Assembly: GCF_018736105.1 (NCBI RefSeq)
Contig: NZ_CP076135.1
Location: 4,462,001 to 4,526,000 of the forward strand
Direction of reading: 5' to 3'
From: Bradyrhizobium sediminis
Lineage (GTDB): Bacteria; Pseudomonadota; Alphaproteobacteria; Rhizobiales; Xanthobacteraceae
Length of the DNA: 64,000 nucleotides
A program made the position numbers and the translations under genes. Below are positions 1 through 64,000 of this stretch, one piece after another (within the stretch, counting starts at the first letter, position 1; the number at the start of each line of letters is the position of its first letter). The notes beneath the pieces were generated by a model, which had not been told where the DNA came from, ran no database searches, and saw only the letters and a program-made list of their open reading frames with translations.

Positions 1-508
1 TGTGATGCGCCAGGAGCCGGTCGATCTTGTGCGGCAGCGTATCGAGATCGGCGAGGTCCATCAGCCGGATGGCGCGGCGCCCGACCTTGTCTTCATAGGC
101 CGGACCGATGCCGCGCCGCGTGGTGCCGATCGCGGTCAGGGCCGAAGCGGATTCGCGGATCGAATCGAGGTCGCGATGCAGCGGCAGGATCAGCGTGACG
201 TTCTCGGCGATGCGCAGATTGTCCGGGCTGATGGCGACGCCCTGGCCCTTGAGTTTCGTCACTTCATCGAGGAAGGCCTGCGGGTCGAACACCACGCCGT
301 TGCCGATCACCGCGAGCTTCGACGGCCGCAGCACGCCGGAGGGCAACAGCGCCAGCTTGTAGGTGATGCCGTTGATGACGAGGGTATGGCCGGCATTGTG
401 GCCGCCCTGGAAGCGCACGACGATATCGGCCTGCTCCGACAACCAGTCGACAATCTTGCCCTTCCCTTCGTCACCCCATTGGGCGCCGACGACGACGACA
501 TTGGCCAT
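1..508 (-). CDS. purA: Adenylosuccinate synthase, N-terminal part (runs off the window)
   Basis: Catalyses the GTP-dependent joining of IMP and aspartate to adenylosuccinate, the first committed step of AMP synthesis in the cytoplasm. The visible 169 residues begin [18 protein letters not shown], the family's nucleotide-binding start. The NAGHT segment and the [13 protein letters not shown] loop (IMP/GTP pocket) follow. The ATG is at 508-506 on the minus strand. The C-terminal part lies beyond position 1. A palindromic repeat lies directly upstream (542-613), so the promoter is probably between the repeat and the start or spans it. Identification is secure. Confidence 0.97.
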
Positions 509-541
509 TTCGTAAGTTATCCCTCTGCAACTCGCTTCGTT

Positions 542-613
542 GGAGCACGATCTCCGGGCAACCGGCCGGCTTGTCCCGAAGGAAACCGGTCCCGCTTTTC
601 CGGATCATGCTCG
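542..613. repeat. Palindromic intergenic repeat, family A (copy 1)
   Basis: About 72 bp. Its reverse complement matches 7832-7906 closely: both contain GAGCATGATCCGGAAAAGCG, then an ACCGGTTT core, a CGGGACAA segment and a CCGGAGATC-TGCTCCA end. The ends are complementary, so the element can fold into a long hairpin. Similar elements are common in Bradyrhizobium and Rhodopseudomonas intergenic DNA as I recall. The rest of the 309-bp gap between purA and the next gene (614-816) shows no gene. Confidence 0.8.
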
Positions 614-816
614 CGCGTACGCCCCCAGCTAAAACACGGCCGGGGCCGCTCGCATGCGAGGCACCCCATCGGATAAAGGAAGCAGGTGATCTAGGCAAGC
701 AAGAACGGGCCCTCGGGGCCGGGTTAGAAGGGCCTCAACCCATTGATATCCCCTGAAAATTTGTGGCCGCACGATGGCGGCCGTCCAGCGCGGCGACGGC
801 CGGGTGCGGCACGCCT

Positions 817-2094
817 CTAACGCAGCATGAAAAACCCCAGTGACGCCGCGGCCATCACCGCGGTCGCGGCCCAGCCCCAGACCGCCATCGACCGCGATAC
901 CGTCAACCGCCCCATCACCCGCGGGTTGCGGACGATCAGCATCATCACCGCCATCAGGGGTGCTGCCAGCACGCCATTGACGACCGCCGCCCAATACAGC
1001 GCCTTCACCGGATCGAGTCCGACGAAATTGAGCGCGGCGCCGAGCAGCGTGGCCACCGCGATGGTCGCATAGAAGGCGCGGGCGTCGTTGGGGCGGGCAT
1101 CGAGGCTTTCGGTCCAGCCGAACACCTCGCTGACCGCATAGGCCGCCGAACCCGCCAGTACCGGCACCGCCAAGAGGCCGGTGCCGATGATCCCCAGAGC
1201 GAACAGCGCGAAGGCGAATTCGCCGGCGATCGGGCGCAGCGCCTCGGCGGCCTGCGCCGAGGTGGCGATATCGGTAATTCCGTGCGCGTGCAGCGTCGCG
1301 GCGGTGGCGAACACGATCGCCAGCGACACCAGCGAACTGAACGCCATCCCGGTGATGGTATCGATGCGGATGCGGGCGAGCTCCGGCCCCGCCGTCTTCG
1401 GCGCCACGCACAGCGGCTTGGCGTGGTGGCGGTGCTGCTCCTCGACTTCCTGCCCGGCCTGCCAGAAAAACAGATAGGGGCTGATGGTGGTGCCGAGAAT
1501 CGCCACCATCGCCATCGCGGAAGCGCCGGTGAGGTCGATGGCCGGAATGAGCAGCGATTTCACCGCAGCCATCCACGGCACGTCGGCCACGAACACGACG
1601 GCGACATAGGAGAACAGCGAAAGCGTTCCCCATTTCAGCACCGCGGCATAGCGCGGATAGCTGAGCCAGACCTCGAGCACGATGCAGACGACGCCGAACA
1701 GCAGGGTGTAGAGGTGCTCCGGCCCGCCGATCAGCAGCTGAAGCGCCGCCCCCATCGCGCCGAGATCGGCGCCGAGGTTGATGATGTTGGCGACCAGCAG
1801 CAGCGTCACGACCAGCCGCAACAGCCACGGCGGGTAATGTCGCCGCAGATTGTGCGCGATGCCGCGTCCGCTGACGCTGCCGATCCGGGCGGCGACCTCC
1901 TGGATCACCACCATCAGCGGAAAACTGAGCACGAACGTCCACGCCAGCCCGAAGCCGAACTGCGCGCCGATCTGGCTGTGGGTGGCGATCCCGCTGGGAT
2001 CGTCATCCGCCGCGCCGGTCACGAGCCCGGGGCCGAGCCGGCTCCAGATGCGCCCGAGCAGGCTGCCGGCCGGCTTATCGGGTGATTCGTTCAT
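817..2094 (-). CDS. Nramp-family divalent metal transporter with non-canonical metal site
   Basis: A 425-aa polytopic membrane protein of the SLC11/Nramp family, with about 11 hydrophobic segments. Canonical Nramp proteins bind Mn/Fe with DPGN in helix 1 and MPH in helix 6. Here helix 1 reads DDDPSGIA (D32, P33, S34) and helix 6 reads TTISPYLFFWQ (202-212), so the helix-6 Met is Ser and the His is Tyr. Those changes recall Nramp-related magnesium transporters (NRMT), so substrate specificity is uncertain and Mg2+ is possible. Only 33 bp separate it from the upstream LTxxQ gene, suggesting co-transcription. The symbol mntH is withheld because the metal site differs. Confidence 0.85.
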   Translation of the reverse strand: MNESPDKPAGSLLGRIWSRLGPGLVTGAADDDPSGIATHSQIGAQFGFGLAWTFVLSFPLMVVIQEVAARIGSVSGRGIAHNLRRHYPPWLLRLVVTLLLVANIINLGADLGAMGAALQLLIGGPEHLYTLLFGVVCIVLEVWLSYPRYAAVLKWGTLSLFSYVAVVFVADVPWMAAVKSLLIPAIDLTGASAMAMVAILGTTISPYLFFWQAGQEVEEQHRHHAKPLCVAPKTAGPELARIRIDTITGMAFSSLVSLAIVFATAATLHAHGITDIATSAQAAEALRPIAGEFAFALFALGIIGTGLLAVPVLAGSAAYAVSEVFGWTESLDARPNDARAFYATIAVATLLGAALNFVGLDPVKALYWAAVVNGVLAAPLMAVMMLIVRNPRVMGRLTVSRSMAVWGWAATAVMAAASLGFFMLR

Positions 2095-2127
2095 GCCGCC
2101 AGCTTAGCCGGTGAGCTGCGCACCCGT

Positions 2128-2643
2128 TTACCAGCGGTCGCGCCAGCGCCCGAACCGGCCGCGGCCGTAATTGGAATTGAGCTTGGCTTTTTGCTCATCG
2201 CTCAGCGTCGCGTAGAACGCCTCCAGCGCGGGCCGCATGGTGCGGATGGCCTGCAGCATGGTGTCCATGCGCTTTTCCATGGCCTCGGTTCGCCCGACAA
2301 TGGTCTCGGGAACATCGGTCTGGCAGGCGTTGCGCATCACCTCGGCCGACTTGATCGACGCCGCCTTGAATTCATCGAACTTGCCGCGCTGCGCGTCGGT
2401 CAGCTTGACCAGTTCGGCGATCCTGTCGGCCCGCCACTCCGCAAATCCGGTTGCACCCGGATTGCACATCGCGCCGAAACCGCGGCGGCCCATCATCCCC
2501 GACCCCATCATGCCGGGACCCGACATCATGCCCGGGCCCATGAATCCGGGCCCCGGACCCGGCTGTGCAGCGGCGGTCGCCAGCAGCGCGCTGACACCCA
2601 AGGCTGCGGAAGCAACCAGCACGATCCCGAATCTTGCCGCCAT
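2128..2643 (-). CDS. Periplasmic Spy/CpxP-like LTxxQ protein with Met-rich N-terminus
   Basis: A 171-aa exported protein. An N-terminal signal peptide ends near the AAAQPG segment. A short Gly/Met/Pro-rich stretch follows (FMGPGMMSGPGMMGSGMMG, about residues 34-52), then a helical domain with two LTxxQ-like motifs (LTDAQRGKF and LSDEQKAKL) typical of the Spy/CpxP/ZraP fold. Relatives act as periplasmic chaperones or envelope-stress and metal-sensing proteins. The Met-rich segment could bind soft metal ions (inference). The start ATG at 2643 has GGAGAG a few bases upstream. It sits between a DUF2892 gene and the Nramp-like gene in one orientation. Confidence 0.85.
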   Translation of the reverse strand: MAARFGIVLVASAALGVSALLATAAAQPGPGPGFMGPGMMSGPGMMGSGMMGRRGFGAMCNPGATGFAEWRADRIAELVKLTDAQRGKFDEFKAASIKSAEVMRNACQTDVPETIVGRTEAMEKRMDTMLQAIRTMRPALEAFYATLSDEQKAKLNSNYGRGRFGRWRDRW

Positions 2644-2699
2644 GGTATTCTCTCCGGTTCAGGGGCACGAGGCCCAGATCGATTGGACGATGCGCGCCG

Positions 2700-2912
2700 T
2701 CAGCTCTGCTGTTTGAGCGGGCAGGTGGACATGCCGAACAGCGAGTAGGCCGGGCAATAGCCAAAGACAGCGGTCAGCAGCGGCACCACGCCGATCCAGC
2801 CGACCCAATTCCAGCCGGTCTGCGAGAAGCCGATGGGAATGGCGTATGCGATCAGCAGAAGCCCCACCACGACACGTATGATCCGATCGACCGATCCAAC
2901 GTTCCTGCTCAT
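2700..2912 (-). CDS. Small DUF2892 (YgaP-type) inner-membrane protein
   Basis: 70 aa starting MSRNVGSVDRIIRVVVG, the typical opening of DUF2892 proteins. Two transmembrane helices enclose a GWIGVVPLLTAVFGYCPAYSLFG segment. Members are often fused to or located beside rhodanese domains, and no function is established for the stand-alone form. I chose the ATG at 2912 because the family begins with MxxNVG, so the longer upstream reading is unlikely. It lies 56 bp upstream of the LTxxQ gene and may be the first gene of the same transcription unit. Confidence 0.85.
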   Translation of the reverse strand: MSRNVGSVDRIIRVVVGLLLIAYAIPIGFSQTGWNWVGWIGVVPLLTAVFGYCPAYSLFGMSTCPLKQQS

Positions 2913-3049
2913 GATGTGCGATCCTTTCGAGATTGCGGGAAAATCCAACAATATCGGGCCACCGCCGCCGGACATTGACGTGAGTCAAACCCGCTCGCCG
3001 GATACGGGCAAAGTTGCAGCGCAATCAACCGCAGCGACCGTTCGATCCG

Positions 3050-3679
3050 TCATGCATCCGTCATCCGCGGAAGCTTCAAGACCGCGAGCAGCGTGACGGG
3101 AAACGTCAGCACCCACATCAAACGGCCGGCGGTAGAATCCACCGCCGCTACTCCGATCGAAGCCGCAAATACCGCCGCCGACAGCAGGGGAACGAGAATC
3201 AACTCGCGCCCGATATCGCGAGGCGCGGTCTTGGCGATCAGATCGGCATGACGCGCCGCGTACCAGCCGGTTGCAGCCAGAAGCAACAGCGTCGTCATCA
3301 TGCTCGCCGCATAGGCCATGGTGGCGACCTTGTTGGAGTACTCGCTGACGAGGCTTGTCACAATCGGCACCAGGCCGACCGACATCAGGAACAGCAGATT
3401 GAGCTGCATCAGCCGGCGATCGACGCGTTCGATATAGGAGAACTTCTGGTGGTGGGCGAGCCAGATCGACCCGACCACGACGAAGCTCAACGCGTACATC
3501 CCGAGCTTGGGAAGGATTCCAACCAAAGCGTCCGCGAGTTGGGATTCGTCGACACTGCCGCTCATTGCGGGAAGCCTGACATCGAGAACCAGCAGCGTCA
3601 TCGCAACGGCAATCACCCCGTCGCTGAATGCAAGCATTCGCTCCGGACTGAAAATTCTGCGTTGTGCCGCTTGAGCCAT
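3050..3679 (-). CDS. TMEM175-family (DUF1211) putative potassium channel
   Basis: A 209-aa integral membrane protein with six predicted helices, the usual bacterial size. Helix 1 carries the family signature FSDGVIAVAMTLLVLDV (FSD motif, about residues 18-34), and the second half has the W-HH-KF segment seen in DUF1211 proteins. Bacterial TMEM175 proteins form tetrameric K+-conductive channels. The physiological role here is unknown. It is transcribed towards the DUF2892 gene, 137 bp away, so it may be separately expressed. Confidence 0.85.
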   Translation of the reverse strand: MAQAAQRRIFSPERMLAFSDGVIAVAMTLLVLDVRLPAMSGSVDESQLADALVGILPKLGMYALSFVVVGSIWLAHHQKFSYIERVDRRLMQLNLLFLMSVGLVPIVTSLVSEYSNKVATMAYAASMMTTLLLLAATGWYAARHADLIAKTAPRDIGRELILVPLLSAAVFAASIGVAAVDSTAGRLMWVLTFPVTLLAVLKLPRMTDA

Positions 3680-3828
3680 TTGGCCCCTCCCTCGCCTCGC
3701 AACCTAGCAAAAGGTTCTGCCGGTTTTTCCGGCCCTCGCTTGATGCAGGTCAAGGGCGTAGCAGCATTGCATTGACAGTGTCTTCAACAGTGCGATCATG
3801 CGGCGCTGAGAGTCTGGTGGAGGCCAAC

Positions 3829-4002
3829 ATGCGTTTGCATATCGGTGCGGTGATCCTGATCCTGCTTGGCGTGATCTTCCTCCTGATCAATCTCGATGTT
3901 GCTCCGGCGGCGGAAATCAGGAAGCTGCTGGCGCAATGGTGGCCCCTGCTGCTCATCGTCGTCGGCGTCACGGTGATGCTGCGGCCCCGTCGCGCCAGGT
4001 AG
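3829..4002 (+). CDS. Small two-helix membrane protein (DUF5668/LiaF-TM-like)
   Basis: 57 aa: MRLHIGAVILILLGVIFL, a short polar loop with NLD and AEIRKLLAQWWPLLLI, a second helix, and a basic RPRRAR tail. The I-G-x2-LIL-G-x3-L-x-N/WWPLLLI pattern matches the small LiaF-type transmembrane domain found in bacterial phage-shock or envelope-associated proteins. No catalytic residues are present. The ATG follows AGGCCAAC rather than a strong ribosome binding site, so translation is plausible but not certain. Confidence 0.7.
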   Translation: MRLHIGAVILILLGVIFLLINLDVAPAAEIRKLLAQWWPLLLIVVGVTVMLRPRRAR

Positions 4003-4133
4003 CGGACCGGCCGCGAGGTACCCTGCCTCGCCTGCTGCATGCGCATTGCGGTCATGATCCGGGCAGGCGTGACGGCCCGCCCGAAACTCTGCTATCTGAA
4101 CTTCCGGGATATCTGACGAGGAGCGGCGGCGCC

Positions 4134-4610
4134 ATGTCGAAGACCACGCCTGCGACCCTTGCGCTGCGGAAGCTTGGCTGCGCCTTCAAGCTGCACACCT
4201 ATGTCTACGATTCCAACGTGGACAACAAGATCGGCCTGCAGGCCGCCGAGGCGCTCGGCGTCGAACCAGGGCGCATGCTGAAGACCCTGATGGCCGAGGT
4301 CGACGGCAGGCCGGTCTGCGTGATCGTGCCGTCGGATCGCGAAGTCAGCATGAAAAAGCTCGCCGCGGCGTTCGACGGCAAGGCGGCGAACATGATGCGC
4401 CCGGCCGATGCCGAGCGGCTGACCGGCTATCATGTCGGCGGTATCAGCCCGTTCGGGCAGAGGAGGCTTGTGCCGGTCGCGATCGAACAGGCGGCGCTCA
4501 GCCATCTGACCGTGTACGTCAATGGCGGTCAGCGCGGACTGCAGATCGAGATCGATCCCAATGACGCCGCCATCGCCGCAGGCGCCGTCGCACACGAACT
4601 GACGATGTAA
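4134..4610 (+). CDS. ybaK: YbaK/EbsC-type Cys-tRNA(Pro)/Cys-tRNA(Cys) deacylase
   Basis: A 158-aa cytoplasmic editing enzyme that hydrolyses misacylated Cys-tRNA(Pro). It starts MSKTTPATLALRKLG and has the YbaK-fold hallmarks: GLQAAEALGVEPGRMLKTLM (substrate-binding Lys), SDREVSMKKLAAAF, GYHVGGISPFGQ (conserved GGISPxG loop) and GGQRGLQIEI near the C-terminus. Length fits the family. I chose the ATG at 4134, after GACGAGGAGCGGCGGCGCC, over longer upstream readings because the family starts about here. Confidence 0.92.
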   Translation: MSKTTPATLALRKLGCAFKLHTYVYDSNVDNKIGLQAAEALGVEPGRMLKTLMAEVDGRPVCVIVPSDREVSMKKLAAAFDGKAANMMRPADAERLTGYHVGGISPFGQRRLVPVAIEQAALSHLTVYVNGGQRGLQIEIDPNDAAIAAGAVAHELTM

Positions 4611-4700
4611 AATCGCGCCAAGGATACCATCCGGCAGCACCGTCCCCGCCACGCAACGGGCGCCAAGCGCCGCCGGTCCCACTTCGAGGCGCGCAATCGC

Positions 4701-5030
4701 TCAGGCCGCGAGCGACGTCCGTTCGACAGATTTGAGCCGGGCCGGCTTCCCCCCCGGCGGATTTCTCGGTGGCTGGTCCAGGCTGGACAACGCTTCGAGG
4801 ATCTCGTCGATCGAGACCGTCCGCCTGGCTCCGGGGATGACGCGCAACGAGGGGCAGGACGTCACCGCTGCGGCATCGGATGCCCAGGAGGCCAGGATGG
4901 CCCGTTTCTCTGCCCGCGACAGCGTTGCGTCGGCCAGCACATCCCGGGGATGATCGAATACCGAACCGGGATGCAAAATGGCGTTCAGATCGTAGACATT
5001 TTCATCAAAGTTTCGGTCGAGATCGGTCAT
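4701..5030 (-). CDS. Conserved hypothetical protein
   Basis: A 109-aa soluble protein beginning MTDLDRNFDENVYDLNAILHPG. The central segment DATLSRAEKRAILASWASDAAAV occurs in small rhizobial proteins I have seen annotated as hypothetical. The segment SIDEILEALSSLD follows, then a Pro/Lys-rich tail. No signal peptide or membrane segment is evident. The start has GGAGGACG upstream on the minus strand. It is divergent from hsp20, whose regulatory region begins about 150 bp away. Function unknown. Confidence 0.75.
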   Translation of the reverse strand: MTDLDRNFDENVYDLNAILHPGSVFDHPRDVLADATLSRAEKRAILASWASDAAAVTSCPSLRVIPGARRTVSIDEILEALSSLDQPPRNPPGGKPARLKSVERTSLAA

Positions 5031-5178
5031 GTCGTCCTCCTGAACTCCTTTCGTTTCGGGACGGAAAACGACTTAGAAAAACCGGGACCGACTTCAAGAC
5101 CCCTGCGAAAATTTTTGACCGTCGGCCTGGAGCCTACGGGCCGCCCGCGATCAGGTTTACCAAAAAATTGTGCGGTCT

Positions 5179-5318
5179 CTTGAAACTGCAAAGGCGTTTG
5201 CTAGTTTTTTGACTGCCGCGACCTGCGGCCCGGGCGCCTCTCGGGGGCCCGGATGAGGCGGGCATCGGTGATGTCCGGTGCCTGCTCGTACCCAACTTGC
5301 TCAACGGAGGATTTGGCT
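5179..5318 (+). promoter_or_regulatory. Candidate heat-shock promoter and ROSE-type RNA thermometer leader of hsp20
   Basis: A -35-like CTTGAAA lies at 5179-5185 with TAG-containing sequence about 16 bp on. The leader that follows is GC-rich with several possible stems. Immediately before the start codon, TTGCT (5297-5301), a short loop and AGGA (5308-5311) inside the ribosome binding site can pair as U-A, C-G, G.G, U-A. This is the arrangement of the UYGCU/anti-Shine-Dalgarno hairpin of rhizobial ROSE elements. The base pairing was judged by eye; no folding was computed. Confidence 0.55.
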
Positions 5319-5777
5319 ATGAGAACCTACGACTTCACTCCGCTCTGGCGGTCGACGATCGGCTTTGACCGCTTTTTCGATCTCGTCGATGCAGCGCAGC
5401 ATGCCGGCAGCGACGACAACTACCCGCCCTGTAACGTCGAGCGGCTCGGCGAGGACCGCTATCAGATATCGCTGGCGCTCGCCGGCTTCGCGCCCGATGA
5501 GATCACCGTCACCGCCGAGCAGAACGTGCTGACGGTCGAAGGCCGCAAGGCCGAGAAGACGCAGCGCGAATTCCTCTACCAAGGCATCTCTTCGCGGCCG
5601 TTCAAGCGTCAGTTCAACTTGGCCGACTATGTCCAGGTCAGGGGCGCGACGTTCGACAACGGCTTGCTGCAGATCGAACTGACCCGCGAAATCCCGGAAG
5701 CGATGAAGCCGCGCCGGATCGCGATCAATGGTTCGCCTGCCTCCGGCCTCCGCGAGATCGAGACCAAGGTAGCCTGA
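5319..5777 (+). CDS. hsp20: Small heat-shock protein, Hsp20/alpha-crystallin family
   Basis: A 152-aa ATP-independent cytoplasmic holdase. It begins MRTYDFTPLWRSTIGFDRFFD, a typical rhizobial class A Hsp20 N-terminus. The alpha-crystallin domain (about residues 35-130) contains YPPCNVERLGEDRYQISLALAGF, the GRK loop and RGATFDNGLLQIEL, matching the A-x-x-x-N-G-L/V-L signature. GGAGG lies 8 bp upstream of the ATG. Rhizobia carry many hsp20 genes, usually under ROSE control, consistent with the leader described at 5179-5318. Confidence 0.93.
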   Translation: MRTYDFTPLWRSTIGFDRFFDLVDAAQHAGSDDNYPPCNVERLGEDRYQISLALAGFAPDEITVTAEQNVLTVEGRKAEKTQREFLYQGISSRPFKRQFNLADYVQVRGATFDNGLLQIELTREIPEAMKPRRIAINGSPASGLREIETKVA

Positions 5778-5995
5778 CCGGCAGCATTCGTCGGTAGTAG
5801 GGCCTTCGCGGCGGCCGCCGCCGCGAAGTTCCCCGTGCGCGCGAACCGTGACCCGGCCTGTCCGGCGCATGGTCGAGATGCATCCTGCGCCATTGATGTC
5901 GACGACAAATCCGTGTCTTTGAGGTGTGCCGGGCGAACATTCCGGCCCGGCTGTCCGCGCCGGGCGGGCGCGGCGTCATCAACCGAGCTCAGCGA

Positions 5996-6931
5996 ATGTC
6001 TGCTTCCGATCCGACTACCGATGCCGCCCCTTCCGGGAACTGGATCGCCAACCAGCCCTATCTGCTGCTGTCCATCACCTCGCTGTGCTGGGCCGGCAAC
6101 GCCATCGTCGGCCGGCTCGCCGCCGGGCATATTCCCCCGGTGACGCTGTCGTTCCTGCGCTGGTCGCTGGCGTTCCTCATCATCCTGCCGTTCGCCTGGA
6201 ACCATCTGGTGCGCGACTGGGCCGCGATACGCCGCCACCTCGGCACCATGGTGATTCTGTCCATCACCGGGATCGGCGCCTTCAATACCATGCAATACTG
6301 GGCGCTCGAGCATACCCAGGCGCTGAACACGCTGTTGCTGCAATCGGCCGGACCGCTGTTCGTCGCGGCATGGTCGCTGGTCCTGCTCGGCGTCCGGCTG
6401 ACGCTGGCGCAGGCCGGCGGGCTCGCGCTGTCGCTGGTCGGCGTGCTGGTGATCCTGCTGCACGGCGACCTGACCACGCTGAAGAATATCGAGTTCAACG
6501 CCGGCGATATCATCTTCGTCGCCGCGCTGGCGATCTTCGGGCTGTATTCGGCGCTGTCCTACAAGCGCCCGCGGATTCACGGCCTGTCGTTCGTCGGCTT
6601 CACCTTCGGCTGCGGCGCTGCCGTGCTGATTCCGCTGCTGATCTGGGAACTGCTCGCCCGGCCGGTGATGCGGATCGACACCGCCAACCTCCTGTCGCTG
6701 TTCTACGTCGCGGTGTTTCCCTCGACGCTGGCCTATCTGTGCTTCAATCGCGGCGTGCAGCTGATCGGCGCCAACCGCGCGGCCCCCTTCTTTCACGTCA
6801 TCCCGGTGTTCGGAGCGGCGATGGCCATCGTGTTTCTCGGCGAGCAGCCGCAACTTTTCCACGTGATCGGCTTCGCGCTGGTGCTGACCGGCGTTTTCGT
6901 CGCCTCGCGAAGGCCCGCGGCGGCGGACTGA
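5996..6931 (+). CDS. EamA/DMT-family membrane exporter (copy 1)
   Basis: A 311-aa inner-membrane protein with ten helices in two EamA repeats. It opens with WIANQPYLLLSITSLCWAGNAIVGRLAAGHIPPVTLSFLRW, the classic first-repeat signature, and ends in a helix followed by ASRRPAAAD. Relatives (RhaT/YdcZ/PecM/EamA) export amino acids or other metabolites; the substrate cannot be inferred. The protein at 9756-10691 is a same-length paralogue. The ATG at 5996 was chosen to match that paralogue's start. Confidence 0.9.
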   Translation: MSASDPTTDAAPSGNWIANQPYLLLSITSLCWAGNAIVGRLAAGHIPPVTLSFLRWSLAFLIILPFAWNHLVRDWAAIRRHLGTMVILSITGIGAFNTMQYWALEHTQALNTLLLQSAGPLFVAAWSLVLLGVRLTLAQAGGLALSLVGVLVILLHGDLTTLKNIEFNAGDIIFVAALAIFGLYSALSYKRPRIHGLSFVGFTFGCGAAVLIPLLIWELLARPVMRIDTANLLSLFYVAVFPSTLAYLCFNRGVQLIGANRAAPFFHVIPVFGAAMAIVFLGEQPQLFHVIGFALVLTGVFVASRRPAAAD

Positions 6932-7016
6932 CCCGCCGCAGACCGTCCGGAAAGCGGTGACGCGGGACGGCAAGTGCGCTATCTCTTGCCGCTGTTTGCA
7001 GCTGGATACTTCGAAC

Positions 7017-7832
7017 ATGAGATGGCGGGCGAGCAGCCTGATGATCGGATCCCTGTTCCTGGCGTTGATCGCCGGGGGATTCGGCACGTTCCTCGGGGTC
7101 AAGAAGTTCGCCGGCATCCGGGGGCAGGTGCCGCTGCGGGTCATTTTCGAAGGTGCCGCCTCCGGCCTGCACAAGGGCGGCAGCGTCAATTTCGACGGCA
7201 TCAGGGTCGGCGAAGTGGTTTCGCTGAAGCTGGATCACCCGCGCCGGGTGGTCGCGATGGCGATGATCGACAGCAGCGCGCCGGTGCGCAAGGACACCGA
7301 GGTCGGACTGGAGTTTCAGGGGCTGACCGGCGTGGCGGCGATATCGCTGATCGGCGGCTCGATCGACGGTCCGCCGGTCCCGCTGGACAAGGACGGGGTG
7401 CCGGTGCTGACCGCCGATCCGGACGCGCTGCTCGATGTCCAGGAAAAGATCCGGGTGGCGCTGCGCAACGTCGACAAGATCATCGCCGACAATCAGGTGG
7501 CGGTGAAGGATACGCTGCGGAATTTCGAGACCTTCACCGCGACGCTCGCGGGTAATGGCGAGCGGATCACCGAGATCGTCTCTGCCGCCGACAACGCCAT
7601 GGCAGGCGTCGACAGCGGTCTTGCCAAAACCGACAAGTTTCTGGCGAGCCTCGGCAGCGCCAAATATGGCGGCGACCTGCTGCCGACCGTGATTTCGCTT
7701 CGCGAACTGATCGAAAGTTTCGACAAGCGCTCCGGCGCCTTGATGGCGGACACCCGCCGCATGCTCCACGATGTCAGCCAGTCCGTCGGCAAGGCGGACC
7801 AGAAGCCTGGCGGCCGCCCCGCCAGACGCTAG
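7017..7832 (+). CDS. MlaD/MCE-domain protein, membrane-anchored
   Basis: A 271-aa protein with one N-terminal transmembrane helix (about residues 5-28). The MCE domain follows (residues 38-115): VPLRVIFEGAASGLHKGGSVNFDGIRVGEVVSLKLD and TEVGLEFQGLTGVAAISLIGG. A C-terminal helical region is probably coiled coil. MCE proteins form hexameric periplasmic rings that carry lipids for Mla-type transporters. No MlaE permease or MlaF ATPase gene lies alongside, so it may partner with components encoded elsewhere. A GTG at 6957 with GGAAAG upstream is an alternative start adding 20 residues. Confidence 0.85.
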   Translation: MRWRASSLMIGSLFLALIAGGFGTFLGVKKFAGIRGQVPLRVIFEGAASGLHKGGSVNFDGIRVGEVVSLKLDHPRRVVAMAMIDSSAPVRKDTEVGLEFQGLTGVAAISLIGGSIDGPPVPLDKDGVPVLTADPDALLDVQEKIRVALRNVDKIIADNQVAVKDTLRNFETFTATLAGNGERITEIVSAADNAMAGVDSGLAKTDKFLASLGSAKYGGDLLPTVISLRELIESFDKRSGALMADTRRMLHDVSQSVGKADQKPGGRPARR

Positions 7833-7906
7833 AGCATGATCCGGAAAAGCGGGAACCGGTTTTCCCTCGGGACAAACGCGAAGCGTTTGCCCGGAGATCA
7901 TGCTCC
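7832..7906. repeat. Palindromic intergenic repeat, family A (copy 2)
   Basis: 75 bp, starting GAGCATGATCCGGAAAAGCG and ending CGGAGATCATGCTCCA. The two ends are complementary. It is inverted relative to the copy at 542-613 and overlaps the end of the MCE gene's stop region. The hairpin could act as a transcription stop or RNA-stability element between the MCE gene and the oxidase gene. Confidence 0.8.
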
Positions 7907-8008
7907 AACAAAAAGATGCGATCATGATCCGATTCGATCTAATCGGATCATGATCTTGCGTGCCGGGGCCTGTAGCGGAGGTTGACGCTCGCTCCGCTCT
8001 GTCACACC

Positions 8009-9262
8009 ATGATGGCCAAGACCCCCGAAAGAAGGTTCGCCGACGTGCACGACAAGACCGCGCCCACAACTCCCCCGCCGCCGACCGTGAATCGCGAGAA
8101 GCGCCCGGTGCCGCGCGCCCTGCGGCGCTATCTGTCGCTCGATGATTTCGAGGCGACCGCCCGCCGCCGGCTGCCGAAATTCCTCTACGGCTACATCTCT
8201 GGCGGCGCCGAGACCGATGCCGCGGTGCGCGACAATCGAAAAGCCTTGGACGAATACGGCTTCGTGCCGCGCGTGCTCAACGACGTCTCCGGCCGCGATC
8301 AGACCACGACGCTGTTCGGCAAGACCTATGCCTCGCCGTTCGGCATTCCGCCGATGGGCTCGTCGGCGCTGTGCGCCTATCGCGGCGACATCGTGCTGAC
8401 GCGCGCGGCCGCTGCCATGAACCTGCCGATGATCCTGAGCGCATCGTCGCTGATCACGCTCGAGGACGTCAAGCGCGCCAATCCCGATGCCTGGTACCAG
8501 GCTTATCTCGCCGGCGTCCCCTCGCGCATCGAGCCGATGGTCGACCGCGTCGCCGCCGCCGGTTACGATACCTTCGTCGTTACCGCCGACGTGCCGGTGC
8601 CGCCCAACCGCGAGAACAACATCCGCAACGGCTTCCAAGTCCCGCTGGCGATCACGCCGCGCGTCGTCTGGGACACGGTCACGCATCCGCACTGGCTGTT
8701 CGGCACCTGGGCGCGCACGCTGATGAATCACGGCATGCCGCATTTCGAGAACATGGACGCCAAGCAGGGTCCGCCGGTGCTCTCCAAGAACCTGATGCGC
8801 AACATCGGTCACCGCGACCAGCTCTCCTGGAAGCATGTCGAGCTGATCCGCAAGCGCTGGAAGGGCAAGCTCGTCGTCAAGGGCCTGATCTCGCCGGCGG
8901 ATGCGCGGATCGCGCGCGAGAGCGGCGTCGACGGCGTGATGGTCTCCAACCATGGCGGCCGCCAGCTCGACTGCACCGTGTCGGCGCTGCGCATGCTGCC
9001 GGAGATATCAGCCGAAGCCCACGGCATGACCGTGATGCTCGACGGCGGTATCCGGCGCGGCACCGACGTGATCAAGGCCCTGGCGCTCGGCGCCGACTTC
9101 GTCTTCGTCGGCCGGCCGCTGCTCTACGCCGCCGTCGCCGGCGGCGAAGCCGGGGTAAGCCGCGCGCTGACGCTGCTCAAGGACGAGATCGACCGCGATC
9201 TGGCGCTGCTCGGCATCCGCAAGATCAGCGAAATCACGCCGGACCTGGTGCGGCGGTTTTAG
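8009..9262 (+). CDS. FMN-dependent alpha-hydroxy-acid oxidase/dehydrogenase (LldD family, copy 1)
   Basis: A 417-aa flavoprotein of the L-lactate dehydrogenase/glycolate oxidase family, which oxidises L-2-hydroxy acids to 2-oxo acids. Family features: RRYLSLDDFEATARRRLPKFLYGYISGGAE near the N-terminus, FGIPPMGSSALC, WYQAYLAG, LVVKGL with the FMN Lys, and SNHGGRQLD with the catalytic His-Gly-Gly-Arg. GGIRRGTDVIKALALGADFVFVGRP completes the phosphate-binding barrel end. The double ATG at 8009/8012 leaves a 3-bp ambiguity. The exact substrate is not determinable. A second family member is at 47044-48180. Confidence 0.9.
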   Translation: MMAKTPERRFADVHDKTAPTTPPPPTVNREKRPVPRALRRYLSLDDFEATARRRLPKFLYGYISGGAETDAAVRDNRKALDEYGFVPRVLNDVSGRDQTTTLFGKTYASPFGIPPMGSSALCAYRGDIVLTRAAAAMNLPMILSASSLITLEDVKRANPDAWYQAYLAGVPSRIEPMVDRVAAAGYDTFVVTADVPVPPNRENNIRNGFQVPLAITPRVVWDTVTHPHWLFGTWARTLMNHGMPHFENMDAKQGPPVLSKNLMRNIGHRDQLSWKHVELIRKRWKGKLVVKGLISPADARIARESGVDGVMVSNHGGRQLDCTVSALRMLPEISAEAHGMTVMLDGGIRRGTDVIKALALGADFVFVGRPLLYAAVAGGEAGVSRALTLLKDEIDRDLALLGIRKISEITPDLVRRF

Positions 9263-9660
9263 CCGATCTTGAACTTGCTGTAGGCCTCCTTCGTGCAGAT
9301 GATGACATGCTCGGCGCAGCCGTTGCGGCGGTGCGGGTCGCAGCGGTTTTCGTAATCGGCCGAGGTCATCATATCGGTGAAGGCGGCCACCGACGGGTAA
9401 TACACCAGCGCCAGATAGTCCCACTGATTGCCGTCGGGCGCGCCCAGCGCGACCGCCTTGGCGTCGCCGGTCCACAGCAGCGTGCCGCCGCGCGCCTTGA
9501 TCATCGGCACGGTGAGCGCGCTGTAGCGCAGATACGCATCCCAGCCCGTGCCGTCGCCGTCGAGAGAGTGCGGGTGGAACCGCATCAGGTTCACCATCAC
9601 GACCGGCCCCTGATGCTCCAGCTGCTTCAGACCTCTGATATTCAACAGATCCACGCCCAT
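9259..9660 (-). CDS. DUF1330-family protein
   Basis: 133 aa, alpha/beta dimeric barrel type. It begins MGVDLLNIRGLKQLEHQGPVVMVNLMRF and carries GTGWDAYLRYSALTVPMIKARGGTLLWTGDAKAVALGA and WDYLALVYYPSVAAFTDMMTSADYE, the typical DUF1330 pattern (YYPS...F..M..S..Y). No enzymatic activity is assigned to the family. The ATG at 9660 has GAGGAG upstream on the minus strand, preferred over a longer reading to 9762. Its stop overlaps the oxidase stop on the other strand by 4 bp (convergent). Confidence 0.85.
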   Translation of the reverse strand: MGVDLLNIRGLKQLEHQGPVVMVNLMRFHPHSLDGDGTGWDAYLRYSALTVPMIKARGGTLLWTGDAKAVALGAPDGNQWDYLALVYYPSVAAFTDMMTSADYENRCDPHRRNGCAEHVIICTKEAYSKFKIG

Positions 9661-9755
9661 GGCCGCTCCTCGTTCGCTTTGATTCCGGCATTGTAGCATT
9701 GCGGACGCAGGACTTGTCGCGGGCACAAAACCGGCACAACTTCTCCCTGAAGCAC

Positions 9756-10691
9756 ATGACAATTCCCGCGCCGGCGCCGTCTGCCCCCGATCCGGTCAGG
9801 TGGCTCAACAACCAGCCCTATCTGCTCTTGAGCCTGACCTCGCTGTTCTGGGCCGGCAACATCGTGCTCGCGCGCTATGTCGCCGGACACGTGCCGCCGA
9901 TGACGCTGTCCTGCGTCCGCTGGATCGGCGCCTTCCTGATGCTGATGCCGTTTGCCTGGCCGCATCTGAAGCGGGACTGGCCGGCGATGCGCGCCCGCCT
10001 GCCCCTGATGGTGGCGCTGTCGGCGACCGGGTTCGCCTTCAACAATGCGATTTCCTACTGGGCGCTGCAATACACCGAGGCGCTGAATGCGCTGCTGATC
10101 CAGTCCTCCGGACCGCTGTTCGTGGCGTTGTGGGCGCTGACGCTGTTCGGGGTGCGGCTGACCTGGGCGCAACTCGCCGGCATCATGATCTCGCTCGCCG
10201 GCGTGCTCACCATCCTCCTGCGCGGCGACGTCGCGGCGCTGGTCAGCATCCGTTTCAACCGGGGCGACGTGATGTTCGCCGGCGCGGTGGTGAGCTTCGG
10301 GCTGTATTCGGCGCTGATGACGCGGCGGCCGAAGACGCATCAGCTGTCGCTGATTTCATTCACCATCGGCTGCGGCGCGCTGCTGCTGCTGCCGTTCTCG
10401 ATCTTTGAATTTTCCTCCGGCGCCAGGCTGCAACCCGATCTGCTGACGGCCGCGACGCTGAGTTACGTCGTGATCTTTCCCTCCACGCTGGCATACCTGT
10501 TCTTCAACCGCGGCATCGCGCTGATCGGGCCGAACCGCGCCGCGCCGTTTCTCCACCTGGTGCCGGTGTTCGGCTCGGCGATGGCGATCCTGCTGCTCGG
10601 CGAGCAGCCGCGGCTGTTTCATCTGATCGGCTATCTGCTGGTGCTGGCGGGCGTGGTGATCGCGTCGCGGCGGGCGTCGGTCGCGGCCTGA
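9756..10691 (+). CDS. EamA/DMT-family membrane exporter (copy 2)
   Basis: A 311-aa ten-helix transporter closely related to the protein at 5996-6931. Shared segments include NNQPYLLLSLTSLFWAGN, NALLIQSSGPLFVALW, FNRG near the second repeat, FPSTLAYLFFNRG and HLVPVFGSAMAILLLGEQPRLFHLIGY. The two genes flank the MCE, oxidase and DUF1330 genes, so this is a dispersed duplication rather than an adjacent tandem. The substrate is unknown. It is divergent from the DUF1330 gene with 95 bp between starts. Confidence 0.9.
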   Translation: MTIPAPAPSAPDPVRWLNNQPYLLLSLTSLFWAGNIVLARYVAGHVPPMTLSCVRWIGAFLMLMPFAWPHLKRDWPAMRARLPLMVALSATGFAFNNAISYWALQYTEALNALLIQSSGPLFVALWALTLFGVRLTWAQLAGIMISLAGVLTILLRGDVAALVSIRFNRGDVMFAGAVVSFGLYSALMTRRPKTHQLSLISFTIGCGALLLLPFSIFEFSSGARLQPDLLTAATLSYVVIFPSTLAYLFFNRGIALIGPNRAAPFLHLVPVFGSAMAILLLGEQPRLFHLIGYLLVLAGVVIASRRASVAA

Positions 10692-10785
10692 TCCGCGGCT
10701 GCCGCATGGCACAGGCTTTTGTTTTTGTCTCCGGCAGGCTAACGTGCCCGGCATAGCCAGAAAGCCCCATGGGAGACGAAACGGA

Positions 10786-11766
10786 ATGATTTCGCTATCG
10801 ACACAATGCCTGCGTGCAGCCGGCGCCTTCGCGCTGATCTTCGCCGGACTGACCTCCGCCGTTTCCGCGCAGGCACCCTATCCGAACCGTAACATCACCC
10901 TGGTGTTGCCGTTCGCCGCCGGCAGCGGCACCGACAGCACAACCCGGATCATCTCCAAGGAACTTGGCACCGCGCTCGGCGTCGGCATCGTGATCGAAAA
11001 CAAGCCGGGCGCCAACGGCTCGCTCGCGGCGAGCTATGTCGCCCGCTCCGAGCCGGACGGCTACACGCTGATGGTGTCGACGAATACACCGCATTCGGCA
11101 AATCCGTATTTGCTGAAGAACATGACTTACGATCCGATCAAGGACTTCACGCCGATCGCGCGGACCGGCGATCTGCCGTTCATGCTGGTGATCAATCCGG
11201 AAATTCCGGCGAATTCGGTGGCCGAGCTGATCGCGCTGGCCAAGAAGGAACCGGGCAAGTTCTCCTATGCCAGCGGCAGTTCGGCGGCGATCGTGTCAGG
11301 CGCGACGTTTGCCCGCCTTGCCGGCATCGATCTGCTTCACGTTCCCTACAAGAGCTCGCCGCCGGCCCTCACCGACCTGATCGCCGGCCGCGTCTCCATG
11401 ATGTTCATCGATGTCCTTACCGGCCTGCCCCATGTCAAAGGCAAGGCGCTGAAGGCGCTTGCGGTCACCACCAAGCAGCCCTCGGCCCTGCTGCCCGACC
11501 TTCCCACCATGGATGCCACGGTGAAAGGCTTCGACATCACGTCGTGGCAGGGTTACCTCGGCCCGGCCAATATGCCGAAGGATATCGTCACCAGGCTGAA
11601 CGCGGAAATCCGCAAGGTGGTCGAGCGGCCGGACGTCAAGAGCCAGCTCGCCGAGCGCGGCATGGAGGCGTTCTCGGGCCCACCCGAAGAGTTTGATGCC
11701 TTCCTGAAAGAGCAGCTGCTGGTGTGGGAAAAGCTGATCGCGAACGCGGGAATCGAGAAGCAGTGA
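10786..11766 (+). CDS. Bug/TctC-family tripartite tricarboxylate-type periplasmic receptor
   Basis: 326 aa with a signal peptide (cleavage near SAVSAQA, about residues 24-28). The Bug fold follows: YPNRNITLVLPFAAGSGTDSTTRIISKELG, IVIENKPGANG, DGYTLM, FTPIARTG, HVPYKSSPPALTDLIAGRVSMMF, and a C-terminal RLNAEIRKVVERPDVKSQLAERGME. Members bind carboxylates or aromatic acids in the periplasm. No TctA/TctB membrane genes are adjacent, as is common for orphan Bug receptors. The ATG at 10786 follows GGAGACGAAACGGA and directly precedes the signal peptide. Confidence 0.9.
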   Translation: MISLSTQCLRAAGAFALIFAGLTSAVSAQAPYPNRNITLVLPFAAGSGTDSTTRIISKELGTALGVGIVIENKPGANGSLAASYVARSEPDGYTLMVSTNTPHSANPYLLKNMTYDPIKDFTPIARTGDLPFMLVINPEIPANSVAELIALAKKEPGKFSYASGSSAAIVSGATFARLAGIDLLHVPYKSSPPALTDLIAGRVSMMFIDVLTGLPHVKGKALKALAVTTKQPSALLPDLPTMDATVKGFDITSWQGYLGPANMPKDIVTRLNAEIRKVVERPDVKSQLAERGMEAFSGPPEEFDAFLKEQLLVWEKLIANAGIEKQ

Positions 11767-11786
11767 GATGCGGCTCGCCTAGATAG

Positions 11787-11836
11787 TTGCCGTCATGGCC
11801 GGGCTAAAGCGCGAAGCGCTTCTGCCCGGGCATGAA
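11787..11836. repeat. Short palindromic repeat (family D, partial)
   Basis: GTCATGGCCGGGCT, an AAGCGCGAAGCGCTT palindrome and GCCCGGGCATGA form an imperfect inverted repeat between the convergent receptor and chemoreceptor genes. A fuller relative lies at 49097-49169. It may serve as a bidirectional terminator. Confidence 0.5.
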
Positions 11837-11855
11837 GAGTGCAATCCTGCAAGGC

Positions 11856-13541
11856 CTACGCCGCGCGGACCTTGGCCAGGAATCCGTCGACCGCGCTGCG
11901 CAGCATGCCGGACTGATTGTCGAGCTCGCGGGCGTTCGAGAGCACCTCCGTGGCGGCGGTGCCGGTGGCTGCCGCCGCTGACGTGACGCCGCCGATATGG
12001 GCGCTGATCTCGTTCGAGCCGGCCGCGACCGACTGGATGTTGCGGGCGATCTCGCGGGTCGCGTCGCCCTGCTGCTCGATCGACGTCGAGATGCCGTTCG
12101 TGATCTCGCTCATCTGCGCAATGGTCTCGCTGATGCCGCTGATCGCGGTCACCGCCTCGCCGGTGGACGCCTGCATGGCGGCGACCTGGGCCGAGATTTC
12201 CTCGGTGGCCTTGGCGGTCTGGTTGGCGAGCGCCTTCACCTCGGAAGCCACCACCGCGAAGCCGCGGCCGGATTCGCCGGCGCGCGCCGCCTCGATGGTG
12301 GCGTTGAGCGCCAGGAGATTGGTTTGCGCGGCGATCGAGTAGATCAGCTTGACCACCTCGCCGATCTTCTCGGCGCCGGTCGACAGCGCCTGCACGGTGG
12401 CGTTGGTGCGCTCGGCGTCCCCCACCGCCTTGCTGGCGATTTCGCTGGAGCGGCTCACCTGCCGGGAAATCTCGCTGACCGAGCTGGACAGCTCTTCCGC
12501 GGCGGCCGCGACCGTTCCGACATTGTTCGAAGAGCTCTGCGACGCCGCCCCGACGGTAGCCGCACGCGCGCTGGCGTCGCTCGCGGTGGCGGTCATGGAC
12601 TGCGCCGTGGTCTGCATGTCTGCCGCCGCCGTCGACACCGAGCGGACGATGCCGTTGACGCTGCGCTCGAAGTCGCCCGCGAGGCTCTCCATGGCCGCCC
12701 GGCGCTCGGCCGCGGCGTGGGCCTGGGTTTCGGCCTCGGCCTTTTCCAGCCCGCGAATCCGTAGCGCGTTGTCCTTGAATATCTGCACGGTCGCGGCCAT
12801 CGCGCCGACCTCGTCGCCGCGACCGATGCCGGGAATGTCGCCTTCCAGCGAACCATGGGCCAGCGCCTGCATGCGGTCGCCGAGCTGACCGAGCGGCCGG
12901 CTGATGCTGCGGCCGATCATCCAGGCAATGCCGCCCGCGATCACGCCGATGCCGAGAATGGCGAGACCGAGCATCCACATGATCGGCCTCAGCTTGGCGT
13001 CGATATCGTCGATATAGGCCCCGGTGCCGATAAACATGTTCCAGCCGGGAACTGCGACGGCATACGATATCTTGCGCGTGATGTCCTCCTGGCCTGGCTT
13101 CCGGTATTCATAGGTCAGGGTGACCTCGCCCTTTGCAGCCACGCCGTCACGCAATTCGCGCGCAAGCTTTCTGCCATTGGTCTCGACATCGAGGCGGTTC
13201 TGGCCGTGCTGCTTGGAGTCGGGCGTCATCAGCGCAATGCCTTCCATCGTATAACCGAACAGATAGCCGGCCCCCTTGTCGAAGGTCATCGAATTCCCGC
13301 GGCGCGCAAATTCGGCGATCGCGGCTTCCTTGGTCAGCTTGCCGGCCTCGACTTCCTTCTGCAGCCCGGCCGCCAGGTTACGCCCGGCCTCGACGATGGC
13401 CTTGGTCTGTTCGATGCGGGCGTTGAGCATCTCGCGCTGCATCAGATAGCTTGCGAGAGCGCCGGCGATGCAAAGGCCGAACAATGCCACCCCCACCAAA
13501 ATGCCGAGTTTGGGGGCAATCTTCAGATTGTTCAGCTTCAC
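11856..13541 (-). CDS. Methyl-accepting chemotaxis protein with periplasmic Cache sensor
   Basis: 561 aa. Order: cytoplasmic start [13 protein letters not shown], transmembrane helix (about 10-32), periplasmic single-Cache domain (about 45-185, with [24 protein letters not shown] and [23 protein letters not shown]), second helix, HAMP ([17 protein letters not shown]), then the MA signalling domain with the hairpin tip [39 protein letters not shown] split across it. Cache domains of this class often bind small carboxylates. I chose a GTG start at 13541 with GGAG nine bases upstream; the longer ATG reading adds 40 residues that do not look coding. Confidence 0.92.
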
Positions 13542-13781
13542 AGTGTTTCTCCAGGGATTTTGGCGCGGGGTGGCGCGCGATTCGCGGAATGAGTCCCAAC
13601 ACGCTATAGTGAAACCCTTTAGCGCTTTGTTACTCGGCCGCCCGTAGAAGCCCGGACGCAAATGCCGCTTTCTTCCGCAGGTCGCCGGAATTGTGCGAGG
13701 CTGAGAATGCTGGAAACGCGAGGCAGCGGCGACGTGTCGCCGTCATAACCAACACCGAAGCGTCAAATCGGGGAGAACAAA

Positions 13782-14825
13782 ATGCCGAAATTCAGGGTGG
13801 TGACGCCGAAAGGCGCGAGCTTCACGGTCACCGGCGGCGGTTATGCGCTCGAAAGGGAGGCGCTCGATCCGATCGACGCCGAGATCGTCGAGGCTCCGGC
13901 CAATGAGGCGGAGTTCATCGCCGCCGCCCGGACCGCCGACGCGATCTACGCCAAGGGCATCCGGATCACCAAGACCATCATCGACGCCCTGGAAAACTGC
14001 AAGGTCATCACGCTCGGCACCGTCGGCGTCGACAGCGTCGACGTCAAGGCCGCCACCGCGCGCGGCATCCCCGTCACCAACGTTCCCGACACTTTCATCG
14101 AGGAGGTCGCCGACCACGCCATGATGCTGCTGCTGGCGGGCTTTCGCCGGCTGGTCGCACAGGACCGGATGGTCCGGGAGGGCCGATGGTCCGAGGGCCG
14201 CCCGGCGCTGCTGAAGATTCCCCGGCTGATGGGGCAAACGCTGGGTTTCATTTCGTTCGGCCGGGTGGCGCGCGCCGTGGCCAAGCGCGCGGCGCCGTTC
14301 GGGTTGCGGATGATGGCCTATGATCCCTTCATTCAGGAGACCCTGATTTCCGACCATGGCGTGATGCCGGCAACCTTGTCGGAAGTGCTGTCGCAATCGG
14401 ATTTCCTGTCGATGCATGCCCCGGCGCGGCCCGAGGTCCACCACATGCTCGGCGAAGAGCATTTTCGGCAGATGAAGCCGGGCGCCGTGTTCATCAATAC
14501 CGGCCGCGGCGCGACCGTGGACGAAGAGGCGCTGGTCAAGGCGCTGCAGGAAGGCTGGATCGCGCACGCCGCCCTCGACGTGCTGGAGACGGAACCGCCC
14601 TCCTACAACAATCCGATGCTGGGTATGGAAAACGTAACCCTGACGGCCCATGTCGCTTCCGCCTCGGCACGCTTCGACGAAGCGCGCAAGCGCCGCGTCG
14701 GCCACGAATTGTCATTGGTCCTGCAAGGGATGTGGCCGGCAAGCTGCGTCAATCCGTCGGTGCTGCAGGATACCTCGCTTCGGCGTTGGCAACCCGTCAG
14801 CATGGACCGCGGCCCCAACAGCTAG
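13782..14825 (+). CDS. D-isomer-specific 2-hydroxyacid dehydrogenase
   Basis: A 347-aa NAD(P)-dependent dehydrogenase of the phosphoglycerate dehydrogenase/CtBP-like family. The substrate domain contains VGVDSVDVKAATARGIPVTN. The catalytic triad is visible as R242 (NTGRGATVDE), E271 (ETEPP) and H290 (TAHVAS). The nucleotide loop reads GFISFGRVA (155-163), in which the second glycine of the usual G-x-G-x2-G is Ser and the last Gly is Ala. That is unusual but seen in some subfamilies. No neighbour indicates the substrate. Confidence 0.85.
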   Translation: MPKFRVVTPKGASFTVTGGGYALEREALDPIDAEIVEAPANEAEFIAAARTADAIYAKGIRITKTIIDALENCKVITLGTVGVDSVDVKAATARGIPVTNVPDTFIEEVADHAMMLLLAGFRRLVAQDRMVREGRWSEGRPALLKIPRLMGQTLGFISFGRVARAVAKRAAPFGLRMMAYDPFIQETLISDHGVMPATLSEVLSQSDFLSMHAPARPEVHHMLGEEHFRQMKPGAVFINTGRGATVDEEALVKALQEGWIAHAALDVLETEPPSYNNPMLGMENVTLTAHVASASARFDEARKRRVGHELSLVLQGMWPASCVNPSVLQDTSLRRWQPVSMDRGPNS

Positions 14826-15123
14826 CTACTGCCAAAGGCCATCAGGGTTACTGACCGAACTGGTGTCGGACGGCCCCTATCGGCGCGTTGACGGCCGCCT
14901 CCCGCCAGCGTGACGTTCCAGTCGCCGTTCGTCGGGCGGTGAAGGACGAGCATGGCGGCCCATGCCGCAGGTTCCAGCGCCTGCATCGTCAGCGCTTCGA
15001 GGCGGAGCCGGACGCGGACATCCTGGCGGGAAAAGGTCGTCCACGAGGCCTCGACAGCCTGTTCCAAGCATTTCCAAAATACGCTAGTATTGCAGGCAAA
15101 ATTCGAAGAAGACTGGGAGGTTC

Positions 15124-16008
15124 ATGAATTCCAGTTTGGACCATCGACTGCATCGGCGCGCGTTTCTGCGCGCGGGCGGATGTGCGCTATTGGCACCGGG
15201 TTTAGGCGCGCAGGCGGCAGCGCAGGCATCCGGACGCATTCGATTTGGTCTTACGCCGGTATTTCTTACCAATGACCTTGAGCTTCTCGGGCGCTTGCAG
15301 TCATATCTTCAGCGCGCAACGGGGCATCCGGTTGAGCTGGTTACCCGGCGCACATATCAGGAAATCACCACTCTCCTGACCACGGGCCAACTCGATGCCG
15401 CCTGGATTTGCGGATTTCCGTATGTTGCGCATCGCTCCGAACTCCAGCTTGTTGCGGTCCCACTCTGGCACCACAAGCCACTTTATCGCTCGTATCTGAT
15501 TGTCGATCGCGACCGTGGGGGCAGCGGACTTCTTGATCTCCGAGGCGACATCCATGCGTTTTCGGATCCTGACTCCAATTCCGGATTTCTCGTCACGCGA
15601 GCGGCCCTCGCCGAGCGCGGTCTCAGGCCAGAAACGTTCTTCGCGAAAACCTTCTTCACTTACGGCCACCGCGATGTGATCCGGGCAGTCTCGTCCGGAC
15701 TTGCCGGGTCAGGCTCGGTGGATGGCTACATCTATGACGTCGTTGGCGAGATCGAACCCGATTTGACGGCCGGCACCCGCGTTCTGACGGCATCGGAGTT
15801 GCTTGGCTTTCCTCCCATCGCCGCGCCAAGGGTTCCGCTCAATCAGGTTCGCCTGAATGCACTCGTCAAGGCACTGTGGGAGATGAACAAGGACGACGAA
15901 GGTCGAGCCGTCCTGAAGATGCTGCGCCTGGATGGTTTCGGCGCGGAGGACCCCGCCTCTTTCGATGCAATCGCGTCGAAGGCGGCGCTTGTCGCAGCTG
16001 CGGGATAA
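15124..16008 (+). CDS. aioX: AioX: periplasmic arsenite-sensing PhnD-like binding protein
   Basis: A 294-aa exported receptor that in characterised systems binds As(III) and triggers the AioS kinase. The N-terminus has a twin-arginine signal, HRRAFLRAGG, then a hydrophobic stretch ending GAQAAAQA. The mature protein is a PhnD/phosphonate-type binding fold: GRIRFGLTPVFLTNDLELLGRL, RTYQEITTLLTTGQLDAAWICGFPY, DSNSGFLV and FFTYGHRDVIRAVSSGLAGSGSVDGYIYD. C96 in WICGFPY is a plausible arsenite ligand (inference). GGGAGG precedes the ATG. It is followed 5 bp later by aioS, and the kinase, regulator and oxidase context supports AioX over a phosphonate transporter subunit. Confidence 0.9.
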   Translation: MNSSLDHRLHRRAFLRAGGCALLAPGLGAQAAAQASGRIRFGLTPVFLTNDLELLGRLQSYLQRATGHPVELVTRRTYQEITTLLTTGQLDAAWICGFPYVAHRSELQLVAVPLWHHKPLYRSYLIVDRDRGGSGLLDLRGDIHAFSDPDSNSGFLVTRAALAERGLRPETFFAKTFFTYGHRDVIRAVSSGLAGSGSVDGYIYDVVGEIEPDLTAGTRVLTASELLGFPPIAAPRVPLNQVRLNALVKALWEMNKDDEGRAVLKMLRLDGFGAEDPASFDAIASKAALVAAAG

Positions 16009-16013
16009 CGTAC

Positions 16014-17459
16014 ATGCGTATGCCTCTCGTGCACTCCTGGCCAATCACGGTGAAGGTCCCCGTTGCGGTTGCTTCGCTGATGTTGCTGGTTGGGCTCGTC
16101 TTGTCGGAGCGTGTACTTTCGCGTCTTGGCAACACGCAGGAAAGCCATCTCATCGAATTATCGCAAAGCTATCTCGATGGGCTATCATCGGCGATAACTC
16201 CTTCGATCCTGCGCGAAGACAATTGGGAGATATTCGACGCGATTACCCGGATGCAAACGATCAACAAGAGTCTGCATCCGATGGCAACGATCGTGACAAA
16301 CGCGGAGGGCGCAGTCATCGCGGCATCCGATCCCAGGCAGCATCCGGTCGGATCCATCATCAAGCCGGCCCGGACCGGCAACGAAACGTCTGCAAGCTTC
16401 AGCTTCAGTGCGGGCGCGGACAGCGCCAGCGCCATCCGGGTGTTGTCCTATCCGGGTCGGGTGGCGGGCATCATCTATGCGACATTCGATACACGGCACC
16501 TCGCGGCCGAGCGGCGTGACGTGGTCATCGCGCTGGCCTTCACCAACGGGATACTGACGTTATCGCTGGCCGTAGCGGGCTGGATTCTGGTGGCTTTCAT
16601 GATGCGCCCGGTGCGCATCCTTTCGGAACATCTCGGCGTGGCGCAGGAAACACTTGCAGTACCCATTCCCGAAGACGTCGTTTCGAGAACGAGAGGCGAA
16701 TTCGGTCGTTTGTTTCGAGGCTATAACGCTCTCGTTCGATCGATGAGAGAGCGCGAGGATTTGGGAAAACGTCTCGCCGAGGAAAAGCGTCTTGGAAGCC
16801 TGGGACGACTTGCCTCGACGGTCGCGCACGAAATCAACAATCCGCTCGGAGGGATGTTCAATGCCCTCGCCACACTCAGGTCCCACGGTCACCTCGACAA
16901 TATTCGCGACGGCAGCCTGGGTTTGCTGGAGCGCGGCCTGGTCGGCATACGCGACGTCGTCCGCACGACGCTGACCATCTATCGGAACGATGGCGCAACA
17001 AGGGAGCTGGCCCCCACGGATATCGAGGATCTGGGTCTCCTGATCGCCCCGGAAGCTCACAGAAAAGGCGTCCAGATCAAGACGGAGAATGCGCTGGAGG
17101 AAATCGTTCCGCTGTCGAGCACACCGATAAGACAGGCGGTCCTCAATCTGCTCCTGAACGCCGTCGCAGCGACTCCGGACGGATCCCAAGTCAATATGTC
17201 GGCTGTGGCAGGTCTCCACGAACTCGAAATTACCGTTGCGGATCGGGGACCGGGGTTGCCGGACGCCGCAGCCGACATCCTCACCGGCCGGCGCGCTGCC
17301 CCCCCGCCGCCGGATGGCGGAGGTTTGGGACTCTGGACCACGAGTCGACTTATCACCGACATCGGCGGCCGAATTGAGGTAGGATATCCCGCACATGGTG
17401 GCACCGCCATCACACTGAAGATCCCAATCGTGCGCATGGAGTTGTCCAATGTCGCATAG
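16014..17459 (+). CDS. aioS: AioS: membrane sensor histidine kinase for arsenite
   Basis: 481 aa. One transmembrane helix lies near residues 10-32, a periplasmic sensor region to about 170, then a second helix (about 173-197). A HAMP-like linker is followed by the dimerisation/phosphoacceptor helix with STVAHEINNPLGG (H272) and an HATPase domain: N box LLLNAVAATPDG, G1 DRGPGLP, G2 GGGLGLWTTSRL. It would autophosphorylate and pass phosphate to AioR. The start at 16014 (second Met at 16020) follows aioX by 5 bp. The 3' end overlaps aioR by 11 bp, indicating translational coupling. Confidence 0.9.
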   Translation: MRMPLVHSWPITVKVPVAVASLMLLVGLVLSERVLSRLGNTQESHLIELSQSYLDGLSSAITPSILREDNWEIFDAITRMQTINKSLHPMATIVTNAEGAVIAASDPRQHPVGSIIKPARTGNETSASFSFSAGADSASAIRVLSYPGRVAGIIYATFDTRHLAAERRDVVIALAFTNGILTLSLAVAGWILVAFMMRPVRILSEHLGVAQETLAVPIPEDVVSRTRGEFGRLFRGYNALVRSMREREDLGKRLAEEKRLGSLGRLASTVAHEINNPLGGMFNALATLRSHGHLDNIRDGSLGLLERGLVGIRDVVRTTLTIYRNDGATRELAPTDIEDLGLLIAPEAHRKGVQIKTENALEEIVPLSSTPIRQAVLNLLLNAVAATPDGSQVNMSAVAGLHELEITVADRGPGLPDAAADILTGRRAAPPPPDGGGLGLWTTSRLITDIGGRIEVGYPAHGGTAITLKIPIVRMELSNVA

Positions 17460-18777
17460 CGAGCGTGTGATCGGTCTTGTCGAAGACGACCAGATCATGG
17501 GTGAAAGCATCGTCCAAAGGCTCGCCCTGGAGGGTGTGACTGTCAAATGGTGGCAGTGCGGACGGGATGCGATAAGGGAAATCCCGGTCAGCAAGCTGGA
17601 GGCGATCGTCTGCGATATCAGATTGCCCGACCTCAACGGAGAAGACGTGTTTCGAGAGTCGGCGCGTTCATCGAACGTGCCCCCGTTCCTTTTCATCACG
17701 GGTCACGGCGACATCGACCAGGCGGTGCGACTGATGCGGGCCGGCGCAGCCGACTATTTCATGAAGCCATTCGAGCTCGACGATTTCCTGATCCGGATCG
17801 GAGAGTTGATGGGTCCGCCTCCGGCGTCAGGAACACATGTTCTCGGATTTGCGCCGAAGATGAAGGAACTGGAACGTCTGCTGACGCGGGTGGCCAGGCT
17901 TAACTCCACGGTGCTGATCGCCGGAGAGACCGGGAGCGGCAAGGAGGTCGCCGCCAGATTTCTCCATGCCATGTCGGCCAGCGACGGCCGCCCATTTATG
18001 GCAGTCAATTGCGCCGCCATTCCGGGCGACCTTCTGGAAAGCGAACTGCTGGGCCACGAAAAAGGAGCGTTCACGGGAGCGTCGCAGCGACACCTCGGCT
18101 ATGCGGAGCGTGCCGGTGAAGGCATCCTGTTCCTGGACGAGATTGGCGAACTCAGATCCGAGCTTCAGGCGAAGCTGTTGCGCCTGATCGAAGACAGATC
18201 GTTCTATCGCGTTGGCGGTGAGCGGCCGATCCCATTCAATGGGCGCCTCGTCGTGGCCACGAACGCAGATCTTCCGAAACTGGTCGAGGCCGGGCGGTTT
18301 CGTGAAGATCTCTACTACCGGATCAACGTCGTATCCGTAAGGATCCCGCCGTTGCGCGAGCGGCAGCAGGACATCCCGTGGCTGATGGAACGCTTCTTCG
18401 CCGAGAGCGCGGGCCGCATGGAAACGTCGTTGAAGGGCATCAGCAGTCTCGCGGAAGAGGCGGCCCTCTCCTATGCGTGGCCGGGCAATATCCGGGAACT
18501 CCGCAACCGCATGGAACGCGCCGTCGCGCTCGGACTTGGACAATGGGTGATGCCCGGCGACATGTTTCCGGAACAAAGCGAGGGGATGGCCACGGCGATG
18601 CAAATGGGATCGCTCGAGGACGTCCGGCAAAGCGCCGAAAAGCGTCACATCATCCGCGCGCTGCTGGCGACCAATGGGGAGGTCGGCGCCGCATCGAAGT
18701 TGCTCGGCATCGGCCGGACCACGCTTTGGGAAAAGATGCGCCGCCTGGGTCTGAACGACGGCGATCCGGATTTGTAA
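17449..18777 (+). CDS. aioR: AioR: sigma-54-dependent response regulator
   Basis: A 442-aa NtrC-type activator. Receiver domain 1-118 has the acidic pair EDD (12-14), phosphoacceptor D56 in CDIRLPDLNG and K106 in FMKPF. The AAA+ domain has Walker A GETGSGKE (159-166), the sigma-54-contacting loop GAFTGA (206-211), the Walker B region GILFLDEIGEL, and RINVVSVRIPPLRER. The C-terminus has a Fis-type helix-turn-helix (AASKLLGIGRTTLWEKMRRLGL). Its target is expected to be the -24/-12 promoter 142 bp past its stop codon, upstream of aioB. Confidence 0.92.
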   Translation: MSHSERVIGLVEDDQIMGESIVQRLALEGVTVKWWQCGRDAIREIPVSKLEAIVCDIRLPDLNGEDVFRESARSSNVPPFLFITGHGDIDQAVRLMRAGAADYFMKPFELDDFLIRIGELMGPPPASGTHVLGFAPKMKELERLLTRVARLNSTVLIAGETGSGKEVAARFLHAMSASDGRPFMAVNCAAIPGDLLESELLGHEKGAFTGASQRHLGYAERAGEGILFLDEIGELRSELQAKLLRLIEDRSFYRVGGERPIPFNGRLVVATNADLPKLVEAGRFREDLYYRINVVSVRIPPLRERQQDIPWLMERFFAESAGRMETSLKGISSLAEEAALSYAWPGNIRELRNRMERAVALGLGQWVMPGDMFPEQSEGMATAMQMGSLEDVRQSAEKRHIIRALLATNGEVGAASKLLGIGRTTLWEKMRRLGLNDGDPDL

Positions 18778-18838
18778 TTTCATGTCGGTCGCGTTGCCGA
18801 CCTGCCTCCGGAATTTCGAACCGACGGCATCGCAATAT

Positions 18839-18854
18839 GTTCGGATTTCCGAAC
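18839..18854. promoter_or_regulatory. Inverted repeat upstream of aioBA, candidate AioR enhancer site
   Basis: A perfect 7-bp inverted repeat, GTTCGGA-TT-TCCGAAC, lies about 65 bp upstream of the -24 element. A related imperfect sequence (CGGAATTTCGAACCG) is just upstream near 18809-18823. The position and symmetry suit a bound activator dimer. I do not recall the published AioR operator well enough to match it. Confidence 0.5.
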
Positions 18855-18918
18855 ATCGGCCCCGCTGTTTTAGCCAGAGTTTTCCGCGGGACATTTGATT
18901 TCCCACATGATTCTGCTT

Positions 18919-18934
18919 TGGCCCGGCTCCTGCA
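18919..18934 (+). promoter_or_regulatory. Sigma-54 (-24/-12) promoter of aioBA
   Basis: TGGCCCGGCTCCTGCA matches the sigma-54 consensus (TGGCACG-N4-TTGCA) with exactly ten bases between the invariant GG and GC. It lies 52 bp upstream of the aioB start and downstream of aioR, the matching activator. Confidence 0.82.
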
Positions 18935-18985
18935 ATGAGGGGTGGGCGTCCATTCGGACACGCCAAAATCCGGGAGCGAAACCAG

Positions 18986-19507
18986 ATGAAAAGGTGCAAC
19001 AACCTTGTCGACGCCGGCCGCCGCCGGTTCCTCAGCGGAGCCGGGCTCGCCGCAGCCGGCGCTGCTGCAACCACCCTTCTTCCCACGGAAGCCAACGCAG
19101 CGCCCACCACGGCGCGGGTGAATTATCCCTCGAACCGGCTGGCGAACGTATCGCAGCTCAAGGTCAATGAGCCGTTCGATGTGTCCTATCCGGACAAGGA
19201 CGCGCCGGGCGTCCTTCTCAAACTCGGGACACGGGTCCCGGGCGGCATCGGCCCCGACGGCGACATCGTCGGCTTCTCGACTGCATGCCCCCACAAGGGA
19301 TTCCCCCTGAGCTACTCGAAGGAGGACAAGACGCTGAGCTGCCCGGGACACTACGGTCGCTACGACTGCGAAAAGGGCGGTCAGCAGATTTGGGGCCACG
19401 CAACGCAGAACCTCGCGCAGTATGAACTTCGCGTGGACGGCAAGGGAGACGTCTACGCCGAAGGCGTCGATGAGCTTCTTTATGGCCGGCTATCCAACGT
19501 ACTTTGA
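18986..19507 (+). CDS. aioB: AioB: arsenite oxidase small Rieske subunit
   Basis: 173 aa. A twin-arginine signal (GRRRFLSGAG, then a hydrophobic stretch ending EANAA) exports the folded subunit and carries its partner. The Rieske [2Fe-2S] ligands are C101/H103 (CPHKGF) and C119/H122 (CPGH). The disulphide cysteines of many Rieske proteins are replaced by F106 and G124, the arrangement reported for the alphaproteobacterial NT-26 enzyme. It accepts electrons from AioA. GGGAG precedes the ATG. aioA starts 12 bp downstream. Confidence 0.93.
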   Translation: MKRCNNLVDAGRRRFLSGAGLAAAGAAATTLLPTEANAAPTTARVNYPSNRLANVSQLKVNEPFDVSYPDKDAPGVLLKLGTRVPGGIGPDGDIVGFSTACPHKGFPLSYSKEDKTLSCPGHYGRYDCEKGGQQIWGHATQNLAQYELRVDGKGDVYAEGVDELLYGRLSNVL

Positions 19508-19519
19508 CGGGAGGACTCC

Positions 19520-22048
19520 ATGACCCACAAGCGACAGACTGATCGCCTGCCGATCGTCCCGGCGGATGCGAAGGAGCACAACGTCACGTGCCACTATTGT
19601 ATCGTCGGCTGCGGCTACAAGGCCTACACATGGCCGATCAACAAGCAGGGCGGATTTGACGCGAAGTCAAACAAGTTCGGTATCGACCTATCGAAGCAGC
19701 AAGCTGCGGAAACCGCCGCCTGGTATTCGCCGTCGATGTACAATGTGGTCAAGCAGAATGGCCAGGACGTCCAGCTCGTCATCAAACCGGACGTCAACTG
19801 CGTCGTAAACTCGGGCCTCGGCTCGATCCGCGGCGCCCGGATGGCCGAGAACCACACTTCGCAACAGCGCGGCACCCAACTACAGCGACTTACCGACCCG
19901 ATGGTGTGGCGCTACGGTTCGATGCAGCCGACGAGCTGGGATGACGCGCTGGACCTGGTTTCGCGCGTGACTTCGGCGGTCATCAACGAGCAGGGCGAGG
20001 ATGGACTTTTCGTATCGATGTTCGATCACGGTGGTTCTGCCGGCGGCTACGAAAACACCTGGGGCACCGGAAAGCTCTACTTCGGCGCGATGAAGATCAA
20101 GAACGTCCGCATCCATAACCGTCCGGCCTATAATTCGGAGGTTCATGGCACGCGTGACATGGGCGTCGGCGAACTCAACAACTGCTACGAGGACGCTGAA
20201 CTGGCCGACACGATCGTCGCCATCGGCACCAATCCGCTCGAGACCCAGACCAATTACTTCCTGAATCACTGGGTGCCGAATTTGCGCGGCACGTCGCTTG
20301 AGAAGAAAAAGAAGGAATTTCCCGGCGAAGCCGTCGAGGCCGGCCGCATCATCATCATCGATCCGCGGAGGACGGTGACCGTTGCCGCCTGCGAGGCGGA
20401 AGCGGGCAAGGACAAGGTGCTGCACCTCGCGCTCGAACCGGGCACGGACCTGGTTCTGTTCAATGCGCTGCTGACTTACATCGCCGACAAGGGATGGGTC
20501 GACAAGGCATTCATCACAGCCAGCACGCTGGCTGCCGAGCAAGGGGCGGCATTGATCTCGCGGCCAGGCGGCGCCCCCAACGATCAGCCCCTCACCGACT
20601 TTGCCGCGGCCCTGGCGGCCAACCGGACCTCAATTGCCGATGCGGTGCGGATTACCGGCCTCAAGGGCGAGGACATCGTCAAGGCGGCCCAGTGGATCGC
20701 CGAGCCGAAGTCCGGCAACAAACGCCGGCGCACGATGTTCGGATATGAAAAGGGCATCATCTGGGGCAACGACAATTACCGCACCAACGGCGCGATTGTG
20801 AACCTGGCGCTTGCGACCGGCAATGTCGGGCGCCCTGGCGGCGGCGCTGTCCGGCTCGGAGGCCATCAGGAGGGCTACTCACGCCCCTCCGACGCTCACG
20901 TCGGGCGCCCCGCTGCCTATGTCGACAAGCTCCTGATCGAGGGTCGCGGCGGCGTCCATCACATCTGGGCCTGCGATCACTACAAGACGACATTGAACGC
21001 CCTCAAGCTCAAGCAAATCTACAAGCGGCGCACGGATATGGTAAAGGATGCCATGAACACCGTGCCTTGGGGCGACCGCAAGGCCATGGTCGACGCCATC
21101 ATGGTGGCGGTCAGGCAAGGCGGGTTGTTCTCGGTCGATGTCGACATCGTGCCGACGCAGATCGGCCAGGCTTCCCATGTCTGGCTGCCCGCGGCGGTGT
21201 CGGGCGAAATGAACCTGACATCCATGAATGGCGAGCGGCGCATGCGGCTCACCGAGCGTTACATGGACCCGCCGGGGAACGCGCTGCCCGACTGCCTGAT
21301 CGCCGCACGTCTCGCCAACAACATGGAGCGTGTTCTCCGCGAGCAGGGCAAGGCCGCCTATGCCGACCAGTTCAAGGGCTTCGACTGGAAAACGGAGGAG
21401 GACGCCTTCAAGGACGGCTATGCCAAACACGAGAAAGGCGGCGAGCACGTCAGCTATGCCAGGCTGAAAGCAATGGGCAACAATGGCTTCCAGGAACCTG
21501 CAACCGCGTTCGCAGACCAGAAGATCGTCGGAACGAAGCGTCTCTATACCGACGGCAAGTTCTCGACCAAGGACGGCAAAGCCTTCTTCATGGCGACGCC
21601 GTGGCGCGGCCTGCAGGCGCCAGGCAAGGCCGAGCAGAAGGCCAAATACAAATTCCTCGTCAATAACGGACGGACCAACCTGGTCTGGCAAAACGCATTC
21701 ATGGATCAATACAACGACTTCGTGATGGATCGGATGCCCTATCCCTTCATCGAAATGAACCCCGAGGACATGAAGGCGCTGAATGTGGCCGCCGGAGATA
21801 TCGTCGAAATCTTCAACGACTCCGGCTCAACGCAAGCCATGGCGCAGCCCACGCCTTCGGCAAAACGGAACCAGACTTTCATGCTCTTCGCGTTCCCGAC
21901 CGGCGTCCAGGGCAACGTCGTCAACGCGGGTGTGAACGAGTTGATCATTCCAAATTACAAGCAGACCTGGGCCGATATCCGAAAAATCGCCTCGGCGTCG
22001 GAGACGACAAAACGGGTATCTTTCAAGTCGCCTGAATACAAGGTCTGA
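19520..22048 (+). CDS. aioA: AioA: arsenite oxidase large molybdopterin subunit
   Basis: An 842-aa periplasmic catalytic subunit that oxidises arsenite to arsenate at a bis-MGD molybdenum centre. The N-terminus has NVTCHYCIVGCGYKAYTWP with C24, C27 and C31 in the C-x2-C-x3-C spacing for the [3Fe-4S] cluster. Further AioA-like segments are SGLGSIRGARMAENHTSQQRGTQLQRLTDP, HNRPAYNSEVHGTRDMGVGELNNCYEDAELADTIV and LVNNGRTNLVWQNAFMDQYNDFV. It lacks its own signal peptide, as expected if exported with AioB. Length matches the family (about 820-850). GGGAGG precedes the ATG. Confidence 0.95.
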   Translation: MTHKRQTDRLPIVPADAKEHNVTCHYCIVGCGYKAYTWPINKQGGFDAKSNKFGIDLSKQQAAETAAWYSPSMYNVVKQNGQDVQLVIKPDVNCVVNSGLGSIRGARMAENHTSQQRGTQLQRLTDPMVWRYGSMQPTSWDDALDLVSRVTSAVINEQGEDGLFVSMFDHGGSAGGYENTWGTGKLYFGAMKIKNVRIHNRPAYNSEVHGTRDMGVGELNNCYEDAELADTIVAIGTNPLETQTNYFLNHWVPNLRGTSLEKKKKEFPGEAVEAGRIIIIDPRRTVTVAACEAEAGKDKVLHLALEPGTDLVLFNALLTYIADKGWVDKAFITASTLAAEQGAALISRPGGAPNDQPLTDFAAALAANRTSIADAVRITGLKGEDIVKAAQWIAEPKSGNKRRRTMFGYEKGIIWGNDNYRTNGAIVNLALATGNVGRPGGGAVRLGGHQEGYSRPSDAHVGRPAAYVDKLLIEGRGGVHHIWACDHYKTTLNALKLKQIYKRRTDMVKDAMNTVPWGDRKAMVDAIMVAVRQGGLFSVDVDIVPTQIGQASHVWLPAAVSGEMNLTSMNGERRMRLTERYMDPPGNALPDCLIAARLANNMERVLREQGKAAYADQFKGFDWKTEEDAFKDGYAKHEKGGEHVSYARLKAMGNNGFQEPATAFADQKIVGTKRLYTDGKFSTKDGKAFFMATPWRGLQAPGKAEQKAKYKFLVNNGRTNLVWQNAFMDQYNDFVMDRMPYPFIEMNPEDMKALNVAAGDIVEIFNDSGSTQAMAQPTPSAKRNQTFMLFAFPTGVQGNVVNAGVNELIIPNYKQTWADIRKIASASETTKRVSFKSPEYKV

Positions 22049-22173
22049 TCTCTCGGGCGAGATCCTCCGGGCGGCAACGGCCGCCCGGCGGTGTCTGAAA
22101 ACAGGCCGCCCATTTGCGCGAAGATTCGCCCGCCGTAACATGGATCAAACCGCCAGTCCCAAAGGCATTTGAA

Positions 22174-22755
22174 ATGAACCACGCGCCCGACCCGCCCCCG
22201 ATCCTGGCAATCGTCTATTCAGACGGCCTCGCGGCCGATCGATTCATTTCTGATCTCGGTTACAGGATCCGTGACGCGGGTATCGCGGTGGCGGGTATCG
22301 TTCAGCACAATAAATTCATCCGCGACCGGGCCAAGTGCAACATGGAGGTTGAGGAACTCGGCTCGGAAACCGTCCTGCAACTTTCTGAAGATCGCGGAAA
22401 GGAAGCACGAGGTTGCCGGTTGGATCGGGGGGCCCTGTCCGAAGCCGCCGCCCTGCTCTCCGCATCGCTCGGAAACGGGCCGGAAATTGTGATCCTCAAC
22501 AAATTCGGCAAGCTCGAGGCCGAGGGCCGAGGGTTGCGTGATGCGCTCGCCGACGCCGTGCAACTCGGCGTGCCAATCGTCGTCGGCGTTCCCTACCGCA
22601 ACATTGAACAATGGCGCATCTTTGCTGAAGGCCTCGCCGAGGAATGCCCAATCGATTGCTCCCGGCTGCATGAATGGCTCTCGCGGCACGGAATTGACGT
22701 GGATCGGGAGGCTATCGGCACTGTGGCCACGGCGAATACCGCGAGTATCGATTGA
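22174..22755 (+). CDS. DUF2478 protein downstream of arsenite oxidase
   Basis: A 193-aa soluble protein: PPPILAIVYSDGLAADRFISDLGYRIRDAGIAVAGIVQHN, CNMEVEELGSETVLQLSEDRG, CRLDRGALSEAAALL, and GPEIVILNKFGKLEAEGRGLRDALADAVQLGVPIVVGVP. This is the DUF2478 pattern, an NTPase-like fold without a clear P-loop, often found beside molybdenum uptake or molybdoenzyme genes. Its position 125 bp after aioA suggests a role in cofactor supply or enzyme maturation (inference). I chose the ATG at 22174; an upstream reading from 22114 is unsupported. Confidence 0.8.
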   Translation: MNHAPDPPPILAIVYSDGLAADRFISDLGYRIRDAGIAVAGIVQHNKFIRDRAKCNMEVEELGSETVLQLSEDRGKEARGCRLDRGALSEAAALLSASLGNGPEIVILNKFGKLEAEGRGLRDALADAVQLGVPIVVGVPYRNIEQWRIFAEGLAEECPIDCSRLHEWLSRHGIDVDREAIGTVATANTASID

Positions 22756-22942
22756 GCGAGAACGCATGTGTCGTCGACTACGTCCCGTCGTCGGCCCGAC
22801 GCGTGGCGAGGAATTGACACCGCTGCCGGCGACGTAACGCCGCAGCTCCGCCCACAGGCGTCACGCCGGCTTCATGGAACCGTCAGCGTGCCGTAACGCC
22901 CGTTCCGCAAAACACCGCATGGTCAACTGAAGGAGACTAACC

Positions 22943-24298
22943 ATGCGGATGTCATTGCTTTGCTCCGTTGCATCGATTCTTCTGGCTACTGGCGCCGCCT
23001 TCGCGCAAGGCGAAGGCGAGTTTCCCGCAACCCTGAAGGGGCATGCGGTGCTGCCGGCGCAGTCCTTCGTCGAAGCGCCCACCGACGCGCCTGACGATCT
23101 CAAGACCGCGGGCAAATACACCACCGGCCGCAGGGTCGATGCCATCGGCAGCGTGATGGGGAAATCCTACGAGCGGCCGACCGGCGTGTCGCTGCCATTC
23201 AAGGGCCAGCCGCTGCAGGGCCATTCCGGCATCAAGGTGATGCCCGACGGTTCGTTCTGGGTGCTCACCGACAACGGCATGGGCTCGCGTTACAACTCGC
23301 CGGATTCCATGCTGTACCTGAACCGGCACAAGATCGACTGGGCGACCGGCAAGATCGACCGCCAGGAAACCGTGTTCCTGCACGATCCCGACAGGAAGGT
23401 GCCGTTCCGCATCCTGCATGAGAGCACCGCCAAGCGCTATCTCACCGGCGCCGACTTCGACACCGAAGGCTTTCAGATCGTCGGCGACACCTTCTGGATC
23501 GGCGACGAGTTCGGCCCCTACATCCTGAAGGCCGACAAGAGCGGCAAGGTGCTGGCGGTGTTCGAAACCGTGGCCGACGGCAAGCCGGTGCGCTCGCCGG
23601 ACCATTGGTCGGTGCAGTCGCCGGGCGCCCCGGGCGCAAGCTACACCACCGTCAATCTGCGCCGCTCCAAGGGCTATGAAGGCTTTGGCGGATCGAAGGA
23701 CGGCAAGTTCCTCTTCGGCCTGCTGGAAGGCCCGCTGTGGGACGCCGAAAAGAAGGATTGGGAAAAGGTTGACGGCAAGGAAGCCGCGCGGATCCTCGAA
23801 TTCGACGTCGCGGCGGAAAAGTTCACCGGACGCTACTGGCATTACGTGTTCGAGCACAACGGCCATGCGATCGGCGACTTCAACATGATCGACGCATCGA
23901 GCGGCCTGATCATCGAACGCGACAACGGCGAAGGCACCGCGGACAAGGCCTGCCCGCAAGGGACCCGCGGCGACAACTGCTTCCCGGACCTTGCCAAGTT
24001 CAAGCGCATCTACAAGATCGAACTCACCGACGCCAACGTTGGCAAGCCGGTGCGCAAGATCGCCTATATCGACCTGATGAAGATCAGGGATCCCGACAAG
24101 AAGGCGAAGAAGCCGCTCAACGACGGCGCGCTGACGTTCCCGTTCTTCACCATCGAGAACGTCGACCGCGTCGACGAGACCCATATCATCGTGGGCAACG
24201 ACAACAACCTGCCGTTCTCCTCGAGCCGCGATCCCAACAAGGCCGACGACAACGAGTTCGTGCTGCTGGAAGTCGGTGAGTTCCTGAAAGCGAAGTGA
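22943..24298 (+). CDS. Exported esterase-like phytase-family protein
   Basis: 451 aa with a signal peptide (MRMSLLCSVASILLATGAAFAQG). The body matches the esterase-like activity of phytase family (PF13449 type): SGIKVMPDGSFWVLTDNGMGSRYNSPDSMLYL, GADFDTEGFQIVGDTFWIGDEFGPYIL, GYEGFGGSKDGKFLFGLLEGPL and the C-terminal NVDRVDETHIIVGNDNNLPFSSSR. This is probably a beta-propeller periplasmic hydrolase; the substrate is unproven. AAGGAG precedes the ATG. It is convergent with the MuiA-like gene, with a hairpin between them. Confidence 0.85.
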   Translation: MRMSLLCSVASILLATGAAFAQGEGEFPATLKGHAVLPAQSFVEAPTDAPDDLKTAGKYTTGRRVDAIGSVMGKSYERPTGVSLPFKGQPLQGHSGIKVMPDGSFWVLTDNGMGSRYNSPDSMLYLNRHKIDWATGKIDRQETVFLHDPDRKVPFRILHESTAKRYLTGADFDTEGFQIVGDTFWIGDEFGPYILKADKSGKVLAVFETVADGKPVRSPDHWSVQSPGAPGASYTTVNLRRSKGYEGFGGSKDGKFLFGLLEGPLWDAEKKDWEKVDGKEAARILEFDVAAEKFTGRYWHYVFEHNGHAIGDFNMIDASSGLIIERDNGEGTADKACPQGTRGDNCFPDLAKFKRIYKIELTDANVGKPVRKIAYIDLMKIRDPDKKAKKPLNDGALTFPFFTIENVDRVDETHIIVGNDNNLPFSSSRDPNKADDNEFVLLEVGEFLKAK

Positions 24299-24331
24299 GA
24301 CGCGGCTTCCGTGGCTTCATCGCAAATTCAT

Positions 24332-24360
24332 GTCATGCCCCGCCTGAAGCGGGGCATGAC
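24332..24360. terminator. Hairpin between convergent genes
   Basis: A perfect 12-bp stem, GTCATGCCCCGC and GCGGGGCATGAC, around a 5-base loop, located between the convergent esterase and MuiA-family genes. No T-run follows. It also resembles a common GTCAT...ATGAC interspersed element, so the terminator role is inferred from position. Confidence 0.55.
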
Positions 24361-24377
24361 GGCGTTGTCGCGCCGTC

Positions 24378-26033
24378 TCACCCCGACGGGGTCATGACGA
24401 CGCCCTTGTCCTTGGGCCAGCGCACGCGCCAGGCGAACGCGATGTCTTTCGCCTCGCCGGGCTTCGCTTCGTAAGCCCATTCGAGCACGCCGCGCTTGTC
24501 GCGTACATTGGTCGCGGTCGGCGGGGTCGTCGAGGGCAGCATTTCGACCTGGATCTCCTCGTTTTCGCTCACCGGCAACTGATCCTCGATCGCGATCCGG
24601 ATCGGGAAGTCGTGTCCGTTGCGCACGCTGGTCTTGAAGCTGCGCTCGTCGGTCTTCGACGTCGTCACGATCAGGCCGGCCGAGCCCTCGTTGCGCCTGA
24701 CCACGGAGCGTTCGATCTTGACCTTGTCGTCGGCGCCGAAGCCGAGCCGCACCGTTTCGTCCTTGCTTGCGGCGGCCATTTGACCGCGGCCGACGAACAC
24801 GCCGTCGCGATAAATCGCCACGCGCCCCGGCAGCAGCGGCGCGTCCTCGCCTTGCTTGAAGCTGGCCTCGAGAAACGCCGTGGGATCCCTGACCGGCACC
24901 GAACGCACCGCGAGAACCGGCGTAATGCTGGCGGTCGACACCCGCAGGCTCTTGGCGCCTTCATTGGCGCCCAGGCTGACGCGGCCGGGAATCCTGAACG
25001 TCACCTGAAAGCCGCCGACTTCCGCCGTCGCCTGCTGCTCTTCGGCGGCTTTTGCGCGCGCTTCGGCCGCCTGGGGCGCCGGCATCGCGCGCGGCCTGGC
25101 CATATCCGAGGAGACGCTGCCCGCGGCCAGCGGGCGTGGCACTTGCGGATACTGCACGATCAGCGAACCCAGCTCGGGCGCACTGCCGCCGCGCGCGGTC
25201 CGCACCGTCGAGACGGCCAGCGCGACGTTCGACCAATCCTCTCCCGTGGTCTGGGTGATCTCGGCGCGGCGCACCAGCTCGAGCGCGGGCTTGCGGTCCT
25301 TTGCGCCGGTGTCGAGCCGGGCGTCGTAGATCGGCGCCCAGCGCGCGTTGCGCACGGCGTAGGTCACCCGCAGCATCGCCCTGGTCGCAGCGGCGGTAGC
25401 GACATCGATCCGGACCTCGAGCTTGCTCGGCGGCTTGGCCGCACGGTCGGATTCGAGCCGGGCGATCTCGCGGTCGATGTCGCGCTGCTTGCGTTCGGCG
25501 TCGCGGATCGCGGTGTCCGCGCTGGCGACTTCCTCCGCGACCGCCGCAAAGGCGGCGCGCCACTCGGAAATCGGACGCGCCTCACCCTTCTCGCCGAGCC
25601 CGGCGGGAGAGGCCTCCGCAAAGCGCTCGGCAAATTTGCGGCGCGCGGCGGCCGCATTGATCGCACCTGCGAGGTTGGCGCGCTCGTCCTTGAGCGCTTC
25701 GATGCGCTTGTCGAGTTCCGGCAGATTGACCGGCGGCGCCGCGCGCGGCGGCCTGGTGTCGATGGCGCCGATCGTAAGCTTCGCGCCGGCTTCACCCTCG
25801 ACCCGCAGCGAGGACGGATCCAGCGTTAGCGGAAAATCCTTCGCCACCAGGGTGTGGTCGCCGGCCGGCATATCCAGCGTCATGACGCGCATGATGCTGG
25901 CGCCGTCGGGATAGACCGTGACGGCATCGACGGCAGAGCTGGCGTCGATATCGGCCGCCCTCGCCTCCATGGCGGCAAAGGCCGTAACCGCGACCAGGCT
26001 GGTCGTGACGAGGATGTTGGCAATCGTTGGCAT
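24378..26033 (-). CDS. MuiA-family (DUF4139/DUF4140) exported protein
   Basis: 551 aa with an N-terminal signal peptide (ends near MEARAADID). The DUF4140 domain (about 30-130) has VDAVTVYPDGASIMRVMTLDMPAGDHTLVAKDFPLTLDPSSLRVEG. A helical coiled-coil-rich segment (about 90-200) is followed by the DUF4139 domain with VTYAVRNARWAPIYDARLDTG, EITQTTGEDWSNVALAVSTV and a C-terminal VEMLPSTTPPTATNVRDKRGVLEWAYEAKPGEAKDIAFAWRVRWPKD. Named after a mucoidy inhibitor, the biochemical function is unknown. The ATG at 26033 is preferred since the longer reading precedes the signal peptide. Confidence 0.88.
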   Translation of the reverse strand: MPTIANILVTTSLVAVTAFAAMEARAADIDASSAVDAVTVYPDGASIMRVMTLDMPAGDHTLVAKDFPLTLDPSSLRVEGEAGAKLTIGAIDTRPPRAAPPVNLPELDKRIEALKDERANLAGAINAAAARRKFAERFAEASPAGLGEKGEARPISEWRAAFAAVAEEVASADTAIRDAERKQRDIDREIARLESDRAAKPPSKLEVRIDVATAAATRAMLRVTYAVRNARWAPIYDARLDTGAKDRKPALELVRRAEITQTTGEDWSNVALAVSTVRTARGGSAPELGSLIVQYPQVPRPLAAGSVSSDMARPRAMPAPQAAEARAKAAEEQQATAEVGGFQVTFRIPGRVSLGANEGAKSLRVSTASITPVLAVRSVPVRDPTAFLEASFKQGEDAPLLPGRVAIYRDGVFVGRGQMAAASKDETVRLGFGADDKVKIERSVVRRNEGSAGLIVTTSKTDERSFKTSVRNGHDFPIRIAIEDQLPVSENEEIQVEMLPSTTPPTATNVRDKRGVLEWAYEAKPGEAKDIAFAWRVRWPKDKGVVMTPSG

Positions 26034-26507
26034 GAATTCCCTCCCGCAAATCTGGCGCGCGACCACCCTGCCCCTGTCCAGCGGCGCCGGACGGGTCGAG
26101 GTCACATCACCGCATGTGATGAGACGCGGCGACGAAGGAACCGGTTCGATTGAGGTAACCGTAAGGCGGCGTCGGGGCGGCGTCAGGGCCAGAGGATGCG
26201 GTTCGCGCTTTCCGAAGAATTTCTGCAGCGCAGTGGGACGGCCTGCCGAGATGACCGAGCCCGTCGAAAGCATTAGCACCGATGATCCGGCACCTACCCC
26301 GATGCGCATTCGTCATGGCGCCGTTCGATGCTAGGCTTCTTTTCTCCAAGAGACGATAAATTTTCTCTCCATCAACTCAGCTTCGGCGAACAGCCCCCCA
26401 CCGAAAGCGCCCCGGCCACAGTCCCCCCTGTCACCGGGGCGTCTGTTTGCGATCAGTCCGGCCATTTCCAACGGCTGCAAACCTGAAGAGACAGCATGAA
26501 TTCACCT
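26034..26507. other. Intergenic region, no gene recognised
   Basis: 474 bp between the MuiA-family gene start and the LuxR-type regulator end. Short open frames on both strands show no recognisable protein. The stretch around 26340-26400 is comparatively A/T- and pyrimidine-rich. Confidence 0.6.
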
Positions 26508-27419
26508 CTAATGACGAGGTTCCGAAGATTTGACCAGCGTCAGTGGATCCTGGGGAACGAGTTCAGCCTCGGAATCCGGGATGATGCAGTTGAGGCTGGC
26601 AGCAATGGCTACCTGCGTACGGTTGCTTACGCCCAACTTGCGCATGATCTCCCGGACATGGACCTTCACGGTCGTTTCCGTCATTCCGAGCTTGCGACCG
26701 ATAACCTTGTTGGGATCACCACGGCAGAGACAAGAAAGCACCGCCTGCTGCCGCACCGTCAATTCGGGCCTGGAGATGGCGTCGTCGCACTGGATACTCG
26801 CGAAACGGTCGCCGGGCTGGACGAGTGCCCTCTCATCAAAGAGTGAACCCTGCTGTTGGAAGAGGCTTACCGGTTGTCCTCCGGCCGGCGTGTGACCTAG
26901 TTGCTCGGAACCCGGAGGCGGTTGCCCATGCGACGTGTCCGGGGAAGAATGCTGATGAGTGTATTCGACCATCGGCGCTCCGTTGGCCACATGAGCGGCC
27001 AGTATGGCAGGCGGGAAGTAGGTACCTCCGTGCAGAACGAATGAAAGCGCCTGCAGTGCGAGAGCCGGCACCATGGAATTGGTGAAGTAACCCTGGGCTC
27101 CGCAATTGATCGCGGAGATAACGCTTACCGGGCTTTCATCGTCGGAGAGGATCACCAGCGCAGCCTCTCGACGGAGGGTATGCAGCACCTGCAACTCGGC
27201 GAGCATTTCGTGAATGGAGGCAGCCGTGCCGACATTGTAAATCAGCATGTCGCACTCGATGTGCTCGACGAGCTTCGTGTGCGCTTCCTCGGGCTGCAGA
27301 GAAATCAGCTCAACATTCTCTTCCTTGGCCCAGGGACCCAGGAAGCTCTCCATCACCGCCCTTCGAAAGGGCATCGCATCAATAACGATAACTGTCTTCT
27401 TGGATGGTGGGACTAACAT
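26508..27419 (-). CDS. LuxR-family response-regulator-like transcription factor with degenerate receiver
   Basis: 303 aa. Residues 9-130 look like a receiver domain, but the expected phosphoacceptor Asp is N62 (CDMLIYNVG) and the acidic pair is reduced to D14. Phosphorylation is therefore unlikely. A Pro/Gln/His-rich linker (about 150-215) leads to a LuxR helix-turn-helix (about 215-275): LTVRQQAVLSCLCRGDPNKVIGRKLGMTETTVKVHVREIMRKLGVSNRTQVA. It is divergent from the secretion-associated genes beginning at 27762, a natural candidate to regulate them (inference). Confidence 0.85.
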   Translation of the reverse strand: MLVPPSKKTVIVIDAMPFRRAVMESFLGPWAKEENVELISLQPEEAHTKLVEHIECDMLIYNVGTAASIHEMLAELQVLHTLRREAALVILSDDESPVSVISAINCGAQGYFTNSMVPALALQALSFVLHGGTYFPPAILAAHVANGAPMVEYTHQHSSPDTSHGQPPPGSEQLGHTPAGGQPVSLFQQQGSLFDERALVQPGDRFASIQCDDAISRPELTVRQQAVLSCLCRGDPNKVIGRKLGMTETTVKVHVREIMRKLGVSNRTQVAIAASLNCIIPDSEAELVPQDPLTLVKSSEPRH

Positions 27420-27761
27420 AACGCGCCCCCGACTCTGTTTTTATATTAAAGTATTTTCAACAGGATCTTTCCGAGACGACCAAGGCTGCGCTTGAATTAC
27501 GCTGTCGGCAACCAAAGGGACCAAAGGGGTTGCTCCTGTGCCAATAGAGACAATCTTAGTATAATAAGCAATTAGTTGCCAACAAATTCCGGGTTCCATC
27601 GGACTGGCGGTCGTTGCGCGTAAGCAGGATGCGGGCGTTATTGTCACTCTCTAGATGCAACGTCGCTCTAGACAACCTCTGTAATGTATCTTTCGATATA
27701 TACTTCCTCGTAGGCGAACCAGTTACAATTAATACTAGGCTGCCCAGCGGACAAGAACGCG
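27420..27761. other. AT-rich divergent intergenic region
   Basis: 342 bp between the LuxR-type regulator and the 192-aa protein gene, clearly richer in A and T than the surroundings (for example around 27440-27470, 27550-27590 and 27680-27740). It should carry the divergent promoters, but I cannot fix -35/-10 elements with confidence. Base composition suggests acquired DNA or an extended regulatory region. Confidence 0.6.
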
Positions 27762-28340
27762 ATGTTTGTCAGCAAGCTACCGCCAAAACCGGACTTCGAC
27801 CTGCTGGCCGCCGCCGCTCCGGCTTCGGCGGACCGCCGTACTTTCGTACTCGCCCTGATCGGAAACCTGATCTGCAGCTGGTCGAACAACGAAAGTCTCT
27901 TCATCTATGTCCTGATGATTTTGCTGCGGACCGACGAGGCCTCCGCCGCCGTCGTGTTCGCCACCTTGAACACGACCCGCGCGAGGCTCGACCTGATCCA
28001 GCGGATGGCCAAGATCAGAGTCACGGACAAGGCTCTCGCCAGGAACCTGACGGCTCTCGTCGAGCGCTTCGGAGAACTGACAAAGGTCCGCAACGAGCTC
28101 AATCATTGCATGTTCATCTACGATGCCTCAGGCGCCATCACCCACACCCAGTCGATGCGGCTGGTGGAAACGAAGTCCAGCCTCAGGTTCGGCGAGATAA
28201 AGGCGCTGGACGACAGCCGCCTGCAGGACATGCTCAAGACCACGAACGAAATGACGAAGATCAACCGCGACATCTGGGATCTGCTGCCGCGGCTTGAAGC
28301 ACATGTCTGCGACACGCAGCCGCAGCGACAGTTGGCGTAG
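27762..28340 (+). CDS. Hypothetical protein with an HEPN-like R-x4-H motif
   Basis: 192 aa, predicted mostly helical with no signal peptide. Visible segments: RRTFVLALIGNLICSWSNNESLFIYVLMILLRTDEASAAVVFATLNTTRARLDLI and LTALVERFGELTKVRNELNHCMF. R110-NELN-H115 fits the R-x4-6-H pattern of HEPN domains, which include RNases and non-catalytic dimers. The match is by motif only. Similar proteins occur in Rhizobiales as hypotheticals as far as I recall. It is the first plus-strand gene of the secretion locus, with 310 bp before the next. Confidence 0.6.
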   Translation: MFVSKLPPKPDFDLLAAAAPASADRRTFVLALIGNLICSWSNNESLFIYVLMILLRTDEASAAVVFATLNTTRARLDLIQRMAKIRVTDKALARNLTALVERFGELTKVRNELNHCMFIYDASGAITHTQSMRLVETKSSLRFGEIKALDDSRLQDMLKTTNEMTKINRDIWDLLPRLEAHVCDTQPQRQLA

Positions 28341-28650
28341 GCCCGAAGCAGACAGCCATACAGCGGCGACGCCGCCGTCATCTCGATCCCCCAACCGAAT
28401 GCCAGGCCTATCGAATGCGCCAACCGGAACGTCGATCGGCTGATATCGCAAGATATCGCGGCTGACCGGATGCATCCATGTTGCGAACGCGTCCGTTGCG
28501 CGATGTTGCGCCGCCGGCGTTCGCAATAAGGCGGATGCGGGCAGTCGGAGGAACCGACGTTCAAGAGCACCGCCGCGCTTCGAAGATCGCAGACACAGAA
28601 GATCAGCGATCTCGTTTCGTCCTGCGATGCTCCAACCACAGGAGCCCGCC
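28341..28650. other. Intergenic region upstream of the Q/G-repeat gene
   Basis: 310 bp without a recognisable gene. It should contain the promoter of the 28651 gene. I see no confident promoter or operator. Confidence 0.5.
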
Positions 28651-29475
28651 ATGAGTGGCAGGTCACACCGGAGACACGACCAGGACCAAGACCAGAAGCA
28701 AGACCAGATCCAAGCCAATCTTCAGGGCCAGTTGCAGGGCCAGGGTCAGTTGCAGGGCCAGGGTCAAGGCCAAGGCCAGGGTCAGGGCCAGTACCAGACC
28801 GCTGTGCAGTCGCTGGATTCCAGCAGCAGCAATGACAACTGGAATGCCAACGGCAACCTGAACGGCAATGGCAACCTTAACGGCAACCTGAACTTCAACG
28901 ACAACAAGAACGAGAACCAGGTCGACAACAAGCTCGACAACAAGGTCGAAAACGGCGTCGACAACAAGGTCGACAACAGCGTCGACAACAAGATCGAAAA
29001 CACCATCGACAACAAGGTCAACGTCGATGTGGATGTGAAGGTCGACCTCGACCTGAGCGCCGACGGCCTGAGCAGTCCCGTGATCGATCTTCATGGACTG
29101 ACACACATCAACGACTCGCTGATCATGCCCGACGTGGTGACCCAGACCATGGGGAACGGCAACCAGTTCAATATCGATCAGGTGAACAACCTGGTTGACA
29201 ACGACACCCTGTACGATCCGAAGGTATCGTTCGGCGGCTGGGATGTGGAATTCCACATGGATGCCAAGGCCGAGGGCGGCGACTCCAAGGTCGACTCCAA
29301 GATGGGAGACGTTGTCGGTGCCGCGGCCAGCGGTGTGGCGTCACATGCCGACGCATCGCTGACACAGGAGGCGTTCAACCAGACCATCACCCAGGGTGCG
29401 AACATCCAGTTCAACAGCATCACGATACAAGCTGCAGGCCACGATCTTGCGGATGACCATTCACTGGGCAGCTAG
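28651..29475 (+). CDS. Low-complexity protein of Q/G, N/G and VDNK-type repeats
   Basis: 274 aa, no recognisable domain. Residues 11-49 are nearly all Q, G, D and L, ending in six GQ pairs. Residues 63-90 are N/G-rich (NGNLNGNGNLNGNL). Residues 91-122 are eight tetrapeptides of the form (V/L/I)(D/E)N(K/G/S/T). Residues 123-137 alternate V/L with D (VNVDVDVKVDLDL). The rest is less repetitive, with NQFNIDQVNNLVDNDTLYD resembling the repeats of the next protein. There is no Sec signal. It is probably a type I secretion substrate given the transporter downstream (inference). GGAG precedes the chosen ATG. Confidence 0.75.
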   Translation: MSGRSHRRHDQDQDQKQDQIQANLQGQLQGQGQLQGQGQGQGQGQGQYQTAVQSLDSSSSNDNWNANGNLNGNGNLNGNLNFNDNKNENQVDNKLDNKVENGVDNKVDNSVDNKIENTIDNKVNVDVDVKVDLDLSADGLSSPVIDLHGLTHINDSLIMPDVVTQTMGNGNQFNIDQVNNLVDNDTLYDPKVSFGGWDVEFHMDAKAEGGDSKVDSKMGDVVGAAASGVASHADASLTQEAFNQTITQGANIQFNSITIQAAGHDLADDHSLGS

Positions 29476-29486
29476 TCACGCGCTTT

Positions 29487-29516
29487 GCCCGCGCGGCATC
29501 CGCCGCGCGGGCTTCC
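29487..29516 (+). terminator. Hairpin after the Q/G-repeat gene
   Basis: An 11-bp perfect stem, GCCCGCGCGGC and GCCGCGCGGGC, around ATCC, followed by TTCCTCC, 12 bp after the stop codon. It probably attenuates transcription between the 274-aa gene and the 645-aa repeat gene. Confidence 0.65.
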
Positions 29517-29622
29517 TCCGTCAACCCGCTTCATCGCTTGGTTTCACCACTGCCGCCGCAATTTGCCAATGAGAAGCTGGATGGCCGATGCATGGCCATA
29601 ATGGCTCAGAGGAGGGTCTCCC

Positions 29623-31560
29623 ATGGCGTCAGCGAGCTTCGTCGAAGTCATCTCGCACTTTGCAGGGTACCTCCAGATCTTTCATGATATCGCCCGCGAC
29701 CGAGTCCACTACGATGAGAGCCTCGCGCCCCGTCCGCCGGACGACTACATCACCCTACGACCCGATTACGATCATCCCTTCACGCCCGATGACCTGGAAA
29801 CCAGAGTGGGCCCGGCGCCTGACCTGATCCCGGACGACCCCGCTCATTTCAACCGCATCCATTCGATCAGGTCTTTGAGCGATACGCCGGATCTCGATCT
29901 CGGTTTCTTTCCGCCTTCACGGGGACCGAACATCCAACTTCCGACATCCGCCGGCGGCGGCGGATCGAGCGGCGTCGACTTTCATATCAAGGTGGAATAC
30001 CAGCCCGGCGGTGAGCAAAGCCAGGTCGAGGTTCATCAACGCAACATTCTCCATGACGACGATACTCTTCTGCAGCTCAACGGCGGGCTTGCTCCGAGCG
30101 ATCTGACCTTGAGTCTCGCGACGAACATCGCCGCGACGATCGAACGGATGGCGGACGCTGCCAACGGCGAGATCCCGCAGGAATGGTGGATCCCGCAAAA
30201 TGGAACCGGCGCGACCGACTTTCTGACCGCCCATGACGCAGACTGGGCGGCGAACGGCGGAACACCGGACGCGCATTCGGTGCAGCCCGGCTACTACCTC
30301 AATGGCGTGTTGCAGGACCCGGCCCCGATCGCCCCGGACCAGACACTGATAGTCGAGCCGGCGCCTTTGCCGGATACGGGCCAGGGTCTCGGGCAATGGG
30401 CCGTCCTCGGCAACAACAGCAGCCTGAACGCGGCGCTGATTATCGATCTTGGCGAGTCCGGCCGCACCATGATCGTCAATGGCGACTATTTCCACACCGA
30501 TGCGATCTTTCAGACCAACACGATTGTTGACCACGATCACATCAACGTTTCCGATGGTCCGACGCCGCTCGCGGCCACCGGTGACGACGTGACGACCAAC
30601 ATCGCCGACTTCGTGCAGCATCCCGGCGTCTACGCTTCGATCCAAGCGACGTTCGCCGGACCGCATTGGAACGTCGACGTGGTGGACGGCAACTATTACA
30701 ACGTCCACGTCCTGCTTCAGACCAATTACCTGTTCGACAACGACGTCGTGGTTCAGTCCAGTGCGGACACGCACTACGACCTGGTGGACGGCCACAATCA
30801 GCTCGGCAACCTCGCACAGCTATTCAACGGCGAGATTCACTATGACCTGATTGTCATCGAAGGCGCCTACCACGGCATGAATGTCATCTTCCAGAATAAT
30901 CTGTTGCTCAACAACGACCAGATCCACGTGGCCGCGGACGGCGCCGATCCGACGCAGTCGGTCGAATCCGGGCAGAACAACCTTCTCAACGACGCGACGA
31001 TCGAGAATTACGGCGGAGACAATTTCGGCGAGATGACCGACGGGATGAAGGCCATCCTCAGCGCGCTGGAAGCCGGAGCAACGTCGCTCGACCCGAGTCT
31101 TGGCACCGCGGTGGACGGATCCGGCGGCGTATTCAATGTGCTGTACGTCACGGGTGACTATTACGACATCAACGCTGTGTGGCAGACCAATGTCATATCC
31201 GACGTCAACGTGATCTATCAGTTGCAGAACCAGCCGTCGTCCAGCGCACTGACATATTTCCCCGACGGACCCGGGACCCAGTCGGTGACAACCGGCAGCA
31301 ACAGTCTGGTCAATGATGCCGCGATCATCGATGTCGGCCCGACCAACACCTACGTCACCGGTCAGGTCTACACCGATACGATTCTGGTGCAGGCCAATCT
31401 TCTGCCATCGGATCAGGATCAGGCGGTGAACGCCGATACCCAGGCACTGATTCCCGAACTGATCGCCTTCGTCGACGACAGCCAGGACGATACCTGCACG
31501 ACCCCCGCCACGATCCCCGCTTCGGTGCAAGCAGATCCGATCGCGAGCGTACTGCAATAG
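29623..31560 (+). CDS. Large repeat protein, probable type I secretion substrate
   Basis: 645 aa, acidic, no signal peptide, one cysteine near the C-terminus. Five degenerate copies of (V/I)-x-G-x-Y-x4-(I/V)-x2-Q-(T/N)-N-x-L-x2-(N/D)-D lie at about 285-305, 354-374, 412-432, 509-529 and 578-598. A second motif, G-x-N-x-L-x-N-x-A-x-I, precedes several at 263, 390, 450 and 558. A Gly-rich hinge is at 110-117. The N/D/G-rich composition and lack of a Sec signal fit a secreted repeat scaffold. No GGxGxDxxx nonapeptides are seen. Its gene is 49 bp upstream of the ABC transporter gene. Confidence 0.75.
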   Translation: MASASFVEVISHFAGYLQIFHDIARDRVHYDESLAPRPPDDYITLRPDYDHPFTPDDLETRVGPAPDLIPDDPAHFNRIHSIRSLSDTPDLDLGFFPPSRGPNIQLPTSAGGGGSSGVDFHIKVEYQPGGEQSQVEVHQRNILHDDDTLLQLNGGLAPSDLTLSLATNIAATIERMADAANGEIPQEWWIPQNGTGATDFLTAHDADWAANGGTPDAHSVQPGYYLNGVLQDPAPIAPDQTLIVEPAPLPDTGQGLGQWAVLGNNSSLNAALIIDLGESGRTMIVNGDYFHTDAIFQTNTIVDHDHINVSDGPTPLAATGDDVTTNIADFVQHPGVYASIQATFAGPHWNVDVVDGNYYNVHVLLQTNYLFDNDVVVQSSADTHYDLVDGHNQLGNLAQLFNGEIHYDLIVIEGAYHGMNVIFQNNLLLNNDQIHVAADGADPTQSVESGQNNLLNDATIENYGGDNFGEMTDGMKAILSALEAGATSLDPSLGTAVDGSGGVFNVLYVTGDYYDINAVWQTNVISDVNVIYQLQNQPSSSALTYFPDGPGTQSVTTGSNSLVNDAAIIDVGPTNTYVTGQVYTDTILVQANLLPSDQDQAVNADTQALIPELIAFVDDSQDDTCTTPATIPASVQADPIASVLQ

Positions 31561-31609
31561 ACGCAAGGACAGGGTTCCGCTTGATTGTCATCGGTAGTGG
31601 AGTTTCGAA

Positions 31610-33709
31610 ATGTCGCTGGGCGGGGACGATCGTTTGAACGGCGGCGGCAGTTCGCATCCAATTCCACCCGGCGAAGGGACTCCGAGGACGGCCAAGATCA
31701 TTCCGCTTCGGACGGTGCCTGATGCATCTGCGATGCCGGCTGACGATTCCCCCGTCAAATTTGCGGACGAGGAAGCGCCTCAGGCCAAAGCCAAAATCAC
31801 TGATCCGCCGGTCGAACCGGCGCAGCGGGAGGAAGCAAAGACCCCGGCGCCGGGATCCACCGTCTTGATCGAGCAGCCCGCTACTCCTCCGCCGTCGACC
31901 GGCCACGGCGACGGGGGCGGCGGCGGAGCCTCCGGCGGCGGCGGAGGAGGTGGCGGCACGCCGCCGCTGCACAAGAAATCCCGCGACCATGAATTCCGGG
32001 ATGTGCTCGGCAAGGGCCTTTCGAAAGCACGCCGCAGCCTGGTGACCGTGGGAATCTTCTCGATTGCGGTCAACCTGCTGGTGCTCGCAATTCCGATCTA
32101 CCTGTTCAATATGTCCGATCGCGTGCTGACCAGCCGCAGCACCGACACGCTGGTGATGCTGACCATAATCGTCATCATTGCGATCGCGGCGCATGTGCTG
32201 ATGGACATGATGCGCCGCATCATCCTGATGCGCGTTGCGGTCGAGACCGAGGCGAGATTGGGGGGCCCCGTGCTGAGCGCCGCCGCCAAGGCCGCACAAG
32301 GCGGATCCAGCCGGGAATTCCAGACGTTGGCGGACCTGCAGCATCTGCGGTCATTCATCACCGGTCCGGTATTGCTGACAATGTTCGATACGCCGGTTTC
32401 GCCGGTCTACTTTGCCGTGGTGTTTCTCATTCATCCGCATCTCGGGTTCATCGTGCTGTCGACCGGCGCTGCCCTCGTCGCGGTGGCGCTGTTGAACCAG
32501 CGGGTGACCGCGGTGCCGTTCACCCAGGCCAACAACTACGGCACCAGGGCAAACCTGCAGGCGGAATCGATGGCCCGCAATGCCCAGGTCATCAACGCCA
32601 TGGGAATGATTCCGGAAGGCGTCCAGGTCTGGGGCCGCGAAACGGTCGAGTCCCTGAAGGCGCAGGTGATCGGCCAGGACCGCAACATCCTGATGACGGG
32701 GCTGTCGAAGTTCCTGCGGCTGTGCACCCAGATCGCCATCCTCGGATGGGGGGCATGGCTGGCGCTGGAAGGCCAAATGACCAGCGGCATGGTCATTGCG
32801 GCTTCGATCGTCGCAAGCCGGGCGCTGTCGCCACTGGAAGGGACCATCGAAGGCTGGCGCAGCTTCGTCCAGGCGCGTTCGGCCTATGCCCGGGTCAAGA
32901 CCCTGCTGCTGAACTCGCCGCTCAATATGGAGCGGCTGCGGTTGCCGCGGCCGGCTGGATATCTCAACGTCGAGCGGATTCTCTACGTGCCGCCGCCGAA
33001 CAAGAAGGTAATCCTGAACGGAATCAGCTTTCAGCTGAAGCCCGGGGAATCGCTCGCCATTGTCGGGGATTCCGGAACCGGGAAAACCATGCTGGCGCGC
33101 ATGCTGGTCGGATCCATCATCCCGACCGCCGGCAGCGTAAGGCTCGACATGATGGATCTGCGCAACTGGGACCCACGACAATTCGGCGAGAGCGTCGGTT
33201 ACCTGCCGCAGGATGTGCAATTGTTCCCCGCATCGATCAAGGCCAACATCGGCCGGATGCGCGAGGATGCCCGCGACGAGGACGTCTTCGACGCGGCGGA
33301 GACCGCCGACGTGCACGAGATGATCTCGGGCTTTGCACAAGGCTATGAGACCATCGTCGGCATGGACGGCAGTCCGTTGTCCGGCGGCCAGCGGCAGCGG
33401 ATCGGGCTGGCGCGCGCGTTCTACGGCAACCCGCGCCTGATCGTGCTCGACGAGCCAAACTCGAATCTGGATGCGAATGGCGAGCGGGCGCTCGCAAAGG
33501 CTTTGCTGCGCGCCAAGGAAAAGAAGATGACGGTGGTCACGATCACCCAGCGCGCCGCACTGCTGCAGAGCGTCGACAAAATCATGATTCTGCATCAGGG
33601 AGCGGTGCAGGCATTCGGCACCCGCGACGAGATCATTCCAATCATCACCGGGCGCAAGCCGACGAACATCCCGGGCGGGCCCGGCGATCCCCCGCCACTG
33701 GATTCGTAG
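31610..33709 (+). CDS. Type I secretion ABC transporter (PrtD/HlyB-like permease-ATPase)
   Basis: 699 aa. The N-terminal 125 residues are low complexity (Pro/Glu/Ala, then a Gly run near 98-115) and are absent from ordinary PrtD proteins. The membrane domain (about 145-400) starts with FSIAVNLLVLAIPIYLFNMSDRVLTSRS, typical of PrtD. The ATPase has Walker A GDSGTGKT, signature LSGGQRQRIGLARAFYGNPRLIVLDEPNSNLD and an H-loop reading TITQRAALL, where Q647 replaces the usual His. It would energise export through an adaptor and an outer-membrane channel. The channel (TolC) gene is not in this window. Confidence 0.9.
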   Translation: MSLGGDDRLNGGGSSHPIPPGEGTPRTAKIIPLRTVPDASAMPADDSPVKFADEEAPQAKAKITDPPVEPAQREEAKTPAPGSTVLIEQPATPPPSTGHGDGGGGGASGGGGGGGGTPPLHKKSRDHEFRDVLGKGLSKARRSLVTVGIFSIAVNLLVLAIPIYLFNMSDRVLTSRSTDTLVMLTIIVIIAIAAHVLMDMMRRIILMRVAVETEARLGGPVLSAAAKAAQGGSSREFQTLADLQHLRSFITGPVLLTMFDTPVSPVYFAVVFLIHPHLGFIVLSTGAALVAVALLNQRVTAVPFTQANNYGTRANLQAESMARNAQVINAMGMIPEGVQVWGRETVESLKAQVIGQDRNILMTGLSKFLRLCTQIAILGWGAWLALEGQMTSGMVIAASIVASRALSPLEGTIEGWRSFVQARSAYARVKTLLLNSPLNMERLRLPRPAGYLNVERILYVPPPNKKVILNGISFQLKPGESLAIVGDSGTGKTMLARMLVGSIIPTAGSVRLDMMDLRNWDPRQFGESVGYLPQDVQLFPASIKANIGRMREDARDEDVFDAAETADVHEMISGFAQGYETIVGMDGSPLSGGQRQRIGLARAFYGNPRLIVLDEPNSNLDANGERALAKALLRAKEKKMTVVTITQRAALLQSVDKIMILHQGAVQAFGTRDEIIPIITGRKPTNIPGGPGDPPPLDS

Positions 33710-33740
33710 CGGCCGCAGACGGAAGGGAACGAGGCGCGCC

Positions 33741-35105
33741 ATGGCCAACAGGAAAATTGCAGTCCGAACCGCGGCAGCAGACGGCACCTGGTACGATACG
33801 CTGCCGCGATCGACGAAATTTCCGACTATCGCCGGCATGCTGGTCATGGCCGCAGTGCTGATGGGGTTCGGCGTCTGGGGCAACATGGCGCCGATCGCGG
33901 GCGCAGTGGTCGCGTCCGGCGTGTTCGTCGCCACCGGGCAGAACAAGATCATCCAGCATTTCGAAGGCGGCGTGATCCGCGAGATCTATGTACGCGAAGG
34001 CGACATCGTCGAGCCGGGCCAGATCCTGCTCGAGCTTGATGAGACCTCCGCTCGAGCGGAATTGCAGCGTCTGTTTCTGCGTCGCATCAGGTTGTCGGCC
34101 ATCGATGCAAGGCTGCAGGCCGAAATGAGGGAAGAGCCGGAAATCACGTTTCCGTCGGAAGTCGCCAATGCGCCGGCGAATTCGCCCGAGGTGAAGGAAA
34201 TCATCGACAGTCAGAAGATGACGTTCACGGCGCGCCGCAACAATATGAACAGCGACATCAAGAGCATCAATGAGAGCATCAGGGCGCTGGAGGAACGGGT
34301 CCAGGGATCGCGCGTTCAACTGGACGCGGTCAAGCGCCAGATCGTCCTGCTCGACGAGGAAATCGAAACCAAGGATCGTCTGGTGCAGGCCGGGCTTGTA
34401 CGCAAGCCGGAACTGATGGTGCTGCAGAGGTCGAAAGCCAACCTGGAAGGCGAAGTCGGCCGCATCATGGGCGACATCGGCGACGCCAAGGAACGGATCG
34501 CCCGTGCCTTCGAGCAGATCAACGGCGTGCGCAAGACGGCGATCAAGGCCGCGGTCGAGCAAATGCACGAGGTGCGGGGCGAGCTGGCCGACGTCCGCGA
34601 GCGGATGCTGAGCGCCAAGGGCGTGCTCGATCGGGTCCGCATCACCGCGCCGGTCAGCGGCGTCGTGGTGAAGCTGCGTTACCACACCCGGGGCGGAGTG
34701 GTGGAGGCTGGCAAGAACATCATGGAGCTGTTGCCGCTGAAGGACGAGCTGATCATCGAGGCCCGGTTGCGGCCGCAAGACATCGACAGCGTCAAGCGCG
34801 GGCACAAGGCGATGGTGCGACTGACGGCCCTCAACCAGCGCATCTCGCCCATGGTTTCTGGGGACGTGATCTATCTGTCGGCCGACACGCTGGCCGACGA
34901 AAAGAAGTCGCAGCAGGTCGGACCGACCGACATCTACCTCGTCCGCGTCAAACTCAACAACGAGGAAGCCATGGCGCTTCCCGACTTCAGTCCCACTCCC
35001 GGCATGCCGGCCGAGGTCTACATCAAGACGTCGGAACGCACGTTCTTCCAGTACATCGTCAGGCCCATCCACGACAGCATGTCGAGGGCATTCAGGGAGC
35101 GCTAG
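33741..35105 (+). CDS. HlyD-family type I secretion membrane-fusion protein
   Basis: 454 aa. A single N-terminal transmembrane helix (about 28-50, MLVMAAVLMGFGVWG), a biotinyl-lipoyl half (IIQHFEGGVIREIYVREGDIVEPGQILLELDET), a long coiled coil (about 100-300), the second lipoyl half (VRITAPVSGVVVKLRYHTRGGVVEAGKNIMELLPL), and a beta-barrel ending SERTFFQYIVRPIHDSMSRAFRER, the standard C-terminus of HlyD/PrtE adaptors. It starts 31 bp after the ABC gene in the same operon and links the ABC transporter to an outer-membrane channel. Confidence 0.93.
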   Translation: MANRKIAVRTAAADGTWYDTLPRSTKFPTIAGMLVMAAVLMGFGVWGNMAPIAGAVVASGVFVATGQNKIIQHFEGGVIREIYVREGDIVEPGQILLELDETSARAELQRLFLRRIRLSAIDARLQAEMREEPEITFPSEVANAPANSPEVKEIIDSQKMTFTARRNNMNSDIKSINESIRALEERVQGSRVQLDAVKRQIVLLDEEIETKDRLVQAGLVRKPELMVLQRSKANLEGEVGRIMGDIGDAKERIARAFEQINGVRKTAIKAAVEQMHEVRGELADVRERMLSAKGVLDRVRITAPVSGVVVKLRYHTRGGVVEAGKNIMELLPLKDELIIEARLRPQDIDSVKRGHKAMVRLTALNQRISPMVSGDVIYLSADTLADEKKSQQVGPTDIYLVRVKLNNEEAMALPDFSPTPGMPAEVYIKTSERTFFQYIVRPIHDSMSRAFRER

Positions 35106-35143
35106 GCAAGCAACCAGGCAGGCATTTCGGAAAGGCGTCAGCC

Positions 35144-36706
35144 GTGCATATCGACATCATCGAAACGTTGCCGTCGCTGGCCAGGCTCCAGGACAACTGG
35201 AACGCGGTCTACGATGCGGATCCCGAAGCCCAGATCTTCCTGTCATGGAAATGGCTTGGCGGATGGCTGGCTCACATCGAAGGCCCCTGGTTCATCCTGG
35301 CGGCAAGGGCCAGCGACGCCGCCGACGCCCCCTACGCTGCGTTCTTTCCCTTGCGGCTTCAGACCACGATCGAGAACGCCGACGTGCGCAGCGAGATCAG
35401 GATGGCCGGCAATTTTTCGGCCGACTACACCGGCATCGTCTGCACGCCGGAGACGGAGCACACGGTCATTCCCGCCTTTGCCCGATGCATCAAGCAGATG
35501 AACTGGGCACGCCTCAACCTCGAAAATGTCCGGATGTCGGAGCGACGCTTCCGGTTGCTCATGGCCTGTTTTCCGAAGGCCGGTTTTCAGATGACTGAGG
35601 TGGACAGGATCGCCAAGATCGACGGCATCGATAACAGTCTCTGCCCGTACGCAGCCTTGCCGGCGGACTGGAATTCCTATCTGGAGTCGCTGAGCACCAA
35701 TACGAGGCAGAAGATCCGCCGCCTCCTGAAAATGGTCAACGCGGGAGGTGAATACCGGATCACCGTTGCGACCCCCGAGACTTTCGCGCAGGACCTCAAA
35801 TCCCTGCTTCGGTTCTGGGAGATCAAATGGCGCCCCCGCAAGGGCACGATGACCGACAGCCTGGTTCGCTCCAACGGCAACATGCTGACGCGCAGTTTTC
35901 AGTCCGGGCTGGTATTCCTGCCGACCTTCTGGCAGGGCGACCGGCCGGTCGCGGCGCTGGCCACGCTGGTCGATCCGCGCAAGCGGACCTTCTCCTTCTA
36001 CATGGCCGGACGCGACGAGACCTTCGATGGGCCGCCGCCGGGAATGATCCTGCATGCCTTCAGCATCCGGCACGCGATCGAGAACGGCTTTGCCGAGTAC
36101 GATTTCCTGCGCGGCAACGAACCCTACAAATATTCGTTCCATTGTACGGAGCGCAAGATTCGCTGTACCGTGGTCGAGACAAGGAACGGCAGGAATCTCG
36201 GCAACAGGATCGACCTGCGAAGCATTCCCGACGTGCTGGAGCAAGCGACCGACCTTCACAAGAAGGGACAGACCGCCGACGCGGAATGCGGCTACCGGCG
36301 GATTCTGGAGGTCCAGCCAAGGCATGCCGACGCGCTGCACCGGCTGGGCCAGTTGCTGACCGCGAAGGGCGACCTGGCTTCGGCCAAGAAGCTATTCCGC
36401 ACCTTGACGACGGTCCGCCCCGAAGCCGCCAAGGCGTGGCTGTGCCTGGGCCAGGCCTGCGAAGGGCTCGGCCAGCATCAGGAAGCGCTCTACCACTATC
36501 TCGAGTTCATGCGGCTGCAGCCGAACCTTCCGGACGGGTTCGTCGGCACGGCCAGGTGCCTGGTTAAACTCGGGCGGATTGCGGAAGTCAGCGCCGCGTT
36601 GCTGGCGACGATAGGACCAGCGCCCCGACCGGCGGTCAGGATTGGGCGCGACGGACCGGCCATAGCGCATGACAGGCCGGCGCAGGACGCCTCGGTCGCG
36701 CTGTAG
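35144..36706 (+). CDS. GNAT (CelD/BcsL-like) acetyltransferase fused to TPR repeats
   Basis: 520 aa. The N-terminal 350 residues resemble the CelD/BcsL GNAT family: FLSWKWLGGWLAHIEGPWFILAAR, SLSTNTRQKIRRLLKMV, FYMAGRDETFDGPPPGMILHAFSIRHAIENGFAEYDFLRGNEPYKYSF. Members occur in cellulose and exopolysaccharide loci. From about 360 to 470 the sequence turns into three or so TPR units (AECGYRRILEVQPRHADALHRLGQLL, and AKAWLCLGQACEGLGQHQEALYHY). It closes the secretion gene set, 38 bp after the adaptor. It might acylate the secreted proteins or a surface polysaccharide (inference). Confidence 0.8.
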   Translation: MHIDIIETLPSLARLQDNWNAVYDADPEAQIFLSWKWLGGWLAHIEGPWFILAARASDAADAPYAAFFPLRLQTTIENADVRSEIRMAGNFSADYTGIVCTPETEHTVIPAFARCIKQMNWARLNLENVRMSERRFRLLMACFPKAGFQMTEVDRIAKIDGIDNSLCPYAALPADWNSYLESLSTNTRQKIRRLLKMVNAGGEYRITVATPETFAQDLKSLLRFWEIKWRPRKGTMTDSLVRSNGNMLTRSFQSGLVFLPTFWQGDRPVAALATLVDPRKRTFSFYMAGRDETFDGPPPGMILHAFSIRHAIENGFAEYDFLRGNEPYKYSFHCTERKIRCTVVETRNGRNLGNRIDLRSIPDVLEQATDLHKKGQTADAECGYRRILEVQPRHADALHRLGQLLTAKGDLASAKKLFRTLTTVRPEAAKAWLCLGQACEGLGQHQEALYHYLEFMRLQPNLPDGFVGTARCLVKLGRIAEVSAALLATIGPAPRPAVRIGRDGPAIAHDRPAQDASVAL

Positions 36707-36870
36707 AAGCAAGACTGCCGTAACCGCGTCCGCTCGAACGTCGGGCCGGTCAGTTGCACGCTTCCGCAGGGAGGTTTCGCGACGCCGGTTCCCCTCTCCC
36801 ATACCGGGAAAGGGGAAAACTCAAGTCACCGGCGCCTCAGAACAGCCGCGCCTTGGAAGACCAAGGCCTC

Positions 36871-38460
36871 TTAGAACACCAGCGCCTTGGCCTGTTTGAC
36901 CTGCGGCAGCCCCTGCACCTTGGCGAGCACTTCCGCAGGCACCGCGCCATCGACCTCGACCAGCGCAATGGCGTCGCCGCCCTGCTTGGTGCGGCCGAGA
37001 TGGAAGGTCGCGATGTTGAGCTTGGCGTCGCCGAGGAGGCTGGCGAAGCGGCCGATGAAGCCGGGCTTGTCCTCATTGGTGACGTAGATCATCGACTTGC
37101 CGAATTCGGCGTCGACCCGGATGCCCTTGATGTCGACCAGCCGCGGCTTGCCGTCGGCATAGACCGTACCCGACACCGAGCGCTCCTGCCGCTCGGTGGT
37201 CACGGTGACCGTAATCAGGCTTTCATAATCGCTCTGCGCCGCGCGCACGATCTCGTCGACCACCATGCCGCGTTCCTTGGCGATCACCGGCGCCGAGACC
37301 ACGTTGATGTCGCCCAGCATCGGCCGCAGCAAGCCTGACAGCACCGCCGAGGTAAGCGCCTTGATCTTCATTTCGGCGACGTGGCCCTCATAGGTGATTT
37401 GCACCTTCGCGATGCCTGTCTCAGTGAGCTGGCCGGCGAACGAGCCGAGCTTTTCGGCAAGCTCGATGAACGGCTTCAGTTTTGGCGCTTCTTCCGCCGT
37501 AATCGAGGGGAAATTGACCGCGTTGGAAATCGCTCCGCTCAGAAGATAGTCCGACATCTGCTCGGCAACTTGCAGCGCGACGTTCTCCTGCGCCTCGGTA
37601 GTGGCCGCGCCGAGATGCGGAGTGCAGATCACGTTGGGATGGCCGAACAACACGTTTGACGTGGCCGGCTCCTCGACGAACACATCGAAGGCGGCGCCTG
37701 CGACATGCTTGGAATTCAGCGCATCGACCAGCGCCTGCTCGTCGACCAGGCCGCCGCGCGCGCAATTGACGATGCGCACACCCTTTTTCATCTTGGCAAG
37801 CGCGCCGGCGTCGATGATGTTCTTGGTCTTCTCGGTCAGCGGCGTATGCAGGGTGACGAAGTCGGCGCGCTTGAACAGCTCGTCGAGCTCGACCTTCTCG
37901 ACGCCGATGTCCTTGGCACGCTCCGGCGACAGGAACGGATCGAACGCGATCACCTTCATGCGCAGGCCGAGCGCGCGGTCGGCGACGATCGAGCCAATGT
38001 TGCCGCAGCCGATCACGCCCAGCGTCTTGCCGGTGATCTCGACCCCCATGAAGCGGTTCTTCTCCCACTTGCCGGCCTGGGTGGAGGCGTCGGCCTGCGG
38101 GATTTCGCGCGCCAGCGCCAGCATCAGGGTGATCGCGTGTTCGGCGGTCGTGATCGAATTGCCGAACGGCGTGTTCATCACGATGATGCCCTTGGCCGTG
38201 GCGGCCGGGATTTCGACATTGTCGACGCCGATGCCGGCGCGGCCGATCACTTTCAGCCGCTTCGCCTTTTCGAGGATCTTCGCGGTGGCCTTGGTGGCGG
38301 AGCGGATCGCGAGGCCGTCATAATGACCGATGATCTCGGCGAGCTTTTCCTTGTCCTTGCCGAGATTGGGCTGGAAATCGACCTCGATGCCGCGATCCTT
38401 GAAGATCTGCACGGCGGCGGGCGACAACGCGTCGGAAATGAGAACCTTGGGTTTGTGCAT
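36871..38460 (-). CDS. serA: D-3-phosphoglycerate dehydrogenase
   Basis: 529 aa, the long SerA type. It oxidises 3-phosphoglycerate with NAD+ at the first step of serine synthesis. It begins MHKPKVLISDALSPAAVQIFKDRGIEVDF. The Rossmann loop is GVIGCGNIGSIVADRA, the catalytic Arg is in NCARGGLVDEQAL and the Glu/His in EEPA and TPHLGAATTEAQENVALQVAEQ. An intervening domain and a C-terminal ACT domain (about 455-529, MIYVTNEDKPGFIGRFASLLGDAKLNIATFHLGR) follow. serC lies upstream on the same strand. Confidence 0.96.
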   Translation of the reverse strand: MHKPKVLISDALSPAAVQIFKDRGIEVDFQPNLGKDKEKLAEIIGHYDGLAIRSATKATAKILEKAKRLKVIGRAGIGVDNVEIPAATAKGIIVMNTPFGNSITTAEHAITLMLALAREIPQADASTQAGKWEKNRFMGVEITGKTLGVIGCGNIGSIVADRALGLRMKVIAFDPFLSPERAKDIGVEKVELDELFKRADFVTLHTPLTEKTKNIIDAGALAKMKKGVRIVNCARGGLVDEQALVDALNSKHVAGAAFDVFVEEPATSNVLFGHPNVICTPHLGAATTEAQENVALQVAEQMSDYLLSGAISNAVNFPSITAEEAPKLKPFIELAEKLGSFAGQLTETGIAKVQITYEGHVAEMKIKALTSAVLSGLLRPMLGDINVVSAPVIAKERGMVVDEIVRAAQSDYESLITVTVTTERQERSVSGTVYADGKPRLVDIKGIRVDAEFGKSMIYVTNEDKPGFIGRFASLLGDAKLNIATFHLGRTKQGGDAIALVEVDGAVPAEVLAKVQGLPQVKQAKALVF

Positions 38461-38540
38461 CTGAATGTTCCTTCGCCCTTCCCTGAAAGGAAGGATCGGC
38501 CTGCGAGGGCCGGGATGGGTGAATTTCTCTCGGACGTTGT

Positions 38541-38675
38541 CTTCTCCCTCTCCCCGTTCTTACGGGGAGAGGGTCGAGGTGAGGGGCAGCCACGAACACC
38601 AGCGCGAGTGGTGAGAGCCCCTCACCCGGATTGCTACGCAAATCCGACCTCTCCCCGTAAGAACGGGGAGAGGCG
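38541..38675. repeat. REP-like palindromic element between serC and serA (family C)
   Basis: Two inverted copies of a CTCTCCCCGTTCTTACGGGG-type palindrome (38548-38572 and 38649-38673) bracket about 75 bp containing GAGGTGAGGGGC and CCCCTCACCCGG, also complementary. The result is a large cruciform-capable block in the 222-bp serC-serA gap. Related sequences are at 48199-48226 and 63230-63418. Confidence 0.7.
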
Positions 38676-38682
38676 AAAGAAG

Positions 38683-39855
38683 TTACGCCGCCTTCGGCAG
38701 CGCAGCCTTGGTCTCGGCGAACGCCCAGTCGATCCACTGCGTCAGCAGCGCGACGTCCCTGGCTTCGACGGTGGCGCCGCACCAGATGCGCAGCCCCGCC
38801 GGCGCATCGCGATAATGCGCGAAATCGTAGCCGGCGCCTTCCTTCTCCACCAGCGCCACCAGCTTCTTGGCGAAGTCGGCTTGCGCGTCGGCGGTGAGAG
38901 CGGTGATCGCGGGATCGATCACCTTCATGCACACCGAGGTGTTGGAACGGATCGCCGGATCGTTGGCCAGGAAATCGATCCACGGCGTCTTCGCCTTCCA
39001 GTCGGCGAGCACTTTCGTGTTCGCGTCGGCGCGGGCGATCAGGGCCTTCAGGCCGCCGACCGATTTTGCCCAGTTCAGCGCGTCGAGATAATCCTCGACG
39101 CACAGCATCGACGGCGTGTTGATGGTCTCGCCCTCGAAGATGCCCTCGTTGAGCTTGCCGCCCTTGGTCATGCGGAAGATCTTCGGCAGCGGCCAGGCCG
39201 GCTTGTAGGTCTCGAGGCGCTGCACCGCCCGCGGCGACAGCACCAGCATGCCGTGCGCGGCCTCGCCGCCGAGCGCCTTCTGCCAGGAGAAGGTCACGAC
39301 ATCGAGCTTGGCCCAGTCGAGCGGCTGCGCGAACGCCGCCGAGGTGGCGTCGCAGATGGTCAGGCCTTCGCGGTCAGCCTTGATCCAGTCGGCGTTGGGC
39401 ACGCGCACGCCCGACGTGGTGCCGTTCCAGGTGAAGACGATGTCGGAAGCGGGATCGGCCTTGCTGAGATCGGGGATTTCGCCATAGCCGGCATGCAGCT
39501 TGGTGACGTCCTTGAGCTTCAATTCCTTGACGATGTCGCTGACCCAGCCCTCGCCGAAGGATTCCCAGGCGATCGTGGTCACGGGCCGCGCGCCGAGCAG
39601 CGACCACAGCGCCATTTCGACCGCACCGGTGTCGGACGCCGGCACGATCCCGATCTTGTAGCCGGCGGGCACCTCGAGCACTTCACGCGTCAACTCGATC
39701 GCGAGCTTGAGCTTGGCCTTGCCAATTTTCGCTCGATGCGAGCGGCCGAGGGCGGCGTCTTTGAGATTTTGGGGGTTCCAGCCGGGGCGCTTCGCACAGG
39801 GGCCGGAGGAGAAATGCGGCACATTGGGCCGCAAAGCGGGCTTCGCTGCAGTCAT
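38683..39855 (-). CDS. serC: Phosphoserine aminotransferase
   Basis: A 390-aa PLP enzyme converting 3-phosphohydroxypyruvate to phosphoserine. It starts [26 protein letters not shown], the alphaproteobacterial SerC form. The segment [30 protein letters not shown] contains the Schiff-base lysine, and [19 protein letters not shown] and [17 protein letters not shown] match the family. It is upstream of serA in the same orientation. A palindromic repeat separates them, so full co-transcription is likely but not assured. Confidence 0.95.
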
Positions 39856-39990
39856 AATCTATCCTTCCAGATAGCTAGCCTCCCGTTGGGGGGAGGTGTC
39901 CCGCCGCGGTGCATAAGGGAAACGCCTGGAATCGTCAAGGAACTTTCGAGGGGGCGGATATGCACTTTCGGATCAGGTGTAACCCAGGGA

Positions 39991-40215
39991 TCAAGTGCGC
40001 CCCTTGGGATCAGGTATCATGCTGGAATCGCAACCGATTGATGGCCCGTCGTCCACATCGGGCGGGACCACCGCAGCCGCCTGCGACTGAAGCAGTTCGT
40101 CAGCATCCGTGACGGTTCTTGCCGCCCTTCGCCTGCTCGAGGTTTTCAACACGCTCTTTTCGCCCGCCTGCACGACGTACTCGTTGCCGACCCTGACGAT
40201 CGAATAGTTTTTCAT
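39991..40215 (-). CDS. Small conserved hypothetical protein
   Basis: 74 aa: MKNYSIVRVGNEYVVQAGEKSVLKTSSRRRAARTVTDADELLQSQAAAV, then an acidic tail. The YxIVRVGNEYVVQAGEKSVLK-x-SRR pattern recurs in small Bradyrhizobium proteins I have seen as hypothetical. No membrane segment is evident. The ATG at 40215 was chosen for the conserved start; the reading to 40269 is longer than the family. Function unknown. Confidence 0.65.
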   Translation of the reverse strand: MKNYSIVRVGNEYVVQAGEKSVLKTSSRRRAARTVTDADELLQSQAAAVVPPDVDDGPSIGCDSSMIPDPKGRT

Positions 40216-40388
40216 GTGCGGATCCCCAACCTGCCCGAGCCCGGCGGGATACACCACAATGCCACGCATCGTTGCGCGGAAATAATTACGAACCGCTGGC
40301 TGGTTTATCGCGCGTTAACCAGAACGAATGGCAAAGCCCGTTTCGCAATCGGCGCAAGGCCCCATCGATCGGGAGCAATTGGGTTGTA

Positions 40389-40860
40389 TCAAAATCGCCA
40401 GATCATGCCGACATGGCTCGGCTGAAACCCGATCCGCCTGTAAAACCGCTGCGCGTCGACGCGGCTGTTATGCGTGAACAGTTCGACCAGCTTGCAACCG
40501 TTGACACGAGCCTCGTCGAGCGCCCATTGCACCAGCTGCTCCCCTACGCCGTGGCTGCGGCAATCGGTGGCGACACGGACATCCTCGATCAGGCCGCGCA
40601 CGGAGCCCTGCGAGCTCAGTCCCGGCAGGATGCAGAGCTGCAGGCAGGCCGATCACGGTGCCCTCGCCGTCCTCGGCGACCACGAGATGAATGTTCGGAT
40701 CGGCCTCGACCCGATCGAATGCTCGGAAATAGGACGGCGGCAGCGGGTTTTCGATCCGTTCACGCGCGCTGCCGAGCGGATCGTCCGCCAGCATCGCCAC
40801 CATGGCGCCGACGTCGTCGCGGCGGGCGCGCCGGATGGTGACGTTGGAAATTGCGGCCAT
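40389..40860 (-). pseudogene. GNAT N-acetyltransferase, frameshifted
   Basis: The N-terminal half (from 40860) reads MAAISNVTIRRARRDDVGAMVAMLADDPLGSARERIENPLPPSYFRAF to GEGTVIG. The C-terminal half continues only in another frame: CLQLCILPGLSSQGSVRGLIEDVRVATDCRSHGVGEQLVQWALDEAR to FYRRIGFQPSHVGMIWRF. One extra base near 40647-40648 (GG on the plus strand) explains the shift. Joined, it is a normal GNAT with the acetyl-CoA loop RSHGVGEQL. It is either a recent pseudogene or a base-call error. Confidence 0.85.
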
Positions 40861-40878
40861 GGCGGTAATCCCGGGAAT

Positions 40879-41469
40879 TCAGCGCGCCGGAGGCAACCCG
40901 AGATAACGTTCGGTCTCGCCGATCCAGCGCCGCACCGCGGCATAGCCGTCGAGGTGGAAGCCGCCCTCATGCGCCACCCGCGTATAGGCCAATAGCGCGA
41001 CGTCGGCGAGCGAAACAGCCTCGCCGACCAGGAACCGCGTCTCGGCGAGCTGATGCTCCATCCGCGCCAGCGCCGCATAGCCGCGCTTGATCTTGTCGGG
41101 ATCGAGGTCGGAGGCCGGCTTGCCGAGATAGACCATCTGGAAGCGGCATACCGCAATATAGGGCTCGTGGCTGTACTGCTCCCAGAACAGCCACTCGTCC
41201 ATCTTCGCCGCGGCAAAGTCATCCGCGGGAATGAGATCGCTGCCGCGGGCGAGATAACGGATGATGGCGTTGGACTGCGCCAGCGCGCGGCCGTCGTCGA
41301 ACACCACCGTCGGCACCTGCCCGGCGCCGTTGAGCTTGAGAAATTCCGTGGTGCGGGTCTCGCCCTTGAGCGTATCGACGCTGATCCATTCGTAGGGCAG
41401 CGCCAGGCGATCGCAGACCCATTTCACCTTCAGGCAATTGCCCGAATTGGTATCGCCGTAGATTTTCAT
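40879..41469 (-). CDS. Glutathione S-transferase family protein (copy 1)
   Basis: A 196-aa cytosolic GST-fold protein. The thioredoxin-like N-domain is MKIYGDTNSGNCLKVKWVCDRLALPYEWI, with Asn-Ser-Gly-Asn-Cys at the glutathione-activating loop, followed by GQVPTVVFDDGRALAQSNAIIRYLA (cis-Pro and the ESNAI-like gamma-glutamyl site). The helical C-domain has RFLVGEAVSLADVALLAYTRVAHEGGF with the N-capping box. The substrate is unknown. It starts 18 bp upstream of the frameshifted GNAT gene on the same strand. Confidence 0.88.
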   Translation of the reverse strand: MKIYGDTNSGNCLKVKWVCDRLALPYEWISVDTLKGETRTTEFLKLNGAGQVPTVVFDDGRALAQSNAIIRYLARGSDLIPADDFAAAKMDEWLFWEQYSHEPYIAVCRFQMVYLGKPASDLDPDKIKRGYAALARMEHQLAETRFLVGEAVSLADVALLAYTRVAHEGGFHLDGYAAVRRWIGETERYLGLPPAR

Positions 41470-41570
41470 GGCCGGCCACCGTTCTCAGGACAGAGCGACA
41501 GACCAGCAGCCGGCAGCACTTCTGTCAACAGCATCGGGCGGCGCCCGGAATCTCGCAGCCGCGCCGGGTT

Positions 41571-42404
41571 TCAGAACTTGTAGCCCAGGCCGGCACGCAC
41601 CGTGTTGATGCTGGTATCCGTGCTGGCGGAAAAACGCAGATACTCCCACTCTGCACGCATGAAGAGACCGCCAATCAGATTGACGTCCACGCCGAGGCCT
41701 GCGGAGTAGCCATATACCAGATGATTATGCTGGGCCTGCGTTGCGCTCAACGTGGCGCAGAATGCAACGGCACAGGAAGCTACTGCGTTTGCAAAAGTAA
41801 GCGCATAGTGGTCGTTGACAGTCACGGAGCGCGTGATATCGGCATTTCCGAGTGCGACTCCGCCGAACAAATATGGCAGGAAGCTCCCGTAGGCATAGCC
41901 CGCGCGCGCGCGGAGTGTGGCCATGTCCTTGACCGCGATCGCGGAGGACGACGTTGCCGTCACAGCATGATAGAAGCCGTCGGATAGCGGTGTGGAGCTG
42001 ACGAGGGATTGGCTCGCCGAGGTCGACCCGCCAAATGCGCCGTGGAGATAGCTCGCTTCAACACCGATGACCACGTCGTCCCATTGCGAATTATATCCGA
42101 CGAACCCGCCGAAGCCAGAGCTTCGTGCTGACTGCTTGCCGAGCCCGAGGTTCCAGCGCGAAACCTGCATTTCGCTTTCAATGGTGGTATTGGCCAGCAA
42201 GGCCGCGGTCATGTTCGAGGTCGAACCGTTGAAATTCTCGTCGGAAGACCCGTAGCCTGCCTGTCCTCCGATATAGTAGCCCTGCCAGTTGACTCTCGCG
42301 GTGGTCAGCCCGTCGGTGAAGGAGCCGCGAAGAAACGGAAGGTCGGCCGCTTCCGCACCGGAGGCCGCCCCGAAAATCATCGCCGCCAGCAAAAATCTAC
42401 GCAT
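41571..42404 (-). CDS. Outer-membrane beta-barrel protein (Omp25/31-like)
   Basis: 277 aa. A signal peptide (MRRFLLAAMIFGAASGAEAADLP) precedes a barrel with the family segments WQGYYIGGQAGYGSSDENF, VGYNSQWDDVVIGVEASYLHGAF, DMATLRARAGYAYGSFLPYLFGGVALGNADI, YGYSAGLGVDVNLIGGLFMRAEWEYLRFS and the terminal INTVRAGLGYKF ending in Phe as barrels do. A surface or porin-like role is likely. It is separated by 212 bp from a second barrel protein on the same strand. Confidence 0.88.
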   Translation of the reverse strand: MRRFLLAAMIFGAASGAEAADLPFLRGSFTDGLTTARVNWQGYYIGGQAGYGSSDENFNGSTSNMTAALLANTTIESEMQVSRWNLGLGKQSARSSGFGGFVGYNSQWDDVVIGVEASYLHGAFGGSTSASQSLVSSTPLSDGFYHAVTATSSSAIAVKDMATLRARAGYAYGSFLPYLFGGVALGNADITRSVTVNDHYALTFANAVASCAVAFCATLSATQAQHNHLVYGYSAGLGVDVNLIGGLFMRAEWEYLRFSASTDTSINTVRAGLGYKF

Positions 42405-42560
42405 CGCAACGCTCCCTCGAACTCTGACTGGCGCTGATCATCGCCTGTTAACCTTAACCAATCGTTGTCGCAGGCCGCGATCGGCACGATCCTGTGCGAA
42501 AACCCGAGATCATTTCCGCAACGGACCCTTGCGCAAGCGTATCGGCCCACGCCAAACGAG

Positions 42561-42587
42561 AACGGCGCGGGAAGATCCCGCGCCGTT
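42561..42587 (-). terminator. Strong hairpin downstream of the second beta-barrel gene
   Basis: A 12-bp perfect stem (AACGGCGCGGGA and TCCCGCGCCGTT) with a 3-base loop, 29 bp past the stop codon of the 42616-43449 gene. On the minus strand it is followed by CTCGTTTGG, so the T-run is weak. Likely transcription end. Confidence 0.7.
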
Positions 42588-42615
42588 AATACTCGTTAAG
42601 AGGAATGAGGCTCGA

Positions 42616-43449
42616 TCAGCCCTTGCGCATCAGCGGCGGCGCGTAGACCGGTGGGCTCGAGAGATCCCAGCGCACGCCCAGCTTGAGGTCATGCGAGGTG
42701 ATGCTCTTGAACGTCATCGGATTGTTGATGCCGTTGGTGCCGTCGAAAGCCCTGAGATCGCCGGTCACGCCGTCGCCCATGTCGAGATAGCGATAGGCGA
42801 GTTCGACCGTGAAGTTCGGCGTGACCTTGTAGCCGACACCGGCATGCAGCGCCCAGGCGAGATTCCATTTCGATGCGCTGTCGCCGAAGGCGAGGCCCGG
42901 CAACGCGGGACCAACGCCGCCATTGAGAGCGATGCTCTGGTCGGTGAAGTTGTTGATCGAAACCCGCGCGCCGCCGACACCGGCGCCGATGAACGGCGTC
43001 ATGCACCACCAGGTGCCGAGATCGACATAGGCGTTGGCGAGAACCACCCATTCGGACTTGGTGGCATGATAGGTGTCGGTACCGACACCGCCGACGTAGC
43101 TGATGTTGTCCTTGCCGAAGAAATGCGAATTGCCGCGATACTCACCGGTGACGTCGGCGCGGAACCAGTTGTTGACCTTGTAACCGACGCCGAGGCCGAA
43201 GATGCCAGCGGTGTTGAAGTTGAGGCTCTGGCTCTGGGTGGTGAGGCCGGCATCGAGCGCGTTGTTCAGGCGATCGACCCGCTGATTGCTGAATCCGATG
43301 TCGCCACGCAGATACCAGCCGCCGAAGTCCTCGACCACCGGAGGCGGTGCGTATGCCGGCGGCGGCATGATGGCCATGTCGGCGGCAGAAGCCATCGACG
43401 ACAACATTGATGCCGCTCCGGCGGCAACGAGAAACTTAACGCTACGCAT
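42616..43449 (-). CDS. Outer-membrane beta-barrel protein
   Basis: 277 aa from the ATG at 43449. A signal peptide (MRSVKFLVAAGAASMLSSMASAADM) is followed by a Pro-rich linker (PPPAYAPPPVVEDFGGWYLRGDIGFSNQRVD) typical of rhizobial Omp31-like proteins. Barrel segments include GLGVGYKVNNWFRADVTGEYRGN, VLANAYVDLGTWWCMTPFIGAGVGGARV, WNLAWALHAGVGYKVTPNFTVELAYRYLDMG and SHDLKLGVRWDLSSPP. A longer reading to 43494 would place 15 residues before the signal peptide and is rejected. Confidence 0.88.
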   Translation of the reverse strand: MRSVKFLVAAGAASMLSSMASAADMAIMPPPAYAPPPVVEDFGGWYLRGDIGFSNQRVDRLNNALDAGLTTQSQSLNFNTAGIFGLGVGYKVNNWFRADVTGEYRGNSHFFGKDNISYVGGVGTDTYHATKSEWVVLANAYVDLGTWWCMTPFIGAGVGGARVSINNFTDQSIALNGGVGPALPGLAFGDSASKWNLAWALHAGVGYKVTPNFTVELAYRYLDMGDGVTGDLRAFDGTNGINNPMTFKSITSHDLKLGVRWDLSSPPVYAPPLMRKG

Positions 43450-43796
43450 TGGCTTCGTCCTTTTGTCCGGTGAGGCAGACAACGGAGGCCTCACATCAAA
43501 AACTCACGGTCGGACGATGCCATCAAATGTTTAAGCGGCACTTAACCCTAATTATTAAGGTTGATAATCTGTTGCGCACGCCCCTCGGGCGCGTGCGGTC
43601 CGGCAACGAGACCGTGCGGAATTTCAATATTTTGCCGTGCAACCGCCGGCGAAAAACGCCGGCTGCGTCTTCCCAATCGCGCCATGGGAAATTTCTGCAG
43701 CGGTGAAATCGGCAGCACGGAAATGGCGGGAACCGCCACAATCGCTAACAATGTGTTGATGGAAATCCGGCGGTTGCAGCGCCAACGGTTGCCGCG
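43450..43796. other. Intergenic region upstream of the beta-barrel gene
   Basis: 347 bp with no recognisable gene. The stretch near 43520-43570 is AT-rich (TTAATAATT-containing) and probably carries the promoter of the 42616-43449 gene on the minus strand. Confidence 0.5.
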
Positions 43797-45068
43797 TCAG
43801 CGCGCGGCGTTTGGCATCTTCGGCAGGAACACCGCGAGCAATCCGATCGCCGGCAGCAACGCGCAGACCTGATAGACGAAGGCGATGCCGGTGTGGTCGG
43901 CGACCTTGCCGAGCACCGCGGCCCCGAGCCCGCCGATGCCGAAGGCAAATCCGAAGAACACCCCGGAGATCATCCCGAGCCGGTGCGGCATCAGTTCCTG
44001 CGCGAACACGATGATCGACGAAGTCGCCGACGAAATGATGAAGCCGATGAAGATGGTCAGCACGGCGCTGGCGAACAGCCCGGCATAAGGCAGCGCCAGT
44101 GTGAACGGCAGCGCGCCGAGGATCGAAAACCAGATCACGTATTTGCGGCCGAAACGGTCGCCGAGCGGACCGCCGAAAAAGGCGCCGGCGGCGTTGGCGG
44201 CAAGGAAGATGAACAGATAGAACTGTGCGGTCTGGGTCGAGACCGCGAACTTGTCGATCAGATAGAAGATGTAATAGCTCGACAGGCTGGAGACGTAGAG
44301 CTGCTTGGAGAACAACAGCGCGACCAACACCACCAGCGCGACCTTGACCCGGAGGGAACTCGGCGCGTCCAGATGCGCCGGCGGCGGCGCCTTCTTCGTC
44401 GCGATCTGCGGCTTGTACCAATGCCCTATCCGCCACAGGATGACGATGGCGAGAAATGCGATCGAGGAAAACCAGGCGATGCTGGGCTGACCGAACGGCA
44501 CCACGATCAACGCCGCCAGCAGCGGGCCCATCGAGGTTCCGAAACTGCCGCCGAGCTGGAACACCGATTGGGCGAAGCCGTAGCGTCCGCCGGAAGCAAG
44601 GCGGGCGATCCGCGCCGACTCCGGATGAAACACCGCCGAACCCAGTCCGACCAATGCTGCCGCGACCAGGATGACGGGATATTGCTGCGCCACGCTGAGC
44701 AGCAGCAAACCGAAGAACGTGAAGCCCATGCCGATGGCCAGCGAGAACGGCTGCGCCTTCCTGTCGGTGACATATCCGATCACCGGCTGCAGCAGCGAGG
44801 CGGTGAACTGGAACGCCAGCGTGATCATGCCGATCTGCGCGAAGTCGAGTGCGTAGCTGTCCTTCAGAATCGGATAGACCGAGGCGATCAGCGACTGCAT
44901 GGTGTCGTTGAGGAAATGCGACAGGCTGATGCCCGCGAGCACGACATAGGCCGGCCCCGCCACGGCGGCGGGCGCCACGACATCGGGCACCACCACCGGC
45001 GCAACCAGCGCCTCCTCACTGACGACGACGGGCTTGTTCAAGACCTGAAATCCGGATTCGGAGCGCAA
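43797..45068 (-). CDS. MFS exporter of the Fsr (fosmidomycin resistance) type
   Basis: 423 aa with 12 helices after a 35-residue cytoplasmic tail. The Fsr signature is clear: AGISLSHFLNDTMQSLIASVYPILKDSYALDFAQIGMITLAFQFTASLLQPVIGYVTDRK, GLGSAVFHPESARIARLASGGRYGFAQSVFQLGGSFGTSMGPLLAALI, and FGGPLGDRFGRKYVIWFSILGALPF. Fsr relatives export fosmidomycin, but the physiological substrate is unknown and homologues are common in rhizobia. The ATG at 45068 lies close to a palindromic repeat (45136-45187). Confidence 0.9.
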   Translation of the reverse strand: MRSESGFQVLNKPVVVSEEALVAPVVVPDVVAPAAVAGPAYVVLAGISLSHFLNDTMQSLIASVYPILKDSYALDFAQIGMITLAFQFTASLLQPVIGYVTDRKAQPFSLAIGMGFTFFGLLLLSVAQQYPVILVAAALVGLGSAVFHPESARIARLASGGRYGFAQSVFQLGGSFGTSMGPLLAALIVVPFGQPSIAWFSSIAFLAIVILWRIGHWYKPQIATKKAPPPAHLDAPSSLRVKVALVVLVALLFSKQLYVSSLSSYYIFYLIDKFAVSTQTAQFYLFIFLAANAAGAFFGGPLGDRFGRKYVIWFSILGALPFTLALPYAGLFASAVLTIFIGFIISSATSSIIVFAQELMPHRLGMISGVFFGFAFGIGGLGAAVLGKVADHTGIAFVYQVCALLPAIGLLAVFLPKMPNAAR

Positions 45069-45135
45069 TAGCTCCTCCTACGACGGCGGCGCCGCACCGA
45101 CCAGCGCCATTAGATAATGGCTGCGATGCGATCAT

Positions 45136-45187
45136 AGCGTTTTCGAGCGAAGTGGATCCCGGTTCGCATAAAGAAAACGCGTCAAAA
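45136..45187. repeat. Palindromic intergenic repeat, family B (copy 1)
   Basis: 52 bp: AGCGTTTTCGAGCGAAGTGG, ATCCCGGTTCGC and AAAGAAAACGCGTCAAA. The GCGTTTTC and GAAAACGC ends pair. It lies between the MFS gene start and glmM's stop. A second copy, interrupted by another palindrome, is at 56137-56210. This is a sequence type I recall from many Bradyrhizobium intergenic regions. Confidence 0.75.
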
Positions 45188-45203
45188 CAAAAGTCTAGCG
45201 CGC

Positions 45204-46550
45204 TCAGGCGGCCGCGGCCTGACCGAGCGCGGTGACGATGTGATCGACCACTTCCTCGACCAGGATGCGGTCGTCGCCCTCGCCCATCACCCGGATCACG
45301 GGCTCGGTGCCGGAGGAGCGGACCAGCAGCCGGCCATGGCCGTTGAGCCGTTTTTCGCCGTCCACGATCGCCGATTTGACCTCGGCATCGTCGAGCGGCT
45401 TGCCGCTGCGATAGCGGACGTTCTTCAGGATCTGCGGCAGCGGGTCGAAGCGGTGGCAGACCTCCGATACCGGGCGGCGCAGCTTTTGCACCACGGCGAG
45501 CACCTGAAGTGCGGCGACAAAGCCGTCGCCGGTGGTGGCGTAGTCCGACAGGATGATGTGACCGGACGGTTCGCCGCCGACATTGTAGCCACGGCTCAGC
45601 ATCTGTTCGAGCACGTAGCGGTCGCCGACCGGCGTGCGGATCAGCTCGATGCCCTGGCCTTCGAGGAAACGCTCCAGCCCGAGATTCGACATCACGGTGG
45701 CGACGACGCCGGGCTTGGCGAGCCGGCCGTCTTCCTTCCAGCTTTGCGCGATCACCGCGAGCAGCTGGTCGCCATCGACCAGATGGCCGCGTTCGTCGAC
45801 CAGGATGACCCGGTCGGCGTCGCCATCGAGCGCGATGCCAATATCGGCGCGCATCTCACGCACCTTGCGGCTCAGCGTTTCCGGCGAGGTGGAGCCGCAT
45901 TCCTTGTTGATATTGAAGCCGTCCGGCTCGACCCCGATGGAAATGACGTCGGCGCCGAGTTCCCACAGCGCTTCCGGCACCACCTTGTAGGCGGCGCCGT
46001 TGGCGCAATCGATCACCACCCGCAGGCCGTCGAGGCTGAGATCGCGCGGCAGCGTGCGCTTGGCGAATTCGATATAGCGGTCATGGACGCCGTCGATGCG
46101 GCGGGCCCGGCCGAGACTGGCGCTCTGCGCCAGTTTCTTGTCGAGCGATTCGTCGAGCAACTGTTCGATCTGTTTTTCGACGTCGTCGGACAGTTTGAAG
46201 CCCTGCGGGCCGAACAGCTTGATGCCGTTGTCCTCGAACAGATTGTGCGAAGCCGAAATCATCACGCCGAGATCGGCGCGCATCGACTTGGTCAGCATTG
46301 CCACCGCCGGCGTCGGTATCGGGCCGAGCAGCAGCACGTCCATGCCGACCGAGGTAAAGCCGGCCACCATCGCGTATTCGATCATGTAGCCGGAAAGCCG
46401 CGTGTCCTTGCCGATGACGACGCGATGGCGATAGTCGCCGCGCTGAAACACCAGTCCGGCCGCCTGCCCGACCTTGAGCGCCAGCTCCGGCGTGATCAGA
46501 CCGTTGGCACGGCCCCGGATCCCGTCCGTCCCGAAATATTTGCGGCTCAT
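45204..46550 (-). CDS. glmM: Phosphoglucosamine mutase
   Basis: 448 aa. Interconverts glucosamine-6-phosphate and glucosamine-1-phosphate for peptidoglycan and LPS precursor synthesis. It begins [30 protein letters not shown]. The phosphoserine loop is [17 protein letters not shown] (S101), the metal-binding loop is [13 protein letters not shown], and the sugar loop [23 protein letters not shown] and phosphate loop [19 protein letters not shown] are all intact. Length matches GlmM. A gene pair often found with ftsH/folP is not visible here. Confidence 0.97.
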
Positions 46551-46762
46551 GTGACCCCCAGCTCCGTCCCGGCTCCTGCAACCACCCTGCGAGAAGCCCC
46601 GAACGCCCGCCTATCATAGCGTGCAGCGGGTTATAATGCCTGCAGCGCTAAAATGGCTTCAAAAAATATGATGAATCATTACCGGCGGCCGATTGACCCG
46701 CCGGCGGCTAACACATTGTTAATGCGGGTATTATGCCGCCGGCACACCTGCCGGCGGGCCCG

Positions 46763-48180
<1,418 letters not shown>

Positions 48181-48198
48181 GATCGGCGTGGCCGTCTT

Positions 48199-48226
48199 CC
48201 TTCTCCCCTTGCGGGAGAGGGGAAGG
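48199..48226. repeat. Imperfect CCTTCTCCCC/GGGGAAGG hairpin (family C remnant)
   Basis: A short GC-rich hairpin in the 57-bp space between the convergent lldD-type and aroE genes, with the same CTCCCC...GGGGAG arms as 38541-38675. It may stop transcription from both sides. Confidence 0.45.
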
Positions 48227-48237
48227 CATCGGCGGCG

Positions 48238-49086
48238 TCATCCGGTCGTGCCTGACGTTGGCATGAGATCGGCCTCGACCAGTTCGCGAAGTTCCGGCGT
48301 GACCTTCGGCCGCTGCCCGAACCACAATTCAAAGCCGCGCACGGCCTGGTGCAGCAGCATGCCGAGCCCGTCGGCGACCTTCAGTCCGCGCGCGCGGGCG
48401 GCCGCCAGCAACGGCGTTTCCAGCGGCACATAGACGAGATCGGCGACCACGGCGTTATCAGGCAACAGGCCGACGTCGATCTCAAGCGGCGGCTGGCCGT
48501 GCATGCCGAGCGAGGTCGTATTCACCAAAAGGCCCGCGCGCGGCAGCAGCTCCTCGACGGTCTCCCACGCGACCGGATGCACATGAGCGCCGAATTGCCC
48601 GGCCAGCGCACGGGCGCGCTCGATGGTCCGGTTGGCCAGATGCACGCTCTTGATGCCGCGCTCGAGCAGGCCGAACACCACCGCGCGTGACGAGCCGCCG
48701 GCGCCCAGCACCAGCGCTTCCTCGGCACGGTCCCATCCGGGCGCGCAGGCGTCGAGATTGTTGATGAAGCCCTCGATGTCGGTGTTGGTCGAGCGCAACT
48801 CGCCGCCCTCGTACCACAGCGTATTGGCCGCGCCGACGGCACTGGCGCGCTCGTCCGGCTTCGACAGCGCCAGCGCGCGCTCCTTGTGCGGAATGGTGAC
48901 GTTGGCGCCGACGAAGCCGTGGGTCGAGAGGTGCAGCACGAATTCGGCAAAGCCTTCGGGCGGGATCGCCTCGATGCTGTAGCCGCCCTCGATGCCGAGC
49001 GAGCGCAGCCAGTAATGATGAATCAGCGGCGAACGCGAATGCGCCGCCGGCCATCCGATCAGGCATGCGGCGGGGGGTTTGGTCAC
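48238..49086 (-). CDS. aroE: Shikimate dehydrogenase (NADP+)
   Basis: 282 aa. Reduces 3-dehydroshikimate to shikimate in aromatic amino-acid synthesis. Substrate-binding segments: LIGWPAAHSRSPLIHHYWLRSLGIEGGYSIEAIPPEGF, GANVTIPHKERAL (catalytic Lys), GAANTLWYEGGELRSTNTDIEGFINNLD (Asn and Asp). Nucleotide loop: VLGAGGSSRAVVFGLLERG, then LANRTIERARALA. The DLVYVPLETPLLAAARARGLKVADGLGMLLHQAVRGFELWFG ending is typical. Length fits AroE. Confidence 0.95.
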   Translation of the reverse strand: MTKPPAACLIGWPAAHSRSPLIHHYWLRSLGIEGGYSIEAIPPEGFAEFVLHLSTHGFVGANVTIPHKERALALSKPDERASAVGAANTLWYEGGELRSTNTDIEGFINNLDACAPGWDRAEEALVLGAGGSSRAVVFGLLERGIKSVHLANRTIERARALAGQFGAHVHPVAWETVEELLPRAGLLVNTTSLGMHGQPPLEIDVGLLPDNAVVADLVYVPLETPLLAAARARGLKVADGLGMLLHQAVRGFELWFGQRPKVTPELRELVEADLMPTSGTTG

Positions 49087-49096
49087 GGACAGATCT

Positions 49097-49169
49097 CCTT
49101 GTCATACCCGGCCAAAAGCGCGAAGCGCGCCTTCGCGCGAGACGTGCTTCGCACTTTTGCCCGGCCATG
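49097..49169. repeat. Palindromic intergenic repeat, family D
   Basis: Starts TTGTCATACCCGGCCAAAAG and ends TTTTGCCCGGCCATGACG, with an internal AAGCGCGAAGCGCG...CGCGAGACGTGCTTCG palindrome. It sits between aroE and the EF-G-like gene on the minus strand. A reduced relative is at 11787-11836. Confidence 0.7.
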
Positions 49170-49223
49170 ACGATCAATTTATCTTCCGCTTGCTGCTGTC
49201 AAGAACGCGACCAGAAACAACTC

Positions 49224-51272
49224 CTACGCCGCGACGCCGTGCGCGGCGATGATCTGGTCGGCGGCGCGGCCGGTGACTTCGGCCATGCGGTCGAAAGCCC
49301 TCGTGAAACTGCCGGCGCCGGCGGTCGCCGACCGCAGCTCCACGATCAGTTCGCCGATTTCGGCCTCCGGCATCATGGCGCGGACGCGGTCCCATCCCGG
49401 CCAGCCGTCGCGGGTGTCGAAGCCGAGAATCTGCCCGCGCCGTCCCGACAGGATGGCGTTGATCCTGGCGGTGGCGTCGGTCGGACAGACGATCTCGACC
49501 ACATGAATCGGCTCCAGCAGCACCGGCTGGCACTGCGGCAGCGCCTCTGAGACGCCGATCCGCGCCGCGGTGCGGAAAGCGAGATCGGAGGAGTCGACGC
49601 TGTGGTAGGAGCCGTCGGTCAGCGTCACCTGGACGTCGATCACGGGAAAGCCGAGCGGCCCGCGCAGCAGCCCGTCGACTACGCCCTCTTCCACCGCGCC
49701 AATATAATTTCGCGGCACCGCGCCGCCGACCACACGTTCATGAAACTCGAAGCCGCCGCCGCGCGGCATCGGCTTGATCTCCAGCACCACGTCGCCGAAC
49801 TGGCCGTGGCCGCCGGACTGCTTCTTGTGCCGGCCGCGCTGGGTGATCGATTTGCGGATGGTCTCCTGATAGCCGATCGAAGGCGGCTGCGATTTGACGT
49901 TGACGCCGAAGCGCTCGCGCAGCCGCTCCAGCGCCACCCGCAAATGCATCTCGCCCTGCCCCCACAAGACGATGTCGTGGGTGCGCGGATTGTGAATCAT
50001 CGTCAGCGAAGGATCCTCCTCGTTGAGCCGCAGCAATGCCTGGCCGAGCTTGACGTCGTCCTTGCGGTCGGTGGCCGACAAAGACAACGCCAGCACCGGC
50101 GGCGTCGGCTCGACGCTCACCAGCGCTTTCGGCGCGGTCTTGCCGCTCGACAGCGTGTCGCCGGTCTTGATGGTGTCGAGCTTGCCGAGCGCCACGGTGT
50201 CGCCGGCGTTGGCGGAGGCGCGCTTGCTGTCGTGCGCGCCGTTGACGGAAAGAATTCCGGAGACCCGGCCGGTCTCGCCCGATGACGATTGCAGCGTGGC
50301 GCCGTCGTCGAGATGTCCGGCGAGGATGCGCGCCAGCGACAGCTTGCCGCCGTGCTGCAGATGCAGGGTCTTGAACACATAGGCCAATGCGTCCTTCGCC
50401 GAAGCCGCGCCGAGCCGTTTGGCGGTGTCGGCGACCCCGGGCGACTCATGGCGCAACGCCTTCATCAGCCGCAGCACGCCGTTCTCGCGGAGCGCAGAAC
50501 CGAGCAGCACCGGACAGATCAGGCCTTCGCGCAATTCGCGGGCGAGATCGTCGAAGATGGCATCGCGCGGCGGCGTAATGTCCTCGAGCAGTTGCTCCAT
50601 CAGCGCGTCGTCGTGATCGGCGAGCTTTTCCAGCATCGAGAAGCGGGCTTCCTTCTCGCGGTCGAGGTCGCCGCCTTGCAGCGCCACCACTTCGGACGCC
50701 TTGTGTTCGCGGTAGACGAAGGCGCGTTCCAGCGCGAGGTCGACGAAGCCCGCGATCAGGTCGCCGTTCCAGATCGGAATCTGCCGCAGCACCAGCGGGA
50801 TCCTTGAGGCCGGCTGCAGGGTCGCCAGCGTCTCGCGGATGCGCTTGTTGGCGCGGTCGATCTTGTTGAGAAACAAAAAGCGCGGAATGCCGAGATCCTC
50901 GAGTTCGCGCAGGATGATCTGAAGCTGCGGCAGCTTCTTCTCGTCCGCCTCGCAGACCACGACAGCGGCATCGACCGCCGGGATCGCGGCGCGCATGTCG
51001 TGCGCGAATTCGATCGAACCGGGACAATCGAGGAAGGTGTAGCTGTCGCCCATGAAGTCAGTGGTGGCGGCGGTGAGGCCGGTGCCCATCTTGTGACGGC
51101 GGGCCTCCGGGCTGGCGTCGCCGACCGAGGTTCCGGCGTCGACGCTGCCGGCGTTACGAATGGCGCCGGTGCGCGCCAATATCGCTTCGAGGAGTGTGGT
51201 TTTACCGCTTTGGAAAGGGCCCACCAGCGCAATGCACCGTGGACCGCGGGGACTTCTGACGTCTTGTCCCAT
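49224..51272 (-). CDS. Elongation factor G-like GTPase (EF-G paralogue)
   Basis: 682 aa. The G domain has P-loop GPFQSGKT (18-25), DCPGS in place of DTPGH, and NKID. Domains II to V follow, with CPVLLGSALRENGVLRLMKAL, GGKLSLARILAGHLDDGATL, LNEEDPSLTMIHNPRTHDIVLWGQGEMHLRVALERL, SGGHGQFGDVVLEIKP and GLLRGPLGFPVIDVQVTLTDGSYHSVDSSDLAF. The DCPGS switch II and overall divergence place it with the EF-G-like/FusA2 group rather than the main translocase. Its role is unknown. The ATG at 51272 follows AAGGAGGCGGCA. Confidence 0.88.
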   Translation of the reverse strand: MGQDVRSPRGPRCIALVGPFQSGKTTLLEAILARTGAIRNAGSVDAGTSVGDASPEARRHKMGTGLTAATTDFMGDSYTFLDCPGSIEFAHDMRAAIPAVDAAVVVCEADEKKLPQLQIILRELEDLGIPRFLFLNKIDRANKRIRETLATLQPASRIPLVLRQIPIWNGDLIAGFVDLALERAFVYREHKASEVVALQGGDLDREKEARFSMLEKLADHDDALMEQLLEDITPPRDAIFDDLARELREGLICPVLLGSALRENGVLRLMKALRHESPGVADTAKRLGAASAKDALAYVFKTLHLQHGGKLSLARILAGHLDDGATLQSSSGETGRVSGILSVNGAHDSKRASANAGDTVALGKLDTIKTGDTLSSGKTAPKALVSVEPTPPVLALSLSATDRKDDVKLGQALLRLNEEDPSLTMIHNPRTHDIVLWGQGEMHLRVALERLRERFGVNVKSQPPSIGYQETIRKSITQRGRHKKQSGGHGQFGDVVLEIKPMPRGGGFEFHERVVGGAVPRNYIGAVEEGVVDGLLRGPLGFPVIDVQVTLTDGSYHSVDSSDLAFRTAARIGVSEALPQCQPVLLEPIHVVEIVCPTDATARINAILSGRRGQILGFDTRDGWPGWDRVRAMMPEAEIGELIVELRSATAGAGSFTRAFDRMAEVTGRAADQIIAAHGVAA

Positions 51273-51475
51273 TGCCGCCTCCTTGGTTGGAGCTCGGCCC
51301 TTGATTGGGTCGGCATGGGGATCGTCCGCCCGTCCCGGGATTTTGGCAAGCGAGAAAAACGTCGATGGGGTGGATTGCGCAACGCCCGATCGTTGCCGCT
51401 GACTGGCGTTTGCAGGAAGCGCGCGCCCTTGTTCCCCTCCGGGATCGAGTCGAGCCGCCCGCCACAACAAGACTG

Positions 51476-51577
51476 TCGTCGCCCGGCTTGACCGGGCGAT
51501 CCAGTACGCCGCGGCTTCTCGATTGAACATGACCGTCTCTGGAATACTGGGTCGCCCGGTCAAGCCGGGCGATGACA
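51476..51577. repeat. Large inverted repeat (family E)
   Basis: TCGTCGCCCGGCTTGACCGG...CCAGTA at the left and TACTGGGTCGCCCGG...GGGCGATGAC at the right are inverted copies of about 30 bp around a 40-bp middle. The element can form a long hairpin and is of a kind widespread in Bradyrhizobium-type genomes, as I recall. Confidence 0.75.
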
Positions 51578-51689
51578 GCGGTAGGTGTGCGAACAGCGTG
51601 GCCGCTCCTGACTTGCGGACTCAAATTTCAGCCAGATACACGTCCGCCTTCTCGCGGCGGGAGGCACCCGAGCTTTGCCTGTCGTTGTC

Positions 51690-52340
51690 CCCCTCAAATG
51701 AGGGAGCAGGGAATGCCGGATGCGCGCTGCACCCGCGGTCTCGCATGCAAAAGGGTAGAAAGAAAAGCGCACACGAGCATACAGGGCAGCGGAGAACATC
51801 CGACATTCCCTGCGCAATGGCTTTACGGCTTATATCGCGCTCACCCCGGAGTATCGGGCTCTTCTCGCCTCCGTCGCCTCCCGGAATTTGGCACGCCGGC
51901 CCGGTTGAGCCCTTGCGCCTCCGAAAGACTTGACGCCGACCACTGAGGCGTCAGGTCCACACGACTTTGCCGTACGCTTCGACACCGCTCGTCAGCACGT
52001 CCTAAAGACCGCTCACGGAGTTTATCCCGCCCTGCAATCCTTTTCCGCGCACGATGCCGTCGCGTCCACCGCATCCCATCCCAACGTTCGGTGACGATGG
52101 CCAACGCCCCTCCTAAGGGGACAGGATGGCGGGAGTCGTAACGGTGATTTGCCCGACGGCGGAAGGGAAATTTTGCCCGCCGGGTTGATTTGTCGCAAGC
52201 GGTCGCGCCGAAGTAAAAATCGCGAAAACAACCCCATGCAAAGTACCATGGGGCATGGATGCTGTGAGTAAACATTTTGACACGTCGGGCAAATCACCGG
52301 CACTATTCTATCATCCCGCCAGTGGCGTCTTTTTCGGCGG
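51690..52340. repeat. Long interspersed noncoding repeat, about 650 bp
   Basis: From GAATGCCGGATGCGCGCTGC through ACATCCGACATTCCCTGCGC, ATGGCTTTACGGCTTATATC, TTGCCGTACGCTTCG and ACCATGGGGCATGGATGCTG to CAAATCACCGG. I recognise this series as a recurrent, moderately conserved block in Bradyrhizobium/Rhodopseudomonas genomes. Spurious ORFs are often annotated over it. It contains GGAATGCCGGATG and CATCCGACATTCC as an inverted pair. The recognition is from memory and could not be checked. Confidence 0.55.
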
Positions 52341-52399
52341 ACACACCCTCCCGGAAGCGGCCCTTGATGCATGCTGTATGATTGCAACATGAAGCAAGG

Positions 52400-52476
52400 A
52401 GCTCGCGTAGGGCGGGTTCACTTCAACCCGCCGATCCATACGAGATAGCGGATTAAAGGGAATCCGCCCTACGGCC
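52400..52476. repeat. 77-bp palindromic element, family H (copy 1)
   Basis: AGCTCGCGTAGGGCGGGTTC at the left and GAATCCGCCCTACGGCC at the right, with near-complementary ends. It matches 53429-53505 in the same orientation with about seven differences. Its last base is the first base of the cysteine peptidase stop codon (minus strand). Confidence 0.85.
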
Positions 52477-53114
52477 TATATGTGCACTGAAGCAACATAC
52501 GTCATGTCACCGCCCATATGAGCAGGCACCATTTCGGGACCAGACAAGAGATGAAAGTCCGGAGATCCCGGATAGGGATCAATGACGCCAACCGCTGTAG
52601 GGTTCGGTCCCATTGGAGTGGCAATATATTCGATCGCCACAACGACCATCGCATGGGTCCGGTTGCAGTAAAGCAGCGGACGGTTCTGCGTTAGCTCGTT
52701 GATGATGAAGTTGTTGTTGATCGCGTTGATGCTCCTGTACGCGTCGTACGCGGCAACTATATGCGGACTAAATGTGGTTCCGCTGATATTCGTCCATGGC
52801 GAAGAGAGCGTAGCTGTGATTGTCCCCGTAGGACCTAGTGGATGCATGCCTGAAGATGCGCAAACTGTTTCACCAAAGAGTTTCTGGACAATTTGCTGTT
52901 GCGGTACCTGGTGCCCGTGAGACGCAAAGATCATTGACGATGAAGCGGCCCAACACCAAAGCTGGCAATTCTGCTTTATGACTGTTGGATGATCGACATA
53001 AGCTCGTCGGAGCGGTCCCATCGGTGTGTTGTTGACAAACGTTTCCGCGGCTTTCAAAGGTGATAGTGTTGCGGCAGCTACCCCGCCCAAAATCATAGAT
53101 CGCCTGTGCATCAT
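52476..53114 (-). CDS. Exported papain-like cysteine peptidase (C39/C70-like)
   Basis: 212 aa. A signal peptide (MMHRRSMILGGVAAATLSPLKAAE, twin-arginine-like RRS) is followed by a papain-like fold: KQNCQLWCWAASSSMIFASHG with catalytic C54, NRTHAMVVVAIEY with H154, and GVIDPYPGSPDF with D179 as third member. The QxxWCWAA motif resembles AvrRpt2/C70-type and other secreted papain-like proteases. Base composition is visibly lower in GC than its neighbours. GGAGGGG lies upstream of the ATG at 53114. Flanking direct repeats suggest acquisition as a unit. Confidence 0.8.
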   Translation of the reverse strand: MMHRRSMILGGVAAATLSPLKAAETFVNNTPMGPLRRAYVDHPTVIKQNCQLWCWAASSSMIFASHGHQVPQQQIVQKLFGETVCASSGMHPLGPTGTITATLSSPWTNISGTTFSPHIVAAYDAYRSINAINNNFIINELTQNRPLLYCNRTHAMVVVAIEYIATPMGPNPTAVGVIDPYPGSPDFHLLSGPEMVPAHMGGDMTYVASVHI

Positions 53115-53640
53115 CTCCCCTCCGATGAATGATGTGAAATTTCCAACTTCTGAATTCTCCGAAGTTGACAACCGCTTATTGAGTGATCCGATTGATTGTC
53201 ATTTCCAGACAGACGGATGATGATGCCTCGCGCGTCCCAAACAAATAAACTGCATTACGAAAAGGGACATAGCTTCCCCATGACTACGACGCTTGCGCTC
53301 CCCCTTGGTCCTTGACCTGGCATACTCGACTAAATCATGCATACCTAGGTTGCATTTTCAAAGCACTTTATGGCGGTTACTGCACCGCAACTAATCCCAA
53401 AACTTTTGATGTAGAATTCAACGGCGCCAGCTCGCTTAGGGCGGATTCACTTTAACCCGCCGATCCATACGCGATGGCGGATTAAAGTGAATCCGCCCTA
53501 CGGCCCCAATGGCGGTGCGGCGTGCGCGGCAATCGTTCGACAGAATGGATTTAGCAAACTCGATGTTCCCTTGACTGCTATTTGAAGATGAGCAGACATG
53601 GCGGCTTGCGACAGCGCATTCGCGTCAAGGGAGAGAAGCG
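53115..53640. other. Gene-free region containing the second 77-bp element
   Basis: 526 bp upstream of both the peptidase (minus) and the SDR (plus). The left half (53210-53425) is AT-rich; 53429-53505 is the family H repeat. No gene recognised. Confidence 0.6.
53429..53505. repeat. 77-bp palindromic element, family H (copy 2)
   Basis: AGCTCGCTTAGGGCGGATTC at the left and GAATCCGCCCTACGGCC at the right; same orientation as 52400-52476. The right arm GGCGGATTAAAGTGAATCCG pairs with the left arm, so each copy is itself a hairpin. Confidence 0.85.
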
Positions 53641-54393
53641 ATGGACCTGAAGGGCGCGGTTGCACTGGTGACGGGCGGCAATGGCGGGCTGGGGCAGCGC
53701 ATCTGCCATGCGCTCGCGCAGGAGGGCGCCCATGTGGCCGTCATGTACGCCCGCAGCCGCGAGCAGGCGGAAAGCGTCGCCGGCGAACTGACGTCGAGCT
53801 ATCAGGTCAACGCCCGGGCTTTCGCCTGTGACATCACCGACGGCGCGGCGGTGGATCGGCTGGTGGGCGAGGTCACCCGGGCTTTCGGCCGCCTCGATGT
53901 TCTGGTCAATGACGCCGCCTACAACGTCTCGATCCCGTTCGGCGATCTCGACGATCTGACGCTGGAGGCATGGGACAAGATCATGGCCATCAACCTGACG
54001 GGGCCGATGCGCCTGACCAAGGCGGTGGCCCCTGTCATGAAGGCCCAGGGGCGAGGCCGCATCGTCAACATCGCTTCGGTGGCAGGGCTCAGCCCGACCG
54101 GCTCTTCCATCGCCTACGCCGTGTCGAAGGCGGGGCTGATTCATCTGACGCGTTGCATGGCGGTGGCGCTGGCGCCGGAGACGCTCGTCAACTGCGTGGC
54201 GCCGGGTCTGCTGGAAGGCACGCGCGCAACGGCGAATCTCCTGATAGAGCAGATCGAGCGCTCCGCATCGGGCGCGCTGCTGAAGAAGCCCGCCGACAAG
54301 GACGACTGCGCCGACATGGTGGTCGCCATGTGCCGCACCGAGACCATGACCGGCCAGACCGTCGTCATCGATTCCGGACGCATCTTCCACTGA
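53641..54393 (+). CDS. Short-chain dehydrogenase/reductase
   Basis: A 250-aa classical SDR. The nucleotide loop TGGNGGLGQR (11-20), NDAAYN (NAG-like segment), catalytic S146, Y159 and K163 (SIAYAVSKAG), and a C-terminus with VVIDSGRIFH. It resembles 3-oxoacyl-ACP reductases (FabG type), but the substrate cannot be told. No neighbours suggest a pathway. GGGAGAGAAGCG precedes the ATG. Confidence 0.88.
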   Translation: MDLKGAVALVTGGNGGLGQRICHALAQEGAHVAVMYARSREQAESVAGELTSSYQVNARAFACDITDGAAVDRLVGEVTRAFGRLDVLVNDAAYNVSIPFGDLDDLTLEAWDKIMAINLTGPMRLTKAVAPVMKAQGRGRIVNIASVAGLSPTGSSIAYAVSKAGLIHLTRCMAVALAPETLVNCVAPGLLEGTRATANLLIEQIERSASGALLKKPADKDDCADMVVAMCRTETMTGQTVVIDSGRIFH

Positions 54394-54432
54394 GACGACG
54401 GGCTTATGGAGTTGCAAATCGGTGTTGCGGTC

Positions 54433-54568
54433 CATCCTTCGAGACGCATCGCTTCGCGACGCTCCTCAGGATGAGGTTGAACCTGCTGAAACACAACAAC
54501 CTCATGCCCGGATGAGCGCTTCGCGCTCACTCGGGAGGAGCGAGCGGCGCGAGCGTCTCGAAGCATGG
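54433..54568. repeat. Imperfect intergenic repeat (CATCCTTCGAGACGC type)
   Basis: CATCCTTCGAGACGC, CGCGACGCTCCTCAGGATGA, AACCTCATGCCC and GAGCGTCTCGAAGCATG form two inverted pairs in the 295-bp space between the SDR and the DUF992 gene. The motif is a frequent rhizobial intergenic element in my recollection. It is followed by CGTAGGATG...CCATCCTGCGTGC, another inverted pair to about 54662. Confidence 0.6.
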
Positions 54569-54687
54569 GCAGCTCGTAGGATGCGTTGAGCTTTTCGCGA
54601 AACCCATCACCACTCGTGCAAAACATGATGGGTATCGCTTTCGCTCCACCCATCCTGCGTGCTATCGGCGCCAATCCATCAACCCCC

Positions 54688-55173
54688 TCACCTTCCCGGC
54701 CGCAATTCCAGGCTTTCCAGTCCGGCCGCGATGCTGAGGCCGACCTGGCCCTGCACGCTGAGCGGTTGCAGGGCGATGGTGTTGTTGGAGCCGCCGACCA
54801 GCACGTTGCCGCCGACCCCGACGCCGATCGCGGCACTGCCCTGCGCGCCGGCGTAATTGCCGGCGAGATCGCCGGGGCCGAGCCGCGCGACCGGCGCGAA
54901 CACGCCCCAGGCCAGCGCGGATTCCTGGGTGATGCCGAGGTCGAGCCCGACCTTGCGGATGGTCGCGACGTAGCGGTCTTCCGGCAGGCCGTCGGCGCGC
55001 AGCACACAGCCGAGATTGGTCACCGATCCCACGATGAAGCCGATGCTGGCGCCGCCGCGGCATTCGAGAATACCGACCTGCACGCGCTGCATCGGCTGCT
55101 GCGCCTGGGCGGCGCCAAACGATGCAAGCAGCAGGTTAACGGCGATACCGGCAAGGATGAGTGAGCGGCGCAT
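54688..55173 (-). CDS. DUF992 exported protein (copy 1)
   Basis: 161 aa. A signal peptide (MRRSLILAGIAVNLLLASFGAAQAQQ) precedes the DUF992 pattern: VQVGILECRGGASIGFIVGSVTNLGCVL, YVATIRKVGLDLGITQESALAWGVFAP, LAGNYAGAQGSAAIGVGVGGNVLVGGSNNTIALQPLSVQGQVGLSIAAGLESLEL. These proteins are periplasmic or outer-membrane associated and of unknown function, common in Bradyrhizobium. Two conserved cysteines may form a disulphide. A paralogue is at 55438-55968. Confidence 0.88.
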   Translation of the reverse strand: MRRSLILAGIAVNLLLASFGAAQAQQPMQRVQVGILECRGGASIGFIVGSVTNLGCVLRADGLPEDRYVATIRKVGLDLGITQESALAWGVFAPVARLGPGDLAGNYAGAQGSAAIGVGVGGNVLVGGSNNTIALQPLSVQGQVGLSIAAGLESLELRPGR

Positions 55174-55270
55174 GAAGAAATCTCCGGCTGAAGGGATGTG
55201 ATGCGAGCAGGGAATCGGAACAGCGCCACGCCTTGGCGCCTGATTCTCTATGACACAATGGCGGTGGCGT

Positions 55271-55380
55271 TGTCATTCCGGGATGGTGCGCAAGCACCAG
55301 ACCCGGAATCTCGATGCGGGGGTTTCGGTGCCCATCACATCGAGATTCCGGGTTCAGCCCTGCGGGCTGCCCCGGAATGA
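55271..55380. repeat. Inverted repeat, GTCATTCCGGG type (family F)
   Basis: GTCATTCCGGGATGGTGCGC at the left and GCCCCGGAATGAC at the right, with CCCGGAATCTCGATG and CATCGAGATTCCGGG inside. The element can fold into nested stems and lies between the two DUF992 genes. Confidence 0.7.
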
Positions 55381-55389
55381 CGGACTCGC

Positions 55390-55413
55390 AAAAAAGGCCC
55401 GCTTGCGCGGGCC
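55390..55413 (-). terminator. Rho-independent terminator of the second DUF992 gene
   Basis: On the minus strand: GGCCCGC-GCAA-GCGGGCC followed by TTTTTT, 24 bp after the stop codon. A textbook intrinsic terminator. Confidence 0.9.
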
Positions 55414-55437
55414 TCTCTCGTTAACCTCGTTGGCGCT

Positions 55438-55968
55438 TCAGCCGTGACGGCGATGGTGGTGATGGCGGCGATGCACCCGGTAAGTGCCGCCGCGCCCGAA
55501 GCGGACCGGCTGCAGCTCGATGTCGGCAATGCCGGCCGCGACATTCAACCCGGTCTGGCCCTGCACGCTGAGCGGTTGCAGCGCGTAGGAATTGGCAGAT
55601 CCCCCGACCAGGAAATTGCCGCCGAAGCCGACGCCGACCGAGGCATTGGCGCCGACGCCGCCGTAATTGCCGGCGAGCTCGCCGCGCCCGAGCCTGCTGG
55701 TCGGCGCGTTCACCGCCCAGGCCAGCCGGGTCTGCTCGGTGAAGCCGAGATCGACGCCGTAGCGGCGCACCGTCGCGATATAGGGTTCGGGACGGCGGCC
55801 TTCGCTCTGGAACACGCATTCGAATGACGTGACCGAGCCGACCACGAAACCGACATTCTGGCCGCCCTGGCATTGCAGGATGCCGGCGCGCATCGGCGGC
55901 ATCGCGTTTGCCCCGGCGATCGAGGCGCCGAGCGCCGCGATGGCGATAGTGAGTGTCGAGAGTCGCAT
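55438..55968 (-). CDS. DUF992 exported protein with His-rich tail (copy 2)
   Basis: 176 aa. Signal peptide MRLSTLTIAIAALGASIAGANAM, then the same order of motifs as the 54688 protein: MRAGILQCQGGQNVGFVVGSVTSFECVF, RYGVDLGFTEQTRLAWAVNAP, LAGNYGGVGANASVGVGFGGNFLVGGSANSYALQPLSVQGQTGLNVAAGIADIEL. It ends in VHRRHHHHRRHG, which could bind metal (inference). The ATG at 55968 immediately precedes the signal peptide; longer readings upstream are implausible. Confidence 0.87.
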   Translation of the reverse strand: MRLSTLTIAIAALGASIAGANAMPPMRAGILQCQGGQNVGFVVGSVTSFECVFQSEGRRPEPYIATVRRYGVDLGFTEQTRLAWAVNAPTSRLGRGELAGNYGGVGANASVGVGFGGNFLVGGSANSYALQPLSVQGQTGLNVAAGIADIELQPVRFGRGGTYRVHRRHHHHRRHG

Positions 55969-56136
55969 GTTGGTCTCCGCATGAAATAATGAACTTGCGG
56001 AGCGACAGAAAGAAAACGCCTTGTCGAAAACAAGAAAGCGCCTTGTCCAAAACAAGGCGCTTCCAAATGTCACCCTCGAAACTTCAAATGTTCGACGGCC
56101 GGATATCGAAGACGTGATTTGACACGCCTTTCTTCT

Positions 56137-56208
56137 GACGCGTTTTCTTAACGCGAACCGGGAAGCCATCCCGCATCACGTGCGGGACATGCTTCGCTCG
56201 AAAACGCT

Positions 56209-56210
<2 letters not shown>
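56137..56210. repeat. Family B palindromic repeat interrupted by a second palindrome
   Basis: The reverse complement reads AGCGTTTTCGAGCGAAG, then a separate CATGTCCCGCACGTGATGCG-type palindrome, then CCCGGTTCGCG and AAGAAAACGCGTC. Without the inner palindrome it equals the 45136-45187 copy. Its edge touches the stop codon of the aminotransferase gene. Confidence 0.7.
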
Positions 56211-57543
<1,333 letters not shown>

Positions 57544-57604
57544 TTAGGGAACGTTAAAACGGCCCCGCTACGGTTGCGCAATATTCATAAAATTCTGCGG
57601 CGAA

Positions 57605-58846
57605 ATGACTCATATCTGGCAAGGGATACGGCATGGGTTGCGATCCGGCGGCTGGCTGACCCCGGCGCGCATCCGCGGCTACAGCCTGATCCTGCTCGGC
57701 ATCTGCGCGCTGGCGGTGGCCGGCTGGATCGCGCTGTCGGACGGCCTGATCGACCGCAACGGCAAGCCGGTCGGCACCGATTTTTCCAACGTCTACGCCG
57801 CCGGCCGCCTGACCTGGCAGGGCAACCCCGCCGAGGCCTACCAGCCGGCGCTGCAGCATGCCGCCGAAAAGGCCGTGTTCGGCGGCCGCGAGGTGCCGTT
57901 CTATGGCTGGCATTATCCGCCGTTCTTCTTCGCGGTCGCCGTTCTCGTATCGGCGGTTCCCTATGCCTGGGGGCTGGCGATCTGGCTCGCCGCCAGTTTC
58001 GCGGCCTATCTGGCGGTGATGCGCGCGATCCTGCCGCGCCCCGAAACGCTGCTGGTCGCGGCGGCCTTTCCGGCCGTGTTCGTCAATATCGGCCACGGCC
58101 AGAACGGATTTCTCACCGCTTCATTGCTCGGCGGCGCGCTGCACCTGCTCGACCGCCGGCCCTGGCTCGCGGGCGTGCTGATCGGCGCCCTCGCCTACAA
58201 GCCGCAATTCGGCGTGCTGATTCCGGTGGCGCTCTTGGCGGGCGCACGGTGGAACACGATCGGCGCGGCGGCGGCCACGGTAGCCGCGCTGGTCGCGGTC
58301 AGTTTTGCAGCGCTCGGCGGCGGCGTCTGGCAGGCGTTCATCGATTCCATGAATTTCACGCAAGTCGTGGTGCTCGAACAGGGCGGCACCGGCTGGGAGA
58401 AGATCCAGTCGGTGTTTTCGGCGGCGCGGATGTGGGGCGCCGGCGTGCAGTCGGCCTATGCGATACAGATCGCGCTGGCGCTGGCGCTCGCCGCGGCTCT
58501 GGCATGGCTCTGGCAGAGCGATGCCGCCTTCGAGCTCAAGGCCTCGGCGCTGGCGAGCGGCAGCCTGCTCGCGACGCCCTATGTGCTCGACTACGACCTG
58601 GTGGTGCTGGCGGTCGCGATCGCGTTTCTCGCGCGCCATGGACTGAACCGCGGGTTCCACCCTTACGAGATCAGCCTGCTGGCTGCGGCGTGGATGGTGC
58701 CGCTGCTGTCGCGCGGCGTCGCCGGAGCGACCGGACTGCCGCTGGGCCTGACGCTGTTGCTGCTGACTTTCGTTTTCACCCTGCGGCGCGCGGTGCGGGA
58801 TCGCCAGGCGCCGGCGCTGAAAGTGCATCGCGCAAGCGTGATCTGA
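57605..58846 (+). CDS. GT87/DUF2029 polytopic glycosyltransferase-like membrane protein
   Basis: 413 aa with about ten hydrophobic segments. It begins MTHIWQGIRHGLRSGG; the first periplasmic loop contains GKPVGTDFSNVYAAGRLTWQGNPAEAYQPALQ with the Asp typical of the GT-C/GT87 catalytic loop. FYGWHYPPFFFAVAVL and NIGHGQNGFLTASLLGGAL (G-Q-N motif) are strongly characteristic. Such enzymes use polyprenyl-phosphate sugars. The acceptor is unknown and no polysaccharide genes adjoin. Confidence 0.85.
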   Translation: MTHIWQGIRHGLRSGGWLTPARIRGYSLILLGICALAVAGWIALSDGLIDRNGKPVGTDFSNVYAAGRLTWQGNPAEAYQPALQHAAEKAVFGGREVPFYGWHYPPFFFAVAVLVSAVPYAWGLAIWLAASFAAYLAVMRAILPRPETLLVAAAFPAVFVNIGHGQNGFLTASLLGGALHLLDRRPWLAGVLIGALAYKPQFGVLIPVALLAGARWNTIGAAAATVAALVAVSFAALGGGVWQAFIDSMNFTQVVVLEQGGTGWEKIQSVFSAARMWGAGVQSAYAIQIALALALAAALAWLWQSDAAFELKASALASGSLLATPYVLDYDLVVLAVAIAFLARHGLNRGFHPYEISLLAAAWMVPLLSRGVAGATGLPLGLTLLLLTFVFTLRRAVRDRQAPALKVHRASVI

Positions 58847-59015
58847 ATTGTTGACGCCTGCTGGCACATTGTTCTGCGCGGTTGCAGTGCGGTAGAGGTT
58901 TTGCAGCTTTTCCATCTCGCGGGCCTTGCGGCCTACCTGCAACGGCATCATTGTTTAGCCGCGTTGCGGCGCGACAAGGCGGGCTCACTCGGCGCACCCG
59001 CCGTTTTCACCGAGA

Positions 59016-59681
59016 ATGAAATTCAAGATGTACAAGCTCTATTCGATGCAGCGCTCCGGCAACAGCTACAAGGTCCGCCTTGCGCTGGCGCTGCTGAACG
59101 CGCCCTACCGCGCCATCGAAATCGACATTCTGCGCGGCGAGAGCCGAACGCCGGACTTTCTCGCGAAGAATCCCAGCGGTCAGGTGCCGCTTCTGGAAGT
59201 CGGGGATGGCCGCTACCTCGCCGAGTCCAACGCCATCCTCTGGTATGTCGCGGGCGGCACGCCGCTGGCGCCGGAATCGCGGATCGAGCGCGCCGAGGCG
59301 CTGCAGTGGATGTTCTTCGAACAGCACGCGCTGGAGCCGAACATCGGCGCCGCCTATTTCTGGCTGGCGCTGGTCAAGGGCGGCCGCGACCTGCAGACCC
59401 ACGCGCTGGAAGACTGGATGGAACGCGGCTACGGCGCGTTGCAGGTGATGGAAAACCACCTCAAGACCCACGAGAATTTCGCCGCGGGCCAGATGACCGT
59501 CGCCGACATCGCGCTGTACGGCTACACCCATGTCGCCGAGCAGTGCGACTACGACCTTTCGACCTTCCCGGCGATCCGCGCCTGGCTGCGGCGGGTCGAA
59601 CGGACACCGGGATTCGTCCCGATGGACTGGCAGCCCGGCAGCGAGGTCGACGATACCCCCGGCATCGCCGCCGAGGCGTGA
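59016..59681 (+). CDS. Glutathione S-transferase family protein (copy 2)
   Basis: 221 aa (217 if starting at the second ATG, 59028). N-domain: MYKLYSMQRSGNSYKVRLALALLNAPYRAIEIDIL, SGQVPLLEVGDGRYLAESNAILWYVA (cis-Pro and ESNAI glutathione site). C-domain: MENHLKTHENFAAGQMTVADIALYGYTHVAEQCDYDLSTFPAIRAWLRRVERTPGF with the N-capping box. This arrangement matches the beta/nu-like GSTs common in alphaproteobacteria. Substrate unknown. Confidence 0.88.
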   Translation: MKFKMYKLYSMQRSGNSYKVRLALALLNAPYRAIEIDILRGESRTPDFLAKNPSGQVPLLEVGDGRYLAESNAILWYVAGGTPLAPESRIERAEALQWMFFEQHALEPNIGAAYFWLALVKGGRDLQTHALEDWMERGYGALQVMENHLKTHENFAAGQMTVADIALYGYTHVAEQCDYDLSTFPAIRAWLRRVERTPGFVPMDWQPGSEVDDTPGIAAEA

Positions 59682-59824
59682 GGCCGGGAAACAGCAGGCA
59701 TAACCGCCCGCGCCGCCGTCATTTTGCCATCTTCGAGCCACGCCCCGCCGCAATCCTGCCCGCGATTCCTGCGAGATTTTGCGGGCGTGCGGGTGATTCG
59801 CCCGCGCAGTGAAGGATTTCGGCC

Positions 59825-60001
59825 ATGATCCGGTCGTTCGGCGCCTTGGGCTTTCACGGCCGCCCGGCGCCTGTTGCTTCGTCCCGGCTGACCCACGCCG
59901 TCGCGGCCTCGCTCGCGGTCGGCGCGCTGTCGCTGTGCCTGATCGTCACCCTCACGGTGTTCTCGATCAAGGTTTCCATGGCGATGCCAATTCCGGCGTA
60001 A
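59825..60001 (+). CDS. Small single-helix membrane protein
   Basis: 58 aa beginning MIRSFGALGFHGRPAPVASSRLTHAVAASLAVGALSL, with one transmembrane helix (about residues 28-48) and a short tail. It is a 177-bp frame with typical codon use. Small proteins of this shape are common in Bradyrhizobium as hypotheticals. No further evidence; it lies 60 bp before the sugar dehydrogenase gene. Confidence 0.5.
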   Translation: MIRSFGALGFHGRPAPVASSRLTHAVAASLAVGALSLCLIVTLTVFSIKVSMAMPIPA

Positions 60002-60061
60002 CGCTGAAGACCTGTCGTATCGCACAACTGCCAGCGGTGATGTCATCGCGAACGGGCAACC

Positions 60062-61214
60062 ATGACCAAGACACCAGTAGTCCTCGTGACGGCTTCGTTG
60101 ACGGTTGCGACCGCGCTGACGGCGACGTTCCTGATCGTCACCTCGACGCGCGGCGAAAACACCTCGTTCGCGTCGTCGGCGGGGCAGCTCGAGGTCCAGA
60201 CCATCGCCGGCGGTCTCACCAATCCGTGGTCGCTGGCGTTCCTGCCCGATGGCCGCATGCTGGTGACCGAGCGTCCCGGCCGCATGCGCCTCGTCACCTC
60301 GGAAGGACAGTTGTCGCCGCCGCTGAAAGGCGTGCCGGAGGTGTGGGCCTCCGGCCAGGGCGGGTTGCTCGACGTCGTCACCGACAGAGCCTTCGCGCAG
60401 AACAGGACGATCTTCTTCTGCTACGCCGAGCGCGCCAGCGGCGGCGGCCGCACCGCGGTGGCGCGGGCCAGGCTGAACGACGGCAGCGGCCGGCTCGACG
60501 AAGTCAAGGTCATCTTCCGGCAGGAGGGGCCGCTGTCGGGAGGCAATCATTATGGCTGCCGCATCGTGCAGGCCAATGACGGCAATTTGTTCGTCACGCT
60601 GGGCGATCATTTCACCTGGCGCGACGAGGCGCAGAATCTCGGCAACCATCTCGGCAAGATCATCCGCATCGCGCCCGACGGCTCGGCGCCATCGGACAAT
60701 CCTTATCTCGGCCGCACTGACGCAAAACCGGAGATCTGGAGCTACGGCCACCGCAACGAGCAGGGCCTCGCGATCAATCCGGCGTCGGGCGAACTCTGGG
60801 AAATCGAGCACGGCCCGCGCGGCGGCGACGAGGTCAACATCATCGGCAAGGGCAGGAACTACGGCTGGCCGGTGATCGGCTACGGCATCGATTATAGCGG
60901 CGCCAAGCGCCGCCAGGGACGGCATGGAGCAGCCGGTCAAATACTGGGTGCCGTCGATCGCCCCGTCCGGCATGACATTCTATACCGGAAAGCTGTTCAA
61001 GAAGTGGACCGGCAGCCTGTTCACCGGCGCGCTCAAGGACAAGATGCTGGTGCGGCTCTCGCTCAACGGCAACAGCGTGACATCAGAGGAACGCCTGCTG
61101 CAAAACCTCAACGAACGCATTCGCGACGTGCGGCAGGGCCCGGACGGCGCGCTGTGGCTACTCACCGACAGCTCGGCGGGACGGATCCTGCGGGTGTCGC
61201 CGGCGGCGAAATGA
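60062..61214 (+). pseudogene. PQQ-dependent sugar dehydrogenase-like gene, frameshifted
   Basis: From 60062 the frame encodes a signal-like helix and a beta-propeller of the soluble glucose/sorbosone dehydrogenase family: LTNPWSLAFLPDGRMLVTERPGRMRLV, GGNHYGCRIVQANDGNLFVTLGD (catalytic His), WSYGHRNEQGLAINP and [29 protein letters not shown]. After about 60907 the family sequence continues in the +1 frame: [25 protein letters not shown] to [11 protein letters not shown] (stop at 61214). A few residues usually present (about K-I-H-E-G-T) are missing at the junction, so a small out-of-frame deletion is likely. Confidence 0.8.
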
Positions 61215-61266
61215 CGAAGCCGGCATGAACGCGTGAGCCACCGTCAGCAACGCAGCGCACCGCCGC

Positions 61267-62061
61267 TCACTGCCCGCGGAACACCGGCTTGCGCTTTTCG
61301 TTGAACGCCAGCACGCCTTCGCGGCGGTCTGCGGTGGGGACCAGCCGATTGTAGGCCTCGATCTCGAACGCCAGGCCGTCCCCCACCGACATCTGCAGGC
61401 CGCGATGAATGGCCTGCTTGGCCTGACGCACTGCAATCGGCCCGTTGGCGGCGATGCGCCGGGCGATTGCGAGGGTGGTCTCCAGCAGTTCGGCGGGTTC
61501 GACCACGCGATTGACCAGGCCCCAGGCCTCCGCCTCCGCGGCGGTAAAGGGAAGGCCCGACAGGATCAGTTCCTTCGCCCGGCGTTCGCCGACGGCGCGG
61601 GCCAGGTTCTGGGTGCCGCCGGCGCCGGGCATGATGCCGAGCGTCACCTCGGTCAGGGCAAAGCGCGCGTGGCTGGCGGCGTAGACGAAATCCGACGCCG
61701 CCGCGATCTCGCAGCCGCCGCCATAGGCCGCGCCATTGACGGCCGATATCAGCGGGATCGGGCATCCCATCATCGCCCGCACCATCCGCTCGAAGATCAG
61801 ATGCTGCGACTGCCAGCTGGCGTCGGTCATGCCGTTGCGCTCCTTCAGATCGCCGCCGGCGCAAAACGCCTTGGCGCCGCTGCCGGTGACGATCACCGCG
61901 CGCAGGCCCGCCAGGTCGGTCGAGAGCGTCTCGAACAGTTCCACCAGATCGAGCCCCATCCGCGTATTCAGCGCGTTCGACGCCTCGGGCCGGTTGAGCG
62001 TGACCAGCAAGATGTGATCTTCGTCGCGGGAAACCGTGATCGTCTCGAAATCAGTTCGCAT
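61267..62061 (-). CDS. Enoyl-CoA hydratase/isomerase family protein
   Basis: A 264-aa crotonase-fold protein. ILLVTLNRPEASNALNTRMGLDLVELF, GSGAKAFCAGGDLKERNGM (oxyanion hole), NGAAYGGGCEIAAASDFVYAASHARFALTEVTLGIMPGAGGTQNLARAVGERRAKELILSGLPFTAAEAEAWGLVNRVVEPAEL contain the two active-site Glu region of hydratases. It suggests fatty or aromatic acid beta-oxidation. It is divergent from the reductase-like and CoA-transferase genes that follow. Confidence 0.9.
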   Translation of the reverse strand: MRTDFETITVSRDEDHILLVTLNRPEASNALNTRMGLDLVELFETLSTDLAGLRAVIVTGSGAKAFCAGGDLKERNGMTDASWQSQHLIFERMVRAMMGCPIPLISAVNGAAYGGGCEIAAASDFVYAASHARFALTEVTLGIMPGAGGTQNLARAVGERRAKELILSGLPFTAAEAEAWGLVNRVVEPAELLETTLAIARRIAANGPIAVRQAKQAIHRGLQMSVGDGLAFEIEAYNRLVPTADRREGVLAFNEKRKPVFRGQ

Positions 62062-62291
62062 TCAATTCTCCATTCGCGATACAAGCCTGATCTTCGGCCC
62101 ATGCGCGATCGGAGACAACCGGCAAAGAACCGGACGGATCGAGATGGCATGCCCGCTCGCTTCGTCATGCCGCCTCTGCGCCAGCGCCGGAGCTTGCCGC
62201 GCGATCGCGGCTTGACCCGAACCGGGCGATCTCTAGTCTGGCCGAAGCTCGATTGATGATCCGACGGTGCAAGCGCAGGAGAGACACGACC

Positions 62292-63221
62292 ATGCCAGGC
62301 TCGCTCGATGACCAACTTGGCTTTGCGCCCGACTACGATTCCCCGATCCCCTATATGCAGCGCACCCGCGACTATTACGCCGCGATCGGCTACACCACGC
62401 CCTATCGCTGGGCGCACCATGTCGATGCGCCGTTCCAGCCGCTGAAAAAGCCGCTGGCGCAATCGCGCGTGACGATCGTCACCACCGCCGCCCCTTACGA
62501 TCCGGCGAAGGGCGATCAGGGCCCCGGTGCGGCCTATAACGGCGGCGCCAAGTTCTACCAAGTCTATGACGGCGACACCTCGAAGCCGCACGACCTGCGC
62601 ATCTCGCATATCGGCTACGACCGCAAGCATACGTCGGCGACCGACAGCGGCACCTGGTTTCCGCTGCCGCAGCTCCTGAAGGCTAAAGCCTCGGGGCGGA
62701 TCGGCGAGGTCGCGCCGCGCTTCTTCGGCGCGCCGACCAACCGCAGCCACCGGGTCACCATCGACGTCGATGCTCCCGATATCCTCGCCCGCTGCCTCGC
62801 CGACAAGGTCGATGTCGCGGTGCTGGTGCCGAACTGCCCGGTCTGCCACCAGACTTCCGCGCTGGTGGCCCGCCACCTCGAAGCCAACGGCATCTCCACC
62901 GTGGTGATGGGCTGCGCCAAGGACATCGTCGAACACGCGGCCGTGCCGCGCTTCCTGTTCTCCGACTTCCCGCTCGGCAATTCCGCCGGCAGGCCGCACG
63001 ACGTCGAGTCGCAGGCGCTGACGCTGGAGCTGGCGCTGAGCCTGCTCGAGCGGGCCTTCGGCGCGCGCACCACGATGCAGTCGCCGCTGCGCTGGAGCGA
63101 GGATGCCTCCTGGAAGCTCGACTACAACAACGTCGCGCAGATGAGCCCGGAAGAACTGGCGCGGCGCCGGGCCGAATTCGACAAGCAAAAGGAGATCGCG
63201 CGCGGCAACCGGGCCGCCTGA
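62292..63221 (+). CDS. Glycine/sarcosine/betaine reductase selenoprotein B-like protein (Cys form)
   Basis: 309 aa. Resembles GrdB/PrdB subunits: the segment VPNCPVCHQTSALVARHLEANGISTVVMG carries C182 and C185 where the clostridial enzymes have selenocysteine-x-x-Cys. Another conserved part is RTRDYYAAIGYTTPYRWAHHVDAPF, and DTSKPHDLRISHIGYDRKHTSATDSGTWFPL follows. Aerobic bacteria keep such genes with unknown substrate, probably a different reductive or redox role (inference). Start at 62292 after AGGAGAGACACGACC. Confidence 0.8.
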   Translation: MPGSLDDQLGFAPDYDSPIPYMQRTRDYYAAIGYTTPYRWAHHVDAPFQPLKKPLAQSRVTIVTTAAPYDPAKGDQGPGAAYNGGAKFYQVYDGDTSKPHDLRISHIGYDRKHTSATDSGTWFPLPQLLKAKASGRIGEVAPRFFGAPTNRSHRVTIDVDAPDILARCLADKVDVAVLVPNCPVCHQTSALVARHLEANGISTVVMGCAKDIVEHAAVPRFLFSDFPLGNSAGRPHDVESQALTLELALSLLERAFGARTTMQSPLRWSEDASWKLDYNNVAQMSPEELARRRAEFDKQKEIARGNRAA

Positions 63222-63229
63222 GGCGACGG

Positions 63230-63418
63230 CTTCCCTTCACCCCTTGTGGGAGAAGGTGGCGTAGACGGCCTCCGGCCGCCGTCTCTTAGAACGCCGATGC
63301 CTTGCATCGGCTATGGCGCCGGATGAGGGATATCTCACAGCGCATTCGGTGTTCGCGGCGACAGACCCCTCACCCGTCTTCGCTTCGCGAAGCCACCCTC
63401 TCCCACAAGGGGAGAGGG
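63230..63418. repeat. Inverted repeat, CTCTCCCACAAGGGG type (family C)
   Basis: TTCACCCCTTGTGGGAGAAG near 63235-63255 and CCCTCTCCCACAAGGGGAGA near 63398-63417 are inverted relative to each other around about 140 bp. Inside, ACCCCTCACCCG and the CTTCGCTTCGCGAAG palindrome follow the pattern of the serC-serA element. Confidence 0.65.
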
Positions 63419-63439
63419 AAGAATCAGGAGGACGCCCGA

Positions 63440-64000
63440 GTGACCCGACCGTTCGAAGGCGTGAAGATTCTCGACTTCACGCAGGTGCTGGCCGGCCCCT
63501 ATGCGAGCTACCAGCTCGCGTTGCTCGGCGCCGACGTCATCAAGGTGGAGCGCCGCGAGGGCGAGGACATGCGCCGCACCCCGCTCAGCCGCGAATGGGC
63601 CGAGCGCGGCCTCGCCCCGGGCTGGCAGGCGATCAACGGCAACAAGCGCAGCCTGACGCTCGACCTGCAGAAGCCGGAAGCGATCACCATCGTCAAGCAG
63701 CTCGCAGCAGGGGTCGACGTGGTGATGGAGAATTTCCGGCCCGGCGTGATGGACAAGCTCGGGATCGGCTACGCCGCGCTGTCGGCGATCAATCCGCGGC
63801 TGATCTATTGCGCCATCTCCGGCTTCGGCCAGACCGGCCCGGAACGATCCGGCGCGGGCTACGACGGCAAGATCCAGGCGCTGTCGGGCATCATGGCGAT
63901 CACGGGTCACGAGGAGACCGGGCCGACCCGCGCCGGCTTCGCGGTATGCGACGTGCTGTCCGGCGCCACCGCCGCGTTCGGCGTATCGAGCGCGCTGTTC
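63440..64000 (+). CDS. CaiB/BaiF family III CoA-transferase, N-terminal part (runs off the window)
   Basis: 187 codons visible. GTG start at 63440 with AGGAGG eight bases upstream. The sequence TRPFEGVKILDFTQVLAGPYASYQLALLGADVIKVERREGEDMRR, WQAINGNKRSLTLDLQKPEA, VVMENFRPGVMDKLGIGYAAL and IYCAISGFGQTGP is characteristic. The conserved Asp in GYDGKIQALSGIMAITG is the expected catalytic acyl-anhydride residue. Transfers CoA between carboxylic acids, e.g. in oxalate, carnitine or aromatic degradation; substrate unknown. With the neighbouring reductase-like gene it may form an operon. Confidence 0.93.
   Translation, partial: MTRPFEGVKILDFTQVLAGPYASYQLALLGADVIKVERREGEDMRRTPLSREWAERGLAPGWQAINGNKRSLTLDLQKPEAITIVKQLAAGVDVVMENFRPGVMDKLGIGYAALSAINPRLIYCAISGFGQTGPERSGAGYDGKIQALSGIMAITGHEETGPTRAGFAVCDVLSGATAAFGVSSALF

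Follow-up and report, generated by a model that had tools for sequence, protein, structure and literature searches.

What does a type I secretion system export when the genes beside it encode repeat proteins devoid of RTX nonapeptides, and why should such a system be accompanied by a HEPN-like protein? Both questions are raised by a locus in the window, by which we mean the whole 64,000-nucleotide stretch of Bradyrhizobium sediminis DNA analyzed here. A preliminary description had read a LuxR-type regulator gene and six plus-strand genes as a coherent locus for type I secretion, its putative substrates being free of RTX repeats. That reading stands in the main: all seven genes lie where they had been placed, six on the plus strand and the regulator gene on the minus strand, and the locus proves to be widely conserved.

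Organization of the locus

The features of the locus are as follows.

26508..27419, minus strand: NarL/LuxR-type regulator whose receiver-like N-terminal part is degenerate (GerE, 59 bits)
27762..28340, plus strand: HEPN-like (R-x4-H) protein of 192 aa; R110-x4-H115 is coded at 28089-28106
28651..29475 (ORF from 28627), plus strand: rep282, a Q/G/N/D protein, putative major substrate
29487..29512, plus strand: GC-rich stem-loop directly 3' of rep282, examined by shuffling and covariation
29623..31560, plus strand: rep645, an acidic beta-repeat protein of 645 aa, putative second substrate
31610..33709, plus strand: PrtD-type type I secretion permease/ATPase (ABC; TIGR01842, 698.9 bits against a cut-off of 510.15)
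33741..35105, plus strand: HlyD-type periplasmic adaptor (TIGR01843, 379.7 bits against a cut-off of 208.65)
35144..36706, plus strand: GNAT (Acetyltransf_6) domain fused to TPR repeats, an optional member (PF13480, 80.4 bits against a cut-off of 22)

Gaps of 49, 31 and 38 bp separate the consecutive genes for rep645, ABC, HlyD and GNAT-TPR. Three genome loci encode TolC-like outer-membrane factors above the TIGR01844 cut-off, all of them outside the cluster. In its curated ABC and adaptor families, its unlinked outer-membrane factor and the placement of putative substrate genes just upstream, the locus resembles PrtD/PrtE-type (PrsDE-like) systems of Proteobacteria; it differs from them in having low-complexity and beta-repeat proteins instead of RTX substrates, and in its HEPN-like gene.

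Distribution and linkage

The central prediction, that the gene set would recur in other genomes, was borne out. Its core (the ABC, HlyD, rep282, rep645 and R-x4-H genes) extends over ten families within the order sampled and is also present on Rhizobiaceae and Paracoccus plasmids, and all five genes stand together at each of the 11 other loci of the family. Bradyrhizobium, Afipia, Nitrobacter, Blastochloris and Rhizobiaceae all have representatives with the cluster, and rep645 homologues are present in R. leguminosarum strains and Agrobacterium. Outside the order rep645 is rare in the class samples, where one profile detected it in 2 of 337 genomes and a second in 2 of 270; its plasmid matches fall in Paracoccus and Sulfitobacter. 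One Shinella locus adjoins genes for a diguanylate cyclase and a polysaccharide tyrosine autokinase.

The HEPN-like gene accompanies rep645 in 56 of 60 loci, or 50 of 54 without duplicates, six regions having entered twice from two collections (L013/L025, L015/L039, L018/L045, L019/L041, L020/L042 and L023/L047). In these 56 loci a distance of 1.1-6.9 kb separates it from rep645; the two genes share a strand in 38 of them and are on opposite strands in 18. Across 297 genomes of the order, all 24 with a strong rep645 match carry it and only one of 25 HEPN genomes has it alone (Fisher 1.8e-34, a count that omits weak rep645 matches in G254, G407 and G429 and one weak HEPN match in G401). The two genes are on different contigs in G388, rep645 being near a contig start; in the genus of that genome, rep645 was detected in 10 of 39 genomes. 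Seven of seven plasmid loci examined, from 30 records with a match, hold the HEPN-like, rep645, transporter and adaptor genes, and in two plasmid loci the HEPN-like gene overlaps the regulator gene. The HEPN-like profile also finds weak matches (E 2.9e-24 to 8e-4) in six other genomes of the class, where rep645 was not found; these we treat as distant superfamily relatives.

The GNAT-TPR gene is less constant. The preliminary description had called it dedicated, a term that is only partly right: the gene is present in 37 of the 60 loci with rep645, and full length in 9 of 24 rep645-positive genomes of the order, so that it is an optional rather than a defining part. A role as HlyC-like activator finds no support: HlyC is absent from the 23 families listed for GNAT-TPR at E<=1.

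Two acidic repeat proteins as putative substrates

Translation of rep282 probably starts at ATG 28651 (274 aa), since AGGAG lies upstream at 28640-28644 and, in several homologues, the residues preceding the Met resemble a translated ribosome-binding site. The protein passes from Gln/Gly to Asn/Asp low complexity and has a conserved C-terminal module (IDQVNNLVDND; QTITQGANIQFN). rep645 has a conserved N-terminal helix and a C-terminal DPIASVLQ. Both proteins are acidic (median pI about 4.05) and poor in Cys, and their N-termini, read by eye, show no evident Sec signals. RTX nonapeptides are absent from both window proteins, as had been claimed; across homologues the RTX pattern (GGxGxDxUx) matches 0 of 24 rep282 proteins and, once each, 3 of 36 rep645 proteins.

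The two proteins had also been said to share Asn/Asp-rich repeats. More exactly, what they have in common is a single 11-residue motif, [IVLFM]xQxNx[ILVMF]x[DN]x[DN], which occurs five times in rep645 and once in rep282. Homologues carry it 116 times in 36 rep645 proteins (shuffles, 0.24) and 16 times in 24 rep282 proteins (shuffles, 0.22). The pattern G-x9-Q-x-N occurs six times in rep645, against a mean of 0.22 and a maximum of 3 in 5000 shuffles.

Known families offer little guidance. Against Pfam, the 24 rep282 proteins have no match at E<=0.01; against Pfam and NCBIfam, the 36 rep645 proteins have only weak single-member matches, the best at E 0.0041. A PDB sequence search with rep645 gave no match at E<=1, and Foldseek and VIA gave nothing significant, with FapC, CsgA and SufB/D listed at E 0.03 or worse. 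Could the exported pair be a bacteriocin-like or contact-dependent weapon? Rhizobia do export bacteriocins by type I systems, according to passages of PMC2275737, but the lack of strong family matches for either protein and the PrtD type of the transporter make this very improbable.

Some UniProt entries named 'Type I secretion protein' (for example, from B. valentinum, B. lablabi and R. rhizogenes) are rep645 homologues, so a link to secretion already exists in automatic annotation. The entries listed go no further than this name and describe neither a role as substrate nor partner genes nor a function. The rep645 tail is itself suggestive: the pattern [DE]-x-h-x-x-h-[hT] plus one residue, written after the tails had been seen, describes 54 of 60 loci and 49 of 54 distinct ones, and rep282 has no tail pattern as clear. 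Least probable of the alternatives, in our view, is that rep282 and rep645 have a cytoplasmic role while the transporter exports something else. The N-terminal helix of rep645 is conserved too, and export is itself our inference from linkage, composition and tail; yet the order rep282-rep645-ABC-HlyD, the acidic, Cys-poor composition and the rep645 tail all fit type I substrates.

A HEPN-like partner

The protein encoded next to rep282 has several features of the HEPN superfamily. All 51 distinct sequences keep R, N and H of its R-x4-H motif unchanged, as do all 31 rows of the alignment; separately, a Paracoccus homologue reads RHRYNH. HEPN proteins are defined in PMC3710099 by R-x4-6-H with a polar residue after the R, a form that RN...H takes here. 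HEPN proteins also carry an acidic residue in an Ex3[KR]-like motif of helix 2; here an acidic-x3-R pair, D77/R81, is invariant across the 31 rows with Asp replacing Glu, and Glu is found in one Paracoccus homologue. The predicted structure is helical (pLDDT 93.4), with a helix at 90-114 that ends at the motif, then strands and a helix at 151-184, to be compared with a HEPN fold of four helices in which the motif closes helix 3; D77 and R81 sit in model helix 72-86, which on our reading would be the equivalent of HEPN helix 2.

Profile searches gave weak matches. The PADLOC Csx1 profile, for which no cut-offs are given, matches residues 84-123 of the window protein at E 6.6e-4 and 23 of 31 members in all (best E 9.2e-5), with 0 of 3 distant members matched; Pfam HEPN_Cthe2314 matches 3 of 31 (best E 0.011). 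The window protein has no Pfam family above cut-off, a structure search gave no significant match, and a profile search of PDB sequences gave just two rows, neither of them relevant (E 0.19 and 9.5). Among the best 120 of 3144 proteins found with the profile, no Pfam domain was listed and no name was informative. Because no curated HEPN cut-off is reached, we call the protein HEPN-like. It shares with Csx1-like proteins and MtlR the R-x4-H motif, the polar residue, the acidic-x3-R pair and a helical model, but differs in its linkage to secretion rather than to defence or MNT genes. It is the near-invariant non-transport partner in the locus, a point that the preliminary description had overlooked.

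Two alternatives turn on this protein. It may be a toxin or defence element that secures its own maintenance by travelling with the cluster; according to PMC3710099, HEPN domains are indispensable in many systems of the toxin-antitoxin, abortive-infection, restriction and CRISPR-Cas kinds, and the weak Csx1 matches agree with this reading. No antitoxin or MNT gene is recognisable, however, within the cluster or directly beside it, and the near-perfect tie to one secretion locus in ten families despite changed orientation, together with the overlap with the regulator gene on two plasmids, makes this explanation improbable. Some HEPN domains are non-catalytic. A second alternative, still unlikely but less so, keeps the export but makes rep645 an adhesin or S-layer-like coat, with rep282 as mere disordered filler or second adhesin, neither fibre nor nucleator being involved, and with the HEPN-like protein as a non-catalytic adaptor or repressor like MtlR. 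Against it stand the Q-x-N...D-x-D motif shared by both repeat proteins and the invariance, in 31 aligned sequences, of R-x4-H and acidic-x3-R, as expected for an active site.

Regulator and stem-loop

Response_reg does not appear in the list of families matched by the LuxR-type regulator at E<=1, and in 34 aligned regulators from near such loci the phospho-Asp position, judged by eye, is not conserved. The candidate regulator at ten other loci is an IS1595-type zinc-ribbon protein. The stem-loop after rep282, a covarying element, beats all 20 shuffles in 45 of 49 loci. Changes on both sides occur in 7 of 11 pairs, a count to be read with the knowledge that each stem-loop is the best hairpin of its stretch, which biases pairing upward, and that the alignment omits 5 of 41 candidates (L089, L091 and L102, stemless; L023 and L085, close to others). 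No Rfam family is matched at gathering score. The element may serve as a partial terminator or an mRNA-stabilising hairpin.

A model for export and assembly

On balance, we favour a type I secretion system that exports a two-protein extracellular assembly, with the LuxR-type regulator and the HEPN-like protein as its probable controls, the latter possibly as an RNase. The regulator with its degenerate receiver, or the zinc-ribbon protein elsewhere, would turn on the operon. The stem-loop would end or shorten part of the transcripts, so that more rep282 than rep645 and transporter might be made. Both repeat proteins would be exported in unfolded form by PrtD-HlyD together with a TolC-like protein encoded outside the cluster, rep645 presumably being recognised by its conserved C-terminal tail. 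Outside, rep645 may fold into a beta-repeat rod and nucleate or anchor rep282 through the shared motif as a surface fibre or matrix. The HEPN-like protein would stay in the cytoplasm and limit or tune operon RNA under conditions such as a block in export, and GNAT-TPR, where present, could conceivably modify a substrate or surface polysaccharide.

Curli (CsgA/CsgB) and Fap (FapB/FapC) provide a template, each combining a subunit with a related repeat protein that has Q/N motifs. By analogy, rep645 and rep282 might work as such subunit-nucleator pairs do, a low-complexity subunit again being joined by a related repeat protein with Q/N motifs. Curli and Fap use their own outer-membrane pores, whereas type I export is predicted here, and no significant structural match was obtained. 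Since rep645 lacks a significant fold match, it is motif and composition, rather than fold, that suggest an amyloid.

A bolder version of this model can be put forward only tentatively, and we consider it rather doubtful as a whole: that type I secretion includes here, as an obligatory control element, a HEPN RNase that cuts the operon's own RNA while export is idle, with the stem-loop after rep282 as a conceivable cleavage site; that the product is an amyloid-like coat of two proteins; and that the cluster is the substrate set missing from the toaDE/tobDE-type systems of rhizobia. Such cutting would couple production of the coat to its secretion. The toaDE (RL0072/RL0071) and tobDE (RL0623/RL0622) systems of R. 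leguminosarum 3841 are described as PrsDE-like, without a known substrate and 'enigmatic' in passages of a 2008 study (PMC2275737), and the present cluster may correspond to these orphan systems.

Implications

Among the literature matches listed, we found no account of the system, in keeping with its earlier designation as undescribed, nor any description of this type I exporter paired with a HEPN-like gene. Occurrence of the cluster in Bradyrhizobium, Afipia, Nitrobacter, Blastochloris and Rhizobiaceae makes a shared surface or matrix structure plausible. If the model is true, a substrate class without RTX repeats would be added to type I secretion, and a HEPN-like family would gain a testable role outside defence. 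Those rhizobial type I exporters that passages of PMC2275737 call 'enigmatic' would, moreover, gain candidate substrates.

A recurrent gene set around a type I transporter

All seven genes that the preliminary description had grouped as a candidate type I secretion locus (26508..36706) were found in place: a LuxR-type regulator on the minus strand and, on the plus strand, a HEPN-like gene, genes for two putative substrates (rep282, with Gln/Gly and then Asn/Asp low complexity, and rep645, a 645-aa beta-repeat protein), an ABC transporter, an HlyD adaptor and a GNAT-TPR protein. The transporter genes form a clear PrtD/HlyD type I pair. The window comes from a single-contig genome of 5.45 Mb (positions 4462001-4526000), in which two PrtD-type ABC genes exceed the cut-off, one of them belonging to this locus; the other, at G000:C1:5039124-5040755 (-), has a higher TIGR01842 score than the window gene. 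Three TolC-like genes are also above cut-off, none within the locus. On its far side, the regulator adjoins a gene for a MuiA-family (DUF4139/DUF4140) protein (24378-26309, -).

That the genes form a coherent set is borne out by other genomes, where its core recurs across ten families of the order and on plasmids. Named genomes with related loci belong to Bradyrhizobium, Afipia, Nitrobacter, Blastochloris, Microvirga and a few MAGs. In the family, rep645 is present in 12 of 149 genomes (our own counted) and 7 of 47 genera; the 11 other loci all keep the HEPN-like, rep282, rep645, ABC and HlyD genes, and GNAT-TPR is present in 10, in one of which it is relocated beside the HEPN-like gene. Searched by profile, the order has rep645 in 27 of 297 genomes and 17 of 122 genera, with 24 strong matches spread over the ten families, and the class has it in only 2 of 337 genomes, our own being one.

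When 50 further loci were scanned with a profile for each gene (half of them from named genomes, the other 25 from the order searches together with G621), most proved to have the same gene set, distant loci differing in order and strand. Overall, rep645 occurs in 60 of 61 loci; 56 of these also have the HEPN-like gene, 49 have rep282 as judged by its profile, and 37 have GNAT-TPR. Six of the 60 duplicate another locus, and without repeats the counts are 50, 43 and 31 of 54. Two of the four loci without a HEPN-like gene begin near a contig end (L046, L092), and in the other two the rep645 matches are weak (L099, L100). Of the loci that the rep282 profile misses, five (L093, L094, L096, L097, L101) encode an Asn/Asp-rich protein grouped with rep282 by clustering. 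L098, the G621 locus outside the order, carries two tandem rep282-like genes.

Thirty plasmid records contained a match, and the seven loci inspected, from Paracoccus, Ensifer, Shinella, Rhizobium and Neorhizobium, all have HEPN-like, rep645, ABC and HlyD genes (ABC and HlyD by annotation in L145). In L145, on a plasmid of Shinella sp. PSBB067, the gene that takes the place of rep282 carries the annotation 'fibrinogen-binding protein', and the cluster adjoins genes for a diguanylate cyclase and polysaccharide functions (tyrosine autokinase, UTP-glucose-1-phosphate uridylyltransferase). The copy on a plasmid of Rhizobium sp. RCAM05350 (L144) looks broken or poorly sequenced, its ABC and HlyD genes being split over several frames.

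A HEPN-like partner and its regulators

The 192-aa protein encoded at 27762..28340 (+) belongs to a family in which R-N-x3-H is kept in all 51 distinct sequences and in which D77 and R81 do not vary across 31 aligned rows. Its predicted structure is helical (pLDDT 93.4), the motif closing helix 90-114 and being followed by short strands and a helix at 151-184. These features agree with a HEPN review (PMC3710099), which places R-x4-6-H, its R followed by a polar residue, where helix 3 ends and an acidic residue within an Ex3[KR] motif in helix 2, and which describes a beta-hairpin following the motif in Csx1. Of 31 members, 23 are hit by the PADLOC Csx1 profile (best E 9.2e-5); the hit in the window protein spans residues 84-123, which contain the motif. 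On the other side, the window protein is above no Pfam cut-off, weak Pfam matches among the 31 members are most commonly to WD40_alt (9; HEPN_Cthe2314 only 3), structure searches gave no significant match, and three distant members match no PADLOC profile. We therefore call the family 'HEPN-like'.

Its tie to the secretion genes is close. Among the 297 order genomes, rep645 (E <1e-40) is found in 24 and the HEPN-like gene (E <1e-60) in 25, with both in 24; only G434 has the latter but not the former at these thresholds (Fisher p 1.8e-34, which ignores relatedness). The stronger argument is that linkage is kept over ten families despite a changing strand relation, the two genes lying 1.1-6.9 kb apart on the same strand in 38 loci and on opposite strands in 18. 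On Paracoccus pFER4 and a Shinella plasmid, the HEPN-like gene and the regulator gene share a strand and overlap, running divergently from the secretion genes, which suggests that the HEPN-like gene is a regulatory rather than a structural part. Distant HEPN-like relatives also occur at L133-L135 (G502, G514, G652), genomes in which rep645 was not found.

The regulator in the window carries a LuxR HTH and has no Response_reg match, and no conserved phospho-Asp was found by eye in 34 aligned regulators near such loci. Ten distant loci (L079-L082, L084-L088, L098) instead have a gene for a short IS1595-type transposase zinc-ribbon protein between the HEPN-like and secretion genes, a regulator-like placement; the three such proteins tested were all above the Pfam cut-off, with no transposase domain among the matches listed.

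Putative substrates and the intervening stem-loop

Homologues of rep282 and rep645 are acidic (median pI 4.05) and Cys-poor. As first proposed, they lack RTX nonapeptides (none in 24 of 24 rep282 and 33 of 36 rep645 proteins), the remaining three rep645 proteins having one match apiece. An 11-residue motif, hydrophobic-x-Q-x-N-x-hydrophobic-x-[DN]-x-[DN], is present five times in window rep645; apart from rep645 and rep282, no window frame of at least 60 codons contains it. The motif occurs 116 times in the 36 rep645 proteins (at least once in 35) against 0.24 in shuffles, and as a single copy in 16 of 24 rep282 proteins against 0.22. When the two families are compared by profile, nothing but the motif stretch aligns, over 25 columns (E 0.014, probability 3.1). 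The rep645 model shows mostly beta repeats at residues 120-596 with fair to good confidence, and pLDDT <50 for the N-terminal 118 and C-terminal 50 residues. In 54 of 60 loci its C-terminal tail reads [DE]-x-h-x-x-h-[hT] followed by a single further residue, a pattern chosen after the tails were seen. Such tails are alike in kind, not identical, to the RTX substrate ends described in PMC8861453, which reports that D, L, T, V, I and F are enriched among the final 20 residues and that [FLI][VAI] is enriched as the final pair.

In most loci a GC-rich hairpin lies about 4-37 nt past the rep282 stop codon. It scores better than every one of 20 shuffles in 45 of 49 loci, or 39 of 43 once repeats are removed; L089, L090, L091 and L102 are the exceptions. 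Across 36 distinct sequences, 95.2% of alignment cells pair, both sides change in 7 of 11 pairs, and shifted partners lower pairing to 28-53%. At least five T within 10 nt 3' of the hairpin are present in 24 of 49 loci. The hairpin fits a partial terminator that would raise rep282 output above that of rep645 and the transporter; a processing or stability element is an equally open reading.

Relation to known systems

Among the open-licence matches listed, no paper describes this cluster or links a HEPN protein to type I secretion; 'type I secretion' and 'HlyD' are absent from the main text of PMC3710099. In UniProt, several rep645 homologues already bear the name 'Type I secretion protein'. 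An earlier study (PMC2275737) reports two PrsDE-like systems of R. leguminosarum, toaDE and tobDE, for which it gives neither substrates nor a mutant phenotype, and terms them enigmatic. Homologues of rep645 are present in R. leguminosarum strains and Agrobacterium, and identity of the cluster with the toaDE/tobDE systems is a lead, not a result. With export and function putative, the locus is real and represents a conserved type I secretion variant, in which the HEPN-like partner was unexpected.
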